This document shows, in pieces, positions 1-54,849 of a stretch of DNA of 54,849 bases. The notes under the pieces are model-generated. The model was given only the letters and a program-made list of their open reading frames with translations, searched no databases and was not told where the DNA came from. The stretch covers positions 1 to 54,849 of the forward strand of contig CALQLF020000010.1 of NCBI GenBank assembly GCA_943331345.2, read 5' to 3'. Made by a program: the position numbers and the translations under genes. The DNA comes from Candidatus Planktophila lacus (GTDB lineage Bacteria; Pseudomonadota; Gammaproteobacteria; Steroidobacterales; Steroidobacteraceae). The stretch's first letter is position 1; each line of letters opens with the position of its first letter.

Positions 1-60
1 AGGCTGACAAACCCGACTCGCGGGATGACCCCTGCTGCGCCTATCCGGTATCCTTCGCTC

Positions 61-891
61 ATGCGACTGCCCTTCGTGAAAATGCACGGCCTCGGCAACG
101 ACTTCATCGTGTTCGATGAAACGCCAGGCGCCCCTCTGCCCGGGGCCGACCTCCTGCGTGCCTGGGGAGACCGGCACCGCGGAATCGGCTTCGACCAGGC
201 CTTGGTCCTCTCGCCCCCCCGCCAACCGGGGACGGCAGTGTACTACCGCATCTTCAATTCCGACGGAAACGAAGTGGAACAGTGCGGGAACGGCGCCCGC
301 TGCGTGGCCGCCCTCGTGGCCCGCCGGCAGGGGCTGGGCCCCGGCGAACTCACCATGGACAGCCCGGCCGGCCTCATCCATGCCCGCCTCACGGCGGACG
401 GCGAGGTGTCCGTCCGCATGGGTGTCCCGAACTTTGCCCCCGCCGCTCTACCCTTCACGGCCAGCGCCGAAGCCGCTTTTTACTCCTTGGAGGCGGGCGG
501 CAGCACGGTGGACATAGGCGCGGTGAGCATCGGCAACCCCCACGCCGTCCTGCGCGTCCCTAGCGTGAAAACGGCCCCGGTGGACCGCCTGGGCCCGGTC
601 ATCGAGAACCACCCCCGCTTCCCCCGCCGCACGAATGTGGGGTTCATGGAAGTGATGGACCGGGGCCATATCCGCCTGCGCGTGCACGAACGCGGCGCAG
701 GTGAGACACTGGCTTGTGGAACTGGCGCCTGTGGCGCGGTGGCCGTGGGCCGCCGTCACGGCCTGCTGGACGCCGCCGTCCGCGTGGATTTGCCGGGCGG
801 TACGCTGCATATTGGCTGGGAAGGTGAAGGCCACCCCATCTGGCTCACCGGCCCGGCCACGACGGTTTTCGAAGGATTCATCGAGACATGA
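61..891 (+). CDS. dapF: Diaminopimelate epimerase
   Basis: Converts LL-diaminopimelate to meso-diaminopimelate in the cytoplasm, for lysine and peptidoglycan synthesis. The protein is 276 residues, the usual family length. The two catalytic cysteines are visible: C75 in QCGNGARC and C219 in LACGTGACG. The N-terminus MRLPFVKMHGLGNDF matches the conserved family start, so I chose the ATG at 61 over an in-frame ATG at 25, which would add 12 unconserved residues. The stop overlaps the start of the next gene by 4 bases (ATGA), which suggests translational coupling in a dapF–DUF484–xerC operon, a common gammaproteobacterial order. The first 60 bases of the window hold no gene I can support. Confidence 0.97.
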   Translation: MRLPFVKMHGLGNDFIVFDETPGAPLPGADLLRAWGDRHRGIGFDQALVLSPPRQPGTAVYYRIFNSDGNEVEQCGNGARCVAALVARRQGLGPGELTMDSPAGLIHARLTADGEVSVRMGVPNFAPAALPFTASAEAAFYSLEAGGSTVDIGAVSIGNPHAVLRVPSVKTAPVDRLGPVIENHPRFPRRTNVGFMEVMDRGHIRLRVHERGAGETLACGTGACGAVAVGRRHGLLDAAVRVDLPGGTLHIGWEGEGHPIWLTGPATTVFEGFIET

Positions 892-1598
892 GCACTGCCC
901 CCGCCAGCCCCTTGGCGGACCTGACCGAAGCGGACGTGGCGGCTTTTCTCCGCAACGATGTCGACTTCTTCGTCCGCCATGAGGCGCTGCTGGCGCAGTT
1001 GCGCCTGCCGCATGCGCGTGGCGGCACTGCGGTGTCGCTGGTGGAGCGCCAAGTAGAAACCCTCCGCGAGCAGAAGCGCGATGCGGAAGCCAAGCTGCGC
1101 GAATTCATCGCCGTGGCCCGCGACAACACCGCGCTGCAGGAACATATCCACCGCTTCGCTTGCGCGCTCATTGGCGCCGGCAGCCTCGAGGCTGTCGCCA
1201 GCGCCTTGGAGCGCAGCCTGCGCGAAGATTTTCAGGTACGCGATTTCACGCTCGTGCTGCTGCAGAAGCCAGTCGCCAGCCTGGCCTCCAGCCGCCTGCG
1301 TTTTGCCACAGCTGCCGAAGCCGCCGCCTGCGGCCTCGACGCGGTGTTGGCGCAGGCCGCCCCGCGCTGCGGCAACCTCCGCGATTCCCAGCGCGACTGG
1401 CTGTTCCCGGCGCACCCGGGCGCCATTGCCTCGGCTGCCGTCGTGCCACTGGGCGGCGGTGGCGCTGGCCTGCTGGCACTGGCCTCGCCAGACGCTGGCC
1501 GCTACCACCCCGGCATGAGCACCGACTTCCTGACCCGCATCGCGGAGTTGCTGTCGGCTGCGCTGGCGCACGCCACCAACGGCCCATCTGCGGTATAA
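888..1598 (+). CDS. DUF484 family protein
   Basis: A 236-residue cytoplasmic protein of the DUF484 family. Family members have an N-terminal helical segment followed by a GAF-like fold, and their molecular role is unknown. The opening (ADLTEADVAAFLRNDVDFF) and the RHEALLAQLRLPHARGG segment are typical. A helical stretch of about residues 55–85 (VERQVETLREQKRDAEAKLR) probably forms a coiled coil. The gene starts inside the dapF stop codon and ends 6 bases before xerC. This family is often found between dapF and xerC, which suggests a link to recombination or cell-cycle function, but nothing in the sequence proves it. Confidence 0.9.
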   Translation: MSTAPASPLADLTEADVAAFLRNDVDFFVRHEALLAQLRLPHARGGTAVSLVERQVETLREQKRDAEAKLREFIAVARDNTALQEHIHRFACALIGAGSLEAVASALERSLREDFQVRDFTLVLLQKPVASLASSRLRFATAAEAAACGLDAVLAQAAPRCGNLRDSQRDWLFPAHPGAIASAAVVPLGGGGAGLLALASPDAGRYHPGMSTDFLTRIAELLSAALAHATNGPSAV

Positions 1599-1604
1599 AG
1601 AGCG

Positions 1605-2573
1605 ATGTCCACCCTGCCCACCGCCTTCGACCACGACTTGCTGGACCGCTACCTGCGGCACTTGTCGCATGAACGGCAGGTTTCCCCACACACCAACGAC
1701 GCCTACGCGCGCGACTTGGGTGCTGTGGTGGCGTTTGCGCTGGCGCAGGGGCTAGGCACACCGGACGCCTTCACCGAAGCGCACATCCGCGAATTCGTCG
1801 CGGAAAGCCACCAGGGCGGCTTGTCGCCGCGCTCGCTGGCCCGGCGCCTTTCGGCAACACGCAGTTTCTGGCGCTGGCTGCAGCGCGAAGGCTTGGCGAA
1901 GGGCAACCCGGCACTGGAAGTGCGTCCGCCCAAGGCCGGCCGGCGCCTGCCCGCCACGCTCGATGTGGACCGTATGACCCGCCTGCTGACGCCGCAACTG
2001 GCACCAGCGGCCCAGCCTTCCATAGCGCCGGACCCCACGCTCGCCACACGCGACCTCGCCATGATGGAGCTGTTCTACTCCAGCGGCATCCGTTTGGCCG
2101 AACTGGTGGGCCTGGACCTCGGCGACATCGACTTCGACGAGCAACTGGTGCGTGTCACCGGCAAGGGCCGTAAGCAACGCATCATCCCCGTCGGCGGCCC
2201 GGCGCGTCGTGCGGTGCTGGCTTGGCTGGCTTTGCGCCACGAATATCTGCCCGGCGGCGAAGAAGCTCCGCCGCGCCCCTTGTTCATCGGGCGTGGTGGC
2301 AAGCGCCTCACCCCGCGCGCCGTGCAATTGCGCGTGGCTGCCTGGGCCAAGCAGCAAGGGCTGGATGTGAACGTCCACCCGCACCTGTTCCGGCATTCTT
2401 TCGCCACGCATCTGCTGGAAAGCAGCCGCGACCTGCGCGCCGTGCAGGAACTGCTGGGCCATGCGAACTTGTCCACGACGCAGGTGTATACCCACGTGGA
2501 CTTCCAGCACTTGGCGCGCGTTTACGAAAGCGCGCACCCGCGGGCGCAGCGCAAGAAAGCCGGCGGAGAATAA
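1605..2573 (+). CDS. xerC: Tyrosine recombinase XerC
   Basis: Site-specific recombinase that acts with XerD at dif to resolve chromosome dimers. The protein is 322 residues, about 20 longer than usual. The extra residues lie near 128–148 (QLAPAAQPSIAPDP), between the SAM-like core-binding domain (about 8–105) and the catalytic domain. The catalytic set is complete: R163 (SGIRLAEL), K187 (GKGRKQR), H260 and R263 (HPHLFRHSF), H286 (LLGHANL) and nucleophile Y295 (TQVYTHVD). XerC is favoured over XerD because the gene follows dapF and DUF484, as in many gammaproteobacteria. It is the last gene of that run and converges on the MauE-like gene. Confidence 0.94.
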   Translation: MSTLPTAFDHDLLDRYLRHLSHERQVSPHTNDAYARDLGAVVAFALAQGLGTPDAFTEAHIREFVAESHQGGLSPRSLARRLSATRSFWRWLQREGLAKGNPALEVRPPKAGRRLPATLDVDRMTRLLTPQLAPAAQPSIAPDPTLATRDLAMMELFYSSGIRLAELVGLDLGDIDFDEQLVRVTGKGRKQRIIPVGGPARRAVLAWLALRHEYLPGGEEAPPRPLFIGRGGKRLTPRAVQLRVAAWAKQQGLDVNVHPHLFRHSFATHLLESSRDLRAVQELLGHANLSTTQVYTHVDFQHLARVYESAHPRAQRKKAGGE

Positions 2574-2620
2574 CGTCGGGCGGCCCGGGTAAATACGGCT
2601 CGGTCAGGGCGTGCCGAGAG

Positions 2621-3172
2621 TTATCGACGCTGGAGTTTGCTCGCGTTGGCCATCAAGTAGTGCAGCAGCGCGTACAGCAGGCAGCCCATGGCCGTGGCGC
2701 CAGCCACTGTCACCCAGTCGGCCGCTGCCGGTAGTGGCAAGGGCTCACCTCCCTGCCCAATGCGCGCCAATACCACCGCCATGGTGGCCAGTCCCAAGTT
2801 GCGCCCCACCATCCACCCGGCAATCTGCTGTCGGCCGCTGAAGCCATGACAGCCGCAGTCGATGGTGGTGCGGCCACGGCCCAAGTTCACGGCAATACCC
2901 ACGGCGTAGCCCAGCAAGAGCAGCGCCGCCAGCGCGGCAAATGGCGCCACAGGCACAGGCGTAGCGAGCAAACCCGCCAGCACCACCATCTCGGCGAACA
3001 TCACCGCCCCGGCAGCCGCCGGCACCAGCGCTGCCGGCAACACGCGATAGTTGCCCAATGCCGCAATGAACTCTCGCGGTGCGCGCGCCTTGTGCCACAA
3101 GGCGGTGGCAAACAGCACGGCCAGCGCCGCACGCACTATCCAGGCCAGCAGTAACACCGCGCTGGCGTTCAA
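2621..3172 (-). CDS. MauE/DoxX-like membrane protein
   Basis: A polytopic inner-membrane protein of about 183 residues with four or five hydrophobic segments. It carries the DCGCHGFSG motif between segments, as in the MauE (methylamine utilisation) family, whose founding member helps form disulfides in methylamine dehydrogenase. No mau structural gene is present here, so the substrate is unknown. A general role in thiol or quinone redox is an inference. The reading frame stays open into the upstream ligase gene, but hydrophobic coding begins at a TTG at 3172. That TTG shares two bases with the ligase stop codon (TTGA), so I chose it as a coupled start. The true start is uncertain. Confidence 0.7.
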   Translation of the reverse strand: MNASAVLLLAWIVRAALAVLFATALWHKARAPREFIAALGNYRVLPAALVPAAAGAVMFAEMVVLAGLLATPVPVAPFAALAALLLLGYAVGIAVNLGRGRTTIDCGCHGFSGRQQIAGWMVGRNLGLATMAVVLARIGQGGEPLPLPAAADWVTVAGATAMGCLLYALLHYLMANASKLQRR

Positions 3173-4743
3173 TTGACTCGCCGCGCGCCTTGCCAATACT
3201 GCTCGCGCAGCCGGAACTTCTGCAGCTTGCCGGTGACGGTGCGCGGCAAAGCTTCGATGAAATCGACCGAGGTAGGGCACTTGAAGTGCGCCATGCGTTC
3301 GCGGCAGAAAGCGATGACGTCCGCTTCATTAGCCGACATGCCAGGGCGCAACACGACGATGGCTTTCGGCGTTTCGCCCCACTTTTCATGGGGCACGCCG
3401 ATGACCGCGCATTCGGCAATGGCCGGGTGCCGATACAGCGTGTCTTCAATATCCGGCGAGCTGATGTTCTCGCCGCCAGAGATGATGATGTCCTTCTTCC
3501 GGTCGACGATGTGGACATTGCCCACCGCATCCCACACGGCAAGGTCGCCGGTATGGAAAAAGCCATTGCGAATACAGCGCGCCGTTTCTTCAGGCTGTTC
3601 CCAATAGCCAGCGAACACCATATTGCCGCGGGCGCACACTTCACCAATGCTCACGCCATCCTGCGGCACCGGGTGGCCGTCGTCGTCGAGCAACTGCAGT
3701 TCCACACCGATGCCGGAAACGCCCGCCCGCGCGCGTCGCGACCAGTCGTCTTTCGCCGTACCGTAGTCGGGCTGCGAGATGGTGAGGAGTGGGGCGGTTT
3801 CCGTGAGGCCGTAGATTTCCATGAAGTGCCAGCCCATCTCCGTTTCCATGCGTTCGATGAACGCCGCTGGCGGTGGCGCGCCAGCCACGGTGAACCGGAG
3901 CGCAGTGGTTAACGGGTAGTCGCCGCGGGCCGGATAGTCGAGCAGCGTGCGCAGAACCGCCGGCGCCATGCAGGCGAAGGTCACCTTCTCTTCCTGCATC
4001 AGGCGATAGATGTCGGGCGCATTCACGGCGCGCAACACCACATGGGTACCGCCCATGCCGGTGAGCGCATACACGCCACCCCAGCCATTGCAGTGGAACA
4101 TGGGTAGCGTCCACAGCTCCACATCGTCATGCGCCACGCGCAAGTGCGCGATGAGGTTGTAGGCGTTGATATAGCAATTGCGGTGCGTAAGCATCACGCC
4201 CTTCGGGCGCGCCGTGGTGCCCGAGGTGTAGTTGATGGACACCATATCGTTTTCATCGCGTTCAGGCGCATCAGGAGTGCTGGCAGGTTCGTCCGCGATA
4301 ATGCTGTTCCAGTCTTCCCAGCCGGCCACTGGCTCACTCGTGTACGAAGCGACGATATAGCGCTCGACCGCGGGAACGCGTTCGCGGATGGCATCGACCA
4401 TGTCGGTATATTCGGCATCCACCAGCACGGCTTTCACACCCGCATGGCCGATGATGTACTCATGGTCCTCGGGCACCAAACGATAGTTCAGCGGCACCAG
4501 CACGGCACCAATGCGTGCCGTGGCGTAGAAGCTCTCGAGGAAGAAATGCGAGTTCGGACTGAGGATGCAAACCCGGTCTCCTTGGCCAATGCCGCGGCGA
4601 CGCAGTGCATGCGCGAAGCGATTCACCCGTGCTTGGAACTCGCCGTAGGTGAAGCGACGCGGGCCATCAATAATCGCGGTCTTCGTGGGATACAACTGCG
4701 CGGCGCGGCGCAGAAAGTCATCCACTAGCAGGGGAACGTGCAT
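3169..4743 (-). CDS. AMP-dependent acyl-CoA synthetase
   Basis: A 524-residue member of the adenylate-forming family that activates a carboxylic acid, probably a medium- or long-chain fatty acid, to its CoA thioester through an acyl-AMP. The ATP-binding loop YTSGTTARPKG is at 172–182, the A5 motif YGLTET at 311–316, the TGD motif at 398–400, the hinge region DRKKDIIISGGENI near 414–427, and the catalytic lysine K506 is in TVTGKLQKF. All key residues are present. Acid chain length cannot be read from the sequence. The start codon is ATG, and the stop overlaps the start of the MauE-like gene. Confidence 0.92.
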   Translation of the reverse strand: MHVPLLVDDFLRRAAQLYPTKTAIIDGPRRFTYGEFQARVNRFAHALRRRGIGQGDRVCILSPNSHFFLESFYATARIGAVLVPLNYRLVPEDHEYIIGHAGVKAVLVDAEYTDMVDAIRERVPAVERYIVASYTSEPVAGWEDWNSIIADEPASTPDAPERDENDMVSINYTSGTTARPKGVMLTHRNCYINAYNLIAHLRVAHDDVELWTLPMFHCNGWGGVYALTGMGGTHVVLRAVNAPDIYRLMQEEKVTFACMAPAVLRTLLDYPARGDYPLTTALRFTVAGAPPPAAFIERMETEMGWHFMEIYGLTETAPLLTISQPDYGTAKDDWSRRARAGVSGIGVELQLLDDDGHPVPQDGVSIGEVCARGNMVFAGYWEQPEETARCIRNGFFHTGDLAVWDAVGNVHIVDRKKDIIISGGENISSPDIEDTLYRHPAIAECAVIGVPHEKWGETPKAIVVLRPGMSANEADVIAFCRERMAHFKCPTSVDFIEALPRTVTGKLQKFRLREQYWQGARRVN

Positions 4744-4773
4744 CGCTCTTCCGTCCTTCTTCCAGTCGGTTAT

Positions 4774-5676
4774 CTACTTCGCGAATTCGAGGGCGGCCGC
4801 CATACGCGCCGCCTGTCGCCGCAGCATGGTGCCAAATTTCGCTTGGTCACAGAATGCCTCGAACCCCGGCAGGTCGGGCGTACGCCGCAGCAGTGCGGCC
4901 GGCGAGGCATTCACCGGCACATCGCAGGCAATACGGGTCAGTTCGCGCGCCAGAAACGCCTTGTCGCGGTGCAGCGCCAGTTTTTCCGCCACGCCCTTGG
5001 CGCCGCGCATTGGCAGCGCCGGCACTTCGTGCAGGCTCTCGTAGAGGTGCTCTAGGCTCTCGTAGCGGTCGAGCAAAACACCCGCCGTCTTCGGCCCCAC
5101 CCCGGGCACGCCCGGAATATTGTCGACACTGTCGCCGGTCAGGGCCAGATAGTCCGCCATGCGCTCCGGCCGCACCCCGAACCGCGCGGGAATTTCGTCG
5201 TAGCCGTAGCGTTTTTCGTCAGCCCAGTCCCAGAACACGTCGCCTTCGCGGATGAGTTGGGAGAGGTCCTTGTCGCGCGTGAGCACCACCGACGTCTGGC
5301 CGCGGCTCCGCGCCAAGGTGACAAAGGTGCCAATGATGTCGTCGGCCTCGTATTCGCTGGAGCCGAAATCTGCGACCCCGAGCAGGCCGCACAGCGCACG
5401 GCAGCGGGCGAACTGCTGCTCCAATTCCACAGGCGGTAGTTCGCGGTTCGCTTTGTAGGGCGGGTAGATGCGGTTGCGAAACGACCGCGAGAGGCTTTCG
5501 TCGAAGGCAATGGCTACGTGGGGCGCCTGGGTGCGTTCGAGAAAATCGAGAAGGAAGCGGGCGAACCCGTGGACCGCATTGACCGGGCGACCGTCCACAT
5601 CCGTCATGCCGGGCGGAGTGGAGAAGTAGGCGCGGAAGATGAAGTAGCTGGCGTCGACAAGGTGAACAGTTGGCAT
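4774..5676 (-). CDS. 5'-3' exonuclease (PolI N-domain type)
   Basis: A 300-residue stand-alone version of the 5'-3' exonuclease/flap endonuclease domain found at the N-terminus of DNA polymerase I, similar in build to ExoIX/Xni. Metal-binding acidic motifs are visible: LVDASYFIFRAY near residue 6, IAFDES near 58, SEYEADD near 107 and LTRDKDLSQ near 132. The helix-3-turn-helix DNA-binding motif GDSVDNIPGVPGVGPKTA lies near 180–197. A role in flap removal or repair follows from the family. The gene sits 15 bases after the HNH gene on the same strand, so the two may be co-transcribed. Confidence 0.9.
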   Translation of the reverse strand: MPTVHLVDASYFIFRAYFSTPPGMTDVDGRPVNAVHGFARFLLDFLERTQAPHVAIAFDESLSRSFRNRIYPPYKANRELPPVELEQQFARCRALCGLLGVADFGSSEYEADDIIGTFVTLARSRGQTSVVLTRDKDLSQLIREGDVFWDWADEKRYGYDEIPARFGVRPERMADYLALTGDSVDNIPGVPGVGPKTAGVLLDRYESLEHLYESLHEVPALPMRGAKGVAEKLALHRDKAFLARELTRIACDVPVNASPAALLRRTPDLPGFEAFCDQAKFGTMLRRQAARMAAALEFAK

Positions 5677-5691
5677 GGTCCGCCGAGGATA

Positions 5692-6351
5692 CTAGACCTC
5701 GCGCTGGTGCAGCGGACTGCTGCGCGGGAAGTGCGCGCGCAGGTACTCCATTTGGTCGGCCAAAACACGCCGGCCCTTCAAGTAGATGTATTCGGCATAG
5801 GTCGGCGTGAACGGCACCGCGAGCAACTGCAACCCCGCCTGCTCCGGCGTGCGGTTGGCCTTGTGGTTGTTGCAGCGGCGGCAAGCGGTGACGACGTTCG
5901 TCCAGCGGTCCTGGCCGCCCAAGTAGAACGGGCGCACGTGGTCGCGCGAAAGTTGCTGCGACTGGAACCTTACGCCGCAGTACAAGCACAAATACGCATC
6001 GCGCTTGAACAGCGTCTCGTTGTTCAGGGGTGGCGTGTAGTCGTGGCGCCGAGCACCCGGGTTACGGGTATGGCCCACCGTGGCGACGATGCTGTGCACC
6101 ACCACGGAAGTCCGTTGGCCCGAGCGCGCATTGGTGCCGCCCCGCAACCGAAACAGCGTGGTGCCGAAGGCATAGGCCACCTGCCCCATGAACTGCAAAC
6201 GCACCGCCTCGCGGTAGTCGATCCATTCGAGTGGCATGCCGGAGCGGTCCGTACGCAGCACCTGTTGCCCCAGGCCGCAAGCAGCCACGGCATTCCCGGC
6301 GTCCGGGAATTCCAATTCAGCGTGCCGCAAGCCAGTAGGAGCGTCGACCAT
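5692..6351 (-). CDS. HNH endonuclease family protein
   Basis: A 219-residue protein with a clear HNH nuclease module in its second half. It contains CLYCG, then LSRDHVRPFYLGGQDRW with the DH pair, TNVVTACRRCNNHK with the conserved asparagine, and two CxxC pairs that likely bind zinc. The N-terminal 100 residues (MVDAPTGLRHAELEF) match nothing I recognise. I chose the ATG at 6351 because residues further upstream in frame look non-coding. HNH proteins of this kind occur as house-keeping nucleases, restriction-like enzymes or mobile-element remnants. No methylase or mobile gene is nearby. The downstream neighbour is a 5'-3' exonuclease. Confidence 0.85.
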   Translation of the reverse strand: MVDAPTGLRHAELEFPDAGNAVAACGLGQQVLRTDRSGMPLEWIDYREAVRLQFMGQVAYAFGTTLFRLRGGTNARSGQRTSVVVHSIVATVGHTRNPGARRHDYTPPLNNETLFKRDAYLCLYCGVRFQSQQLSRDHVRPFYLGGQDRWTNVVTACRRCNNHKANRTPEQAGLQLLAVPFTPTYAEYIYLKGRRVLADQMEYLRAHFPRSSPLHQREV

Positions 6352-6555
6352 CCCCCGAATGTACGCAAATTCGGGTGTCAGGCGCAATCGGGCTTCGGAC
6401 AGACGGCCATGAAAGCCCGATACACAGCCGTAACCACCCATTGGGGCAAAGTCGCCGCCCTGCGACAATCCCCATGTTGCACTGCATACACATCTGGGAC
6501 ACCATCAGGGTTATCCAGTACACGCCCCACCAAGGGGCACGAGGGGGGAGAAGCG

Positions 6556-7680
6556 ATGCCCATCACGATCGGGGTAGTGCGGGAAACCGCTGCTGGCGAA
6601 CGCCGCGTGGCGTTGGTGCCAGAAGTAGCCACCAAATTCGCCGCACTCGGCGCCAAGCTGGTCATGGAGAAGGGGGCCGGCACCGCCGCCGCCTTCCCGG
6701 ACAGTTCGTATAAAAACGTGGAATTTGTCGACAGTGCCGCCGCCGTGCTGGCACAAGCCGATGTCTTTCTGGCCGTGCAGCCGCCCACGCCCGCCACCGT
6801 GGCCGCGCTGAAGCCTGGCGCCGTGGTCGCCGGCTATCTCGCGCCGCACTTGCAGCACGACCTAGTGCGCGCCCTGCGCGACGGCGGCAAGACGGGCTTC
6901 GCGGTGGAACTCATTCCCCGCATCTCGCGCGCCCAGTCGATGGACGCGCTGTCCTCGCAGGCGGCCGTGGCCGGCTACAAGGCCGTGCTCATCGCTGCCA
7001 ACGCGCTCGACAAGTTCCTGCCCATGCTCACTACCGCCGCCGGCACCATTCGCCCGGCCACGGTACTGGTCATCGGCGTGGGCGTGGCGGGCTTGCAGGC
7101 CATCGCCACTGCCAAGCGCCTCGGCGCGGTGGTGGAAGCCTACGACGTGCGCAGCGCCACCCGCGAACAGGTGAAGAGCCTAGGCGCGAAGTTCGTGGAA
7201 ACCGGCATCAGCGCCGACGGCGCTGGTGGCTATGCCCGCGAACTCACGGCGGAAGAAAAGGCCAAGCAGCAGGAGGTGCTGGACAGCCGTATCGCCGCTG
7301 CCGACGCCGTCATCTGCACCGCCGGTGTGCCGGGACGCCCTGCGCCGCGCATCGTTTCAAAGGCGGCGGTGGAGCGCATGAAGCACGGCGCCGTCATCGT
7401 GGACATCCTTGCGGAGAACGGCGGCAACTGCGAACTGTGCAAGGCCGGTGAAACGGTCGAGCACGGTGGCGTGCGCATCATCGGGCCGGTGAACCTGGCT
7501 TCGAGCCTGGCGTACCACGCCAGCGAGATGTACTCGCGCAACCTGCTGAACTTCCTGACGCCCGCCATCGCCAAGGGCGGCGAACTGGCCATCGACTTCA
7601 CCGATGAAGTCTTTGCCGGCAGTGTCGTAACGCACGGCGGCGCCATCAAACACGAACCCACGGCCAAGGCCGTCGGCTGA
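6556..7680 (+). CDS. pntAA: NAD(P) transhydrogenase alpha subunit, part 1
   Basis: NAD(H)-binding domain I of the proton-translocating transhydrogenase, which uses the proton gradient to make NADPH from NADH and NADP. The protein is 374 residues and soluble. It shows the N-terminal signature MPITIGVVRETAAGERRVAL, the RISRAQSMDALSSQ segment and the dinucleotide fold GVGVAGLQAIATAKRLGA near residue 175. An in-frame extension reaches far upstream, but the ATG at 6556 fits the family start and follows a purine-rich ribosome site (GAGGGGGGAG, 6541–6550). First gene of pntAA-pntAB-pntB. The 204 bases upstream of it must hold the promoter, but I could not assign one. Confidence 0.95.
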   Translation: MPITIGVVRETAAGERRVALVPEVATKFAALGAKLVMEKGAGTAAAFPDSSYKNVEFVDSAAAVLAQADVFLAVQPPTPATVAALKPGAVVAGYLAPHLQHDLVRALRDGGKTGFAVELIPRISRAQSMDALSSQAAVAGYKAVLIAANALDKFLPMLTTAAGTIRPATVLVIGVGVAGLQAIATAKRLGAVVEAYDVRSATREQVKSLGAKFVETGISADGAGGYARELTAEEKAKQQEVLDSRIAAADAVICTAGVPGRPAPRIVSKAAVERMKHGAVIVDILAENGGNCELCKAGETVEHGGVRIIGPVNLASSLAYHASEMYSRNLLNFLTPAIAKGGELAIDFTDEVFAGSVVTHGGAIKHEPTAKAVG

Positions 7681-7696
7681 ACACGGAGGCATTCCC

Positions 7697-8005
7697 ATGA
7701 TTGACGGCATCATTGCCCTGTATATCTTCCTGCTGGCCGGTTTCACTGGCTATGAGGTCATCGGCCGCGTCCCGGCCATCCTGCACACCCCGCTCATGTC
7801 GGGCAGCAACTTCGTCCACGGCATCGTGGTCGTCGGTGCCATGATCGCGCTGTTCAAGGCGGACACGCCGCTCGAACAGGCCATCGGCTTCATCGGCGTG
7901 CTGCTTGGCGCCGGTAATGCCATGGGCGGCTACGTAGTCACCGCGCGCATGCTGGAGATGTTCAAGTCCAGCGGCAGCAAGGCCAAGAGCGGAGGGCACC
8001 ACTAA
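7697..8005 (+). CDS. pntAB: NAD(P) transhydrogenase alpha subunit, part 2
   Basis: A 102-residue inner-membrane subunit (first half of membrane domain II). It has three or four hydrophobic helices: the start IDGIIALYIFLLAGFTGYEVIG, then FVHGIVVVGAMIALF, then AIGFIGVLLGAGNAMGGYVVT. In enteric bacteria this segment is fused to PntAA; here it is separate, as in many other proteobacteria. A ribosome site GGAGG lies 9 bases before the ATG. The stop overlaps the pntB start by one base (TAATG). Confidence 0.95.
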   Translation: MIDGIIALYIFLLAGFTGYEVIGRVPAILHTPLMSGSNFVHGIVVVGAMIALFKADTPLEQAIGFIGVLLGAGNAMGGYVVTARMLEMFKSSGSKAKSGGHH

Positions 8006-9426
8006 TGTCCTTCCTCAACCCTGTGGCCACCAAGTGGCTCATTGATATTGCGTATTTCGCTACCGCGTTCCTGTTCATCATGGGCTTGAAGCGTATGGCT
8101 TCGCCTGTGACGGCGCGTAGCGGCATCGTGTGGGCTGGCGGTGGCATGCTCATCGCCACGCTCGTCACCTTCCTCGCGCCTTCGCTGGGCACCGAGCTCT
8201 CCTCGCACCTCGGTACCAACATGGTGCTCGTCGTGGTGGCCATCGCCATTGGCGGCGGCATTGCGTGGGTGAGTGGACAACGCGTGGCCATGACGGACAT
8301 GCCGCAGATGATTGCGCTCTACAACGGCATGGGTGGCGGCGCCGCTGCTGCCATTGCTGCGGTGGAGCTCTACAAGGGTGAAGAACATACCTTGGTTGCT
8401 GGCACGCTGGCCGTGCTGGGTGGCCTCATCGGTGGCGTGTCGTTCTCTGGCTCGGGCATTGCCTTCGGCAAGTTGCAGGGGCTTATCAAGAAGAGCTACC
8501 GCTTCGGTGGGCAGCAGTTCGTGAACATGCTCATTCTGGCCGGTGCCTTGGTGGTGGGTGGGCTCATCGCCACCGGAACCAACACCAGCATGGAAGCGGT
8601 CACGCTGTTCTTCGTGTTGGCGCTGTTGCTCGGCCTCACCATGACCCTGCCCATCGGTGGCGCGGACATGCCGGTCGTCATCTCGCTGTACAACGCCCTC
8701 ACCGGTTTGGCGGTAGCGTTCGAAGGCTTCGTCACGCAGAACACCGCCATGATCATCGCCGGTACGGTGGTGGGCTCGGCCGGTTCGCTGCTGACGCAGC
8801 TGATGGCGAAGGCGATGAACCGCAGCCTCGGCAACGTGCTGTTCTCTGGCTTCGGTGACACCGGCGGCGCAGCCACCGGCCCCGTCACGGGTTCGCAGAA
8901 GCCCATCGACGCCAGCGACGCCGGCGTCGCGATGGCCTTCGCGCAGAAGGTCATTATCGTGCCGGGCTACGGCATGGCGGTGGCCCAGGCGCAGCACAAG
9001 GTGTGGGAGATGACGCAACTCCTCATCGACCGCGGCGTGACGGTGAAGTTCGCCATCCACCCGGTGGCAGGCCGCATGCCGGGCCACATGAACGTGCTGC
9101 TGGCGGAAGCCGGCGTGCCGTACGACATCATCGCCGACCTCGACGAAATCAATGCCGAGTTCGAAACGGCAGATGTGGCGCTCATCATCGGTGCGAACGA
9201 CGTGGTGAACCCCGTCGCCCGCAACGACAAGAGCAGCCCCATCTATGGCATGCCCATCTTGAATGCCGACAAGGCCAAGACCTGCATCGTCATCAAGCGT
9301 GGCCAAGGCCAAGGCTTCTCAGGCATTGAGAACGCGCTGTTCTACTTGGACAACACGCGCTTGCTGTACGGCGATGGCCAGAAGGCCGCCGCGGAACTCA
9401 TCGCCGCCATCAAGTCGGTCGACTGA
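8005..9426 (+). CDS. pntB: NAD(P) transhydrogenase beta subunit
   Basis: A 473-residue beta subunit. About eight to nine membrane helices occupy residues 1–265 and complete the proton channel with PntAB. The C-terminal NADP(H)-binding domain III (about 290–473) carries GYGMAVAQAQHKVWEM, HPVAGRMPGHMNVLLAEA and the IGANDVVNPVAR segment, all typical of the family. The gene is translationally coupled to pntAB and is followed 22 bases later by an intrinsic terminator, so the operon ends here. Confidence 0.96.
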   Translation: MSFLNPVATKWLIDIAYFATAFLFIMGLKRMASPVTARSGIVWAGGGMLIATLVTFLAPSLGTELSSHLGTNMVLVVVAIAIGGGIAWVSGQRVAMTDMPQMIALYNGMGGGAAAAIAAVELYKGEEHTLVAGTLAVLGGLIGGVSFSGSGIAFGKLQGLIKKSYRFGGQQFVNMLILAGALVVGGLIATGTNTSMEAVTLFFVLALLLGLTMTLPIGGADMPVVISLYNALTGLAVAFEGFVTQNTAMIIAGTVVGSAGSLLTQLMAKAMNRSLGNVLFSGFGDTGGAATGPVTGSQKPIDASDAGVAMAFAQKVIIVPGYGMAVAQAQHKVWEMTQLLIDRGVTVKFAIHPVAGRMPGHMNVLLAEAGVPYDIIADLDEINAEFETADVALIIGANDVVNPVARNDKSSPIYGMPILNADKAKTCIVIKRGQGQGFSGIENALFYLDNTRLLYGDGQKAAAELIAAIKSVD

Positions 9427-9448
9427 GGCGCGCTTCAGGCGCAACGAC

Positions 9449-9475
9449 AAGCCCCGCTTCGGCGGGGCTTTTTTA
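9449..9475 (+). terminator. Intrinsic terminator after pntB
   Basis: AAGCCCCGC and GCGGGGCTT form a nearly perfect GC-rich stem around a TTCG-type loop, followed directly by a run of six T. It lies 22 bases after the pntB stop and is the clearest rho-independent terminator in the window. Confidence 0.93.
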
Positions 9476-9599
9476 TGGGCGCTTAGCCATGCATTTTTCG
9501 TCATTCCCATCACGAATTCGGGCGTCTATTGGCGGCGCTTCTAGCTATCCTTCAGTACATCCCACGGCCACGGAAGGCCCGCGGGATATCAAAATTTGG

Positions 9600-9635
9600 T
9601 TGTCTTTTGACAACTTATTCTGGGTGATTTAAAGT
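9600..9635 (+). promoter_or_regulatory. Putative promoter with overlapping palindrome
   Basis: A perfect TTGACA hexamer lies at 9607–9612, with an AT-rich TTTAAA at 9628–9633 (spacing 15, short). The -35 overlaps a 5-bp inverted repeat TTGTC-TTTT-GACAA (9600–9613). It precedes the HTH gene, whose chosen ATG is at 9725, and could be an autoregulatory operator. The -10 match is weak, so this is tentative. The rest of the 298 bases between pntB and the HTH gene shows nothing clear. Confidence 0.4.
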
Positions 9636-9724
9636 CCAAGGAGAGGACCATGCGTCGCATGGTGGTGAATTGCAGTTTCGGGCATTCCGTTGAGGACGAG
9701 ACATCGCGCGATACCGAGGCCACC

Positions 9725-10234
9725 ATGGAATACCAATTCACCCTGCACTTCCGGCTAGGCCACTCCGCCGAACTCAACGATACGGACCTCGACCGCCTAT
9801 TCGAAGCCGGCTGCGACGATGCCTCCGTCGGCCTTGGCAACCCCGGCCATGTGGCTTTGGCGTTTTGTCGTGAAGCTACAAGCGCTCTGGCGGCCGTGGA
9901 AAAAGCGTCCGCCGAAGTCTTGAGCGCCCTGCCAGAAGCAGAACTGACAGAGGCCGCTCCCGACCTCGGTGGTTTGAGCGATGTCGCCGAGTTGGTTGAG
10001 GTCAGCCGACAGAACCTGCGCAAACTGATGCTTGCCTACCCCACGGATTTCCCTGCGCCCACTCACGCCGGCAGCACCTTGCTGTGGAACATGGCAGAAG
10101 TGCTCCACTGGTTGGAGCAAAGAGGCGGCTATTCTCTGGCGCCCGGCCTACTGGAAACCACACGGGCAACGTGGACGACGAACACGGCAATACACCGTGT
10201 TCGTATGCGCCGCCTTCATCGCGCCGCGCGGTAG
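9725..10234 (+). CDS. Small helix-turn-helix DNA-binding protein
   Basis: A 169-residue protein with an N-terminal domain beginning MEYQFTLHFRL, containing GCDDASVGLGNPGHVALAF, and a C-terminal HTH segment: LSDVAELVEVSRQNLRKLM, then a beta/turn part ending WNMAEVLHWLEQRGG. The HTH resembles excisionase/MerR-type helices that read a single site. Similar small proteins of unknown role occur in many proteobacteria. I start it at 9725 because the conserved part begins there; an ATG at 9650 with a ribosome-site-like AAGGAGAGG is an in-frame alternative adding 25 residues. The 3' end overlaps the convergent amidohydrolase gene by 19 bases. Its targets are unknown. Confidence 0.7.
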   Translation: MEYQFTLHFRLGHSAELNDTDLDRLFEAGCDDASVGLGNPGHVALAFCREATSALAAVEKASAEVLSALPEAELTEAAPDLGGLSDVAELVEVSRQNLRKLMLAYPTDFPAPTHAGSTLLWNMAEVLHWLEQRGGYSLAPGLLETTRATWTTNTAIHRVRMRRLHRAAR

Positions 10235-11760
10235 CCCGGGCCTTGCAGCGCCTTGCCAGGGCGCTTTCCTGTCACCGCGCCATCGCGAATGACCCACTCG
10301 CCAGACACCATCACCGCGGGAATGCCGAGTGGCGGCGCTTCGGGGTGTTGGATGGTGGACTGGTCAATCACCGTTGCCGGGTCGAACAGCACGAGGTCCG
10401 CCACATACCCCGGCGCGATGCGTCCGCGGTCCGCCAGGCCCAAGCGTGAAGCGGGCAAGCTGGTCATCTTGCGAATAGCTTCCGGCAACGGCAGCACCTT
10501 CGCCTCACGCACGTAGTGGCCAAGGATGCGCGGAAAAGCGCCAGCACCACGCGGATGCGAACCGTGCAGGGCACCATCGCTGCAGAAAGAAATTTCCGGG
10601 TGCGCCACGAACCAGCTCACGTCGTCTTCGCTCATCGAAGTGCCGATGATGTCTTCCATGGATTGGCCCGTGTCCACCTCAGCGGCGGTTTCGCGGATGG
10701 TGCGCATGTAGGCTGCAACGGGTGAGATACCCCAATGCGCAGCCATCTCGGCCAGCGTTTTTCCAGCGAGCGTAGGGTCAGGCACGTAGCTGGCAAAACG
10801 AATGGCAGCGGCGCCACCATTCTCTTCGAGGGCTTTCGCCACTTTTTCAGCGTTGAAGAAGTCGCGGTCCGGCACCAACACCCGAATAGTGGAGTGCCAA
10901 TACGTGTAGGGGTACACGTCTGGCGTCAGCTGCACGCCTTCACGCTTGGCCTGCTCGAAGTAAGCCGGCATGCGCTTCGCCGCTTGGTGCCAGACCGACG
11001 TGGCGCCCATCTTGATATGCGTTATCCCTACGGGAATTTTTGCCTCGCGGCCAATGCGCAGCACTTCATCGTAGGAGTCGAACACCTTGCTCGACTCATC
11101 ACGCACATGGCTGAGGTAAGTGCCGTGGCTGGCAGCAGCCACCTTCGACAAGCCAATCACTTCTTCGGTAGTAGCAAAATGGCCTTGTTCGTATTCAAGC
11201 CCAGTGGACAAACCGAATGCACCATCCAGCATTTCTTGCTTCAATAACGCTTCCATGCGCACCTGTTCCGCCGGCGTGGAGGCGCGATAGAGATCTTTGC
11301 CCATCACCTGCATGCGCAGCGTGGCATGGCCGGCGAAACTGGCCACGTTGATGGCTGGCGGCGTGGCTTGCAGTTGGGCCCGGTAAGCGCCGAGGGGAAA
11401 CACGGATTCACCATCCTGCCCGACCACCACCGTCGTTACACCTTGGCGCGAAACCGTCGCCGCATCCAAGTCGTCGAACAAACCAGAATCGGCATGCGAA
11501 TGCGCATCGATGAAACCGGGCGCGAGCGCGAGGCCACGCTGATCGCTAACCGTCTCGCCTGGCTCCGGCGTCAGTTGCGGCGCCACGGCCACAATCTTCG
11601 TGCCGCGCACGCGCACGTCCGCAGCGTAGGGCGCCGCCCCCGTGCCGTCGTAAACCTGCACGTGCTGTAGCAGCACGTCGGCCGCAGCCGCCACCGAAGA
11701 CAAGGCAAGGCCTACGGCAATAGCCGCGGCGAGCACACGAGAGTTTGATTGGGTAGGCAT
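10216..11760 (-). CDS. Exported D-aminoacylase-type amidohydrolase
   Basis: A 514-residue member of the N-acyl-D-amino-acid deacylase branch of the metal-dependent amidohydrolases. Residues 1–27 form a Sec signal peptide ending in AAAA, so it is probably periplasmic. The metal motif is GFIDAHSHAD with H87 and H89. Other family signatures are ALSTGLEYEQG-like sequence, SHVRDES, a GITHIKMG segment and FCSDGALHGSHPRG with the catalytic aspartate. The family removes acyl groups from D-amino acids; exact substrate is not visible. An in-frame extension upstream of the ATG at 11760 lacks a signal peptide and was not used. It lies 12 bases after the 5-alpha-reductase-type gene and may be the last gene of that short operon. 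Confidence 0.87.
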   Translation of the reverse strand: MPTQSNSRVLAAAIAVGLALSSVAAAADVLLQHVQVYDGTGAAPYAADVRVRGTKIVAVAPQLTPEPGETVSDQRGLALAPGFIDAHSHADSGLFDDLDAATVSRQGVTTVVVGQDGESVFPLGAYRAQLQATPPAINVASFAGHATLRMQVMGKDLYRASTPAEQVRMEALLKQEMLDGAFGLSTGLEYEQGHFATTEEVIGLSKVAAASHGTYLSHVRDESSKVFDSYDEVLRIGREAKIPVGITHIKMGATSVWHQAAKRMPAYFEQAKREGVQLTPDVYPYTYWHSTIRVLVPDRDFFNAEKVAKALEENGGAAAIRFASYVPDPTLAGKTLAEMAAHWGISPVAAYMRTIRETAAEVDTGQSMEDIIGTSMSEDDVSWFVAHPEISFCSDGALHGSHPRGAGAFPRILGHYVREAKVLPLPEAIRKMTSLPASRLGLADRGRIAPGYVADLVLFDPATVIDQSTIQHPEAPPLGIPAVMVSGEWVIRDGAVTGKRPGKALQGPGYRAAR

Positions 11761-11771
11761 GGCAGATGGCC

Positions 11772-12530
11772 TCACAGGAGAAAGGGCACGAGCGCTTTGC
11801 GCGCGGCAGGGTAGTCGGCAAAACGTTCGCGATACCAGCGATGATGGGCCACGGCCCGCGGCACCAGATTGGCGGCGGTCCATACCACGAAGGTCCAAGC
11901 CGCTGGCGAAGCGACGGCCAGCGCAAAGCCGGTCCACTCGATGAGTTCGCCGAGATAGTTCGGGCAGGAAACGAAGCGGTAAAGACCGCCTTGGGGAATG
12001 CGGTAACCCGTCTCACCGGGGCGCCGCAGGCCGAACAGAATTTGGTCTGACTGCAAATTGATTCCCACGCCCACAGCCCACAAGCCCAGCCCCAGCAGGG
12101 TCATGGGTTCACTGAACCAGTTCCAGTCGTACTGCGGCCCAAAGACCGTGAGGCTGCGCCCGTTCAGATAGGCGTTGACGAGATTGAAGAAGATGGCCAA
12201 GCCGCAGATGGACAAGGGCATGGGCTTCGCGCGGCCCGGGTTACGCAGCGGGTAGATGAAAGAGCGGTGCGCGTAGTGCGCGGCCCACAGCCCCAGGAAC
12301 ACCCAGCCGCCGGGCAGTGCCGGCGACTGCAAGACAAAGCACAACACCATGACGATGAGCGATGGCGCTTCCATCAACATCCAGCCCGCCCAGCTCGGAA
12401 TGAGTGGCCCCCAGCCGGTGCGGCCATGTCGCCCATAGGGCGCCGTGATGAAGAACAAGGACAGGAAAGTGATGACCGCAACGCCGATCCACACCGGCAT
12501 AAGTGCTACAAACAAGGCTTGTTCGTTCAA
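11772..12530 (-). CDS. Steroid 5-alpha-reductase-type membrane enzyme
   Basis: A 252-residue membrane protein with about six hydrophobic segments and the C-terminal signature of the steroid 5-alpha-reductase family: GGLYRFVSCPNYLGELIEW near 185–203, followed by HHRWYRERFADYPAARKAL. Eukaryotic relatives reduce a 4,5 double bond with NADPH; bacterial substrates are mostly unknown and may be lipids or isoprenoids. The reading frame opens with a TTG at 12530 that overlaps the epimerase stop (TTGA). An ATG at 12500 is an equally possible start. The epimerase next to it has the fold of 3-beta-hydroxysteroid and dihydroflavonol reductases, so the pair may act on one hydrophobic substrate; that is inference. 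Confidence 0.8.
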   Translation of the reverse strand: MNEQALFVALMPVWIGVAVITFLSLFFITAPYGRHGRTGWGPLIPSWAGWMLMEAPSLIVMVLCFVLQSPALPGGWVFLGLWAAHYAHRSFIYPLRNPGRAKPMPLSICGLAIFFNLVNAYLNGRSLTVFGPQYDWNWFSEPMTLLGLGLWAVGVGINLQSDQILFGLRRPGETGYRIPQGGLYRFVSCPNYLGELIEWTGFALAVASPAAWTFVVWTAANLVPRAVAHHRWYRERFADYPAARKALVPFLL

Positions 12531-13510
12531 GGTTCGAGCATCCCCGCTTCACGGAACCAGTCGAAGGTATCACGCACGGTGGTCTCCAGCGAACGAGGCG
12601 CGTAGCCCAACTCCTGCCGGGCGCGCGCGGAACTGATCTCCAGATGGTTGCGTAGCGCGTAAAGCGATTCCGGAGTGAACAACGGACGTCGGCCTGCGAG
12701 GCGAGCGGCCCACTCGGCACCCGGCGCCATGGCCCGCGCCAGCCACATGGGCGCAACCAGCCACGGGGCGCGACGCCCGGTGACTTGTGCCACCAGTTGA
12801 GCCAGTTCAGCCACCGTGGCCCTTTGGCCACCCAGCAGATAGCGACTGCCGGCCGGCGCTTGGTCCGCGGCGGCAAGAATGCCCGCAGCCACATCGCGCA
12901 CATCCACCCAATCGAAACCGCCCGCCACGAGGCCCGGCAGGCGTTGGTGGTAAAGGTCTAGCAGTACCTCGCCGAGGTGCGAGGGACGACAGTCGTGCGG
13001 ACCGAGGATGGCCGTAGGGTTCAGAACGACGGCATCGAGCCCTGACGCAACCGCTGCCTGCACTACACGCTCGGCGGCCACCTTCGAAGCGTCGTAGCCG
13101 GGCAGACCGCGTCCGGTGGCCAATGCACGGTCTTCCGTGATGGGCTGATGACGAGGGTGTGAAGCGAAGGCGTGAATGGAGCTGACGTACACCAAGCGCG
13201 CAACACCCGCCGCGCGACACGCCTCCACCACGCACTGCGTTCCACCGACATTCACACGGTGCAGTTCAGCCCGCTCACGCGGTTCGATGGAGACCTTGGC
13301 AGCGAGGTGGTAGACACGCTGCACGCCGTGCACCAAGCGCAATACCGCGGCTGGGTCGGTGACGCTGCCATGGCAATGCTCGACCGGCAGGCCGGCAATG
13401 CCGCGGGTATCGGTGTGGACCAAGACGCGCACTTGGTCTCCGCGGGCCAGCAGCGCACGCACGAGGTTGGCACCTACATGGCCTGCCGCCCCGGTGACCG
13501 CTACTTGCAT
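12527..13510 (-). CDS. NAD-dependent epimerase/dehydratase
   Basis: A 327-residue extended short-chain dehydrogenase of the dihydroflavonol-4-reductase/HpnA type. The Rossmann motif is at the start, VTGAAGHVGANLVRALLARG (residues 5–24). The catalytic Ser is in VYVSSIHAF, and the YxxxK pair is GYDASKVAAE. It also contains NPTAILGPHD, typical of this subfamily. It likely oxidises or reduces a sugar, sterol or isoprenoid ketone/alcohol. The stop overlaps the next gene by 4 bases. It begins 49 bases after the aminotransferase gene on the same strand; the palindromic repeat between them may separate the two units. Confidence 0.85.
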   Translation of the reverse strand: MQVAVTGAAGHVGANLVRALLARGDQVRVLVHTDTRGIAGLPVEHCHGSVTDPAAVLRLVHGVQRVYHLAAKVSIEPRERAELHRVNVGGTQCVVEACRAAGVARLVYVSSIHAFASHPRHQPITEDRALATGRGLPGYDASKVAAERVVQAAVASGLDAVVLNPTAILGPHDCRPSHLGEVLLDLYHQRLPGLVAGGFDWVDVRDVAAGILAAADQAPAGSRYLLGGQRATVAELAQLVAQVTGRRAPWLVAPMWLARAMAPGAEWAARLAGRRPLFTPESLYALRNHLEISSARARQELGYAPRSLETTVRDTFDWFREAGMLEP

Positions 13511-13551
13511 CGCAGAGGGGCTGTGGAGGGAGCCGCTAGTGCCTTGCTCAA

Positions 13552-13570
13552 ACCCGGGTCAGACCCGGGT
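13552..13570. repeat. Paired ACCCGGGT palindromes at ilvE end
   Basis: Two copies of the self-complementary octamer ACCCGGGT (13552–13559 and 13563–13570), 11 bp apart, span the ilvE stop codon. They could fold as a stem or bind a protein, but there is no T-run, so a classic terminator is not supported. Confidence 0.5.
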
Positions 13571-14569
13571 GAACCAGCCCCGCGTATCGGGCGTCAGGCC
13601 CTGCTGCAAGGCCACCAACGCCGCGCGCAAACGCTGCGTGTTCGGGCCAATACCGCCATCGCCCACGCGGATTTCATGCCCGTTACGCACCAGCGTACCC
13701 ACGCCGGACAGCACGGCTGCCGTACCCGACAGTGCCGCCTCGCCCGTCTTCACCCAGTCGAGCATTTCGTCGACGGTGAACACGCGCTCCTCGACCTGGT
13801 AGCCGAGGTCCGGTGCCATCTGCAGCAAGGAGTCGCGGGTAACGCCGTGCAGGAAGCTGGGGTCGAGACTGCGCGTGAGGATGTGGCCTTCACGGATGAG
13901 CAGGAAGTTAGCGGCGCCGGTCTCTTGCACTTCTCCACCCGGGCAGAACAGCACCTGGTCTGCGCCGTAATCGTTGCGTGCGGCCAGCGTGGGGCCGAGC
14001 GCGGCCGCGTAGTTACCGCCCGTCTTCACCATGCCAAGGTGGCCGGCGCAACGCGTAGCGTGTTCTTCCACGTAAATGCGCAGCGGCTTGGCGCCGCCAG
14101 CGAAGTAGTCCCACACCGGGCTGCACAGCACCACCAGCATGGCCGAAGTGGACGGCGTGGCCGCCGCGCCGATATTCGGCGTGGTGCCGATGAGCATGGG
14201 GCGCAAGTAAAGCGCACCGGGAGCGTCCGGGGCCTCTGCCCGGTTTTGGTCGACGGCCGCTAGCAGCATGTCGCGCAATTGGGCGGCATCGGGAACCGGC
14301 AGCACCAAGCTGCGGGCACTCTGGCGCAGGCGCTTGATGTGCAGGTCCATGCGGAAGATTTGCATCGAACCATCAGCGTGGCGAAACGCTTTCATGCCTT
14401 CAAAGCAAGTGCTGCCGTAATGCAGCACATGAGCCGCAGGGCTCAGCGACAACGGCGCCACCGGGCGTACGTCGAAGGCACCCCAAGCGCCGTGGTGGTA
14501 TTCCGCCACAGCCATCTGACCGGCGAGGATGCTGCCGAAGGGGGCGCTTTGCGCGGGGTGGTTCGCCAT
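13559..14569 (-). CDS. ilvE: Branched-chain amino acid aminotransferase
   Basis: A 336-residue PLP enzyme (fold type IV) that interconverts leucine, isoleucine and valine with their 2-oxo acids. The PLP lysine is K182 in GMVKTGGNYA. LHYGSTCFEGMKAFR (49–63), YLRPMLIGT and EVQETGAANFLL belong to the eukaryote-like BCAT subgroup rather than the short E. coli type. It is the fourth gene after E1 alpha, E1 beta and E2, so the cluster joins transamination to oxidative decarboxylation of the same oxo acids. That implies catabolism of branched amino acids or supply of branched primers for fatty acids. The gap to E2 carries an 8-bp hairpin. A ribosome site CAGGAG precedes the ATG. Confidence 0.93.
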   Translation of the reverse strand: MANHPAQSAPFGSILAGQMAVAEYHHGAWGAFDVRPVAPLSLSPAAHVLHYGSTCFEGMKAFRHADGSMQIFRMDLHIKRLRQSARSLVLPVPDAAQLRDMLLAAVDQNRAEAPDAPGALYLRPMLIGTTPNIGAAATPSTSAMLVVLCSPVWDYFAGGAKPLRIYVEEHATRCAGHLGMVKTGGNYAAALGPTLAARNDYGADQVLFCPGGEVQETGAANFLLIREGHILTRSLDPSFLHGVTRDSLLQMAPDLGYQVEERVFTVDEMLDWVKTGEAALSGTAAVLSGVGTLVRNGHEIRVGDGGIGPNTQRLRAALVALQQGLTPDTRGWFTRV

Positions 14570-14587
14570 CGTCGTTCTCCTGCTGCA

Positions 14588-14606
14588 GCGCCGGGCCTCC
14601 CGGCGC
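14588..14606. other. Intercistronic hairpin upstream of ilvE
   Basis: A perfect 8-bp stem (GCGCCGGG / CCCGGCGC) with a 3-base loop lies in the 63 bases between bkdB and ilvE. With no U-run it is more likely an mRNA-stability or processing element than a terminator. Confidence 0.45.
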
Positions 14607-14632
14607 CGTGCCGTATGTTGTGCTGGCTCGCG

Positions 14633-16027
14633 CTACTCCACCATGAAAATGGTGGCGGGCTGCTCGAGCCGTTCTTTCAGCGCCTGGACCATCGCGGCGG
14701 CATCGAAGCCATCCACGAAGCGGTGATCGAACGACGAAGACAGGTTCATCATCCGGCGCACCACCACGGCACCCCCTACCACGACAGGACGCTCCACCGC
14801 CTTGTTCAGGCCGATGATGGCGACTTCGGGCAGGTTGAGCACCGGGGTGCTGACAATTCCGCCCAGCTTGCCGAGGCTGGTCACGGTGATTGTACTGCCG
14901 CCGAGCTCCTCGCGGCGGGCGGTGTTGTTGCGGGCCGCCGCAGACACCCGCCGCACCTCCGCCGCCACCTGCCCCAAGGTGAGTGCCTCGACATGGCGGA
15001 TCACGGGGACCTTCAGGCCGTCCGGGGTTTGCGTGGCAACGCCGATATGCACCCCAGCGTGGCGCAGGATGACGTTTCGAGCGGCGTCGTAGTGCGCGTT
15101 GCACTGAGGGAAATCGCGCAGCACCCGCGCCAGCGCCGCCATGACGAACGGCAAGTAGCTATAGGCTTCCTCGCGTGGACGGCGCGCGTTCAGATGCAGG
15201 CGCAGGGCCTCCAAAGCCGTGACGTCCACTTCTTCCACATATGAGAAGTGCGGTGCCGTGCGCTTGGCCTGCTCCATGCGCTGCGCTATGACCCGCCGCA
15301 CCCCGATGACCGGAATTTCAGTGATGCCGTTCGTGGAAGCAAGCTTGCTCGCGACCGTCGGCAGCAAGCTGCCTCCCACATTGGCAGCGACCGTCGGCAG
15401 CAAGCTGCCTCCCACATTGGAAAATGTACTTGTAGGAGCGAGCTTGCTCGCGACAGCCCGGTCGAGGTCTGTGCGCAATACACGCCCACCCACACCGGTC
15501 GCGGGGAGTGTGGCGAGATCCACCCCTGCCTCCCGCGCCCGCCGGCGTGTAGCCGGAGAAGCCATCACCCGGCCTGACCGTGATTTGAGCAGCAATTCGC
15601 CGTGGCAGGTTGAAGAGTCGGGAGCAAGCTCCCTCCCACAAAGAGGCTCATCAGTACCAAGTGGCTCTTCTCTGCCAATGGGCTCCTCTCTGCCAGCCAC
15701 CTGCTCTCTGCCAGCAGATTCCTCTCTAGCCACTTCTTCTGTGGGAGGCAGCTTGCTGCCGACTAGATCAAACACTACCAACACGGAGCCCACGGCCACC
15801 GCATCGCCCGGGACGCCGGCCAAGCTGACCACACGGCCACTCACCGGCGAGGACACCTCCACCACGGCCTTGTCGGTGGAAAGTTCCGCGAGCGGCGCGT
15901 CTTCCTGCACCCACTCGCCCACGGCCACCTTCCACGCCACGATTTCGGAACTGACCGTGCCTTCGCCAAGGTCTGGTACCTTGAACTCGAAGCGATGCGA
16001 CGCCGCTGCCGAACTTGCGCCATTCAT
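14633..16027 (-). CDS. bkdB: Branched-chain 2-oxoacid dehydrogenase E2
   Basis: A 464-residue dihydrolipoyl acyltransferase core of the branched-chain complex. It passes the acyl group from E1 to CoA. The lipoyl domain is at about 12–87 with lipoyl-lysine K53 (LSTDKAVVEVSSP). The E1/E3-binding domain is at about 154–192 (MASPATRRRAREAGVDLATL). The catalytic domain is at about 237–464 and ends with the active-site FDHRFVDGFDAA. The two linkers are unusual. Linker 1 (88–153) carries six-residue repeats of the type GREEPL. Both linkers encode pieces of the REP-like palindrome (VGSKLPPT, VASKLAPT, VGGSLLPT). The ATG at 16027 overlaps the E1 beta stop (ATGA), which decides the start against a longer frame. 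No E3 gene is nearby. Confidence 0.93.
   Translation of the reverse strand: MNGASSAAASHRFEFKVPDLGEGTVSSEIVAWKVAVGEWVQEDAPLAELSTDKAVVEVSSPVSGRVVSLAGVPGDAVAVGSVLVVFDLVGSKLPPTEEVAREESAGREQVAGREEPIGREEPLGTDEPLCGRELAPDSSTCHGELLLKSRSGRVMASPATRRRAREAGVDLATLPATGVGGRVLRTDLDRAVASKLAPTSTFSNVGGSLLPTVAANVGGSLLPTVASKLASTNGITEIPVIGVRRVIAQRMEQAKRTAPHFSYVEEVDVTALEALRLHLNARRPREEAYSYLPFVMAALARVLRDFPQCNAHYDAARNVILRHAGVHIGVATQTPDGLKVPVIRHVEALTLGQVAAEVRRVSAAARNNTARREELGGSTITVTSLGKLGGIVSTPVLNLPEVAIIGLNKAVERPVVVGGAVVVRRMMNLSSSFDHRFVDGFDAAAMVQALKERLEQPATIFMVE
15333..15454. repeat. Four REP-like units inside bkdB linker 2
   Basis: Units at 15333–15355 (diverged), 15357–15380, 15393–15416 and 15431–15454 share the core AGCAAGCT flanked by GTCG and CTCCNACA. 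They encode residues about 192–232 of E2 in frame. Two of them lie in a tandem duplication of 36 bp (15351–15386 and 15387–15420), which is 12 codons and gives NVGGSLLPTVAA followed by NVGGSLLPTVAS. The same family occurs between genes at 24110, 34270 and 50821. Confidence 0.9.
15617..15763. repeat. Two REP-like units and 18-bp repeats, linker 1
   Basis: A unit at 15617–15641 (GTCGGGAGCAAGCTCCCTCC) and one at 15740–15763 in the other orientation flank a run of about five degenerate 18-bp repeats (about 15644–15735) that encode AREESA, GREQVA, GREEPI, GREEPL and GTDEPL. All of it lies in E2 linker 1. The unit at 15617 with its flanks is identical over about 31 bp to the unit directly after ntrX (34373–34403, other strand). 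Confidence 0.88.
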
Positions 16028-17043
16028 GCCGCTTCTCCCATCACGCGTTTCAGGGCATTCGCTACACGGGTCTGGCCGGGGAAGTACTCCCACTCGAAGG
16101 CATGCGGATACGGCGTGTCCCAACCACCGACACGCACGATGGGTGCTTCCAAGTGCCAGAAGCATTCTTCCTGAATGGTGGCGGCGAGCTCGCCACCGAA
16201 GCCGCCGAAGCGCGTGGCTTCATGCACCACCACACAGCGTCCGGTCTTCTTCACCGAAGCAATGATGGTGGCCGTGTCGAGCGGCGAGATGGTGCGCACG
16301 TCGATAATCTCGGCATCGATACCAGCGGCTTGTGCCGCGCCTTCGGCGACATGCACCATCGTGCCGTACGTCACGATGGTCAGTTCGCTGCCTTCACGAG
16401 CGATGGCACATTCGCCAATCGGCAAGCGGTAATAGCCTTCCGGCACCTCACCCTTGGCATGCGCGGTCCACGGCACAGCTGGCTTGTCGGGTTGGCCATC
16501 GAAGGGCCCGTTGTAGAGCCGCTTCGGCTCCAGAAAAATGACCGGGTCGTTGTCTTCGATGGCGGCGATGAGCAAGCCTTTGGCGTCGTAAGGGTTGGAA
16601 GGCATCACCACCTTCAAACCGCAGACATGCGCGAAGATGGCTTCCGGGCTCTGCGAATGCGTCTGCCCGCCGCGAATGCCACCGCCACAAGGCGTGCGAA
16701 TAGTGACAGGTGCCGTGAAATCACCAGCGCTGCGGTACCGCAGGCGGGCCAGTTCGCTCACAATCTGATCGTAAGCCGGGTAGATGTAGTCCGCGAATTG
16801 AATCTCCGTCACCGGCCGCAGCCCATTCACTCCCATGCCGATGGCCGCGGCAATGATGCCACCCTCGGCGATGGGCGTATCCAGCACGCGGTGTTCGCCG
16901 TATTTGCGCTGCAAGCCCTCCGTGGCGCGGAACACACCGCCAAAATATCCGATGTCTTCACCGAGTAGCACCACACTGCGGTCACGCTCCAGCATCACGT
17001 CCATGGCGGAGTGGATGGCCTGCACCATATTCATTTGTGGCAT
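16024..17043 (-). CDS. bkdA2: Branched-chain 2-oxoacid dehydrogenase E1 beta
   Basis: The 339-residue beta subunit of the thiamine-diphosphate-dependent decarboxylase E1. It shows MNMVQAIHSAMDVMLERD at the start, VLLGEDIGYFGGVFR, the cofactor-binding glutamate region ETPIAE-like as DTPIAEGGIIAAAIGMG, and the YPAYDQIVSE and C-terminal RTISPLDTATI segments. I chose the ATG at 17043, 4 bases after the E1 alpha stop, because MPQMNMVQAI matches the family start. It overlaps E2 by 4 bases. It forms a heterotetramer with E1 alpha in the cytoplasm. Confidence 0.94.
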   Translation of the reverse strand: MPQMNMVQAIHSAMDVMLERDRSVVLLGEDIGYFGGVFRATEGLQRKYGEHRVLDTPIAEGGIIAAAIGMGVNGLRPVTEIQFADYIYPAYDQIVSELARLRYRSAGDFTAPVTIRTPCGGGIRGGQTHSQSPEAIFAHVCGLKVVMPSNPYDAKGLLIAAIEDNDPVIFLEPKRLYNGPFDGQPDKPAVPWTAHAKGEVPEGYYRLPIGECAIAREGSELTIVTYGTMVHVAEGAAQAAGIDAEIIDVRTISPLDTATIIASVKKTGRCVVVHEATRFGGFGGELAATIQEECFWHLEAPIVRVGGWDTPYPHAFEWEYFPGQTRVANALKRVMGEAA

Positions 17044-17047
17044 GGCT

Positions 17048-18352
17048 TCAGGCTCCCGTGCCGGTGTTTTGCGTGACGTTGCCTGACAGCGCAGCAGCCG
17101 TTGCACCAGCCAACTCGGCCCGTAGCGCTTCCCGTTGTCGCGCTAAGTGCGGCGGCAACGTTTCGTATACATCCTCGAACATCAAACCAGGGTCCAGCTT
17201 CGGGCCTTCGGTCATCGTGCCGAAAGTACAAGCCGTCTTCCACGCCGCATTCACTTGCTGCTCCAGTTCGGCCGTCAGCGCCGCATGGCGCGCGTCGTCC
17301 CATTCACCCAACGCACACAAATGCTGTCGCAAACGTTCCAGCGGACATCCCAGCGGCCATTGTTCGGCTTCATCGCGCGGACGGTAGCGTGCAGGGTCGT
17401 CGCTGGTGGAATGCGCCGCCACACGGTAAGTGACCAACTCGATGAGCGTGGCGCCATGGCCCTTGCGCGCGCGCTCCGCAGCCCAGCGAGTGGCGGCATG
17501 CACTGCGAGGAAGTCGTTGCCATCGACACGGAGGCCAGGAATGCCATACCCGGGGCCGCGCGCGGCAAACGAAGGCGATTCCCCCGCGGCGAATCCCTGG
17601 AAGGTGGAGATTGCCCACTGGTTGTTGACTACATTCAGGATGCACGGCGCGCGATAAGTACTGGCGAACAGCAGTGCGTGATGGAAGTCGGCTTCGGCGC
17701 TCGAGCCCTCGCCTATCCAACTCGCAGCAATGTGGTCTTCGCCCTTGATGGCAGCGGCCATCGCCCAGCCCACCGCTTGCGGGAACTGCGTCGCGAGATT
17801 GCCGGAGATGGAGAACAACCGCGCATCGCTACCGTGATACATCACGGGCAACTGCCGACCCTTGCACATGTCGCCAGTGTTCGACAGTAACTGGTTCATG
17901 AGCGCCACCAACGGCTGACCGCGCACAACTTGCAGCCCTTGGTTGCGATAGCCGGGAAACAGCATGTCGTGCGGTTCCAGCGCCATGGCGGCGGCCACGG
18001 AGACCGCTTCTTCGCCGGTGCATTTCACGTAGAAAGAGATGCGCCCTTGGCGCTGCGTCTTCTGCATGCGCTCGTCAAACAAGCGCGTCAGCAGCATGTG
18101 CCGCAAGCCCACCTGCAGTTCAGCGGGCTCGAGATGCGGGTTCCAAGGGCCCACGGCGCGGTGGTCGTCGTCGAGCACGCGCACCAACTGCGTGGCTAAA
18201 TCCGCGGCGGAGGGCGACATCGCCTCGAGCCGAGCGCTCGGCTCCGGCCGCGCCACGGCACCGGCGGCCGACAGGCGCAGATAGCTGAAGTCAGGCGCCT
18301 CCCCGGGGCGGGCCGACGGATGGGGGATATGGAGACGGGACGGGCGCGGCAT
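17048..18352 (-). CDS. bkdA1: Branched-chain 2-oxoacid dehydrogenase E1 alpha
   Basis: A 434-residue E1 alpha subunit that decarboxylates the branched 2-oxo acid with thiamine diphosphate. The ThDP motif runs from GEGS (214–217) to NN (243–244). The phosphorylation-loop region YRVAAHSTSDDPARYR is conserved. The N-terminal 45 residues are proline- and alanine-rich and look poorly conserved, so a later start, for example M45, is possible. It is the first gene of bkdA1-bkdA2-bkdB-ilvE and is transcribed away from the Lrp-type regulator, which likely controls it. Confidence 0.94.
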   Translation of the reverse strand: MPRPSRLHIPHPSARPGEAPDFSYLRLSAAGAVARPEPSARLEAMSPSAADLATQLVRVLDDDHRAVGPWNPHLEPAELQVGLRHMLLTRLFDERMQKTQRQGRISFYVKCTGEEAVSVAAAMALEPHDMLFPGYRNQGLQVVRGQPLVALMNQLLSNTGDMCKGRQLPVMYHGSDARLFSISGNLATQFPQAVGWAMAAAIKGEDHIAASWIGEGSSAEADFHHALLFASTYRAPCILNVVNNQWAISTFQGFAAGESPSFAARGPGYGIPGLRVDGNDFLAVHAATRWAAERARKGHGATLIELVTYRVAAHSTSDDPARYRPRDEAEQWPLGCPLERLRQHLCALGEWDDARHAALTAELEQQVNAAWKTACTFGTMTEGPKLDPGLMFEDVYETLPPHLARQREALRAELAGATAAALSGNVTQNTGTGA

Positions 18353-18488
18353 GGTCGGGGCTCCACCGAGAGGATGTTCTCGCTACCAAACTAGCCCGTG
18401 GCAGCAGAAAACTTCGCCCAAACTGATGCTCACAGAGTGCCATTGATGGTATTTTTATCTACATATATGCCATTCGTAAGATAAAAAA
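18353..18488. promoter_or_regulatory. Divergent control region bkd / Lrp regulator
   Basis: A 136-bp gap between two divergent genes. The half next to the regulator (18440–18488) is AT-rich, with an imperfect inverted repeat TGCCATTGATGGTA (18438–18451) and a TATATA-like stretch near 18462–18468. Lrp-type proteins bind such AT-rich imperfect palindromes. Promoters for both directions must lie here, but exact hexamers are unclear. Confidence 0.55.
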
Positions 18489-18971
18489 ATGCAAACCTTC
18501 GACCGCACCGACTTGAAGATACTGGATGCACTGCAAAAAGACGGTACCCGGTCTACCGCCGACATTGCTCAAGCTGTCGGGTTGTCGCAGTCGCCTTGCT
18601 GGCGGCGGATCAGTTTGCTAGAGGAGTCGGGAGTGATTCGGCGCCGAGTCGCCCTGCTCGACCGACACCAACTCGGGCTGTCCGTGCTGGTGTTTGCCAC
18701 GGTGAAACTGGCCAGCCACGGTTGGGAATCGCTGCCGAAGTTCAAGGAGCAGGTGGTGTCGTTTCCCGAGGTACTGCAGTGCTACCTCGTCATGGGCGAC
18801 ACGGACTTCGTGCTGCTGGTGGCCACTCCGACCATCGAGGACTACAACACCTTCATCCAAAAGCGCTTGTCGCAGGTGCCGGGCGTGCAATCCATCGAAT
18901 CGCGCATCGTCATGGAAGAGGCCAAGAACACCACCGAGGTGCCGTTGGTGTTGCTGCGGGCGCAGCGCTGA
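18489..18971 (+). CDS. bkdR: Lrp/AsnC-type regulator (BkdR-like)
   Basis: A 160-residue leucine-responsive-type regulator. The N-terminal HTH is LDALQKDGTRSTADIAQAVGLSQSPCWRRI (start MQTFDRTDLKI). The C-terminal RAM ligand domain is about 75–155 and contains the VMGDTDFVLLVAT turn. In Pseudomonas a related protein, BkdR, activates the branched-chain dehydrogenase operon. Divergent placement against bkdA1 supports the same role here, and branched amino acids would be the likely effectors. The gene name is by analogy. Confidence 0.85.
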   Translation: MQTFDRTDLKILDALQKDGTRSTADIAQAVGLSQSPCWRRISLLEESGVIRRRVALLDRHQLGLSVLVFATVKLASHGWESLPKFKEQVVSFPEVLQCYLVMGDTDFVLLVATPTIEDYNTFIQKRLSQVPGVQSIESRIVMEEAKNTTEVPLVLLRAQR

Positions 18972-19020
18972 GGAGCAGCTAACGCCTCGGTCAGCGGCTA
19001 CGTCAGCGCCACGCCTGCTG

Positions 19021-19860
19021 CTAGAACCCGACGCGCACCGCCAACTGCGGGCCACCGGTCTTCAAGTGAACCTTGCCCGGCACGCTCGTATAGAAGCTTT
19101 CACCCTGCAGGTCGTAACGCTGGTAGCCCAGTTGAAAAGCCATGCCGGGCTGCCAAGCCCAAACGATGTTCGCACTAAAAGCCTTCAGCTTGCCCGAGCC
19201 CTGCGCTACGGTGCCCTGCACATAGTTGGCGCGGCCTTCGGCATACCAATGCGGTGAAATGCGCCACAAGCCTTCAATGCCTGCGCGCGGCACGGGCGCA
19301 GTGCCCGTGTCCTGTTGCTTCACGCCACGCTCCGGTACGGCGAGCAGCGCTTGGAAATCGATGAGATCGACGCCCAAGCCCACGGACAACTCGAAGCGCT
19401 CGTTGCGCAGGGGCGAGTACAAATACGTGGCTGAATAGCGCCGCAGATCCAACGTGGTCTGCACTGTGTCTGTTACGCCATAGGTAGTGCCGTCGTAGAC
19501 GAAAGGCACCGTGGGCGTAGCTGTCGCTTGCCGCTCCCACGCCAGATAGTCCGCGCCTATGCGGAAGCGATGGCGGTTGCGCGTGCGCACGGTGAACTCC
19601 GCCGTGCCGGTGAGCTTGGAGCGTGCCAAGCCCAGGTCATCTTCGCCGGAGAGCGTCGTGCCGGGAACGCCGACCGCGGCATCGCGGCGCAGTTGGGTGT
19701 CGAGAGAACTGCGCCCCAGCGTGGCAGTGAAGACCACGCGTTGGTACTGCAAGCCATCGCTCGGCGCAGGCGGTGGCGCTGCGACAGCAAGCACGGGGAC
19801 GGCAGCGAGGAAGGCAAACGCCAACCACGGGCGCGGAGAAAGCGAGGGAGCAACAGACAC
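19021..19860 (-). CDS. Putative outer-membrane beta-barrel protein
   Basis: A 279-residue protein with a signal peptide (residues 1–27, ending AVAAPPP). After it come alternating polar/hydrophobic strands, such as HRFRIGADYLAWER, RRYSATYLYSPL, FELSVGLGVDLIDF, WYAEGRANYVQG and MAFQLGYQRYDL. The C-terminus is VRVGF, and a terminal phenylalanine is the usual outer-membrane barrel signal. I do not recognise a named family. It starts with GTG (19860), supported by an AAAGGA ribosome site. It converges on the Lrp gene. Substrate or role is unknown. Confidence 0.7.
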   Translation of the reverse strand: MSVAPSLSPRPWLAFAFLAAVPVLAVAAPPPAPSDGLQYQRVVFTATLGRSSLDTQLRRDAAVGVPGTTLSGEDDLGLARSKLTGTAEFTVRTRNRHRFRIGADYLAWERQATATPTVPFVYDGTTYGVTDTVQTTLDLRRYSATYLYSPLRNERFELSVGLGVDLIDFQALLAVPERGVKQQDTGTAPVPRAGIEGLWRISPHWYAEGRANYVQGTVAQGSGKLKAFSANIVWAWQPGMAFQLGYQRYDLQGESFYTSVPGKVHLKTGGPQLAVRVGF

Positions 19861-19955
19861 GGCACCAATCCTTTGGGGGGCGAGACTGCAAACTACCGCA
19901 GGCGGCTGCTCTTGTGCAGTGGGCTAGCCGTCCGTGAATGGCAACAAGTGCGAGT

Positions 19956-20480
19956 TCACACCTCGCGGTCGAGGGGCGGAGGCGGGCCGGGTGGCCGCGC
20001 ATGCGGCGGGGGTCGCGGACCCAGCGGAGGCCGAGCACCCGGTGGAGGCCGCGGCCTAGGCGGAGGACCAAAACGCAGCGAATCGCGCAGGCGCTCGCGC
20101 TCTTCCGGCCCCAGTGACTCCCAACGTTCGCGCAGGCGCTCTTGCTCTTCCGGCGGCAGGGAGCGCCAGCGGTGGAAATACTCGCGCCACCGACGCCGCT
20201 CCTCCGGCGTAGCAGCCAACCAACGGCGTGCACCCTGCACCAACGCTTCGCGCCGCTGTGGGGGCAGGCTGGACCAGCGTTCCGCAAACCGTTGCAGCAG
20301 TTGTTGCTCGGCAGGCGTCAGGTTTTCAAAGGCGAGCGCCCCGAGGCCTTCCGAATGCTCAGGCGCAACGTTCAGCAGCTCTGGCGCCACCCATGGGGGT
20401 GGCTCGGGTGGCGACGCGCCAGCAGTGGCGCTAACCCACAGCAGGCCCAAACAGACGCAAGCGGTGTGCCAGTGCTTCAT
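19956..20480 (-). CDS. DUF3106 family exported protein
   Basis: A 174-residue protein with a signal peptide (1–22, ending TAGA). It has helical repeats rich in Trp, Arg and Glu of the form RWxSLPPEEQERLRERWESL, as in the DUF3106 family, and a proline-rich tail after about residue 140 (PPRPRPPPGARPP). It is probably periplasmic and its function is unknown. It is the third gene of an ECF sigma–membrane protein–DUF3106 operon and overlaps its upstream neighbour by 4 bases. Confidence 0.78.
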   Translation of the reverse strand: MKHWHTACVCLGLLWVSATAGASPPEPPPWVAPELLNVAPEHSEGLGALAFENLTPAEQQLLQRFAERWSSLPPQRREALVQGARRWLAATPEERRRWREYFHRWRSLPPEEQERLRERWESLGPEERERLRDSLRFGPPPRPRPPPGARPPLGPRPPPHARPPGPPPPLDREV

Positions 20481-20830
20481 GGCGTCGCTTCGCCCGCAGC
20501 AACCATCGCGAAGAGCGTGGGGTCTTCGTCTAGCAAGCCCTGACCACCAGCACCACCCAAGTCGCCTTCGTCGATGGCCATCACTGGCGTTGGCGCGGAG
20601 AACACCGTGTGGTTGGTCCCGCTAGGGAACAACAGCAGTACGAACACTAGCGCCGCGCCCGCAGCTGCAGCCAGCGGCAGGAAAGGCGTACGCGCCCAAC
20701 GGCTACGCGGCTTCAGTTCGGCCAGCGCCTTCTGCCGCGCCCGATTCAACTGCGAACGGGTCTGGCCGTCGAGGCTTTCCGCTTCGCGGCGCAACCATTC
20801 GCGAGTGGATTTTTCGAAGGGCGTGGTCAC
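20477..20830 (-). CDS. Single-pass membrane protein, possible anti-sigma
   Basis: A 117-residue protein with an arginine- and lysine-rich cytoplasmic N-terminal half, one membrane helix at about 48–68 (FLPLAAAAGAALVFVLLLF) and an acidic periplasmic tail. It starts with GTG overlapping the sigma factor stop (GTGA). Its position right after an ECF sigma gene and its topology suggest an anti-sigma or sigma-partner role, but it lacks a recognisable zinc anti-sigma motif (HxxxCxxC). Confidence 0.6.
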   Translation of the reverse strand: MTTPFEKSTREWLRREAESLDGQTRSQLNRARQKALAELKPRSRWARTPFLPLAAAAGAALVFVLLLFPSGTNHTVFSAPTPVMAIDEGDLGGAGGQGLLDEDPTLFAMVAAGEATP

Positions 20831-21432
20831 GGTGCTTCCTCCCCCACCGCGGCACGCAGGGCCTGCACTGCACGGAAATAGTGGGTCTTCACGCTGCCTT
20901 CGCTGCAGCCCATGGCCAGCGCCGTTTCCGCAATATCCAGGCCCTCGACGTTCCGCAGCAAAAACGCCTGCTGCTGTCGCGGCGGCAGCGCTTCCACGGC
21001 TTTGGCCACAGACCGCAATGCCTGTTCACCCACCAACTGCCGTAGCGGTTCCTGACGGGTATCGGGGGTCGTGTCGAGCGGGTCGCTAGGCGCTTCGTCG
21101 TCTTCCGCGTTGCCCTGCGTCCACCACGCGAACCATCGCCCGCGCACCATGCGGCGGCGGCGCTGGTCCTGCACCTTGTTCACCAGAATGCGGAAGAACA
21201 GGGGCCGCCATTCGGCCGCAGGGCGGTCCGAATAGCGACGGCAGAGTTGGAGCATGGCGTCCTGCACGGCGTCCAGAGCGTCTTCCCGATGACGCAGGCC
21301 GAGCAAGGCATGCTGGTACGCACGCTTTTCCACTTCCGCGAGGAACCGCTCCATGGCCGCATGCTGCGCATGCTGCGCCGACGCACTGCCGGCGGCAGCG
21401 AGCGCGCCGGACGAATCGTCGTCGGGGGACAT
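20827..21432 (-). CDS. ECF-type RNA polymerase sigma factor
   Basis: A 201-residue sigma-70 family factor of the extracytoplasmic type. Region 2 covers about 30–95 (LRHREDALDAVQDAMLQLCRRY, then a W and RILVNKVQDQRRRR for -10 binding). Region 4 covers about 145–190 (LPPRQQQAFLLRNVEGLDIAE, MGCSEGSVKTHYFRAVQAL). A longer in-frame start at 21477 exists; I use the ATG at 21432. It heads an operon with a membrane protein and a DUF3106 protein, suggesting response to an envelope signal. Confidence 0.88.
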   Translation of the reverse strand: MSPDDDSSGALAAAGSASAQHAQHAAMERFLAEVEKRAYQHALLGLRHREDALDAVQDAMLQLCRRYSDRPAAEWRPLFFRILVNKVQDQRRRRMVRGRWFAWWTQGNAEDDEAPSDPLDTTPDTRQEPLRQLVGEQALRSVAKAVEALPPRQQQAFLLRNVEGLDIAETALAMGCSEGSVKTHYFRAVQALRAAVGEEAP

Positions 21433-21617
21433 GAGTAGCGTGGACAAGGACACCTCGGCGAAGCCTCCAAACGGCACGATGCCGTAGTTGCAACGCCGGC
21501 GCTAGCCTGAGGTTGACACGCGCCAGCCTGCCACTGACAGGCAGCGGCGCGAAGTTGGCAGGCTCTCATCCATAAAAGCACTTGCCAAACGCGGCGCCGC
21601 CAAGATGCACGGGAAAG

Positions 21618-21855
21618 TTATCCACCACCCAAATAAACCAAGCACTTGCGCGCCAAATGGAGAGAGGAATTTAACAAATGCACGTAACCACAATGTCATA
21701 TTCCCGCATGAAATGACGTAACTCATTGATTTTCATGGTGCGCAATATCACTGATCAAATTTTGTCCGGCGAGGCACAAAACCCTGCAGCGACGTACACT
21801 TAGCAGCGTCCCTCCCCCCTTCATCCACAGAGTTATCCACAGGATGTGTGGACAA
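21618..21855. promoter_or_regulatory. DnaA-box cluster upstream of priA
   Basis: The 426-base gap before priA holds a perfect DnaA box TTATCCACA (21833–21841). It also holds three one-mismatch boxes: TCATCCACA (21821–21829), TTATCCACC (21618–21626) and TGTGGACAA on the other strand (21847–21855). An AT-rich stretch lies between them (about 21650–21775). This could be DnaA-dependent control of priA, a DnaA-titrating site or, less likely, an origin. The last box falls within the five extra codons of the longer priA start. Confidence 0.6.
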
Positions 21856-21858
21856 CCC

Positions 21859-24090
21859 ATGGTCTACCTGCGCCTCGCCATCGACACCCCGCTGCGTCGC
21901 ATGTTCGACTATCTGCCGCCGGCGGAAGGGGCACCTGCGGGCGGATGGCAGCCGGGGCTGCGACTGGCCGTACCGTTCGGGCGCGGCGAAGCGGTGGGCG
22001 TGCTGCTGGAGGCCGTTGGCACCACGGAAGTGCCCGCCGCCAAGTTGCGGCAAGTGCTGGCCACGCTAGACACGGAACCCGTGCTGGACCCGGTCACCTT
22101 GGGCCTGCTGCGCTGGGCTGCGGACTATTACCACCATCCCATCGGCGAAGTATTCGCGGCGGCTTTGCCGGTGCTGCTGCGCCAAGGGCGCGCGGCCCAA
22201 GCGGACCGCCGCCTTTGGTCGCTCACTGGCGCAGGTTGCGCAGCGCTGGAGGGCACCGCCGCACCGCCCGCCCGTCTGGGTAAACGGCAACGCGAGGCGC
22301 TGGAACTGCTGCGCACGCATGGCGCCGGACTGACGTTGGCGTATTACGCGACGCTGGCGCCGCCGCTGCGTACCGCCCTGCGCAACGCCGTGGAACGCGG
22401 CTGGGCCCAACTGGCCGAGGCTGACCCTACCGCAACCCCGGAAACCAGCGCCGTTGCCGTGCTGCCGCCCCCGGGTGCCACCCGCCCGGAGCCCACCACC
22501 GCGCAGGCCGCCGCGCTCGCCGCCGTCGCCGCCGCGGGCCCGGGGTTCCATGCCTTCTTGCTGGAAGGCGTCACCGGTAGCGGCAAGACCGAGGTGTACC
22601 TGCGCCTGCTGGAAGACGTGCTGGCCAGCGGCAAGCAGGGGTTGGTGCTGGTGCCCGAAATTGGCCTGACGCCCCAACTGGTCGACCGGTTCCGGGCCCG
22701 CCTCGGCGGCGGACTGGCCGTGCTGCACTCGGCGCTGACGGACAGCGAACGGTTGGCCGCTTGGCGCGATGCCCGCGAAGGCCGCGTCAGTGTGGTCATC
22801 GGCACTCGCAGTGCCGTGTTCACGCCACTCGAACGGCTGGGCCTCGTCATCGTCGACGAAGAGCACGACGGCAGCTACAAGCAGCAAGACGGCTGGCGCT
22901 ATTCAGCGCGCGATCTCGCTGTCATCCGCGCGCAGCGCGCCGGCGTGCCCGTGGTGCTGGGCAGCGCCACCCCCGCACTGGAAACCCTCTGGAATGCGCG
23001 GCAAGGGCGCTACCAGTTGCTAACCATGCCTGTCCGCGCCGGTGCGGCGGGTGCGCCACGCCTGGGCCTGGTGGACCTGCGCCGCGAACCGCAATACCAA
23101 GGCTTGGCCACTGCCAGCGTGCTGGCCATGCAACGGCATTTGAACGCTGGCAATCAAGTACTGCTGTACCTGAACCGACGCGGCTTCGCGCCCACGCTGT
23201 TCTGCAACAACTGCGGCTGGGCCGCTCCCTGCCGCCGCTGCGATGCGCGCATGACGGTGCATTCACGGCCGGCCGGCTTGACGTGCCACCACTGCGGGTT
23301 GGAAGCCACCCTGCCCTTCGCCTGCCCTACCTGCAGCCACGAACTGTCGCCGGTGGGCCAAGGCACCGAACGCATCGAACAGCTACTGGCGGACCAGTTC
23401 CCAGGCACCGAGGTCCTGCGCATCGACCGCGACACCATCCGCCGCCGTGGCGAACTGGATGCAGCGCTGGAGCGGGTTCGTGAAGGCCACGCCCGCATTC
23501 TCGTGGGCACACAAATGCTGGCCAAGGGGCACGACTTCCCCGAAGTGACTTTGGTGGTGGTACTGAACGCCGACCAAGGCTTGTTCGGCACGGACTTCCG
23601 CGCGGCGGAGCGCTTGGCGCAAACGCTGACGCAAGTGGCAGGCCGTGCGGGCCGCGCCGAACGCCCTGGCGAAGTGCTCATCCAGACCACCTTTCCGGAC
23701 CACCCACTGCTGGCGCGCTGGCTGGAAGGCGGCTATGACGCCTTCGCTACCGTGGCACTGGAAGAACGCGCGGCTGCCGGCTGGCCGCCGTATTCGAAGC
23801 TGGCAGTGCTACGCGCCGAAAGCGAAGACGAAGGCGCAGCGCTGGCGTTCCTGCGCGCGGCGCGGGATGCCGCCAATGCACTGGGTATTCAAGGGGTACG
23901 CCTGCTGGGGCCGGCCCCCGCGGTGATGGAGCGCCGCGCCGGGCGCTTTCGGGCACAACTGCTGCTGGAATGCCCGCAGCGCGGCCCGTTGCACCAGTTG
24001 CTGGGGGCGTGGCTGCCGCTGGTGGATGCCTTACCGCGCCCACGCCGGGTGCGTTGCGCCCTCGACGTGGACCCGGTGGAAGTGGCCTGA
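21859..24090 (+). CDS. priA: Primosomal helicase PriA
   Basis: A replication-restart helicase of 743 residues that reloads the replisome at stalled forks. The 3'-DNA-binding domain is N-terminal. Walker A is GVTGSGKTEVYLRL near 234, the DEAH-type motif is IVDEEHDGSYKQQDGWRYSARD near 330, and eight zinc cysteines lie between CNNCGWAAPCRRC and CHHCG...CPTC near 450–495. GTQMLAKGHDFPEVTLV and GRAGRAERPG are helicase motifs V and VI. I chose the ATG at 21859 (MVYLRLAIDTPLRRMFDYL). The ATG at 21844 would place a DnaA-like box in the coding region. It converges on the EF-hand gene across one REP-like unit. Confidence 0.96.
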   Translation: MVYLRLAIDTPLRRMFDYLPPAEGAPAGGWQPGLRLAVPFGRGEAVGVLLEAVGTTEVPAAKLRQVLATLDTEPVLDPVTLGLLRWAADYYHHPIGEVFAAALPVLLRQGRAAQADRRLWSLTGAGCAALEGTAAPPARLGKRQREALELLRTHGAGLTLAYYATLAPPLRTALRNAVERGWAQLAEADPTATPETSAVAVLPPPGATRPEPTTAQAAALAAVAAAGPGFHAFLLEGVTGSGKTEVYLRLLEDVLASGKQGLVLVPEIGLTPQLVDRFRARLGGGLAVLHSALTDSERLAAWRDAREGRVSVVIGTRSAVFTPLERLGLVIVDEEHDGSYKQQDGWRYSARDLAVIRAQRAGVPVVLGSATPALETLWNARQGRYQLLTMPVRAGAAGAPRLGLVDLRREPQYQGLATASVLAMQRHLNAGNQVLLYLNRRGFAPTLFCNNCGWAAPCRRCDARMTVHSRPAGLTCHHCGLEATLPFACPTCSHELSPVGQGTERIEQLLADQFPGTEVLRIDRDTIRRRGELDAALERVREGHARILVGTQMLAKGHDFPEVTLVVVLNADQGLFGTDFRAAERLAQTLTQVAGRAGRAERPGEVLIQTTFPDHPLLARWLEGGYDAFATVALEERAAAGWPPYSKLAVLRAESEDEGAALAFLRAARDAANALGIQGVRLLGPAPAVMERRAGRFRAQLLLECPQRGPLHQLLGAWLPLVDALPRPRRVRCALDVDPVEVA

Positions 24091-24109
24091 AGCCAGCCGC
24101 TGTCCCCTG

Positions 24110-24132
24110 GTAGGAGGGAGCTTGCTCCCGAC
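24110..24132. repeat. REP-like unit between priA and EF-hand gene
   Basis: One unit (GTAGGAGGGAGCTTGCTCCC core) lies between convergent genes, 20 bases after the priA stop. On the minus strand it follows the EF-hand stop as TAAGAGTCGGG, the same junction seen at the end of the cytochrome b561–YceI gene. A hairpin here could serve as a bidirectional 3'-end structure. Confidence 0.85.
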
Positions 24133-24134
24133 TC

Positions 24135-24731
24135 TTAGCGACGCTTTTGGCGCGCCGCCTTCATCTCTTCCCGCGACAACTTGCCATCGTGGTTGGTGTC
24201 CATCACGGCAAAGTGTTCCGCGAGCATGGGCATGGCCTTGGCTTCTTCAGCGGAGATGGCGCCATCGCCATCCTTGTCGGCACTGCGCAGGCGTTCGCCC
24301 ATGGCGCCTTCCATGCGGCCCTTCATGCGCCCGCCCATGGCGGCCATCATCAACTTGTGGGCGGCTTCGGCTTCAGCGCGCGTTACCTTGCCGTCGTGGT
24401 CGGCATCCACCTGGTCGAAGTGCTTGGCCGTCATGGCGGTGAATTCGGCGCGAGTGACGACGCCGTCGCCATCCTCGTCAGCCATGGCAAACATGGCGCC
24501 GGGGCCGCCCATGCCATGGCCCATGCCACCGCCTTTGCCATGACCCATGCCGTGACCCTTACCGTGACCGTCCATGTCATGGCAACCCATCGCAGTTCCT
24601 GCCGTAGCGGCACAGTCCGGCGGTGGCGGAGCCGGCGGCGCTGGCGGCGCAGGAGGAGCGGCCAAGGCCACCGCCAAAGGCAGCCCCAAGGCAAGCAGGA
24701 GACCTGAAAACTTGAGCGTTGCGTGACGCAT
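24135..24731 (-). CDS. Exported EF-hand calcium-binding protein
   Basis: A 198-residue protein with a signal peptide (1–24, LLLALGLPLAVALAAP). After it come a proline-rich segment and a His/Gly/Met-rich stretch of about 52–80 (GHGKGHGMGHGKGGGMGHG) that could bind metal. Four EF-hand loops follow: DEDGDGVVTRAE, DADHDGKVTRAE, DKDGDGAISAEE and DTNHDGKLSREE, each with the acidic positions for Ca2+. A calcium-binding periplasmic or outer role is likely. The start ATG at 24731 was chosen because it begins the signal peptide. The gene is divergent from argS. Confidence 0.85.
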   Translation of the reverse strand: MRHATLKFSGLLLALGLPLAVALAAPPAPPAPPAPPPPDCAATAGTAMGCHDMDGHGKGHGMGHGKGGGMGHGMGGPGAMFAMADEDGDGVVTRAEFTAMTAKHFDQVDADHDGKVTRAEAEAAHKLMMAAMGGRMKGRMEGAMGERLRSADKDGDGAISAEEAKAMPMLAEHFAVMDTNHDGKLSREEMKAARQKRR

Positions 24732-24883
24732 GTTCGTAACTCCAAGAATTGGAAGGGCACTAATAGCCCACATGAACCATGAAAACGCACGGGCCGTCGG
24801 TAGGTTGACGCGCACTACGCCACAGCCTGAATCAAAGCGGACGATGCCATGAATACGACCACCGCGACCGGGCCGCGTTCCAT

Positions 24884-24889
24884 TACAAT
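24884..24889 (+). promoter_or_regulatory. Putative -10 element for argS
   Basis: TACAAT matches the -10 consensus closely; no good -35 is seen 17 bases upstream. If it is the argS promoter, the ATGs at 24849 and 24888 cannot both be starts, which favours the TTG at 24921. Confidence 0.4.
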
Positions 24890-24920
24890 GGGTCCCCTTT
24901 TCGCTTTCCGGTCCAACCCC

Positions 24921-26693
24921 TTGAAAACGCTCGTCGAGTCGCTGGTCGCCCAGGCGCTGGCTGCGCTTCCCGCAGGCACCCTCCCCGAAGACGCGCAGGC
25001 GTCGGCCCGCTTGGCCCCGGCAGATATCGAGCGTACCCGCGACGCGCGCAACGGCGATTTCGCCTGCACCATTGCACTGCGTCTGGCAAAGGCGGCGAAG
25101 AAGAACCCGCGGCAATTAGCCGAAGCCCTGCTCGCTGCGCTGCCCGCGCATGCCGACGTGCTGAAAGTGGAAATTGCCGGCCCCGGCTTCATCAACTTTC
25201 ACCTCGCCCCGGCCGCTTGGCAAGGCGTGGTACGGGAAGTGCTCGCGCAAGGGGAAGCCTATGGCCGCAGCCAGCAAGGCGGTGGCAAACGCGCGATTGT
25301 GGAGTTTGTCTCCGCAAACCCTACGGGCCCCCTGCATGTGGGCCACGGCCGCCACGCTGCCTTCGGCGCCACGCTCGCCAACCTGCTCACCGCTGCGGGC
25401 TGGCAAGTGCACCGCGAGTACTACATCAACGACGCTGGCCGTCAGATGGAAATTCTCGCGGCCTCCACGTGGCTGCGCTATTTGCAACAACGCGGTGAGC
25501 AGTTCAGCTTTCCCAGTAACGGCTATCGTGGCGACTACCTGCTGCCTATCGCCGAACAACTGGGCAAGCGCGCTGGCGATACGCTGCACCGTGCCGCTGC
25601 GGCCATCTTCACCGGCTTGCCGCCGGATGAAGCGGATGGCGGTGACAAAGACGACTACATCGACGCCGTCATTGTGCGTGCCCGCGAACTGCTCGGTGAA
25701 GACGGCTTCCGCATGGCGCTGGATGTGGCACTCGAGGACATCCTTGGCGACATTCGTCAGGACCTCGAAGAGTTCGGCGTGGTCTACGACCGCTGGTACA
25801 GCGAACGCAGCCTGACGACCAACGGCGCCATCGACCGCGCGCTCACATTGCTGCAGTCACAAGGCCGTGTGTTCGAGAAGGATGGCGCGCTCTGGTTCCG
25901 TGCCACCGAATTCGGTGACGAGAAAGACCGCGTAGTGGTGCGCGAAAACGGCGTGAAGACCTACTTCGCTTCCGACATCGCCTACCACTTGGAAAAGCGC
26001 GAGCGTGGCTTTGATTTATTGCTCGACATTCTCGGCGCCGACCATCATGGCTACATCGCCCGCGTGCGCGCCGGCCTAGAGGCCATGGGCCAGCCGGGCG
26101 ACAGTCTCGAAGTACGCCTCGTGCAGTTCGTCACGCTGTTCCGTGGCGAAGAAAAAGTACAGATGTCGACGCGTAGCGGCGAGTTCATCACGCTGCGCCA
26201 GCTTCGTGCCGAAGTAGGCAATGACGCTTGCCGCTTCTACTACGTGATGCGCAGCAACGACCAGCACCTCGACTTCGACTTGGAACTGGCCACCAAGCGC
26301 AGCAACGATAACCCGGTTTATTACATCCAGTACGCGCATGCCCGCGTGAGCAGCGTACTGCGGCAGTTGGCCGAGCGCGGACTGACCCACGACAGCGCCA
26401 GCGGCCAAGCCGCTCTGGGCCGCCTGACGGAGCCGCAAGAGCAGGCGATGGCCGCTACGCTGACGCGTTACCCTGAACTGATCGATAGTGCAGCCACGCA
26501 GCGCGCACCGCATCTGCTCGTGCACTACCTACGCGAGCTGGCGAACGATTTCCACAGCTACTACAACGCACACGCCTTCATCGTCGACGATGCCGAACTT
26601 CGCGACGCGCGTCTTGCGCTCGTGCTGGCCACGCGGCAAGTGCTGCGCAATGGCCTTGGCATCCTCGGCGTCACGGCGCCGGAGAGCATGTGA
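24921..26693 (+). CDS. argS: Arginyl-tRNA synthetase
   Basis: Charges tRNA-Arg with arginine. The class I signature is VEFVSANPTGPLHVGHGRHAAFG (HVGH form of HIGH), with KVQMSTRSGEFITL as the KMSKS-like loop. The N-terminal tRNA-recognition domain (about 1–110) and the C-terminal DALR anticodon-binding domain are both present. I start at the TTG at 24921 (LKTLVESLV, matching the family MKxLVExLV), giving 590 residues. An ATG at 24849 is in frame but would add 24 residues that overlap a probable -10 element. The stop overlaps the SPOR gene start (GTGA). Confidence 0.94.
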   Translation: MKTLVESLVAQALAALPAGTLPEDAQASARLAPADIERTRDARNGDFACTIALRLAKAAKKNPRQLAEALLAALPAHADVLKVEIAGPGFINFHLAPAAWQGVVREVLAQGEAYGRSQQGGGKRAIVEFVSANPTGPLHVGHGRHAAFGATLANLLTAAGWQVHREYYINDAGRQMEILAASTWLRYLQQRGEQFSFPSNGYRGDYLLPIAEQLGKRAGDTLHRAAAAIFTGLPPDEADGGDKDDYIDAVIVRARELLGEDGFRMALDVALEDILGDIRQDLEEFGVVYDRWYSERSLTTNGAIDRALTLLQSQGRVFEKDGALWFRATEFGDEKDRVVVRENGVKTYFASDIAYHLEKRERGFDLLLDILGADHHGYIARVRAGLEAMGQPGDSLEVRLVQFVTLFRGEEKVQMSTRSGEFITLRQLRAEVGNDACRFYYVMRSNDQHLDFDLELATKRSNDNPVYYIQYAHARVSSVLRQLAERGLTHDSASGQAALGRLTEPQEQAMAATLTRYPELIDSAATQRAPHLLVHYLRELANDFHSYYNAHAFIVDDAELRDARLALVLATRQVLRNGLGILGVTAPESM

Positions 26694-27250
26694 GCACAGG
26701 ACGTGATTACCGCAAACTGACCACACCACGCAACCGCAGCTCTCTGAGTGGCGGTGCCGGCTTGGTGATTGGCCTGGCGCTGGGTGGCCTGCTGGCTTAT
26801 TTCACTTACCAGCAAGGCAAGAAGGTAGGCGCCGCAGCGGGCGCAGAAACGCACACGCCCAAGCCTGCCAGCCAGCAAGCGGCTGAAGCGGCGGCTGACG
26901 TACCACCCGTGGACACCATCGACTACACCTTTTACGGACGCCTCCCTAACCAAGGAGTGGACGTGTCCAAGAACAAGGAGGCCACGCCGAGTGCGGCGCC
27001 GGCCGAAGAAGATCAAGGTCTCTACTTGGTGCAGGTAGTATCGCTACCCAAGCAGCCGGATGCGGAAGCCGTGCGCGCGCAACTGGCACTGGAAGGCTAC
27101 GACGCGAAACTGCAGACCGTGGAAGTGTCCGGCACCACTTGGCACCGCGTCATCATCGGTCCGCTCAACGAGATGGCCGCAGCACAAGCTACCGCCGAAA
27201 AGCTCGCCAAGCAGAAATACAACCCGGTAGTCAGCCGCGTCGCGGATTGA
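26690..27250 (+). CDS. SPOR-domain cell-division-type protein
   Basis: A 186-residue single-pass inner-membrane protein. A short basic cytoplasmic part is followed by a helix at about 22–42 (GLVIGLALGGLLAYFTYQQ), a low-complexity linker, and a SPOR domain at about 108–183 (YLVQVVSLPKQPDAEAVRAQL, TWHRVIIGPLNEMAAAQATA). SPOR domains bind denuded septal peptidoglycan, and FtsN has the same order. The argS–SPOR pairing is common in gammaproteobacteria near priA. The start is GTG, overlapping the argS stop, so translation is coupled. Confidence 0.88.
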   Translation: MSTGRDYRKLTTPRNRSSLSGGAGLVIGLALGGLLAYFTYQQGKKVGAAAGAETHTPKPASQQAAEAAADVPPVDTIDYTFYGRLPNQGVDVSKNKEATPSAAPAEEDQGLYLVQVVSLPKQPDAEAVRAQLALEGYDAKLQTVEVSGTTWHRVIIGPLNEMAAAQATAEKLAKQKYNPVVSRVAD

Positions 27251-27261
27251 AGGCGGCAAAT

Positions 27262-27297
27262 AAAAAGGGGCAGGTCTTGCGACCTGCCCCCTCTTTA
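27262..27297. terminator. Bidirectional terminator (SPOR gene / YadA gene)
   Basis: A perfect 10-bp stem (GGGGCAGGTC / GACCTGCCCC, 27267–27276 and 27281–27290) with a TTGC loop. On the minus strand it is followed by TTTTTA, a good terminator for the YadA-type gene. On the plus strand it is followed by the weaker CTCTTT. Confidence 0.88.
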
Positions 27298-27323
27298 TCA
27301 ACAGTCAGCAGTTCAGGCGACGA

Positions 27324-29525
27324 TTAGAAACCGACGCTGAAACCAGCCGAACCGCCCGTCTGGCCACCGGCATTCGACACCGCCACACGGAACTTCGAGC
27401 GTTCCGTGGCCTTGATGTCAACGGCAGCGGCAACCGCCGTTTCACCGCCGAAGGTACCAACGCCCAGGCCGAGCGCGAACTTGCCGTAATCCACGGTCGG
27501 GATCGAGGCAATGGCCATGGACATGGCAACACCGGCGCGCACTTCCTTGACATCTTTCTCGAGGACGCCGACTCGACCTTCGAGCGAACCCACGCGGGCA
27601 TCCGTCGCGTTCAAGCGCGTTGCCAGAGCGTTGTCGCCGGAGATGCGAGCAGCAGCCTCGGTGTTGATGTTGGTCTGCAGGTTGGTGTCAGCCGTCGTAC
27701 GAGCGCTTGCTTCAGCGGTCACTGCAGCAGCACGCGTCGAGGCTTCAGCGTTGATGTTGTTCTGCAGCGTGGTGTCCGCAGCGGAACGAGTCGCGGCTTC
27801 GGCAGTGTCTGCAGCAGCACGAGTCGACGCTTCCGCGTTGATGTTGTTCTGCAGGTTGGTGTCGGCTGTCAAACGGGTCGCAGCCTCAGCAGTATCAGCT
27901 GCCGCACGCGTCGAGGCTTCAGCGTTGATGCTGTTCTGCAGAGCGGTGTCCGCAGTAGCACGTGTCGCAGCTTCGGCATTGTCGGCAGCGATACGAGCAT
28001 TCGTTTCAGCCGTGTCTGCAGCAGCACGCGTCGAAGCTTCGGCAGTGTCCGCAGCAATTCGCGCAGTCGCCTCGTCGTCGATGTTCGCCTGCAGCGCAGC
28101 ATCCGCATTCGCACGCGTCGAAGCTTCAGCATTATCGGCAGCGATACGAGCATTCGTTTCAGCCGTGTCTGCAGCAGCACGCGTCGATGCTTCGGCAGTG
28201 TCCGCAGCAATCCGCGCAGTCGCTTCGTCGTCGATGTTCGCCTGCAGCGCATCATCCGCAGTTGCGCGAGCAGTCGCCTCGGCATCGATGTTCGCCTGCA
28301 GCGTCTGGTCCGTCGTGTAGAGCTGGTCAAGGCCATTGACGATGGCCTGCCCAACGTCACCACCGTTGGCCGAAGCCTGCAGCACAGCCGTGCCCGGGTT
28401 GTTCGGATCCGCCAGGATGCCCTGCAGAGAAGTCGGGAGAACTGTCGCTGCCTGAGCGGCATCCACGGCATTAGCTGCCGTAGTTACAGTGCCCTGCGCA
28501 GCCGCAACCGCGGGTGCGCCAGCAGCGACATTGGCACCGACCAAAGCCTGATTCGGTGCCGCAGCGGCTGCTAGTGCCGCAAGGACGGGGGCGTCTGCCG
28601 CTGCCTGCGCCATCATCTGGCCTGCGTCAGCAGCAGTCTGCGCCGTAAGCTGAATGGCATCGGCAGCCGCCTGATCAGACGCCAACGTCGCATCGGCAAC
28701 GACCTGCACGGCAGCAACCGCGGTAACGGCGTTCGACTGAGCGGTACTCAGCGCGGTGCCCGCAGTCGAAGTGGCATTCACGAGAGCAAGCTGCGCGGTC
28801 TGCGCGCTGATGTAATTGGTGCAAACAGCCGAAGGGTTAGCAGCGCAGTACTGGTCCGCGGTGCCGCCGACCGCATTCAGTGTCATGTCCGCCTGAACCG
28901 CCGCCAAGGCACTCGAGAACTGCGTAGCGCCAGCCGCTTGGTCATCCAGCGCCTGGTCGTAAGCGCCCTGCGCGGTCGCCACGAGAGCGTCCTGGGTCGT
29001 CTGCTCGGCTTGCACGGCCGCGTCGCGAGTGTCCTGGGCCGCCGTGTACGCAGCCGCGTGGTCGGCGGCAGCAGCAGCGTAGGCATCGGCATGAACCGTC
29101 GCAGCCGCCGCGTAGGCGGCCGATTGGTCGGTGACTGCCTGGGAAACCGCGATATTCGCGATGGACACAGCGGCCTCGAGGTCGGCCAGCGTAACGGCAC
29201 CGGGGGTGGCGCAGTTGGCGATCGACGTGCCATTGGCGCTGAAGCAACCCTCGAGGTTGCTCTGGTAGCTGGCGGTTGCCGCGGCCAGCGCCGAATTGGC
29301 GCTAGCGAGCGTGCCTTGAGCGGCGCCAAGGTTGGCGTTGGCGTTGGCCACCTGATCATCAATCCATTGCTGGAAGGTGCCGTTGTAGCCGTTGTTTGTT
29401 ACGGCGTTCTGGTAGTCCTGAGTGGACTGCGGGTCTACTGAACCCACGGCGTAGGCCCCGGCAGACCAGGTCCCGAGGGCGGACGCCACTAGGGCGGCCA
29501 GAATATGATTTGCTGAAGGCCTCAT
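27324..29525 (-). CDS. YadA-type trimeric autotransporter adhesin
   Basis: A 733-residue surface protein with a signal peptide (1–26) and an alanine-rich helical passenger (about 30–400). Two close Cys pairs (C94/C105 and C227/C235) may form disulfides. A repetitive coiled-coil stalk follows (about 405–640), then a YadA-anchor at about 650–733 ending in SVGF. The anchor trimerises into a 12-strand barrel that exports the passenger. Two 51-residue stalk repeats begin at 426 and 477. A 29-residue period then follows (L529, L558, L587, L616). There is no obvious YadA-type head. A ribosome site CGAGGA precedes the ATG. The gene lies alone on its strand and faces a cluster of small regulators across an AT-rich region. 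Trimeric adhesins act in attachment and biofilm; the target here is unknown. Confidence 0.88.
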   Translation of the reverse strand: MRPSANHILAALVASALGTWSAGAYAVGSVDPQSTQDYQNAVTNNGYNGTFQQWIDDQVANANANLGAAQGTLASANSALAAATASYQSNLEGCFSANGTSIANCATPGAVTLADLEAAVSIANIAVSQAVTDQSAAYAAAATVHADAYAAAAADHAAAYTAAQDTRDAAVQAEQTTQDALVATAQGAYDQALDDQAAGATQFSSALAAVQADMTLNAVGGTADQYCAANPSAVCTNYISAQTAQLALVNATSTAGTALSTAQSNAVTAVAAVQVVADATLASDQAAADAIQLTAQTAADAGQMMAQAAADAPVLAALAAAAAPNQALVGANVAAGAPAVAAAQGTVTTAANAVDAAQAATVLPTSLQGILADPNNPGTAVLQASANGGDVGQAIVNGLDQLYTTDQTLQANIDAEATARATADDALQANIDDEATARIAADTAEASTRAAADTAETNARIAADNAEASTRANADAALQANIDDEATARIAADTAEASTRAAADTAETNARIAADNAEAATRATADTALQNSINAEASTRAAADTAEAATRLTADTNLQNNINAEASTRAAADTAEAATRSAADTTLQNNINAEASTRAAAVTAEASARTTADTNLQTNINTEAAARISGDNALATRLNATDARVGSLEGRVGVLEKDVKEVRAGVAMSMAIASIPTVDYGKFALGLGVGTFGGETAVAAAVDIKATERSKFRVAVSNAGGQTGGSAGFSVGF
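27621..28313. repeat. Tandem repeats encoding the adhesin stalk
   Basis: Two 153-bp copies (28098–28250 and 27945–28097) encode 51-residue repeats starting ALQANIDDEATARIAAD. A further stretch to about 27621 has an 87-bp period (29 residues, LQNxINAEASTRAAADTAEA). Copies are near-identical over long parts, so repeat number could change by recombination and alter stalk length. Confidence 0.85.
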
Positions 29526-30108
29526 TTTATCCTCGCAAGGTTTGTTTATCGACGAAAAGGGTAATCTCGGGTGGCGCTATTAACTTCGCCTCGAGAGATA
29601 TTAGCCGCTGAATTCCCCGCGGCTCCTCATTTCGTATTGACAAACTAGCAAGTATTATTGATTTAGGAGAACGATTAATATATTGGTTGTTTTTATTAAA
29701 GATGAATCGCTGTTCAATAATGAATAGCATTCGCCCTGAAGAGCGCCATCGCTAGCGCATTAAACGCTTTTATAACAGTGTTTTCATGGTTTTTCAGGCG
29801 CAGCAACCCCACCGCACCCGAAGCGCAGGCAGCATCCCTTTGGTGCATTTAAAACAATAACCATAGGGCACACTTAAGTCGCCCTTTTTATATTTTATTG
29901 CCCCTTTTTTCATTATCTATACTCCCCTTGATTCAGTAATTTTTATAAAATAATTTTAGTACCCAATCACGCATACCAATTTATGCGCAAAAATCCGTTT
30001 CATGCATTGCATTAAGGCGACAGCGTCTTAAGATTGGCGCCACAGCACCACCAACACGAAAGCGGGTTGGGGGGCGTAACGAACAACTTCATTGGATGGG
30101 GAACCGTA
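29526..30108. promoter_or_regulatory. AT-rich intergenic control region
   Basis: A 583-bp gap between divergent adhesin and winged-helix genes. Most of it, especially about 29630–29720 and 29840–30010, is far richer in A/T than the rest of the window, with many TTTTTA and ATTTTA stretches. No gene is credible in it. The composition suggests binding by H-NS-like or other nucleoid proteins and promoters in both directions. A weak stem (AGGGC…GCCCT) followed by TTTTT lies near 29874–29890. Exact promoters cannot be assigned. Confidence 0.55.
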
Positions 30109-30453
30109 ATGCTGAATCGGGACATCAACAGCGTGCCGTACCTGCTGCTGGCGGTAAGTGCACCCCATCCCACCGTTTCTTATGTGGTGCTCACCTGGCG
30201 CCTGAACGAACTGGGCGGCGAACGGCATTGCCGGCAATGGCTGAAGAAGCTGCAAGCCGAGGGGCTAGTGGAACTGCAGTCGGATTCGCGCGCAGACCGC
30301 CGCGAGAAGTCGGTACACGTCACGGAGAAGGGTTACCGCGTTCTGCGCGACCTGCGCGCTTCGCTGACGGCGATTGGCGAAGCCCAGGCGGGCTCACGTG
30401 GCGCGGAAAAGAACCCGGCCGCGGGGTCTATCGATTTGCGGGTGACGGCCTGA
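30109..30453 (+). CDS. Small MarR-like winged-helix protein (1)
   Basis: A 114-residue protein. Residues about 5–90 fit a winged helix: YLLLAVSAPHPTVSYVVLTW, a helix ending GGERHCRQWLKKLQAEGLVEL, and a MarR-like wing with DRREKSVHVTEKGYRVLRDL. The last 25 residues look unstructured. It is clearly paralogous to the protein at 31817–32116; both share PHPTV(S/T)YV, ELGGER and DRREK. The ATG at 30109 is chosen over 30034 because conservation begins there. It likely controls nearby genes such as the divergent adhesin; this is inference from position. Confidence 0.7.
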   Translation: MLNRDINSVPYLLLAVSAPHPTVSYVVLTWRLNELGGERHCRQWLKKLQAEGLVELQSDSRADRREKSVHVTEKGYRVLRDLRASLTAIGEAQAGSRGAEKNPAAGSIDLRVTA

Positions 30454-30522
30454 AGCCAGGCCTGCGGCTAGATCTGAGACTAGACGTGCGGATAAATCTG
30501 AGACTAGGCCTGCGGCCCGCGG

Positions 30523-30849
30523 TCAGCCGCGCAGCAGGCTGACCAGCAAGGTTTCGGCTTCGAGTACCTGCCGCAGGCTCTCGCGGCCCTTGGCCGACAG
30601 GTAGAGCACGCGCTCCCGGCCATCGCCACGCGCACCATCACGCACTTCGAGCCAGCCGCGGACGCGAAATTCGCGCAGCGTTCGCCCGGCCACCGCGTGC
30701 GAACCCAGTCCATTGGTGCGGAACGCCAGCATGACCTGCTGCTTGGCCTGCCCGGAATGATGCGCCAGCAGGCAAGCCGCCGCCAACCAGCGCAGTTCCA
30801 TCTCGGCCGTCGGCGCTACTACGCCTGAATAGTCGGTATCGTCTGGCAT
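30523..30849 (-). CDS. Small winged-helix protein (2)
   Basis: A 108-residue protein with a probable winged-helix fold: MELRWLAAACLLAHH, a recognition region SHAVAGRTLREFRVRGWLEV, and a wing DGRERVLYLSAKGRESL. It is more distant from the two neighbouring MarR-like paralogues but has the same size and order of elements. It lies 6 bases after the LuxR-type gene on the same strand, so the two are probably one operon. The RNA ends facing the first winged-helix gene, leaving a 69-bp convergent gap. Confidence 0.65.
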   Translation of the reverse strand: MPDDTDYSGVVAPTAEMELRWLAAACLLAHHSGQAKQQVMLAFRTNGLGSHAVAGRTLREFRVRGWLEVRDGARGDGRERVLYLSAKGRESLRQVLEAETLLVSLLRG

Positions 30850-30855
30850 GGCGGG

Positions 30856-31479
30856 TTAGCCGGAGCCATTCCGCGCCGAGGCGCGCGTGGGTTTGCGCGG
30901 CGCGCAGGTGAGCAGCGCCATCTTCATGGCCATCATCAGCAGTTCCTTCTGCGAATTGATGTTCAGCTTACGAAACACGTGCTTCAGATGCGCCCGCACG
31001 GTGTGCGGCGACAACTTCAAGGCCTTGGCGATGCCCGGCACGGCGTGCCCACTAATGGCCCCCAGTGCTACCCGGGCCTCGGCGCGCGTCAGGCCGAGCG
31101 AAGAAATGAGCATCTTCTCGGTGAGACGGCCGCGGTCCTCGCCATCCAGGACGAGCAAGAGCACGGCTTCGCCGTCCGCCAACTGCTGCGCCAACACCAG
31201 GTGCGGCTCGCGCTTGGCGGTGCGGCGCAACAAGCGCATGAGCATGCGCTCCGGGCCGGACCCTTGGCGGAAGGCGCTGAAGTGCTCTTCGAAATTGGCG
31301 TCTACCAGCCGCAACTTGCCCTCGTTGACGCGAAACGCGTCCCCGCGGGCCAGCAAACGGTTGGCCGCATGGTTGGCTTGTTGCAGGGTGCCATCCGGGG
31401 TGACGAGCATCACTCCCATTGGCAGGTAGTCCATTAGGCTATCTGGCACGAATCCTTCCCATCCTTGGTCTAGAGCCAA
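30856..31479 (-). CDS. LuxR-type regulator with PAS-like sensor domain
   Basis: A 207-residue regulator. The N-terminal part (about 15–115, MDYLPMGVMLVTPDGTLQQA then ANRLLARGD) looks like a PAS sensor. The C-terminal LuxR HTH is at about 130–190 (LTRAEARVALGAISGH, IAKALKLSPHTVRAHLKHVF, KLNINSQKELL). There is no phospho-receiver. It opens with TTG at 31479, preceded by AAGGGA; the ATG at 31434 is an alternative. It is the likely main regulator of this accessory cluster, and its signal is unknown. Confidence 0.78.
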   Translation of the reverse strand: MALDQGWEGFVPDSLMDYLPMGVMLVTPDGTLQQANHAANRLLARGDAFRVNEGKLRLVDANFEEHFSAFRQGSGPERMLMRLLRRTAKREPHLVLAQQLADGEAVLLLVLDGEDRGRLTEKMLISSLGLTRAEARVALGAISGHAVPGIAKALKLSPHTVRAHLKHVFRKLNINSQKELLMMAMKMALLTCAPRKPTRASARNGSG

Positions 31480-31816
31480 GTGTTTCCCTTGGTCGTCCTA
31501 GTGCAGCATCTCCGAATTTCCCCTGATTGACATCCCCCAATTGGGCTAAAAAAAGTGCTTTTTTTACCTAAATACGATGAAAACACGCCGCAGGGTCAGA
31601 AACTGACCCGCATCCTGTAATGCACCGCAATATCCCCGTCGAGAATCCGTGATATTTACGCTCAGCATCTAGTGTTACCTGGCGTCCATCCACCGAAATC
31701 GCCTACTGATTTAAACTGGCACTTGTAACTGTCTAAAATACCTAGCATTTTTGTCAATTGTTCTTTGCGCCAATCTCTCTAGCATTCCAACCGTTGTAGG
31801 GAAGAACCAAAGAAGA
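31480..31816. promoter_or_regulatory. Divergent control region with two palindromes
   Basis: A 337-bp gap between the LuxR-type gene and the third winged-helix gene. It holds a perfect 7-bp inverted repeat GGGTCAG-AAA-CTGACCC (31593–31609) and an A7…T7 palindrome (about 31550–31567) that may be a terminator-like or curved element. The stretch 31700–31770 is AT-rich. The GGGTCAG palindrome is a good operator candidate for one of the neighbouring regulators. Confidence 0.55.
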
Positions 31817-32116
31817 ATGCCGGTGAATCCACTCGGAGCCATGCCTTATCTCGTGCTGGTGGCGACCACGCCCCACCCCACGGTCACGTACGTCATCCTG
31901 AACTGGCGTATGCACGAGTTGGGTGGCGAGCGCTATTGCCGGACCCAATTGCGGCAATTCGAAGCCGCCGGGCTAGTGGAACTGCACGACGGCCTCGGTC
32001 AGGACCGACGCGAAAAACAAGTTCGGCTTACGGCCGCGGGGCACACCGAGTTGCGCCGTCTGCGCGAAATGCTGGCGAAGTTGGATATTGTGGAGAAAGC
32101 TAGCCAGCGCGCCTAG
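31817..32116 (+). CDS. Small MarR-like winged-helix protein (3)
   Basis: A 99-residue protein, paralogous to the one at 30109–30453 along nearly its whole length (PYLVLVATTPHPTVTYVIL, MHELGGERYCRTQL, EAAGLVEL, DRREKQVRLTAAG). It fits a single winged-helix domain without a ligand or dimer extension, so it is smaller than usual MarR proteins. The ATG at 31817 was chosen over 31751. It ends 65 bases before the pirin gene. Two copies flanking a LuxR-type gene suggest a duplicated regulatory module. Confidence 0.7.
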   Translation: MPVNPLGAMPYLVLVATTPHPTVTYVILNWRMHELGGERYCRTQLRQFEAAGLVELHDGLGQDRREKQVRLTAAGHTELRRLREMLAKLDIVEKASQRA

Positions 32117-32181
32117 GGGGCGCCACTACGCCCGAGGACGGCCGCCTTCCCAGTGCACGCCGCGCGTGAAACACTGGCGCC

Positions 32182-33045
32182 ATGAACACTAACGCCCAAG
32201 CTTCTGCGACCCGCCAGGTCCTGCGCCGGCACGTCGGCCGCCCCACGACCGACGGCGCCGGCGTTAAGCTCACCCGCGTCATCGGCGTGCCGGGACTCGA
32301 CATGCTCGACCCCTTCCTGATGCTGGACGAGTTCCGTTCCGATGACCCCGCGGCTTACATCGCAGGCTTCCCGGAACATCCGCATCGCGGCTTCGAGACC
32401 GTCACCTACATGCTGGCCGGCCGCATGCGCCACCGCGACCACTTGGGTAACGTCGGCCTGCTCGAACCCGGCAGCGTGCAATGGATGACGGCCGGCCGCG
32501 GCATTCTCCACAGCGAAATGCCGGAACAGGAGAATGGGTTGCTGTGGGGCTTCCAGCTGTGGATTAACCTGCCGGCCCGCAGCAAGCTGTGCGCACCGGG
32601 CTACCAGGACATCTCACCCGAGCGCATCCCGGAAGTGGCCCTGCCGGGCGGCGGCAAAGTGCGCGTGGTGGCTGGCAGCTTCGCCAACACCCTCGGGCCG
32701 GTGGCCGCGGCGGACACTTCCCCACTGTTCCTCGACGTGCGTCTACCCGCCGAAGCGAGCGTTGAACTGCCAGTCCCCGCGGGGCACAGCGCCTTCGCCT
32801 TCACTTACGAAGGCACCGTTCAAGTGGGTACTGGCAGCGCCGTGCAAACCGTTTCGGCACGGGAACTGGCCGTGCTCGGCGACGGCGCCAGCGTGCGCTT
32901 CGCCACCGGCAGCACCCCTGGCAGGGCCCTGTTGGTGGCTGCGCGGCCGCTGCGCGAACCCGTCGCCAAATACGGCCCGTTCGTCATGAACACGCCGCAG
33001 GAAATCCACGAGGCCATCGCCGACTTCCGCGCTGGCCGCTTCTGA
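32182..33045 (+). CDS. Pirin family protein
   Basis: A 287-residue bicupin. The N-terminal cupin holds the metal-binding set HPHRGFETVTYMLAGRMRHRD (with HxH and the later E/H in GILHSEMPE). A C-terminal cupin follows (about 175–245). Bacterial pirins bind Fe or Cu; some have quercetinase activity, others act as stress or metabolic regulators. Which applies here cannot be told. The gene appears to be transcribed alone or with the neighbouring cytochrome fusion (82 bases apart). Confidence 0.92.
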   Translation: MNTNAQASATRQVLRRHVGRPTTDGAGVKLTRVIGVPGLDMLDPFLMLDEFRSDDPAAYIAGFPEHPHRGFETVTYMLAGRMRHRDHLGNVGLLEPGSVQWMTAGRGILHSEMPEQENGLLWGFQLWINLPARSKLCAPGYQDISPERIPEVALPGGGKVRVVAGSFANTLGPVAAADTSPLFLDVRLPAEASVELPVPAGHSAFAFTYEGTVQVGTGSAVQTVSARELAVLGDGASVRFATGSTPGRALLVAARPLREPVAKYGPFVMNTPQEIHEAIADFRAGRF

Positions 33046-33127
33046 ACAAACCGGCGCGCGGAAGAGGCCGAGAGCACGGAAGCGCACCGGCCCCGATGCC
33101 ACAATGCAGTTTCACGGAGGAAATCCA

Positions 33128-34267
33128 ATGACACTGCTCTCCACCGAAGCCCGCTGGGGCTTCATCGCCAAACTGTTCCACTGGACCATGGCCGTGGGGC
33201 TGCTGGGCTTGTGCGCCTTCGGCTTCTGGATGTCCGACCTGCCGCGGGGCCCGGCTATGTTCAAGGCCTACGCCTTGCACAAAAGCTGCGGCATCACGCT
33301 GTTGGCGCTGGCACTCGCACGGCTGGCATGGCGCGCGGTGGACCGGCGCCCTGCCGAACTTCCCGCCCCGGGCTGGCAAAAGCTGGCAGCACTCGGTACG
33401 CATCTGGCGCTATACGCGCTGATGCTGGCAGTGCCCTTGGTGGGCTGGGCTTACAACAGTGCGGCCAACTTCCCGTTGCAATGGTTCGGGCTGGTGAACC
33501 TGCCGGCACTGGTGCCCGCAAGCCCGCTATTGAAAGAGTTCTTCCACGAAGCCCACGAGCTCGGCGCCATCGCGCTACTAGTGCTAACGGCGGTGCATGT
33601 GGCAGCGGCATGGAAACACCACCTGCTGGACAAGGACAACACACTGCGCCGTATGCTGCCGGGTGGCGGCGCCGTGTTGCTAGTGGCCGCCGGCGCGTTG
33701 GGTCTGGCGACCTGGAGCGTGCCGCGCCCTGCCAGTGCGGCCGTTCATGGCAAGGCTCCCGCCGCCGTGGAATGGCGTTTGGATGCAGCGCGTAGCAAAC
33801 TGACTTTCAGCGGCACGCAGCAAGGCGCCACGTTCAGCGGGCGCTTCAACCGTTACACGCCGCTCATTGTCTTCGCACCGGGCGCACTGGCCGCTTCCAA
33901 ATGGAGCGTGACCATCGATGTGGCGTCGAACGACAGTGCCAACGCCGAGCGCGATGAAACCATGCGTACCGGCGAATGGTTCGACGTAGCGCACTACCCT
34001 ACAGCTTCGTACACCGTGCGCAGTTTTCGCGCCGGCAATACGGCGGGGTTCTACGTGGCACAAGGGGAACTGGCCATCAAAGGCCGTTCAGTGCAGGTGC
34101 CACTTCCCTTCCGCTGGACACCGTCCACCGACGGCAAGAGCGCCACGCTCACCGGGCAGGTAGTACTGGACCGCCATGCTTTCGAACTGGGCACCGGCGA
34201 CTGGGCCGACGACGCTTGGGTCGGCCGCAATGTCACCGTGGGCGTGCAGCTCGCACTGGTTCGCTAA
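33128..34267 (+). CDS. Cytochrome b561–YceI fusion protein
   Basis: A 379-residue protein. Residues 1–180 form a four-helix cytochrome b561 domain with heme-ligand histidines in LFHWTMAVGLLG, YALHKSCG and FFHEAHELGAIALL…AVHVAAAWKHH. A fifth membrane helix (about 178–195) leads to a periplasmic YceI lipocalin-like domain at about 212–378 (VEWRLDAARSKLTFSGTQQGATFSGRF, then SYTVRSFRAGN). YceI folds bind isoprenoid lipids such as quinones. The fusion suggests quinone capture coupled to electron transfer across the membrane, which is inference. It starts at the ATG at 33128 behind GGAGG. It ends CGCTAA directly joined to a REP-like unit. Confidence 0.88.
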   Translation: MTLLSTEARWGFIAKLFHWTMAVGLLGLCAFGFWMSDLPRGPAMFKAYALHKSCGITLLALALARLAWRAVDRRPAELPAPGWQKLAALGTHLALYALMLAVPLVGWAYNSAANFPLQWFGLVNLPALVPASPLLKEFFHEAHELGAIALLVLTAVHVAAAWKHHLLDKDNTLRRMLPGGGAVLLVAAGALGLATWSVPRPASAAVHGKAPAAVEWRLDAARSKLTFSGTQQGATFSGRFNRYTPLIVFAPGALAASKWSVTIDVASNDSANAERDETMRTGEWFDVAHYPTASYTVRSFRAGNTAGFYVAQGELAIKGRSVQVPLPFRWTPSTDGKSATLTGQVVLDRHAFELGTGDWADDAWVGRNVTVGVQLALVR

Positions 34268-34269
34268 GA

Positions 34270-34397
34270 GTCGCGAGCAAGCTCGCTCCCACAAGGGACA
34301 TGAGTCGCGAGCAAGCTCGCTCCTACAAGGGGCATGGGTCGCGAGCAAGCTCGCTCCTACAACGAAGCTTGCTTGTGGGAGGGAGCTTGCTCCCGAC
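34270..34397. repeat. Cluster of four REP-like units
   Basis: Three head-to-tail units (34270–34294, 34304–34328 and 34338–34362) have an exact 34-bp period and the core CGAGCAAGCTCG. A fourth unit in the other orientation (34373–34397) has GGAGCTTGCTCC. They fill the whole gap between two convergent genes and touch both stop codons within 4 bases. Inverted pairs could form a long hairpin that ends or protects both transcripts. Confidence 0.9.
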
Positions 34398-34400
34398 TCT

Positions 34401-35753
34401 TCAGTCGTCGCCGCCCTGCCGGAAGTCCACGCCCAGCGAACGCAACTTGCGATAGAGATGGGTGCGTTCCATGCCGACACGCTTGGCCAACTGCCCCACC
34501 TTGCCATTGCATAGCAGCAATTGCTGCTGCAGATAAGCGCGCTCGAAAGCCTCGCGGGCCTCGCGCAGCGGCAGCGCCAGCAAGTCTTGCTTCACCAACG
34601 GCTCGTTCTGCGCGGCGGCCATGGCCAGCTCGCGTTCGATTTCCTCTAGGCGAATTTCTTCTTCGCCGCCGAGCACCAACAGGCGGTGCACAAGGTTGCG
34701 CAGTTCGCTGATATTGCCCGGGAACGGATAGTTGCGCAGACGGTTCTGTGCCGCCATGCCGAAGCGGCGGAACGGCAGGCTTTGCTCGTCTACCAAGCGG
34801 TCCACGTAATGCCGCAGCAGGTCCGGCACATCCTCGCCATAGTCGCGCAACGGCGGCACGCGCAGCACCACCACCGCAAAGGCGGAGTACAAGTCGCGGC
34901 GCAGCAAGCCCGGGGTATCGCCCGTTCGCTGCTCGACGCCCGGCGAAACACTGCACGACCAGCGCACGTCGATGGCCTGCGGCTGCCCGCCTTCCGGCGT
35001 ATAGCGGCCCGCCTCCATATCGGCGGTCAGCACACGCTGTGCGGTGGGCGAGAGATCTTCGAGGCCATTGATGAACAGCGTGCCACCCTCGGCCTGGGCG
35101 TAGAACCCCGGCTCGGTGGTGGTGCCGCGCAAGGCACGCGCGGCCCCGGCATCGTCGAGCAAACCACCCACCACGGTGACAAACGGCTTACCGGGACGGC
35201 CGAGCTGGTGCAAGTAACGCGCGAAGGCCTCGCGGCCGCTGCCCGACTCGCCTTGGAACACCACGGGCGAAGCATGCGGGGCTACCTGCTGTAGTTGTTC
35301 CCGCAACTGCGCAACGACACGACTCTTGCCCACCGGTGCCGGCAACCCGCCCCCTAGCAAGCGCACGCCCTTGCGACGGCGACGCCCCGCTTCCAGTGCA
35401 CGCTCCACCGTACGTAGCAACTTGTTCAGCGACAGCGGCTTCTCGACGAAGTCGAAGGCGCCAAGGCGTGTGGCCTCGACAGCCGTTTCCACGGTGCCAT
35501 GGCCAGACATCATCACTACCGGACAAGTAAGTGCGCCCTCGCGTGACCACTCGCGTAGCAACGTGACGCCGTCGGTGTCGGGCATCCAGATATCCAGCAG
35601 GATCAGGTCGGGGTCCCCCTTGGCCCGGGCGGCCCGCGCAGCGGCGGCGTTCGCGGCCACCTCTACCTCGAACCCTTCATCGGCCAGGATTTCCTGAAGG
35701 GTGCTACGGATATCGGACTCGTCGTCCACGACCAGGATGCGGGATGCCGTCAT
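34401..35753 (-). CDS. ntrX: NtrX-like response regulator with degenerate AAA+
   Basis: A 450-residue protein with a complete receiver domain (1–120; D11, D12, phospho-acceptor D54, S83, K105), an AAA+-like domain (about 145–385) and a Fis-type HTH (about 415–442, KVGQLAKRVGMERTHLYRKL). The AAA+ domain looks dead: Walker A is GESGSGREAF with Arg for the catalytic Lys, Walker B is GGTLFINGL without the DE pair, the GAFTGA sigma-54 loop is missing, one arginine finger is lost (RRDLYSAF) and GNVRxL is GNISEL. It is thus probably a phospho-controlled DNA-binding protein that does not open sigma-54 promoters. It overlaps ntrY by 4 bases. Confidence 0.87.
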   Translation of the reverse strand: MTASRILVVDDESDIRSTLQEILADEGFEVEVAANAAAARAARAKGDPDLILLDIWMPDTDGVTLLREWSREGALTCPVVMMSGHGTVETAVEATRLGAFDFVEKPLSLNKLLRTVERALEAGRRRRKGVRLLGGGLPAPVGKSRVVAQLREQLQQVAPHASPVVFQGESGSGREAFARYLHQLGRPGKPFVTVVGGLLDDAGAARALRGTTTEPGFYAQAEGGTLFINGLEDLSPTAQRVLTADMEAGRYTPEGGQPQAIDVRWSCSVSPGVEQRTGDTPGLLRRDLYSAFAVVVLRVPPLRDYGEDVPDLLRHYVDRLVDEQSLPFRRFGMAAQNRLRNYPFPGNISELRNLVHRLLVLGGEEEIRLEEIERELAMAAAQNEPLVKQDLLALPLREAREAFERAYLQQQLLLCNGKVGQLAKRVGMERTHLYRKLRSLGVDFRQGGDD

Positions 35754-38014
35754 GCTCGTTCTCTCCTCGGCTCGCTCTTGCGCGTCTCGCGCGTACCCAG
35801 TTGGGCACGCGACTCTTCATTCAGCGGTAGTGACACCAATACGCTGGCGCCACCCTCGGGGCCATTGTGCGCCTCGATACGGCCGCCGTGCTCTTCCACC
35901 ACCTTCTTGACGATGGCGAGGCCGAGGCCGGTACCCTTGGGCTTGCTGGTCACATACGGGTCGAACACCTGGCCCATCAGCTCGCGCTGGAAGCCCGGGC
36001 CATTGTCGACCACCTCGATCTGTACCACTGGCTGACCATGCCATCCCGCGCGACGGGTGGTGACCTGTACCAGTGGGTCCGGCGTTCCCTCGAGCGCTTC
36101 CATAGCGTTCTTCAACAGGTTCGAGAGAATCTGCCGTACACGCCCACGGTCCGCTTCCACGGCCTCAAGCCCCGCTTCCAGCGCCAGTTCCACCTGCACG
36201 GGCCGCTCGCCAGCGCGGTAAAGCTCCGCTACCTCCGCCACCAAGGCGTTCAAGTCGAACGGTTCCAACACCAGTTGCGGCGCGCGGGCGTATTCGCTGA
36301 AGGCATTCACCATGCCCTTCATCGCCTCCACTTGCTGCACGATGGTGTGCGTGGCGCGCTCGAGTACCTGCGCGTCTTTCTCGTTCATGCTGCCAAGAAA
36401 CTTGCGCCGCATCCGTTCTGCGGACAACTGGATGGGGGTGAGCGGGTTCTTGATTTCGTGCGCCAGGCGCCGGGCTACCTCGCCCCAAGCGGCATCACGC
36501 TGCGCCTGCAGCAGCGTGGTGATGTCGTCGAACACCACCACGAAGCCACCGGCCGTCTCGCCGACCACGGGCAGCGCTGTACAGGCGCACATCAACTCGC
36601 GCCGCGAACCCTCGTCGTGGACTGGCACTTGCTCGCGCCATTCCGCCTGCCCGGCTTGCAAACGCTCGCCAACGCGGTCGAGAAACTGACCAAGCCAACG
36701 GTTCAGCTGCGAGGCCTCGCCCAAAGTCAGGCCGGAAGTCTGTTCCGGGTCCACGCCCAAGATGCTGCCTGCCGCGGCGTTCATGCTGCGAATGTGCAGG
36801 TCTGGTTCGAAGGCAATAACGCCGGTGGAAAGGCGCGCCAGCACGGTAGCAAGGTTCGCGCGTTCCTTTTCCACAGCGGCGCGGCTCTGCTCCGTCTCGG
36901 CGCGCGCACGGGCGAGGCGCTTGGTCATTTCGTTGAACGAAGTCACGAGGTAACCAATCTCGTCGCGCGAGGGCAGCGACAAACGCGTTTCGAAGTCGCC
37001 CTTGGCTACCGCGCGCGTACCAGCGATGAGGTCCTGTACCGGCTGCACCAATCGCTGCGCCCAGAACAAGGCGCCATAGACCGCCGCCAACAACGACAGC
37101 AATAACACCATCGTCAGCGTCAGGGCGAAGGTGCCCTTCAGGTAAGGACGCTGGTAAGTAAGACGACCATACTGTGCAGAAGCACTCTGCACGCCTTCGG
37201 CCAGCTTGGCGAGGCGGTCAGGAATGGCGTACTGCCCCACCAGTACCAATGCCTCCTCGCTCGGGGCACGACCAGGCAGCGGCGCCGCCGTGAATACGCC
37301 ATAGCCACCATCGCCAGTCGGGTCGAGACTGACGAAGGGGCGATCTTGCCGTGTCTGCAACAGCACGTCTTCGCCGGGCAGCATGGGCAGGGCCCCGGCG
37401 CCGGCCGAGGACGAAAACGCCACCAATCGCCGATTCGCACCAACGACAATCATCTCTTCCGCACCATTGGCGCGGCGAATGCTGTCGAGACGAATGACTA
37501 CGCCAATCTCGCTCTCGCCCGAAAGCTCGCGGGCCGCGCCTTCAGTGCGCGCCAGAAAATCGCCCATGCGCAGGCTCAAGCTGGAGCGGGACAAGGTGAG
37601 TGCGTCGGCGAAACCTTGCCGCACGTTCACATCGAACCAACTGTCGATACCGCGGTTGAGGAACTGCAGCGACAGCCAATACACCACCAACAGCGGCACG
37701 ACGGCCAGCACCGCGAAGGTGCCGACGGCGCGCAACATCATTCGCGAACCAGGTACATGCCGACGGTAGTCGAGGGCCAAGCGCCAAGCTTTGCGGCCAA
37801 TGAGTACCAACAGCACGACGATGCCGAGGCCATTGACCCCGAGCAACAGCGGCTGCAAGCGTGCGAAAGCGTTCGCGTCCGCGGCCGTCCGTGACATCAA
37901 GCCCAACGCGAGCGTGACGAACACCAGACCCAGCGACACCAGCACCACCGGCAGGTAGCGCGTCCATTGCGCAGGGCCCGCCGTTGCTTGCGTGCTGCCC
38001 TGCGCTGCGTTCAC
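35750..38014 (-). CDS. ntrY: NtrY-like membrane histidine kinase
   Basis: A 754-residue sensor kinase. It has four membrane helices in the N-terminal third, enclosing an extracytoplasmic domain (about 95–290). A HAMP domain follows (QRLVQPVQDLIAGTRAVAKGDF, about 315–360), then a PAS domain (about 385–490, LDIxSMNAAAGSILGVDP-like). HisKA carries the phospho-acceptor His in RRLAHEIKNPLTPIQLS (about 518), and the ATPase has N-box SNLLKNAMEAL and VDNGPGF…GTGLGLAIVKK. It phosphorylates the NtrX-like protein encoded next to it. GTG at 38014 is chosen because it overlaps the DUF4390 stop (GTGA). NtrYX systems sense redox or nitrogen state. Confidence 0.9.
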   Translation of the reverse strand: MNAAQGSTQATAGPAQWTRYLPVVLVSLGLVFVTLALGLMSRTAADANAFARLQPLLLGVNGLGIVVLLVLIGRKAWRLALDYRRHVPGSRMMLRAVGTFAVLAVVPLLVVYWLSLQFLNRGIDSWFDVNVRQGFADALTLSRSSLSLRMGDFLARTEGAARELSGESEIGVVIRLDSIRRANGAEEMIVVGANRRLVAFSSSAGAGALPMLPGEDVLLQTRQDRPFVSLDPTGDGGYGVFTAAPLPGRAPSEEALVLVGQYAIPDRLAKLAEGVQSASAQYGRLTYQRPYLKGTFALTLTMVLLLSLLAAVYGALFWAQRLVQPVQDLIAGTRAVAKGDFETRLSLPSRDEIGYLVTSFNEMTKRLARARAETEQSRAAVEKERANLATVLARLSTGVIAFEPDLHIRSMNAAAGSILGVDPEQTSGLTLGEASQLNRWLGQFLDRVGERLQAGQAEWREQVPVHDEGSRRELMCACTALPVVGETAGGFVVVFDDITTLLQAQRDAAWGEVARRLAHEIKNPLTPIQLSAERMRRKFLGSMNEKDAQVLERATHTIVQQVEAMKGMVNAFSEYARAPQLVLEPFDLNALVAEVAELYRAGERPVQVELALEAGLEAVEADRGRVRQILSNLLKNAMEALEGTPDPLVQVTTRRAGWHGQPVVQIEVVDNGPGFQRELMGQVFDPYVTSKPKGTGLGLAIVKKVVEEHGGRIEAHNGPEGGASVLVSLPLNEESRAQLGTRETRKSEPRRERA

Positions 38015-38598
38015 TGCCGAACCGTCCAGGTGTACCAGTCGGTGGTGCGCTGCCACTGCACCCAGAACATCAGCACCTTCAGGCTGTCTGGCATCCCACC
38101 CACTTCGGCAGTGGCGCGCAGCGAAGCTTCGTAGGTGGCGCTACCCCTCAGCAAGGGCGCGTCGATGATGGGAATGCCACGCGGACGCGACAAATGGTCC
38201 AGCGCTGCGGCTTGATTGGGCCAGGAGGTCTGCAGGCCAGTGTTCAGGTGCGTGACCAACCAGCGGTCCGACAGGGCGTGGTACTGCAAGCGCCACTGCT
38301 GATCGATTTCCGCGACGGAGGCATCCGGCAGAAAGCGACGCTTGCGGCGCAACTGGCTCTCGAGCGTCAAAGTGACCGGCACTCCATCACGCAGCGCCTC
38401 AAGAGCCGTTGCGGACAGACCCAGTTCCAAGGTGGCATTCAGTTGCATCACCCCATCGACCGGTTCCATATAGGCCGAGCGCACCTCGAAGCGGGCATCA
38501 TCCGCAGCAACGGCCGCTGGCGCCAACGCGCACAACACCAGCGCCACGCAGAGCGCGACGGCAGCGGCGAAGCGACGATGTACGGCAACAACTAGCAC
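38011..38598 (-). CDS. DUF4390 family exported protein
   Basis: A protein of about 195 residues with a signal-like hydrophobic segment ending AVAAD near residue 30 and the DUF4390 core: RSAYMEPVDGVMQLNATLELGL, then VPVTLTLES and a C-terminal SLKVLMFWVQW. Function is unknown. It is regularly found between rsmB and ntrY in related bacteria, which suggests a tie to NtrYX signalling, perhaps as a periplasmic partner. The start is uncertain; no ATG follows the rsmB stop before the signal segment, so I use a GTG at 38598. Confidence 0.72.
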   Translation of the reverse strand: MLVVAVHRRFAAAVALCVALVLCALAPAAVAADDARFEVRSAYMEPVDGVMQLNATLELGLSATALEALRDGVPVTLTLESQLRRKRRFLPDASVAEIDQQWRLQYHALSDRWLVTHLNTGLQTSWPNQAAALDHLSRPRGIPIIDAPLLRGSATYEASLRATAEVGGMPDSLKVLMFWVQWQRTTDWYTWTVRQ

Positions 38599-38614
38599 TG
38601 GGTAGGGAATCCGT

Positions 38615-39997
38615 TCACTGGTGTCCGGCCGGCTGACGCCGCAGCACGGCGTAGCCAAAGCCATCTTGGTCAGCGGCACCCGGGAGCAGCACCAGCCCCG
38701 GCAAGCCGGGGGACACCACTGCAGGCAGCGCTTCCAGAGTCAGCCTAGCAGACTCCGTCACGTCCACGGCTTCCGGGGTCTCGCGGAGGAACCGGCGCAG
38801 GAGCAAGCCGTTTTCGGCCTTCAGCACCGAGCAACTGGCGTAGAGCAGCAGGCCACCCGGTGCCAGCAGGGGCCACAGGGCTGCCAACAGGCGCTCTTGG
38901 GTGGCCACGAAACCGGCGATATCCGTCGGCCGGCGCAACAGACGGATATCCGGGTGGCGACGAATGACGCCCGTGCCCGAGCACGGCACATCCAGAACGA
39001 TACGGTCGAACAAGCGCCCATCCCACCAGGTGGATGGCTCCGCCGCATCCGCCACCAGCACCGTGGCGCGGCTTGCCAACCCCAATCGAGCGAGGTTCTC
39101 GTCAATGCGCGCCGCGCGTGTCGCGTCGTCGTCCAGCGCCACCACGGTGGCGGTGGGGAAAGTTTCCAGCAGATGGCCTGTCTTGCCGCCAGGGGCCGCG
39201 CAGGCGTCCAGGATTCTGAGTGGCGCCGCTGTGCCCGCGTCTGCCGCCGATGGTGCGCTGAGCAGGTAAGGCGCTACTTGCGCCGCCGCATCTTGCACGC
39301 TGCACAGGCCATCCACGAAGCCGGGAATGGCCTCGACCGGGCAGGGCTCGTGCAGACGCACCGCACTGGGCAGCCATGCGCAAGGGTCAGCGCCGATGCC
39401 CGCTTCGGCCAAACTGGCGAGAAAGGCCTCGCGCGTCGTCCGCGCGAGGTTCACGCGCAGCCACAAGGGCGCGCGGGCGTTGTTGGCGGTGAAAATCTCC
39501 GGCGCGCGCTCGTGCCAGTCGCGCTCGATGAGTTGCACCAACCAGTTGGGATGCGCCGACTGCCCGGCCGGCGAACGGTCTGCGGCGAACAAGGCACTGG
39601 CGCGTTCGCGCTGCCAACGCCGCAGCAGCGCGTTCACGTAACCGGCGGCCTTGGGCTGGCCTAGCACGCGCACGGCTTCCACCGTGCTGGTCACCACAGC
39701 GTGCGGTGGCGTAGCGGCATCTTCCAGTTCGAACACACCCGTGAGCAACAGCGCGCGAACAGGCGCGGCAGTCTTGGACCAATCACGATTGGCCAACGAG
39801 GCAATGGCAGGCTGCAGCCGCAACAGCGAACGGATGGTGCCGAAGGCAATGGCCTGCAGCGCGGCGCGGTCGCCGGCGGGCAATTCGCGGGCTGCCATGG
39901 CTACAGCAGATTCGAGGGTATGACCCTTGTCGGTCACTTCCAGCACGGCGCGTGCGGCAGCGGCGCGCAGCAAGGTACTGCGGTCGGGGGCACTCAT
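38615..39997 (-). CDS. rsmB: 16S rRNA m5C967 methyltransferase
   Basis: A 460-residue SAM-dependent methyltransferase (also called Sun/RsmB). The N-terminal NusB-like RNA-binding domain is about 8–135. The SAM motif [15 protein letters not shown] is followed by [15 protein letters not shown], where the Cys is the release residue, and [12 protein letters not shown], with the catalytic nucleophile Cys. ATG at 39997 overlaps the fmt stop (ATGA), which decides the start against a longer frame. Part of the def–fmt–rsmB set. Confidence 0.95.
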
Positions 39998-40989
39998 GGC
40001 TGGGCTCCAGTCGTAGAAGAAGAAACAGATGGCATGCCGAGCACCCACCCAAGACAGGCGCCCGGGTCACCCGGATGACGCGCCTGCAAGAATTCACGCA
40101 CAGTGACCGGCTTGCGCCCAGCCTCCTGCAAACGCTCGAGACGCAGACACGTGCCTGCGCCACAAGCCACCTCCATGCCCGCCGCGGAAACGCTCACCAC
40201 GGTCCCAGGCACTGCGGCTTCCGTGCCGGCCGGGCGCGGCACCGGGCTGGCCGCCCAAACGCGCAGCTGCGCGCCGCGCCACTGGGTTTCGGCCACGGGC
40301 CAAGGGTCGAAGGCACGCACTTGTCGGTCGAGTTCACTCGCCGGGCGCGTCCAATCGAGCCGCGCCTCGGTCTTTTCCAGCTTGCGCGCATAGGTGACGC
40401 CGTCGGCTGCTTGCGCCACAAAGCGCGCAGTACCAGCAACGACTTGCTCCAGCGCCTGCACGATGAGCGTGGCGCCGAGGGCAGCCAAGCGGTCGTGCAA
40501 CTGGCTCGTGGTTTCACGCTCACCGATCGTCGTCACGGCTTCGAGCATGACCGGGCCCGTATCGAGCCCCGCTTCCATGCGCATGATGCCCACGGCGGTG
40601 GTGGCATCGCCGGCTTCAATCGCGCGATGAATAGGCGCCGCACCACGCCAACGCGGCAACTGCGAACCATGAATGTTCATGCAGCCATGCACCGGCACAG
40701 CAAGCACATCCGGCGGCAGCAGCAAGCCGTAGGCCACCACGACCATGACATCGGGCGCGAAAGCGGCCAGTTCCGCCGCCGCCTCTGCAGTACGCAAAGT
40801 GACCGGTTGCAGCACGGGCAAGCCATGCGCCAACGCGGCAGCTTTCACCGGCGAAGGCTGCAACTGTCTGCCGCGGCCCGCAGGACGGTCTGGCTGCGTG
40901 TACACCGCCACCACTTCGTGCGTTGAAGCGCAAAGCGCTTCGAGCGCCGGCACCGCAAACACCGGCGTGCCGGCAAAGACAATACGCAC
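39994..40989 (-). CDS. fmt: Methionyl-tRNA formyltransferase
   Basis: A 331-residue enzyme that formylates Met-tRNA for translation initiation using 10-formyl-tetrahydrofolate. The motif [20 protein letters not shown] carries the catalytic Asn and His, and GLDTGPVM holds the catalytic Asp. The C-terminal OB-like domain (about 215–315) binds tRNA. It starts with GTG ([15 protein letters not shown]) 5 bases after the def stop. Confidence 0.96.
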
Positions 40990-40994
40990 GTCGG

Positions 40995-41501
40995 CTACAG
41001 CGCGCGCGTGCGGCGGGACTTCTCGAGCTTGCTGCGGATACGGCCCCGCTTCAGTTCAGAGAGATAGTCCACGAAGAGTTTGCCGTCGAGATGGTCGAGC
41101 TCGTGCTGAATGCACACGGACATGAGGCCATCGGCTGCGTACTCGAATGCCTTGCCGTGTCGGTCCAGCGCCCGCACCACTACGCGCTCCGCACGTCCGG
41201 TGTTCTCGTAGAACTTCGGAATGGACAGGCAGCCTTCTTCCAGCGGCGACAGCCCTTCCTTCGACACGATTTCCGGGTTGATGAACACCATGGGTTCGTT
41301 CTGCTCTTCGCTGCAGTCGGCCACCACCAGCCGCACGTGCTGGTCCACCTGGGTGGCCGCCAGCCCGACGCCGGGCGCGGCGTACATGGTCTCGAACAGG
41401 TCGTCGACCAATCCCTGCAGCGCAGCGCCAAAGTCCGTGACCGGGCGCGCGACCGTACGCAAGCGCGGATCCGGGTATTCGAGAATCGTCAGGCGGGCCA
41501 T
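40995..41501 (-). CDS. def: Peptide deformylase
   Basis: A 168-residue metalloenzyme that removes the formyl group from new proteins. All three motifs are present: GVGLAATQ (44–51), EGCLSIP with metal ligand C91, and QHELDHLDG with H133, E134 and H137. The first gene of the minus-strand def–fmt–rsmB–DUF4390–ntrY–ntrX run. The 133-bp gap before the LysM gene is a divergent promoter region, with AT-rich sequence near 41578–41600. Confidence 0.97.
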
Positions 41502-41634
41502 CTGGAGGTACCTTGGAGCGTGTTTCGTGACATTGGAGGCAAAAATGCGCGCTGGAGTTCCATCGCCGCTGCCTTTAGTGTCTCATTAGTATATTCGGCA
41601 GGCCGCAATGCCCGCATCTCCTTGGAGCCCCAGT

Positions 41635-42756
41635 ATGGCCCGCAGCTCGTTCCGCACCCTCCTCGCCACCTCTTTGGCCACCGTCCTGCTCGGCAGTTTG
41701 CCCGGGCTTGCCCACGCCCAAGACGAGGCCAACGCCACCGCAGGCGCCACCGTGCCCTTGGCGGCAGATGCCCCAGCGCGCTACACCGTGCAAGCGCGAG
41801 ACACCCTCTGGGATATCAGCGCCCGCTTCCTGAAAACGCCGTGGGCCTGGCCACAAATCTGGCACGGCAACCCGCAGGTGAAAAACCCGGACCTCATCTA
41901 CCCCGGCGATGTGCTCGTGCTCAGCTACGAAAACGGCCAACCGCAAATAACGCTTGAACGCGGCCAGCCGGGGGCTGTGGTGCGCCTGTCGCCCCAGGTG
42001 CGCAGTGCCCCCCTCGGGGACGCCATCCCCGCCATCCCCTACGAAGTGGTCGCCGCCTTCATGTCACGTCCGTCGGTGGTATCCGCGGAAGACCTGAAGC
42101 AGCGCCCCTACGTACTGAAACTGAAAGACGACCGCCTCGTCGGCGCGGCTGGCGGCGAACTCTACGCCCGGCGTCTTGCCAAGGCGCCGCTCGGCGCCCG
42201 CTACAACCTGGTGCATGTGGGTGAAGCCCTCAAGGACCCCGTCACCGGCGACCTCCTCGGCTATCAGGGCATGTTCACCGGCATCGGCCGCGTGGAAAAA
42301 ACGGGGGACCCCGCCCGCCTGCTCATCACGGAATCCGCGCGCGAATCGCTCGAAGGGGACCTGCTCTTCGCCGAAAAGCTCGATGTGCCGCTGGATTTCG
42401 TGCCGCACGCGCCGAAGCGCAAGGTGGCGGGCCGCATCATCTCCGTGGTCGGGGGCGTCTCCATCATCGGCCAGTACCAAGTCGTGGTCATCAACCTCGG
42501 CAAGGAAAACGGCATCGAGCCCGGGCACGTGCTGGCCGTCCAGCAGTCCGGCGTCAAAGTGCCCGACGGCGGGCCGAAGCAACCCTTCACGGCATGGACC
42601 TCGGCTTTCCGCGAGGGCTTAGCCGGCAAGGTCCGCCTGCCGGTTGAACAAGCTGGCCTGTTTCTGGTGTTCAAGGCCTACGACCGCCTGAGCTACGGCC
42701 TCATTGTGCAGGCGGAATCCCCGCTGCGCGTCGGCGACGCGGTGGGGAACCCCTGA
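41635..42756 (+). CDS. LysM-domain exported protein
   Basis: A 373-residue protein with a signal peptide (1–28, ending LAHA) and one LysM domain at about 48–105 (YTVQARDTLWDISARFLKTPWAWPQIWHGN, then IYPGDVLVL). A C-terminal region of about 270 residues is of unknown fold. LysM binds peptidoglycan, so it is probably a periplasmic wall-associated protein. The ATG at 41635 has a TTGGAG ribosome site; an ATG at 41608 would add nine residues. It stands directly before dprA, as in many gammaproteobacteria (5 bases apart). Confidence 0.88.
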   Translation: MARSSFRTLLATSLATVLLGSLPGLAHAQDEANATAGATVPLAADAPARYTVQARDTLWDISARFLKTPWAWPQIWHGNPQVKNPDLIYPGDVLVLSYENGQPQITLERGQPGAVVRLSPQVRSAPLGDAIPAIPYEVVAAFMSRPSVVSAEDLKQRPYVLKLKDDRLVGAAGGELYARRLAKAPLGARYNLVHVGEALKDPVTGDLLGYQGMFTGIGRVEKTGDPARLLITESARESLEGDLLFAEKLDVPLDFVPHAPKRKVAGRIISVVGGVSIIGQYQVVVINLGKENGIEPGHVLAVQQSGVKVPDGGPKQPFTAWTSAFREGLAGKVRLPVEQAGLFLVFKAYDRLSYGLIVQAESPLRVGDAVGNP

Positions 42757-42760
42757 AGCC

Positions 42761-43954
42761 ATGAACGCGAGCGTGTCCCGCGCCGCGGACCGCGTGCGCT
42801 GGGCACGCGCCGCCGCCTTTTTCCCCCAGCCAGTCACTACCGCGCTACGTGCGGCCGGTGGTTTCGCGCCTCTCGCCGAAGCCAGCCCCGCCACCCTGCG
42901 CGCACTCGGCCTCGGCGACCGCTTCCTGAAAGCCTTGAACGAGGCCGCCCGCTTCGAAGCCACCGATCTGCGCTGGTTGGAAATCCCCGGGCATCACCTG
43001 CTGCCGCAAGAAGACCCCCGCTTCCCGCCGCTGTTGGCCGCGCTGCCCGACGCCCCGTTCGCCTTGTGGGTCTGCGGCAACCCCGCCCTGCTGCGGCAGG
43101 CGCAATTGGCCATCGTGGGCAGTCGCCGCGCTACGCCCGTTGGCCGCGAGGTCGCTGCGGAATTTGCCACGGCCGCCGTGGCCGCCGGCTGGGTGGTCAC
43201 CTCGGGGCTCGCGGAAGGCGTGGATGCGGCCGCCCACAAGGGTGCGCTGGCAGCACGGGGGCCCACGGTCGCCGTCTGCGGCACCGGGCCGGACCTCGTC
43301 TACCCGCCTCGCCACCAGGAGTTGGCTGCCGCCATCGCTGCCACCGGGGCCATCGTCACCGAATTCCCGCCAGGCATCCCCGCCCGCCCAGCGCACTTTC
43401 CCTACCGCAACCGCCTGCTGGCAGGCCTCGCGGTTGGCACGGTGGTCGTGGAAGCGGCTCTGCGTTCCGGCAGCTTGGTGACTGCGCGGTTGGCCGCGGA
43501 ACAAGGCCGCGAGGTGTACGCCGTGCCCGGTTCCATCCGCAACCCCGCCGCGCAAGGCTGTAACGCCCTGCTGAAGGACGGCGCCCGGCTGGCAGACAAC
43601 GCGCCGGACCTGTTGAATGAATTGGCTTTTTCACCCTTGTTCGACGCGGGCCTAGCCGCCCGCCCCGCACCACCGCCAACCCCCGGCACCACGGCCCGGG
43701 TCGGCCGTGAAGCCGCGCCCCGGTTGGACAGGGACGAGGAAATACTGTTAGATGCGCTCGGCTTCGAGCCGCAGGACTTCGACACTTTGGTGGCGAGAAC
43801 CGGGTTCAGGCCGGCAGCATTGGCGGGGCATCTCCTTCAATTGGAGCTGGTCGGCCTGCTGGAACTCCGCGCTGGCGGCCAGTACGCCCGGCTCGGCACT
43901 CCTGGTCGCGCCGTCCCCCCAGCGCCTTCACCCCGCCCCACCGCCCCTCATTAA
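42761..43954 (+). CDS. dprA: DNA-processing protein DprA
   Basis: A 397-residue protein that loads RecA on incoming single-stranded DNA during transformation. The Rossmann-like core has IVGSRRATPVGREV, TSGLAEGVDAAAHKGAL, EFPPGIPARPAHFPYRNR and SGSLVTARLAAEQGREVYAVPGS. A C-terminal winged helix (about 325–380) follows a Pro-rich stretch. The start is 4 bases after the LysM gene stop. Its stop TAA runs straight into the smg ATG. Confidence 0.94.
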   Translation: MNASVSRAADRVRWARAAAFFPQPVTTALRAAGGFAPLAEASPATLRALGLGDRFLKALNEAARFEATDLRWLEIPGHHLLPQEDPRFPPLLAALPDAPFALWVCGNPALLRQAQLAIVGSRRATPVGREVAAEFATAAVAAGWVVTSGLAEGVDAAAHKGALAARGPTVAVCGTGPDLVYPPRHQELAAAIAATGAIVTEFPPGIPARPAHFPYRNRLLAGLAVGTVVVEAALRSGSLVTARLAAEQGREVYAVPGSIRNPAAQGCNALLKDGARLADNAPDLLNELAFSPLFDAGLAARPAPPPTPGTTARVGREAAPRLDRDEEILLDALGFEPQDFDTLVARTGFRPAALAGHLLQLELVGLLELRAGGQYARLGTPGRAVPPAPSPRPTAPH

Positions 43955-44437
43955 ATGAACGACAGCGTCCTCGACATCCTCATCTTCCTGTTCGACAACT
44001 TCATGGACGTGGAAGATGCGCCGCCGCCCGAGCGGGCCGTCCTGCGCCAGGCCCTCGAAGAGGCCGGGTTTGCTGCGCCCGCCATCGAGCGGGCACTGGT
44101 GTGGCTGGAAGGCCTCACCGGCGACGAAGGCGAAGGCATGCCGGATGTGGCAGCCGCCGCGAAGGAAGCCATCCGCGTGTTCAGCGGGCAGGAGCAAGCG
44201 CGCTTGGACACCGACGTCCGCGGCTACATCCTGCATCTTGAACAGGAAGGCATCCTGTCCACCCGGCAGCGGGAACATGTCATCGACCGTCTGCTGGCGC
44301 TGGACGCCGAGGACATCGACATCGAGCAAGTGAAGTGGGTGGTACTGATGGTGCTGTTCAGCCAGCCCGGCGAGGAAGAAGCCTACGCCCGCATGGAGGT
44401 CCTGGTATTCGACCAGCGGCCCGACGCGGTGCATTGA
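43955..44437 (+). CDS. smg: Smg/DUF494 family protein
   Basis: A 160-residue acidic protein of the Smg family (MNDSVLDILIFLFDNFMD, then RGYILHLEQEGILSTRQREHVIDRLLAL, KWVVLMVLFSQPGEEEAY). The function is unknown, but the gene typically follows dprA. The ATG is joined to the dprA stop. It is followed by two hairpins before topA. Confidence 0.93.
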   Translation: MNDSVLDILIFLFDNFMDVEDAPPPERAVLRQALEEAGFAAPAIERALVWLEGLTGDEGEGMPDVAAAAKEAIRVFSGQEQARLDTDVRGYILHLEQEGILSTRQREHVIDRLLALDAEDIDIEQVKWVVLMVLFSQPGEEEAYARMEVLVFDQRPDAVH

Positions 44438-44445
44438 AACAACCC

Positions 44446-44521
44446 GAAGCGGCCCGCTAAGGCCGCTTCAGTGCCGACGCCAGGAAGTGCGCCGGCCAGC
44501 GAGCCGCGGCCTGCCGCGGCT
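44446..44521. promoter_or_regulatory. Two hairpins in the topA leader
   Basis: A 9-bp stem GAAGCGGCC / GGCCGCTTC (44446–44469) and a 9-bp stem AGCCGCGGC / GCCGCGGCT (44502–44521) lie in the 113 bases between smg and topA. Neither has a T-run, so they are not classical terminators. They may separate smg from topA or tune topA translation. Confidence 0.5.
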
Positions 44522-44550
44522 TCGTCGTCATGAGGGATTACCGGAAATAC

Positions 44551-47037
44551 ATGAGCCAGAACCTAGTCATCGTCGAATCGCCCGCCAAGGCCAAGACCAT
44601 CAAGAAGTACCTGGGAACAGGTTTCGAGGTGCTTGCCAGCTACGGCCACATCCGCGACCTCGTACCCAAGGAAGGCGCTGTCGACACCGCGCACGGCTTC
44701 GCGATGAAGTACGACATCATCCGCGAGAAGAACAAGGAAAAGCACGTCGAGGCCATCCTGAAGGCCGCGAAGAAAGCCACCACCATCTATCTCGCGACCG
44801 ACCCGGACCGCGAGGGTGAGGCCATCTCTTGGCACATCAATGAAGTCCTCAAGGAAAACGGGCTCATCGACGGCAAGCGCGCCCTGCACCGCGCCGTGTT
44901 CTACGAAATCACCAAGCGCGAAGTGCAGCAAGCCATCGCCAACCCGCGTGCCGTGCTGGCACCACTGGTCGATGCACAGCAAGCGCGCCGCGCCATGGAC
45001 TACCTCGTCGGCTTCAACCTCTCCCCGTTGCTGTGGAAGAAGGTAATGCCGGGCCTATCCGCAGGCCGCGTGCAGAGCGTGGCGCTCCGGCTCATCTGCG
45101 ACCGCGAGGCGGAGATTAACGCCCACCGCAAGCAGGAATACTGGACCATCGAAGTAGACGCGTTGCAAGCAGGCCAGCCGTTCAAGGCGCGCCTCGCGGA
45201 ATACCGCGGCGCCAGGGTGGAAGCAGACACGGAGAAGGAAGTCTTCTCCTTCACCAGCGAAACGCAGGCTCGCGAAGTGGAAGCCTCGCTCGCCGCTGCC
45301 GCTGCCGGTTCGCTACGCGTCACGAGCGTGGAAAAGAAGCCGCGCAGCCGCAACCCGCAGCCACCGTTCCGCACCAGCACCCTGCAACAGGCAGCGGCGA
45401 ACCGCTTGGGCTTCTCCGCGCGCAAGACCATGCAGATGGCGCAGAAGCTGTACGAAGGCCAGGACTTCGGCGAAGGCCCGGTCGGTCTCATCACCTACAT
45501 GCGTACGGACAGCGTGTCGCTGGCGGATGAAGCCATCGCCGCCATCCGCAGCACCATCGACAACCTTTATGGTGCAGAAGGCCTCTCCGACGCACCGCGC
45601 CAGTTCAAGACCAAGCAGGCAAATGCGCAGGAAGCGCACGAAGGCATCCGCCCAACGAATGCCGCCATTACGCCTGAGAAACTGAAGGGTGCCATCGACC
45701 ACGACATGTGGCGCCTGTACGACCTCATCTGGAAGCGCACGGTGGCTTCGCAGATGGCGCCGGCGCTGTTCGAGCAGATGACCGTCGAGCTTGTCCCCGC
45801 GAAGGACGCCGCGCTCGCTCGCTTGCGCGCCAGCGGCAGCACGCTGCTGAAGCCCGGCTTCCTGCGTGTTTACGAAGACGACCGCAACGACGACGCAGAA
45901 GAAGCAGGCAGCCGCCTGCCCCTGCTGGCGGTAGGCGACGTGCCGGCGCTCGAGACCATCCGCCCAGAACAGCATTTCACGCAGCCACCGCCGCGCTACA
46001 CCGAAGCTTCGCTCGTGAAGGCGCTGGAAGAAAATGGCATTGGTCGTCCGTCCACCTACGCGTCCATCATCGACACGCTGGTGAACCGCAAGTACACCGA
46101 ACTGGAAAGCCGTCGGTTCACGCCTACGGACACGGGCAAGATTGTCTGCAACTTCCTGGTGCAATTTTTCCCGAAGTACGTGGACTATGCCTTCACCCGC
46201 AACCTCGAAGACGAGCTCGACGGCATCAGCCGCGGCGAGCAAGACTGGGTAGTGGTGATGCAGCACTTCTGGGACCCGTTCGTGGCCCAGGTGCGCGACG
46301 TGGAAGCGAACGTGTCGCGCGAGCAGGTGGCCATGTCGCGCCCGCTCGGCACAGACCCGGTCAGCGGCAAGCCGGTGAGCGTGCGCATGGGCCAGTACGG
46401 CCCGTTCGCGCAGATTGGCACCAAGGACGACGAAGAGAAGCCAAAGTTTGCCAGCCTGCGCGCCGGCCAGAAGATGGACAGCGTGTCGCTCGAAGAAGCA
46501 CTGGACCTATTCCAGTTGCCGAAGAAACTCGGCCCCTACCCGGACACCGGCGAAGAGATGACCGTGGCTATCGGCCGCTTCGGGCCGTACATCAAGTACG
46601 GCGCGAACTACGTGTCGCTCAAGACGGACGACCCGTACACCGTGTCCGCCGAACGCGCCGTGGCAGTGGTGCGCGAAAAGCTCGCCGCCGACGCTGCGCG
46701 CCGCATTCTCAGTTGGCCGGACGCTGGCATTGAAGTGCTGAACGGGCGCTTCGGGCCGTACGTCACGGACGGCGAGCGCAACGGCAAAATTCCGAAGGAC
46801 CGCGAACCCCACAAACTGACGCTGGAAGAATGCCAAGTCATTCTGGCCGCCGCGCCGCCGAAGGGTACTGGTCGCTTTGGCCGCTTCGCCAAGAAGAAGG
46901 GCGCCGCTGCTGCCAAGGGTGGCAAGGCTGCTGCTGAAGGCGCTGCTGTTGCCGAGCCTGCGGCGAAGAAGAAGGCCGCAGCCCGCAAGACGGCGGCGAA
47001 GAAGAAAGCACCCGCCAAAAAGAAGGCAGCCAAGTAA
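44551..47037 (+). CDS. topA: DNA topoisomerase I
   Basis: An 828-residue type IA topoisomerase that relaxes negative supercoils. It has an N-terminal TOPRIM domain ([17 protein letters not shown]; acidic motif [13 protein letters not shown] near 82–94). The active-site Tyr is about Y316 in [28 protein letters not shown] (near 170) is also typical. The C-terminal part holds repeats of the FGPYxxxG type but no Cys4 zinc fingers. It ends in a Lys/Ala-rich tail of about 50 residues ([12 protein letters not shown]), a DNA-binding tail seen in other bacteria lacking the zinc ribbons. The ATG at 44551 matches the family start. Confidence 0.95.
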
Positions 47038-47045
47038 GCGAACCC

Positions 47046-47992
47046 ATGGACACGCCCAACACTGGTACTTCCGCTCCAGACAAGGCCGCAGTGCGCGCCT
47101 ATCTCACTGGTCTGCAGCAGCGCATTACCAGCGCTGTGGAGCAGGCGGACGGTGCCGCTACCTTCCAGCATGACCGTTGGGAACGTACTGAAGGCGGTGG
47201 TGGTGAAAGCCGCGTGCTGCGCAACGGCGCGCTGTTGGAGCAAGGCGGCGTAGGGTTCTCGCATGTGCTGGGCGAACATCTGCCGCCGTCCGCTACCGCC
47301 GGTCGCGCCGACCTGAGCGACGCAAAATGGGAAGCGATGGGCGTGTCGCTGGTGTTTCACCCGCAGAACCCGTATGTGCCCACCACGCACATGAACGTGC
47401 GGTTTTTCATTGCCGAGCCGCCGGGCCAGGCGCCGGTGTGGTGGTTCGGCGGTGGCTTCGACCTCACCCCCTACTACGCCTTCGATGAAGACGTGCTGCA
47501 CTGGCACAGCGTGGCGCGCGCGCTTACCTTGCCGTTTGGCGAGAACGTCTATGGCGAACACAAAGAGTGGTGCGACCGCTACTTCTGGCTGAAACACCGT
47601 AACGAAACCCGCGGTGTGGGTGGCTTGTTCTTTGATGACCTGCACGCCGGTGGCTTCGAGCGCTGCTTCGCCTACCAGCGCGCCGTGGGTGATGGCTTCC
47701 TCGAGGCTTGGCTGCCTTTGGCGCTGCGCCGTCAGCACACCCCTTTCGGCGAACGCGAACGCCAGTTCCAGTTGTACCGCCGCGGGCGTTACGTGGAGTT
47801 CAACTTGGTACTCGACCGCGGCACGCATTTTGGCCTGCAGAGCGGCGGCCGCACGGAAAGCATTCTCATGTCTTTGCCGCCATTGGTACGCTGGGAATAC
47901 GGCTACCAGCCCGCACCCGGCTCCGCCGAGGCTCGCCTGCAAGACTACCTCCGCCCGCGCGACTGGTTCGCCGAACTGGAAACCAGCGCCTC

Positions 47993-47996
<4 letters not shown>
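47046..47996 (+). CDS. hemF: Coproporphyrinogen III oxidase, aerobic
   Basis: A 316-residue oxygen-dependent enzyme of heme synthesis that decarboxylates two propionates of coproporphyrinogen III. Conserved segments are [46 protein letters not shown] and [28 protein letters not shown]. It begins 8 bases after topA and overlaps rlmJ by 4 bases. hemF and hemB sit in the same run but are not adjacent. Confidence 0.96.
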
Positions 47997-50818
<2,822 letters not shown>

Positions 50819-50820
50819 GC

Positions 50821-50914
50821 GTCGGCAGCAAGCTGCCTCCCACATTTGTATCCGCCACTTGTAGGAGCGAGCTTGCTCGCGACTCTTCCTGTCGGCAGCA
50901 AGCTGCCTCCTATA
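50821..50914. repeat. Cluster of three REP-like units after aroE
   Basis: Units at 50821–50844 (GTCGGCAGCAAGCTGCCTCC), 50860–50883 (other orientation, GAGCGAGCTTGCTCGC) and 50891–50914. A fourth, diverged unit follows near 50921–50940 (GTCGCCAGCAAGCTCATCAC). The first begins 2 bases after the aroE stop. The remaining 133 bases to the DUF1800 gene hold no clear signals apart from a GGAGGT ribosome site. Confidence 0.88.
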
Positions 50915-51073
50915 ACTAAAGTCGCCAGCAAGCTCATCACCAACGACCTGCTTTGTTCACGCTTAAATTGTAGGCGTGCCGTAAACGCAAATTGAGCGCT
51001 ATCGCGTGGTGTCGATAACCCGCTGAGACCCGAAGCTCTGTCCTAAGGTTGCCAAGCTACACCGGAGGTAGTC

Positions 51074-52936
51074 ATGGCAGACAACCGACAGGATTCGGCG
51101 GAACCAGACGGCACTCTGGAGCAGGCCCGCCCTGACGAGATTGTGCCTAGCGGGCACCATCCGTTGATTGGCGCCATGCCGGTAGCCGCGACGGCAGCAC
51201 TGCTGCAGGCCTGCGGTAGTGGCAGTGCCGGCAGCGGTACGGCAAGCAGCACCACGCCCGGGCCTCCAACGGCAATCACTCCTACCTGGTCGCCACCAGC
51301 AGACTCGCCCTATGCCCGCTTTCTGCAACAGGCGCAATTCGACTCCTCCGAGGCGGATATCGCTGCCGTCAAATCCAAAGGCTATGCCACGTGGCTCGAC
51401 GAGCAGATGGCCCTGCCATCCAGTCCGGGGGCCTGGGATTGGCTGGATTCGCGCGGCTACAGTGTGGTCGACATGCGCGAGTTCTACTTCGCCGAGTGGT
51501 ACCTGCCGGACTACATGATTTGGAACCAGTTGGTTCGCTCCCCAGACCCAGTACGTCGACGCATGGCGCTGGCTTTGACGGAGTATTTCGTCGTCGGTAT
51601 CGACGGCATCACACAGCCCTGGTTCAAGGCCCACCAGCTAGCGAACTATTACGACATTCTGTGCAACAACGCTTTTGGCAATTTCCGGCAACTACTTGAG
51701 GAAGTCACGCTGAGTGTTGCCATGGGCAGCTTCCTGAACACACTCAACAACGAGAAGGAAGACCCATTCTCTGGCCGCCAACCCGACGAGAACTATGCTC
51801 GCGAGGTAATGCAACTCTTTACGATTGGCGTGAGCCAGTTGAATCTCGATGGAACCGCCAAGACCGACGCGAGCGGCAACCCACTCGATAGCTATACGCA
51901 GGCGGATGTCACAAACCTCGCGAGGGTATTTACCGGTTACGTTACCGATGAGCGCGACGGCTATACGAAATCACCAGCACCACCGTTCTACTACAACGTT
52001 GCCAAGGCCACCTATACCCGCAAGCCGATGATGTTTCTAACCTACCGGCACTCGCAGTTGGAAAAGAAATTTCTCGGCACCACCATTCCCGCCAACACCG
52101 ATGGCCCCGAATCGCTGCGCATCGCGTTGGATACTCTGGCCAACCATCCCAACGTCGGCCCGTTCATTTCCCGGCAGATGATCCAGCGCTTGGTGACTAG
52201 CAACCCGACGCCTGCCTACGTCTCGCGCGTGGCAACGGTCTTCAACAACGACGGTACTGGCACCAGAGGCAACCTGAAGGCGGTTTTCCGAGCTATCTTG
52301 TTGGACGACGAAGCGCGAAGCACTGCGAACCTTTCTGCGCCGGCGCACGGCAAGCTACGCGAACCGATGCTGCGCTTCGCGCAATGGGCCCGCACCTTCA
52401 AGCTGACCTCTAAGCGCGGCACCTGGAAAATTTCGCCCCCGAACTGGGGAGCGACGACGCTCTCCCAGTATCCGTTTCGGTCGCCATCCGTCTTCAACTT
52501 CTTTCGACCAGGCTATGTGCCCCCGAATACGCGCCTCGCTGAACTCAAGGCGACCGCGCCGGAATTCCAGCTCGTCAATGAATCGACCGTGGGTCAGTAC
52601 GTCAATTTTCTCGAGAACATCCTTCCTGATGGAATCTACGTACGTGGCCCCGAACTGATTGAGCCGCCGATGAAGGACAGCAGCACGGATGGATACGACT
52701 TGGCGCCCGATTATTCGGCCGAGATTGCGCTTGCGACGGACGCGACGGCGCTGGTGCGGCGGCTCAATCTTTTACTCGCGGCAGGACGGCTCTCGGAAGC
52801 CACCGAGACCACCATCATCAATGCAGTCAAATCCGACAAGCTCATCGCCAGTAGTCCGGATTCCGCCAAGAGTAAGACCGTTGCCCGCGCCATTTTGTTC
52901 GTGATGTGCGCGCCTGAATATTTGGTCCAGAAGTGA
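51074..52936 (+). CDS. DUF1800 family exported protein
   Basis: A 620-residue protein of the DUF1800 family, which is usually paired with DUF1501 and whose enzymatic role is not settled. The core has FLQQAQFDSSEADIAAVK, FYFAEWYLPDYMIWNQLV, DENYAREVMQLFTIGV and ISRQMIQRLVTSNPTPAYV. The N-terminus is unusual: about 33 polar residues precede a short hydrophobic stretch ending LLQACGSGS, which resembles a lipobox but lacks a preceding basic residue. Start ATG has GGAGGT 10 bases upstream. It is followed after 7 bases by the DUF1501 gene, so the two form an operon. Confidence 0.85.
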   Translation: MADNRQDSAEPDGTLEQARPDEIVPSGHHPLIGAMPVAATAALLQACGSGSAGSGTASSTTPGPPTAITPTWSPPADSPYARFLQQAQFDSSEADIAAVKSKGYATWLDEQMALPSSPGAWDWLDSRGYSVVDMREFYFAEWYLPDYMIWNQLVRSPDPVRRRMALALTEYFVVGIDGITQPWFKAHQLANYYDILCNNAFGNFRQLLEEVTLSVAMGSFLNTLNNEKEDPFSGRQPDENYAREVMQLFTIGVSQLNLDGTAKTDASGNPLDSYTQADVTNLARVFTGYVTDERDGYTKSPAPPFYYNVAKATYTRKPMMFLTYRHSQLEKKFLGTTIPANTDGPESLRIALDTLANHPNVGPFISRQMIQRLVTSNPTPAYVSRVATVFNNDGTGTRGNLKAVFRAILLDDEARSTANLSAPAHGKLREPMLRFAQWARTFKLTSKRGTWKISPPNWGATTLSQYPFRSPSVFNFFRPGYVPPNTRLAELKATAPEFQLVNESTVGQYVNFLENILPDGIYVRGPELIEPPMKDSSTDGYDLAPDYSAEIALATDATALVRRLNLLLAAGRLSEATETTIINAVKSDKLIASSPDSAKSKTVARAILFVMCAPEYLVQK

Positions 52937-52943
52937 GCCCCGC

Positions 52944-54392
52944 ATGAACTTCATCGACCCCAAGAAATATACGCGCCGCGAGTTTCTGCAGCGCAGCGGC
53001 AGCCTTGCTCTCGCCGGGGTCGCCGCGCCCTTTGCCTTGAACCTCGCCGCCATGGGCGAGGCTGCTGCATTCACCGCTACCGATTACAAAGCGCTGGTGT
53101 GTGTCTTCCTCTACGGTGGCTGCGACTACGCCCATACAGTCGTGAACTATGACGCCACCTCACACGCCAAGTACGCACGCATTCGCGGCGTGGAAAACGC
53201 CTCAAGCGGATTGGTCATTCCGCGCGCTGATTTGGCGGCAACGTTGCTGAGACCCACCACGCCGCTGGCTGACGGCAGGCAATATGCGCTCAACCCCAGC
53301 ATGTCCGGCCTCACCAGTCTGTTCAACCGCGGCAAGGCGGCGGTGCAACTGAACGTCGGTCCATTGACCGTGCCGCTAACGCGGACGCAGTACCAGAGCA
53401 ACAACCGGTCGCTTTATCCACTGCCACCTAAGCTGTTTTCGCACAACGACCAGCAGTCCGTTTGGCAGTCCTCCGCGGCGGAAGGCGCCACCGAAGGGTG
53501 GGGCGGGCGTATCGGCGACTTGGCCATGGGCAATAACGGCAGCAGCGTTTTCAGCTGCATCTCCGTCACCGGTAACAGCGTGTTCCTGGCTGGACGCTCG
53601 GCGCTGCAATACCAATGCTCCACCGGCGGCGCCATTCCTATCAACGTACTAAAAAACGGCTTCTTCAATTCGACAACGCGCGACTTGTTCAACACGATGA
53701 TTCAGCAGTCCAGCAGTGACGTGCTGGAAAACGAATACGCCAATGTCATGAAGCGCGCCATCACGGCCGAGTCGAAAGTGTCTAACGGCATATCGAAAGT
53801 GAGCCTGGCCACACCATTTCCCTCGAACAACTATCTGGCCGACCAGTTGCAGACCGTGGCACGCCTGATCGGCGCCCGGGATACGCTGGGCGTGAAGCGC
53901 CAAGTATTCATGGTATCCATCGGTGGCTTCGACTTACACGATTACCTGGACACCAAACAGCCAGAGTTGTTGAAGCAGGTAAGCGAGGCATTAAGTGCGT
54001 TTTACGATGCCACGGCGGAACTCGGCGTGGCAGACAGCGTCACGTCCTTCACCGCCAGCGACTTCGGCCGCACGCTCACCCCCAACGGCGATGGCTCCGA
54101 CCATGGCTGGGGCTCTCACCATTTGGTGGTCGGTGGTGCCGTTCGTGGCGCGGCGTTCTATGGTTCACCGCCGCCGGTAAGCGCAGGCGACACCAGTTCA
54201 CCGGACGACCAATGGCATGTCGGTCAAGGCAGGCTACTGCCGTCCACCTCAGTAGACCAGTACGCCGCCACGCTCGCGAAGTGGTTTGGCGTTGCAGATA
54301 GCGAGCTTAGTGGATTGCTGCCGAACTTGAAGAACTTCGGCAACGGGGCTGCCGTCCCCGGCTACCCGACCAATCTTGGGTTCATGGGCTGA
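52944..54392 (+). CDS. DUF1501 family Tat-exported protein
   Basis: A 482-residue protein of the DUF1501 group, which has an alkaline-phosphatase/sulfatase-like fold. It carries a twin-arginine signal: YTRREFLQRSG (R11, R12) then a hydrophobic stretch LALAGVAAPFALNLAA. Family motifs are LVCVFLYGGCDYAH, GGFDLHDYLDTKQPELLKQVSEAL and FGRTLTPNGDGSDHGWGSHH, where the His and Asp residues may bind metal. It is exported folded and likely works with the DUF1800 protein outside the cytoplasm. Substrate unknown. It overlaps the 3' end of the convergent last gene by 11 bases. Confidence 0.9.
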   Translation: MNFIDPKKYTRREFLQRSGSLALAGVAAPFALNLAAMGEAAAFTATDYKALVCVFLYGGCDYAHTVVNYDATSHAKYARIRGVENASSGLVIPRADLAATLLRPTTPLADGRQYALNPSMSGLTSLFNRGKAAVQLNVGPLTVPLTRTQYQSNNRSLYPLPPKLFSHNDQQSVWQSSAAEGATEGWGGRIGDLAMGNNGSSVFSCISVTGNSVFLAGRSALQYQCSTGGAIPINVLKNGFFNSTTRDLFNTMIQQSSSDVLENEYANVMKRAITAESKVSNGISKVSLATPFPSNNYLADQLQTVARLIGARDTLGVKRQVFMVSIGGFDLHDYLDTKQPELLKQVSEALSAFYDATAELGVADSVTSFTASDFGRTLTPNGDGSDHGWGSHHLVVGGAVRGAAFYGSPPPVSAGDTSSPDDQWHVGQGRLLPSTSVDQYAATLAKWFGVADSELSGLLPNLKNFGNGAAVPGYPTNLGFMG

Positions 54393-54849
54393 GAATAGCT
54401 TCCGCCGACGCAGCCAAGTATTCGTCTTTGATGCGCACGTAGTGCTCGGCGCCATAGCGCAGCCGGGCGGCTTGCTCCGGCGATAGCGCGCGCACTTGCC
54501 GCGCTGGGTTACCAGCCCATAGCGTTCGCGTAGGCAAATGCTTACCGGGCGGCACCACGGCGCCAGCCGCGACAATCACTTCATCTTCCACCACCACGCC
54601 ATCGAGCACCACGGCGCCCATGCCGATGAGGCAGGCATTGCCCACGGTACAGGCGTGCAACACGGCCTTGTGGCCTATGGTCACATCGTCGCCAATCTGC
54701 AGGCCCATGCCGCCTGGCGTGTAGGGGCCGTCATGAGTGACGTGGAGCACCACGCCGTCTTGCACGCTAGTGCGCGCACCAATGCGGATGGGCGCGACGT
54801 CGCCGCGCACTACGGCGCAGGGCCACACGGAACTGTCGTCGCCGATGGC
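54382..54849 (-). CDS. Gamma-carbonic-anhydrase-like protein (5' cut off)
   Basis: The 3' part (about 155 residues) of a left-handed beta-helix protein of the gamma-CA/YrdA group. The N-terminus lies outside the window; coding continues to its edge (AIGDDSSVWPCAVVRGD). Hexapeptide repeats and the three metal-site histidines are visible: VLHVTHDG, then IGHKAVLHACTVGNACLIGMGA. A C-terminal helix follows (SPEQAARLRYGAEHYVR). Related proteins bind Zn but often have no carbonic anhydrase activity. Confidence 0.88.
   Translation of the reverse strand, partial: AIGDDSSVWPCAVVRGDVAPIRIGARTSVQDGVVLHVTHDGPYTPGGMGLQIGDDVTIGHKAVLHACTVGNACLIGMGAVVLDGVVVEDEVIVAAGAVVPPGKHLPTRTLWAGNPARQVRALSPEQAARLRYGAEHYVRIKDEYLAASAEAILSP

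Follow-up and report, generated by a model that had tools for sequence, protein, structure and literature searches.

In-frame REP palindromes in the linkers of a branched-chain-type dehydrogenase E2 gene and in other genes of the same genome

REPs reportedly seldom overlap protein-coding regions (PMC12306157). Intragenic GTAG and CGTC REPs were described in 2013 in ORFs of known proteins, termed 'REP-decorated' (Di Nocera et al., PMC3733652). In that paper, the repeats occur in ORFs as units, dimers and clusters, with tRNA synthetase genes among those affected; flexible linkers or loops are proposed as neutral insertion sites, GTAG repeats are associated with transposase genes, and intragenic R. 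conorii repeats are equated with RPE-4 and RPE-6. For P. fluorescens SBW25, a REP doublet is proposed as the replicative unit in PMC3116915. Since intragenic REPs, and the neutrality of linkers and loops as their sites, already appear in PMC3733652, the locus described here is of a known kind and represents a dense further case. A sequence-only reading of this locus had set coding palindromes in a REP-type family apart from those of Rickettsia; novelty on this point is not supported, given the intragenic GTAG/CGTC REPs of that text. The main text of the paper, the supplement of which lists the ORFs, does not contain dihydrolipo, lipoyl, acyltransferase or dehydrogenase, and no report of REPs in E2 linkers was found among the matches listed in the open-access literature.

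The window (the whole stretch of 54,849 nucleotides analysed) contains bkdB, the product of which has 464 aa from a likely ATG at 16027, in an ORF that reaches 16165. E1 genes lie upstream on the same strand. The E2 protein has lipoyl (residues 14–85), E3-binding (154–188) and catalytic (2-oxoacid_dh, 235–462) Pfam domains; linker 1 runs from the lipoyl to the E3-binding domain and linker 2 from the E3-binding to the catalytic domain. The gene, its repeats and, for contrast, REPs located between genes are as follows.

14633–16027, minus strand: bkdB, branched-chain-type 2-oxoacid dehydrogenase E2 (dihydrolipoyl acyltransferase), assigned from Pfam domains and the neighbouring E1 genes
15336–15354, plus strand: REP unit u1, linker 2, antisense, VASKLAST, residues 225–231, one mismatch; counterpart present in the sister genome G001
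15351–15420: tandem repeat, 36-nt period, 1.9 copies, 100% matches, carrying u2 and u3
15358–15376, minus strand: REP unit u2, linker 2, sense, VGGSLLPT, residues 218–224; counterpart absent from G001
15394–15412, minus strand: REP unit u3, linker 2, sense, VGGSLLPT, residues 206–212; counterpart absent from G001
15435–15453, plus strand: REP unit u4, start of linker 2, antisense, VASKLAPT, residues 192–198; degenerate counterpart in G001
15618–15636, minus strand: REP unit u5, linker 1, sense, different frame, CGRELAPD, residues 131–137
15657–15732: 18-nt tandem repeat of linker 1, flanked by u5 and u6, encoding EEPxGR-like units; not REP
15744–15762, plus strand: REP unit u6, start of linker 1, antisense, VGSKLPPT, residues 89–95
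24113–24131, plus strand: REP between genes
34271–34396: four-REP cluster between genes
50822–50910: three-REP cluster between genes

The sequence-only reading had described six in-frame palindrome units in bkdB, in both orientations and confined to the linkers, and on these points it was borne out. All six were found where it had placed them, the reading frame is open throughout with the units included, and none (0/6) lies inside a Pfam domain, two being in linker 1 and four in linker 2. The protein keeps every column that does not vary among 28 orthologues. In an AlphaFold2 model based on 28 aligned sequences, pLDDT is below 50 at residues 98–150 and 199–227. The unit at 15744 lies just ahead of residue 98 in this model, and a predicted helix (185–196), the last of the binding domain, ends within the unit at 15435.

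Units u1 and u2 form an inverted doublet, 22 nt from start to start, and u3 is an exact 36-nt tandem copy of u2. Within bkdB the unit is read in three frames rather than a single one, giving VASKLAPT, VASKLAST or VGSKLPPT in one, VGGSLLPT (twice) in another and CGRELAPD (once) in the third. An extragenic array, L096, which contains four REPs, none in a called gene, can be aligned with that of linker 2 over 122 nt at 78%. A REP origin was also considered for the low-complexity part of linker 1 (15657–15732), and was rejected, as a comparison with 817,849 bases gave this segment no further match.

With two mismatches or fewer allowed, the window contains 14 REP matches, compared with a mean of 0.12 and a maximum of 2 in 100 shuffles; the eight that are not in bkdB fall in gaps between large ORFs. 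Repeated or inverted 12-mers cover 189 bases of bkdB, against a median of 0 and a maximum of 72 in 57 orthologues (57 of 65 loci were used, eight lacking a full ORF being dropped). At 464 aa, the product compares with 375–463 aa in these 57 orthologues.

The assignment to a REP-type family, as proposed from the locus itself, holds for the genome. There are 371 exact matches in the source genome, or 418 with one mismatch or fewer, and the reversed pattern, searched as a control, gives 0. The consensus is TGT[G/A]GGAGnnAGCTTGCTnnCGAC, in which the nn arms mostly co-vary (CG/CG, GC/GC, GG/CC); the conserved block is approximately 25 nt with a GTGG/GTAG end. Copies number 19, 30 and 22 in the three other genomes of the genus searched, and the pattern is absent from 56 sampled genomes in 24 other genera of the same family. 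Of 202 sampled copies in the source genome, 160 are extragenic, the six in bkdB being exceptions. The variable arm pair is complementary in 191 of 201 copies (one of the 202, at a stretch end, was dropped), comprising 39/42 in genes and 152/159 outside; the end tag is GTAG in 79 and GTGG in 109. Neighbouring REPs less than 150 nt apart are in opposite orientation in 79 of 123 pairs by raw count, and their commonest spacings are 22, 27–28 and 41–42 nt. Inverted doublets of 22 nt occur in genes (5) and outside them (10).

A MetRS segment in the congener G002, FASKLTPGLDD (L168, 2681–2699), fits the REP pattern but for one mismatch. The segment is presumably conserved and the match is probably due to chance, a caution for pattern-based REP counts. 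REP density is uneven in the source genome, with 0 copies in 100 kb of contigs C2 (1–60000) and C8 (1–40000) (L127–L131) and 24 in the first 20 kb of contig C19 (1–20000, L141), where a transposase gene also lies. This unevenness resembles the repeat deserts of P. fluorescens, as described in PMC2718517.

The C19 transposase gene, one in number, is IS200-like (Y1_Tnp, PF01797, RAYT-like), a 174-aa ORF with REPs on both sides. Its PF01797 match scores 27.8 bits against a cut-off of 23 and spans positions 7–79 of the 121 in the profile. At L159 119–2980, the RAYT-like gene adjoins clpX- and clpP-looking genes, with a REP array between. Among the four genomes of the genus, a RAYT-like gene was detected in the source genome only (E <= 0.001; G002 is 75% complete). 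It coincides with high REP copy number, a correlation drawn from one lineage, and the three congeners with no detected RAYT still hold 19–30 REP copies.

REPs within genes were counted in a sample of 1,217,849 bases (38% of the source genome), with genes called by a crude caller from codon usage only. With one mismatch or fewer, 42 of 202 REPs fall in called genes, or 39 conservatively; three copies (L183 twice, L185 5253) are doubtful because they are near a gene start. The counts are 29/110 in sample 1, which was chosen around listed REPs, then 1/32 and 12/60 in samples 2 and 3, which were chosen by contig number. Reading frames thus contain between roughly a seventh and a fifth of the REPs sampled (13/92 by contig number; 42/202 overall). 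The same procedure applied to 250 kb of E. coli K-12, using an E. coli REP motif, places 0 of 39 REPs in genes, the caller being less sensitive on this genome because only 75% of that DNA is called coding.

The 42 in-gene copies are spread over 17 genes, two of them doubtful. Sixteen have a Pfam match, one below the curated cut-off, and one gene is without a match. The 2-oxoacid dehydrogenase set comprises bkdB, two further E2 genes and an E3 gene, in which one exact and two degenerate units (two mismatches each), spaced by 36 nt, lie between the lipoyl and FAD domains. Four E2 matches (E <= 1e-40) are present in the source genome and three have REPs in linkers, the exception being the SucB-type E2. 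REPs are also located between the two ABC domains of one protein, between the domains of TilS, and, as a five-REP array, between exosortase and DUF3485 in a single gene. In IleRS, the REP is inside the class I synthetase domain. Further carriers encode an alcohol dehydrogenase (ADH), a PLP decarboxylase, a trehalase, PGI, a phosphopantetheinyl transferase (PPTase) and an ABCF-like protein, the last being the match below the cut-off. REPs within Pfam domains, as in IleRS, indicate that linkers are not the sole tolerated site. There are also two N-terminal cases, possibly untranslated. At L185 5253–5271 (contig C29), the REP match encodes the apparent hydrophobic core of a lipoprotein signal peptide (VGIRAVVGASLLATLLVACG); this candidate signal peptide belongs to a TPR protein next to an exosortase gene.

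Among the 42 in-gene copies, the unit is read in five of its six frames; the sixth, which was not seen, has a stop in the GTAG variant. There is consequently no single REP peptide, the unit being simply open in most frames, and the suggestion that it is a defined spacer-peptide module was not upheld. Same-orientation neighbours are separated by multiples of three in all eight pairs within genes, as against 13 of 36 outside (Fisher p 0.0011), although the eight are not all independent because three (36 nt) come from the one exosortase array. The in-gene spacings are 30, 33, 36 (four times), 57 and 84 nt. This pattern fits in-frame duplication under selection against frameshifts.

Comparison with congeners reveals that the units differ at the same sites. 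Neither of the outcomes set to refute the sequence-only reading was obtained: orthologues lack the units or differ in them, and the genome search gave 371 exact copies. The bkdB gene of G001 also carries one REP; counted from the sequences, linker 1 is longer by 24 residues and linker 2 by 23 residues in the source genome. The bkdB orthologue of G003 (L054, 3139–4263) retains the lipoyl and catalytic domains but lacks the latter half of the E3-binding domain and almost the whole of linker 2. The E3 orthologue in G003 has an Ala/Pro-rich linker in place of the REPs. The E3 orthologue in G001 (L178, frame opening at 1483) apparently lacks the N-terminal lipoyl domain, which is kept in the source genome and in G003. 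At shared sites, the source genome has three ADH units and two decarboxylase units where G003 has one of each, and four units in the ABC protein where G001 has three (a comparison made without G003). The PDH-type E2 has two units in the source genome, three in G002 and none in G003, with one in G001 that contains a mismatch and is in another frame. REP copy number is therefore not always highest in the source genome. Trehalase orthologues gave no match in the three relatives.

In the stretches sampled from the relatives, REPs in called genes number 5/23 in G001 (ABC protein, RibD and one unnamed protein), 6/34 in G002 (PDH-type E2, MetRS and phosphopantetheinyl transferase, one being the chance match) and 1/22 in G003 (decarboxylase). 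The REP-bearing ADH of G003 and bkdB of G001 lie outside those stretches. In four of five orthologue pairs, similarity is higher in REP columns than in the rest of the gene (0.90–0.96 vs 0.71–0.87, from few columns); bkdB is the reverse case (0.67 vs 0.84). The higher similarity may reflect recopying or constraint, and counts against plain neutrality, which does not predict it.

These observations are probably best accounted for by a mobile, RAYT-linked REP family, which persists at places that can accommodate a spacer in frame and later expands through duplication on the spot. The GTAG/GTGG-type family would multiply as a non-autonomous mobile element, most likely via the RAYT-like transposase of C19. 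Insertions that break the reading frame or the fold would be lost, and insertions of a multiple of three in linkers or surface loops would persist, perhaps neutrally, as short spacers. Such survival may be possible because the unit is free of stops in five or all six frames. Local in-frame tandem duplication would then increase some of the copies within genes. In bkdB, u1 and u4, common to the sister genome G001, would be the older pair, and u2, u3 and the linker 1 units could be gains in the source species or losses in G001.

The occurrence of REPs in three of the four E2 genes and in one E3 gene could reflect more than tolerance. REPs in E2/E3 linkers might be kept adaptively because they alter how far the lipoyl and binding domains can reach. 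In sample 1, 11 genes carry REPs, of which 4 encode an E2 or E3, and the longer linkers of bkdB relative to G001, together with a product longer than any of the 57 orthologues, are in keeping with such tuning. Nevertheless, IleRS, ADH, PGI and PPTase hold units in domains of no known reach function, the bkdB of G003 has almost no linker 2, the SucB-type E2 is free of REPs, and long disordered linkers are the expected target of neutral insertion; selective tuning is considered unlikely. An associated idea, that REPs make E2/E3 linkers evolvable by in-frame steps of 30–57 nt between sister species, some of them selected for swinging-arm reach, is given a similarly small chance.

The palindromes might instead act in mRNA or DNA, as a hairpin or a gyrase or RNase site, with the peptide as a by-product. 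Linker 2 RNA does fold strongly (-68.3 kcal/mol, z -5.3; its two parts z -3.5 and -5.8) and the arms remain complementary in genes, but intact arms are explicable by recent copying alone, and u5 and u6, which stand singly, show no more stable folding than shuffled sequences (z 0.26 and -0.41), so that a general RNA role is not supported; we regard a nucleic-acid function as decidedly improbable. The source is a draft assembly of 184 contigs, in which gene decay or misassembly might place units outside any functional protein. However, the three E2 domains and the E1 genes are intact, the invariant columns are kept, and separately assembled relatives have units at the same sites, on which ground an assembly artefact was rejected; decay or artefact is very improbable. 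That Ala/Pro-rich codon repeats mimic REPs by chance or convergence is scarcely credible: one such case was met, the MetRS segment, but the shuffles of the window, the reversed-pattern control and the 12-mer control, with far fewer repeated bases in the 57 orthologues, led to rejection of chance.

If the RAYT-linked family explains the units, then in-gene REPs, seen alongside congeners in which these sites vary, make the conversion of a mobile palindrome into protein sequence observable. In such genomes, a linker peptide can be of transposon origin, a point of importance for annotation and for linker studies. In-gene REPs also bear on the use of REPs as extragenic markers.

The REPs of this genome are like those in PMC3733652 in occurring in ORFs as units, dimers and clusters, in including a tRNA synthetase case and in their association with a transposase. 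For the present REPs, the spacing in multiples of three and the variation in copy number at shared sites between congeners are measured as well. A likeness to the coding palindromes of Rickettsia, suggested earlier from bkdB, is upheld by in-frame copies in unrelated protein genes (17 in the sample); Rickettsia palindromic elements (RPE) are likewise mobile palindromes in frame in unrelated proteins. RPE are approximately 150 bp in the first report (as cited in PMC10969869), in contrast to the conserved block of approximately 25 nt here, and the present REPs differ further in their GTGG/GTAG end and in having most copies outside genes. The REPIN of P. fluorescens SBW25 (PMC3116915) similarly combine inverted REP doublets with RAYT association; overlap with genes there is 14 of the 1,067 most abundant 16-mers, compared with 42/202 here, by different methods. 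The BIME-type mosaic arrays of PMC2817692 also contain REPs of alternating orientation, and the linker 2 array aligns with an extragenic array of this genome; unlike BIME-type arrays, however, the bkdB array is part of a reading frame. To these systems, the present locus and its relatives add a dense case, repeated hits in E2/E3 genes and a set of congeners in which the sites are seen to change.
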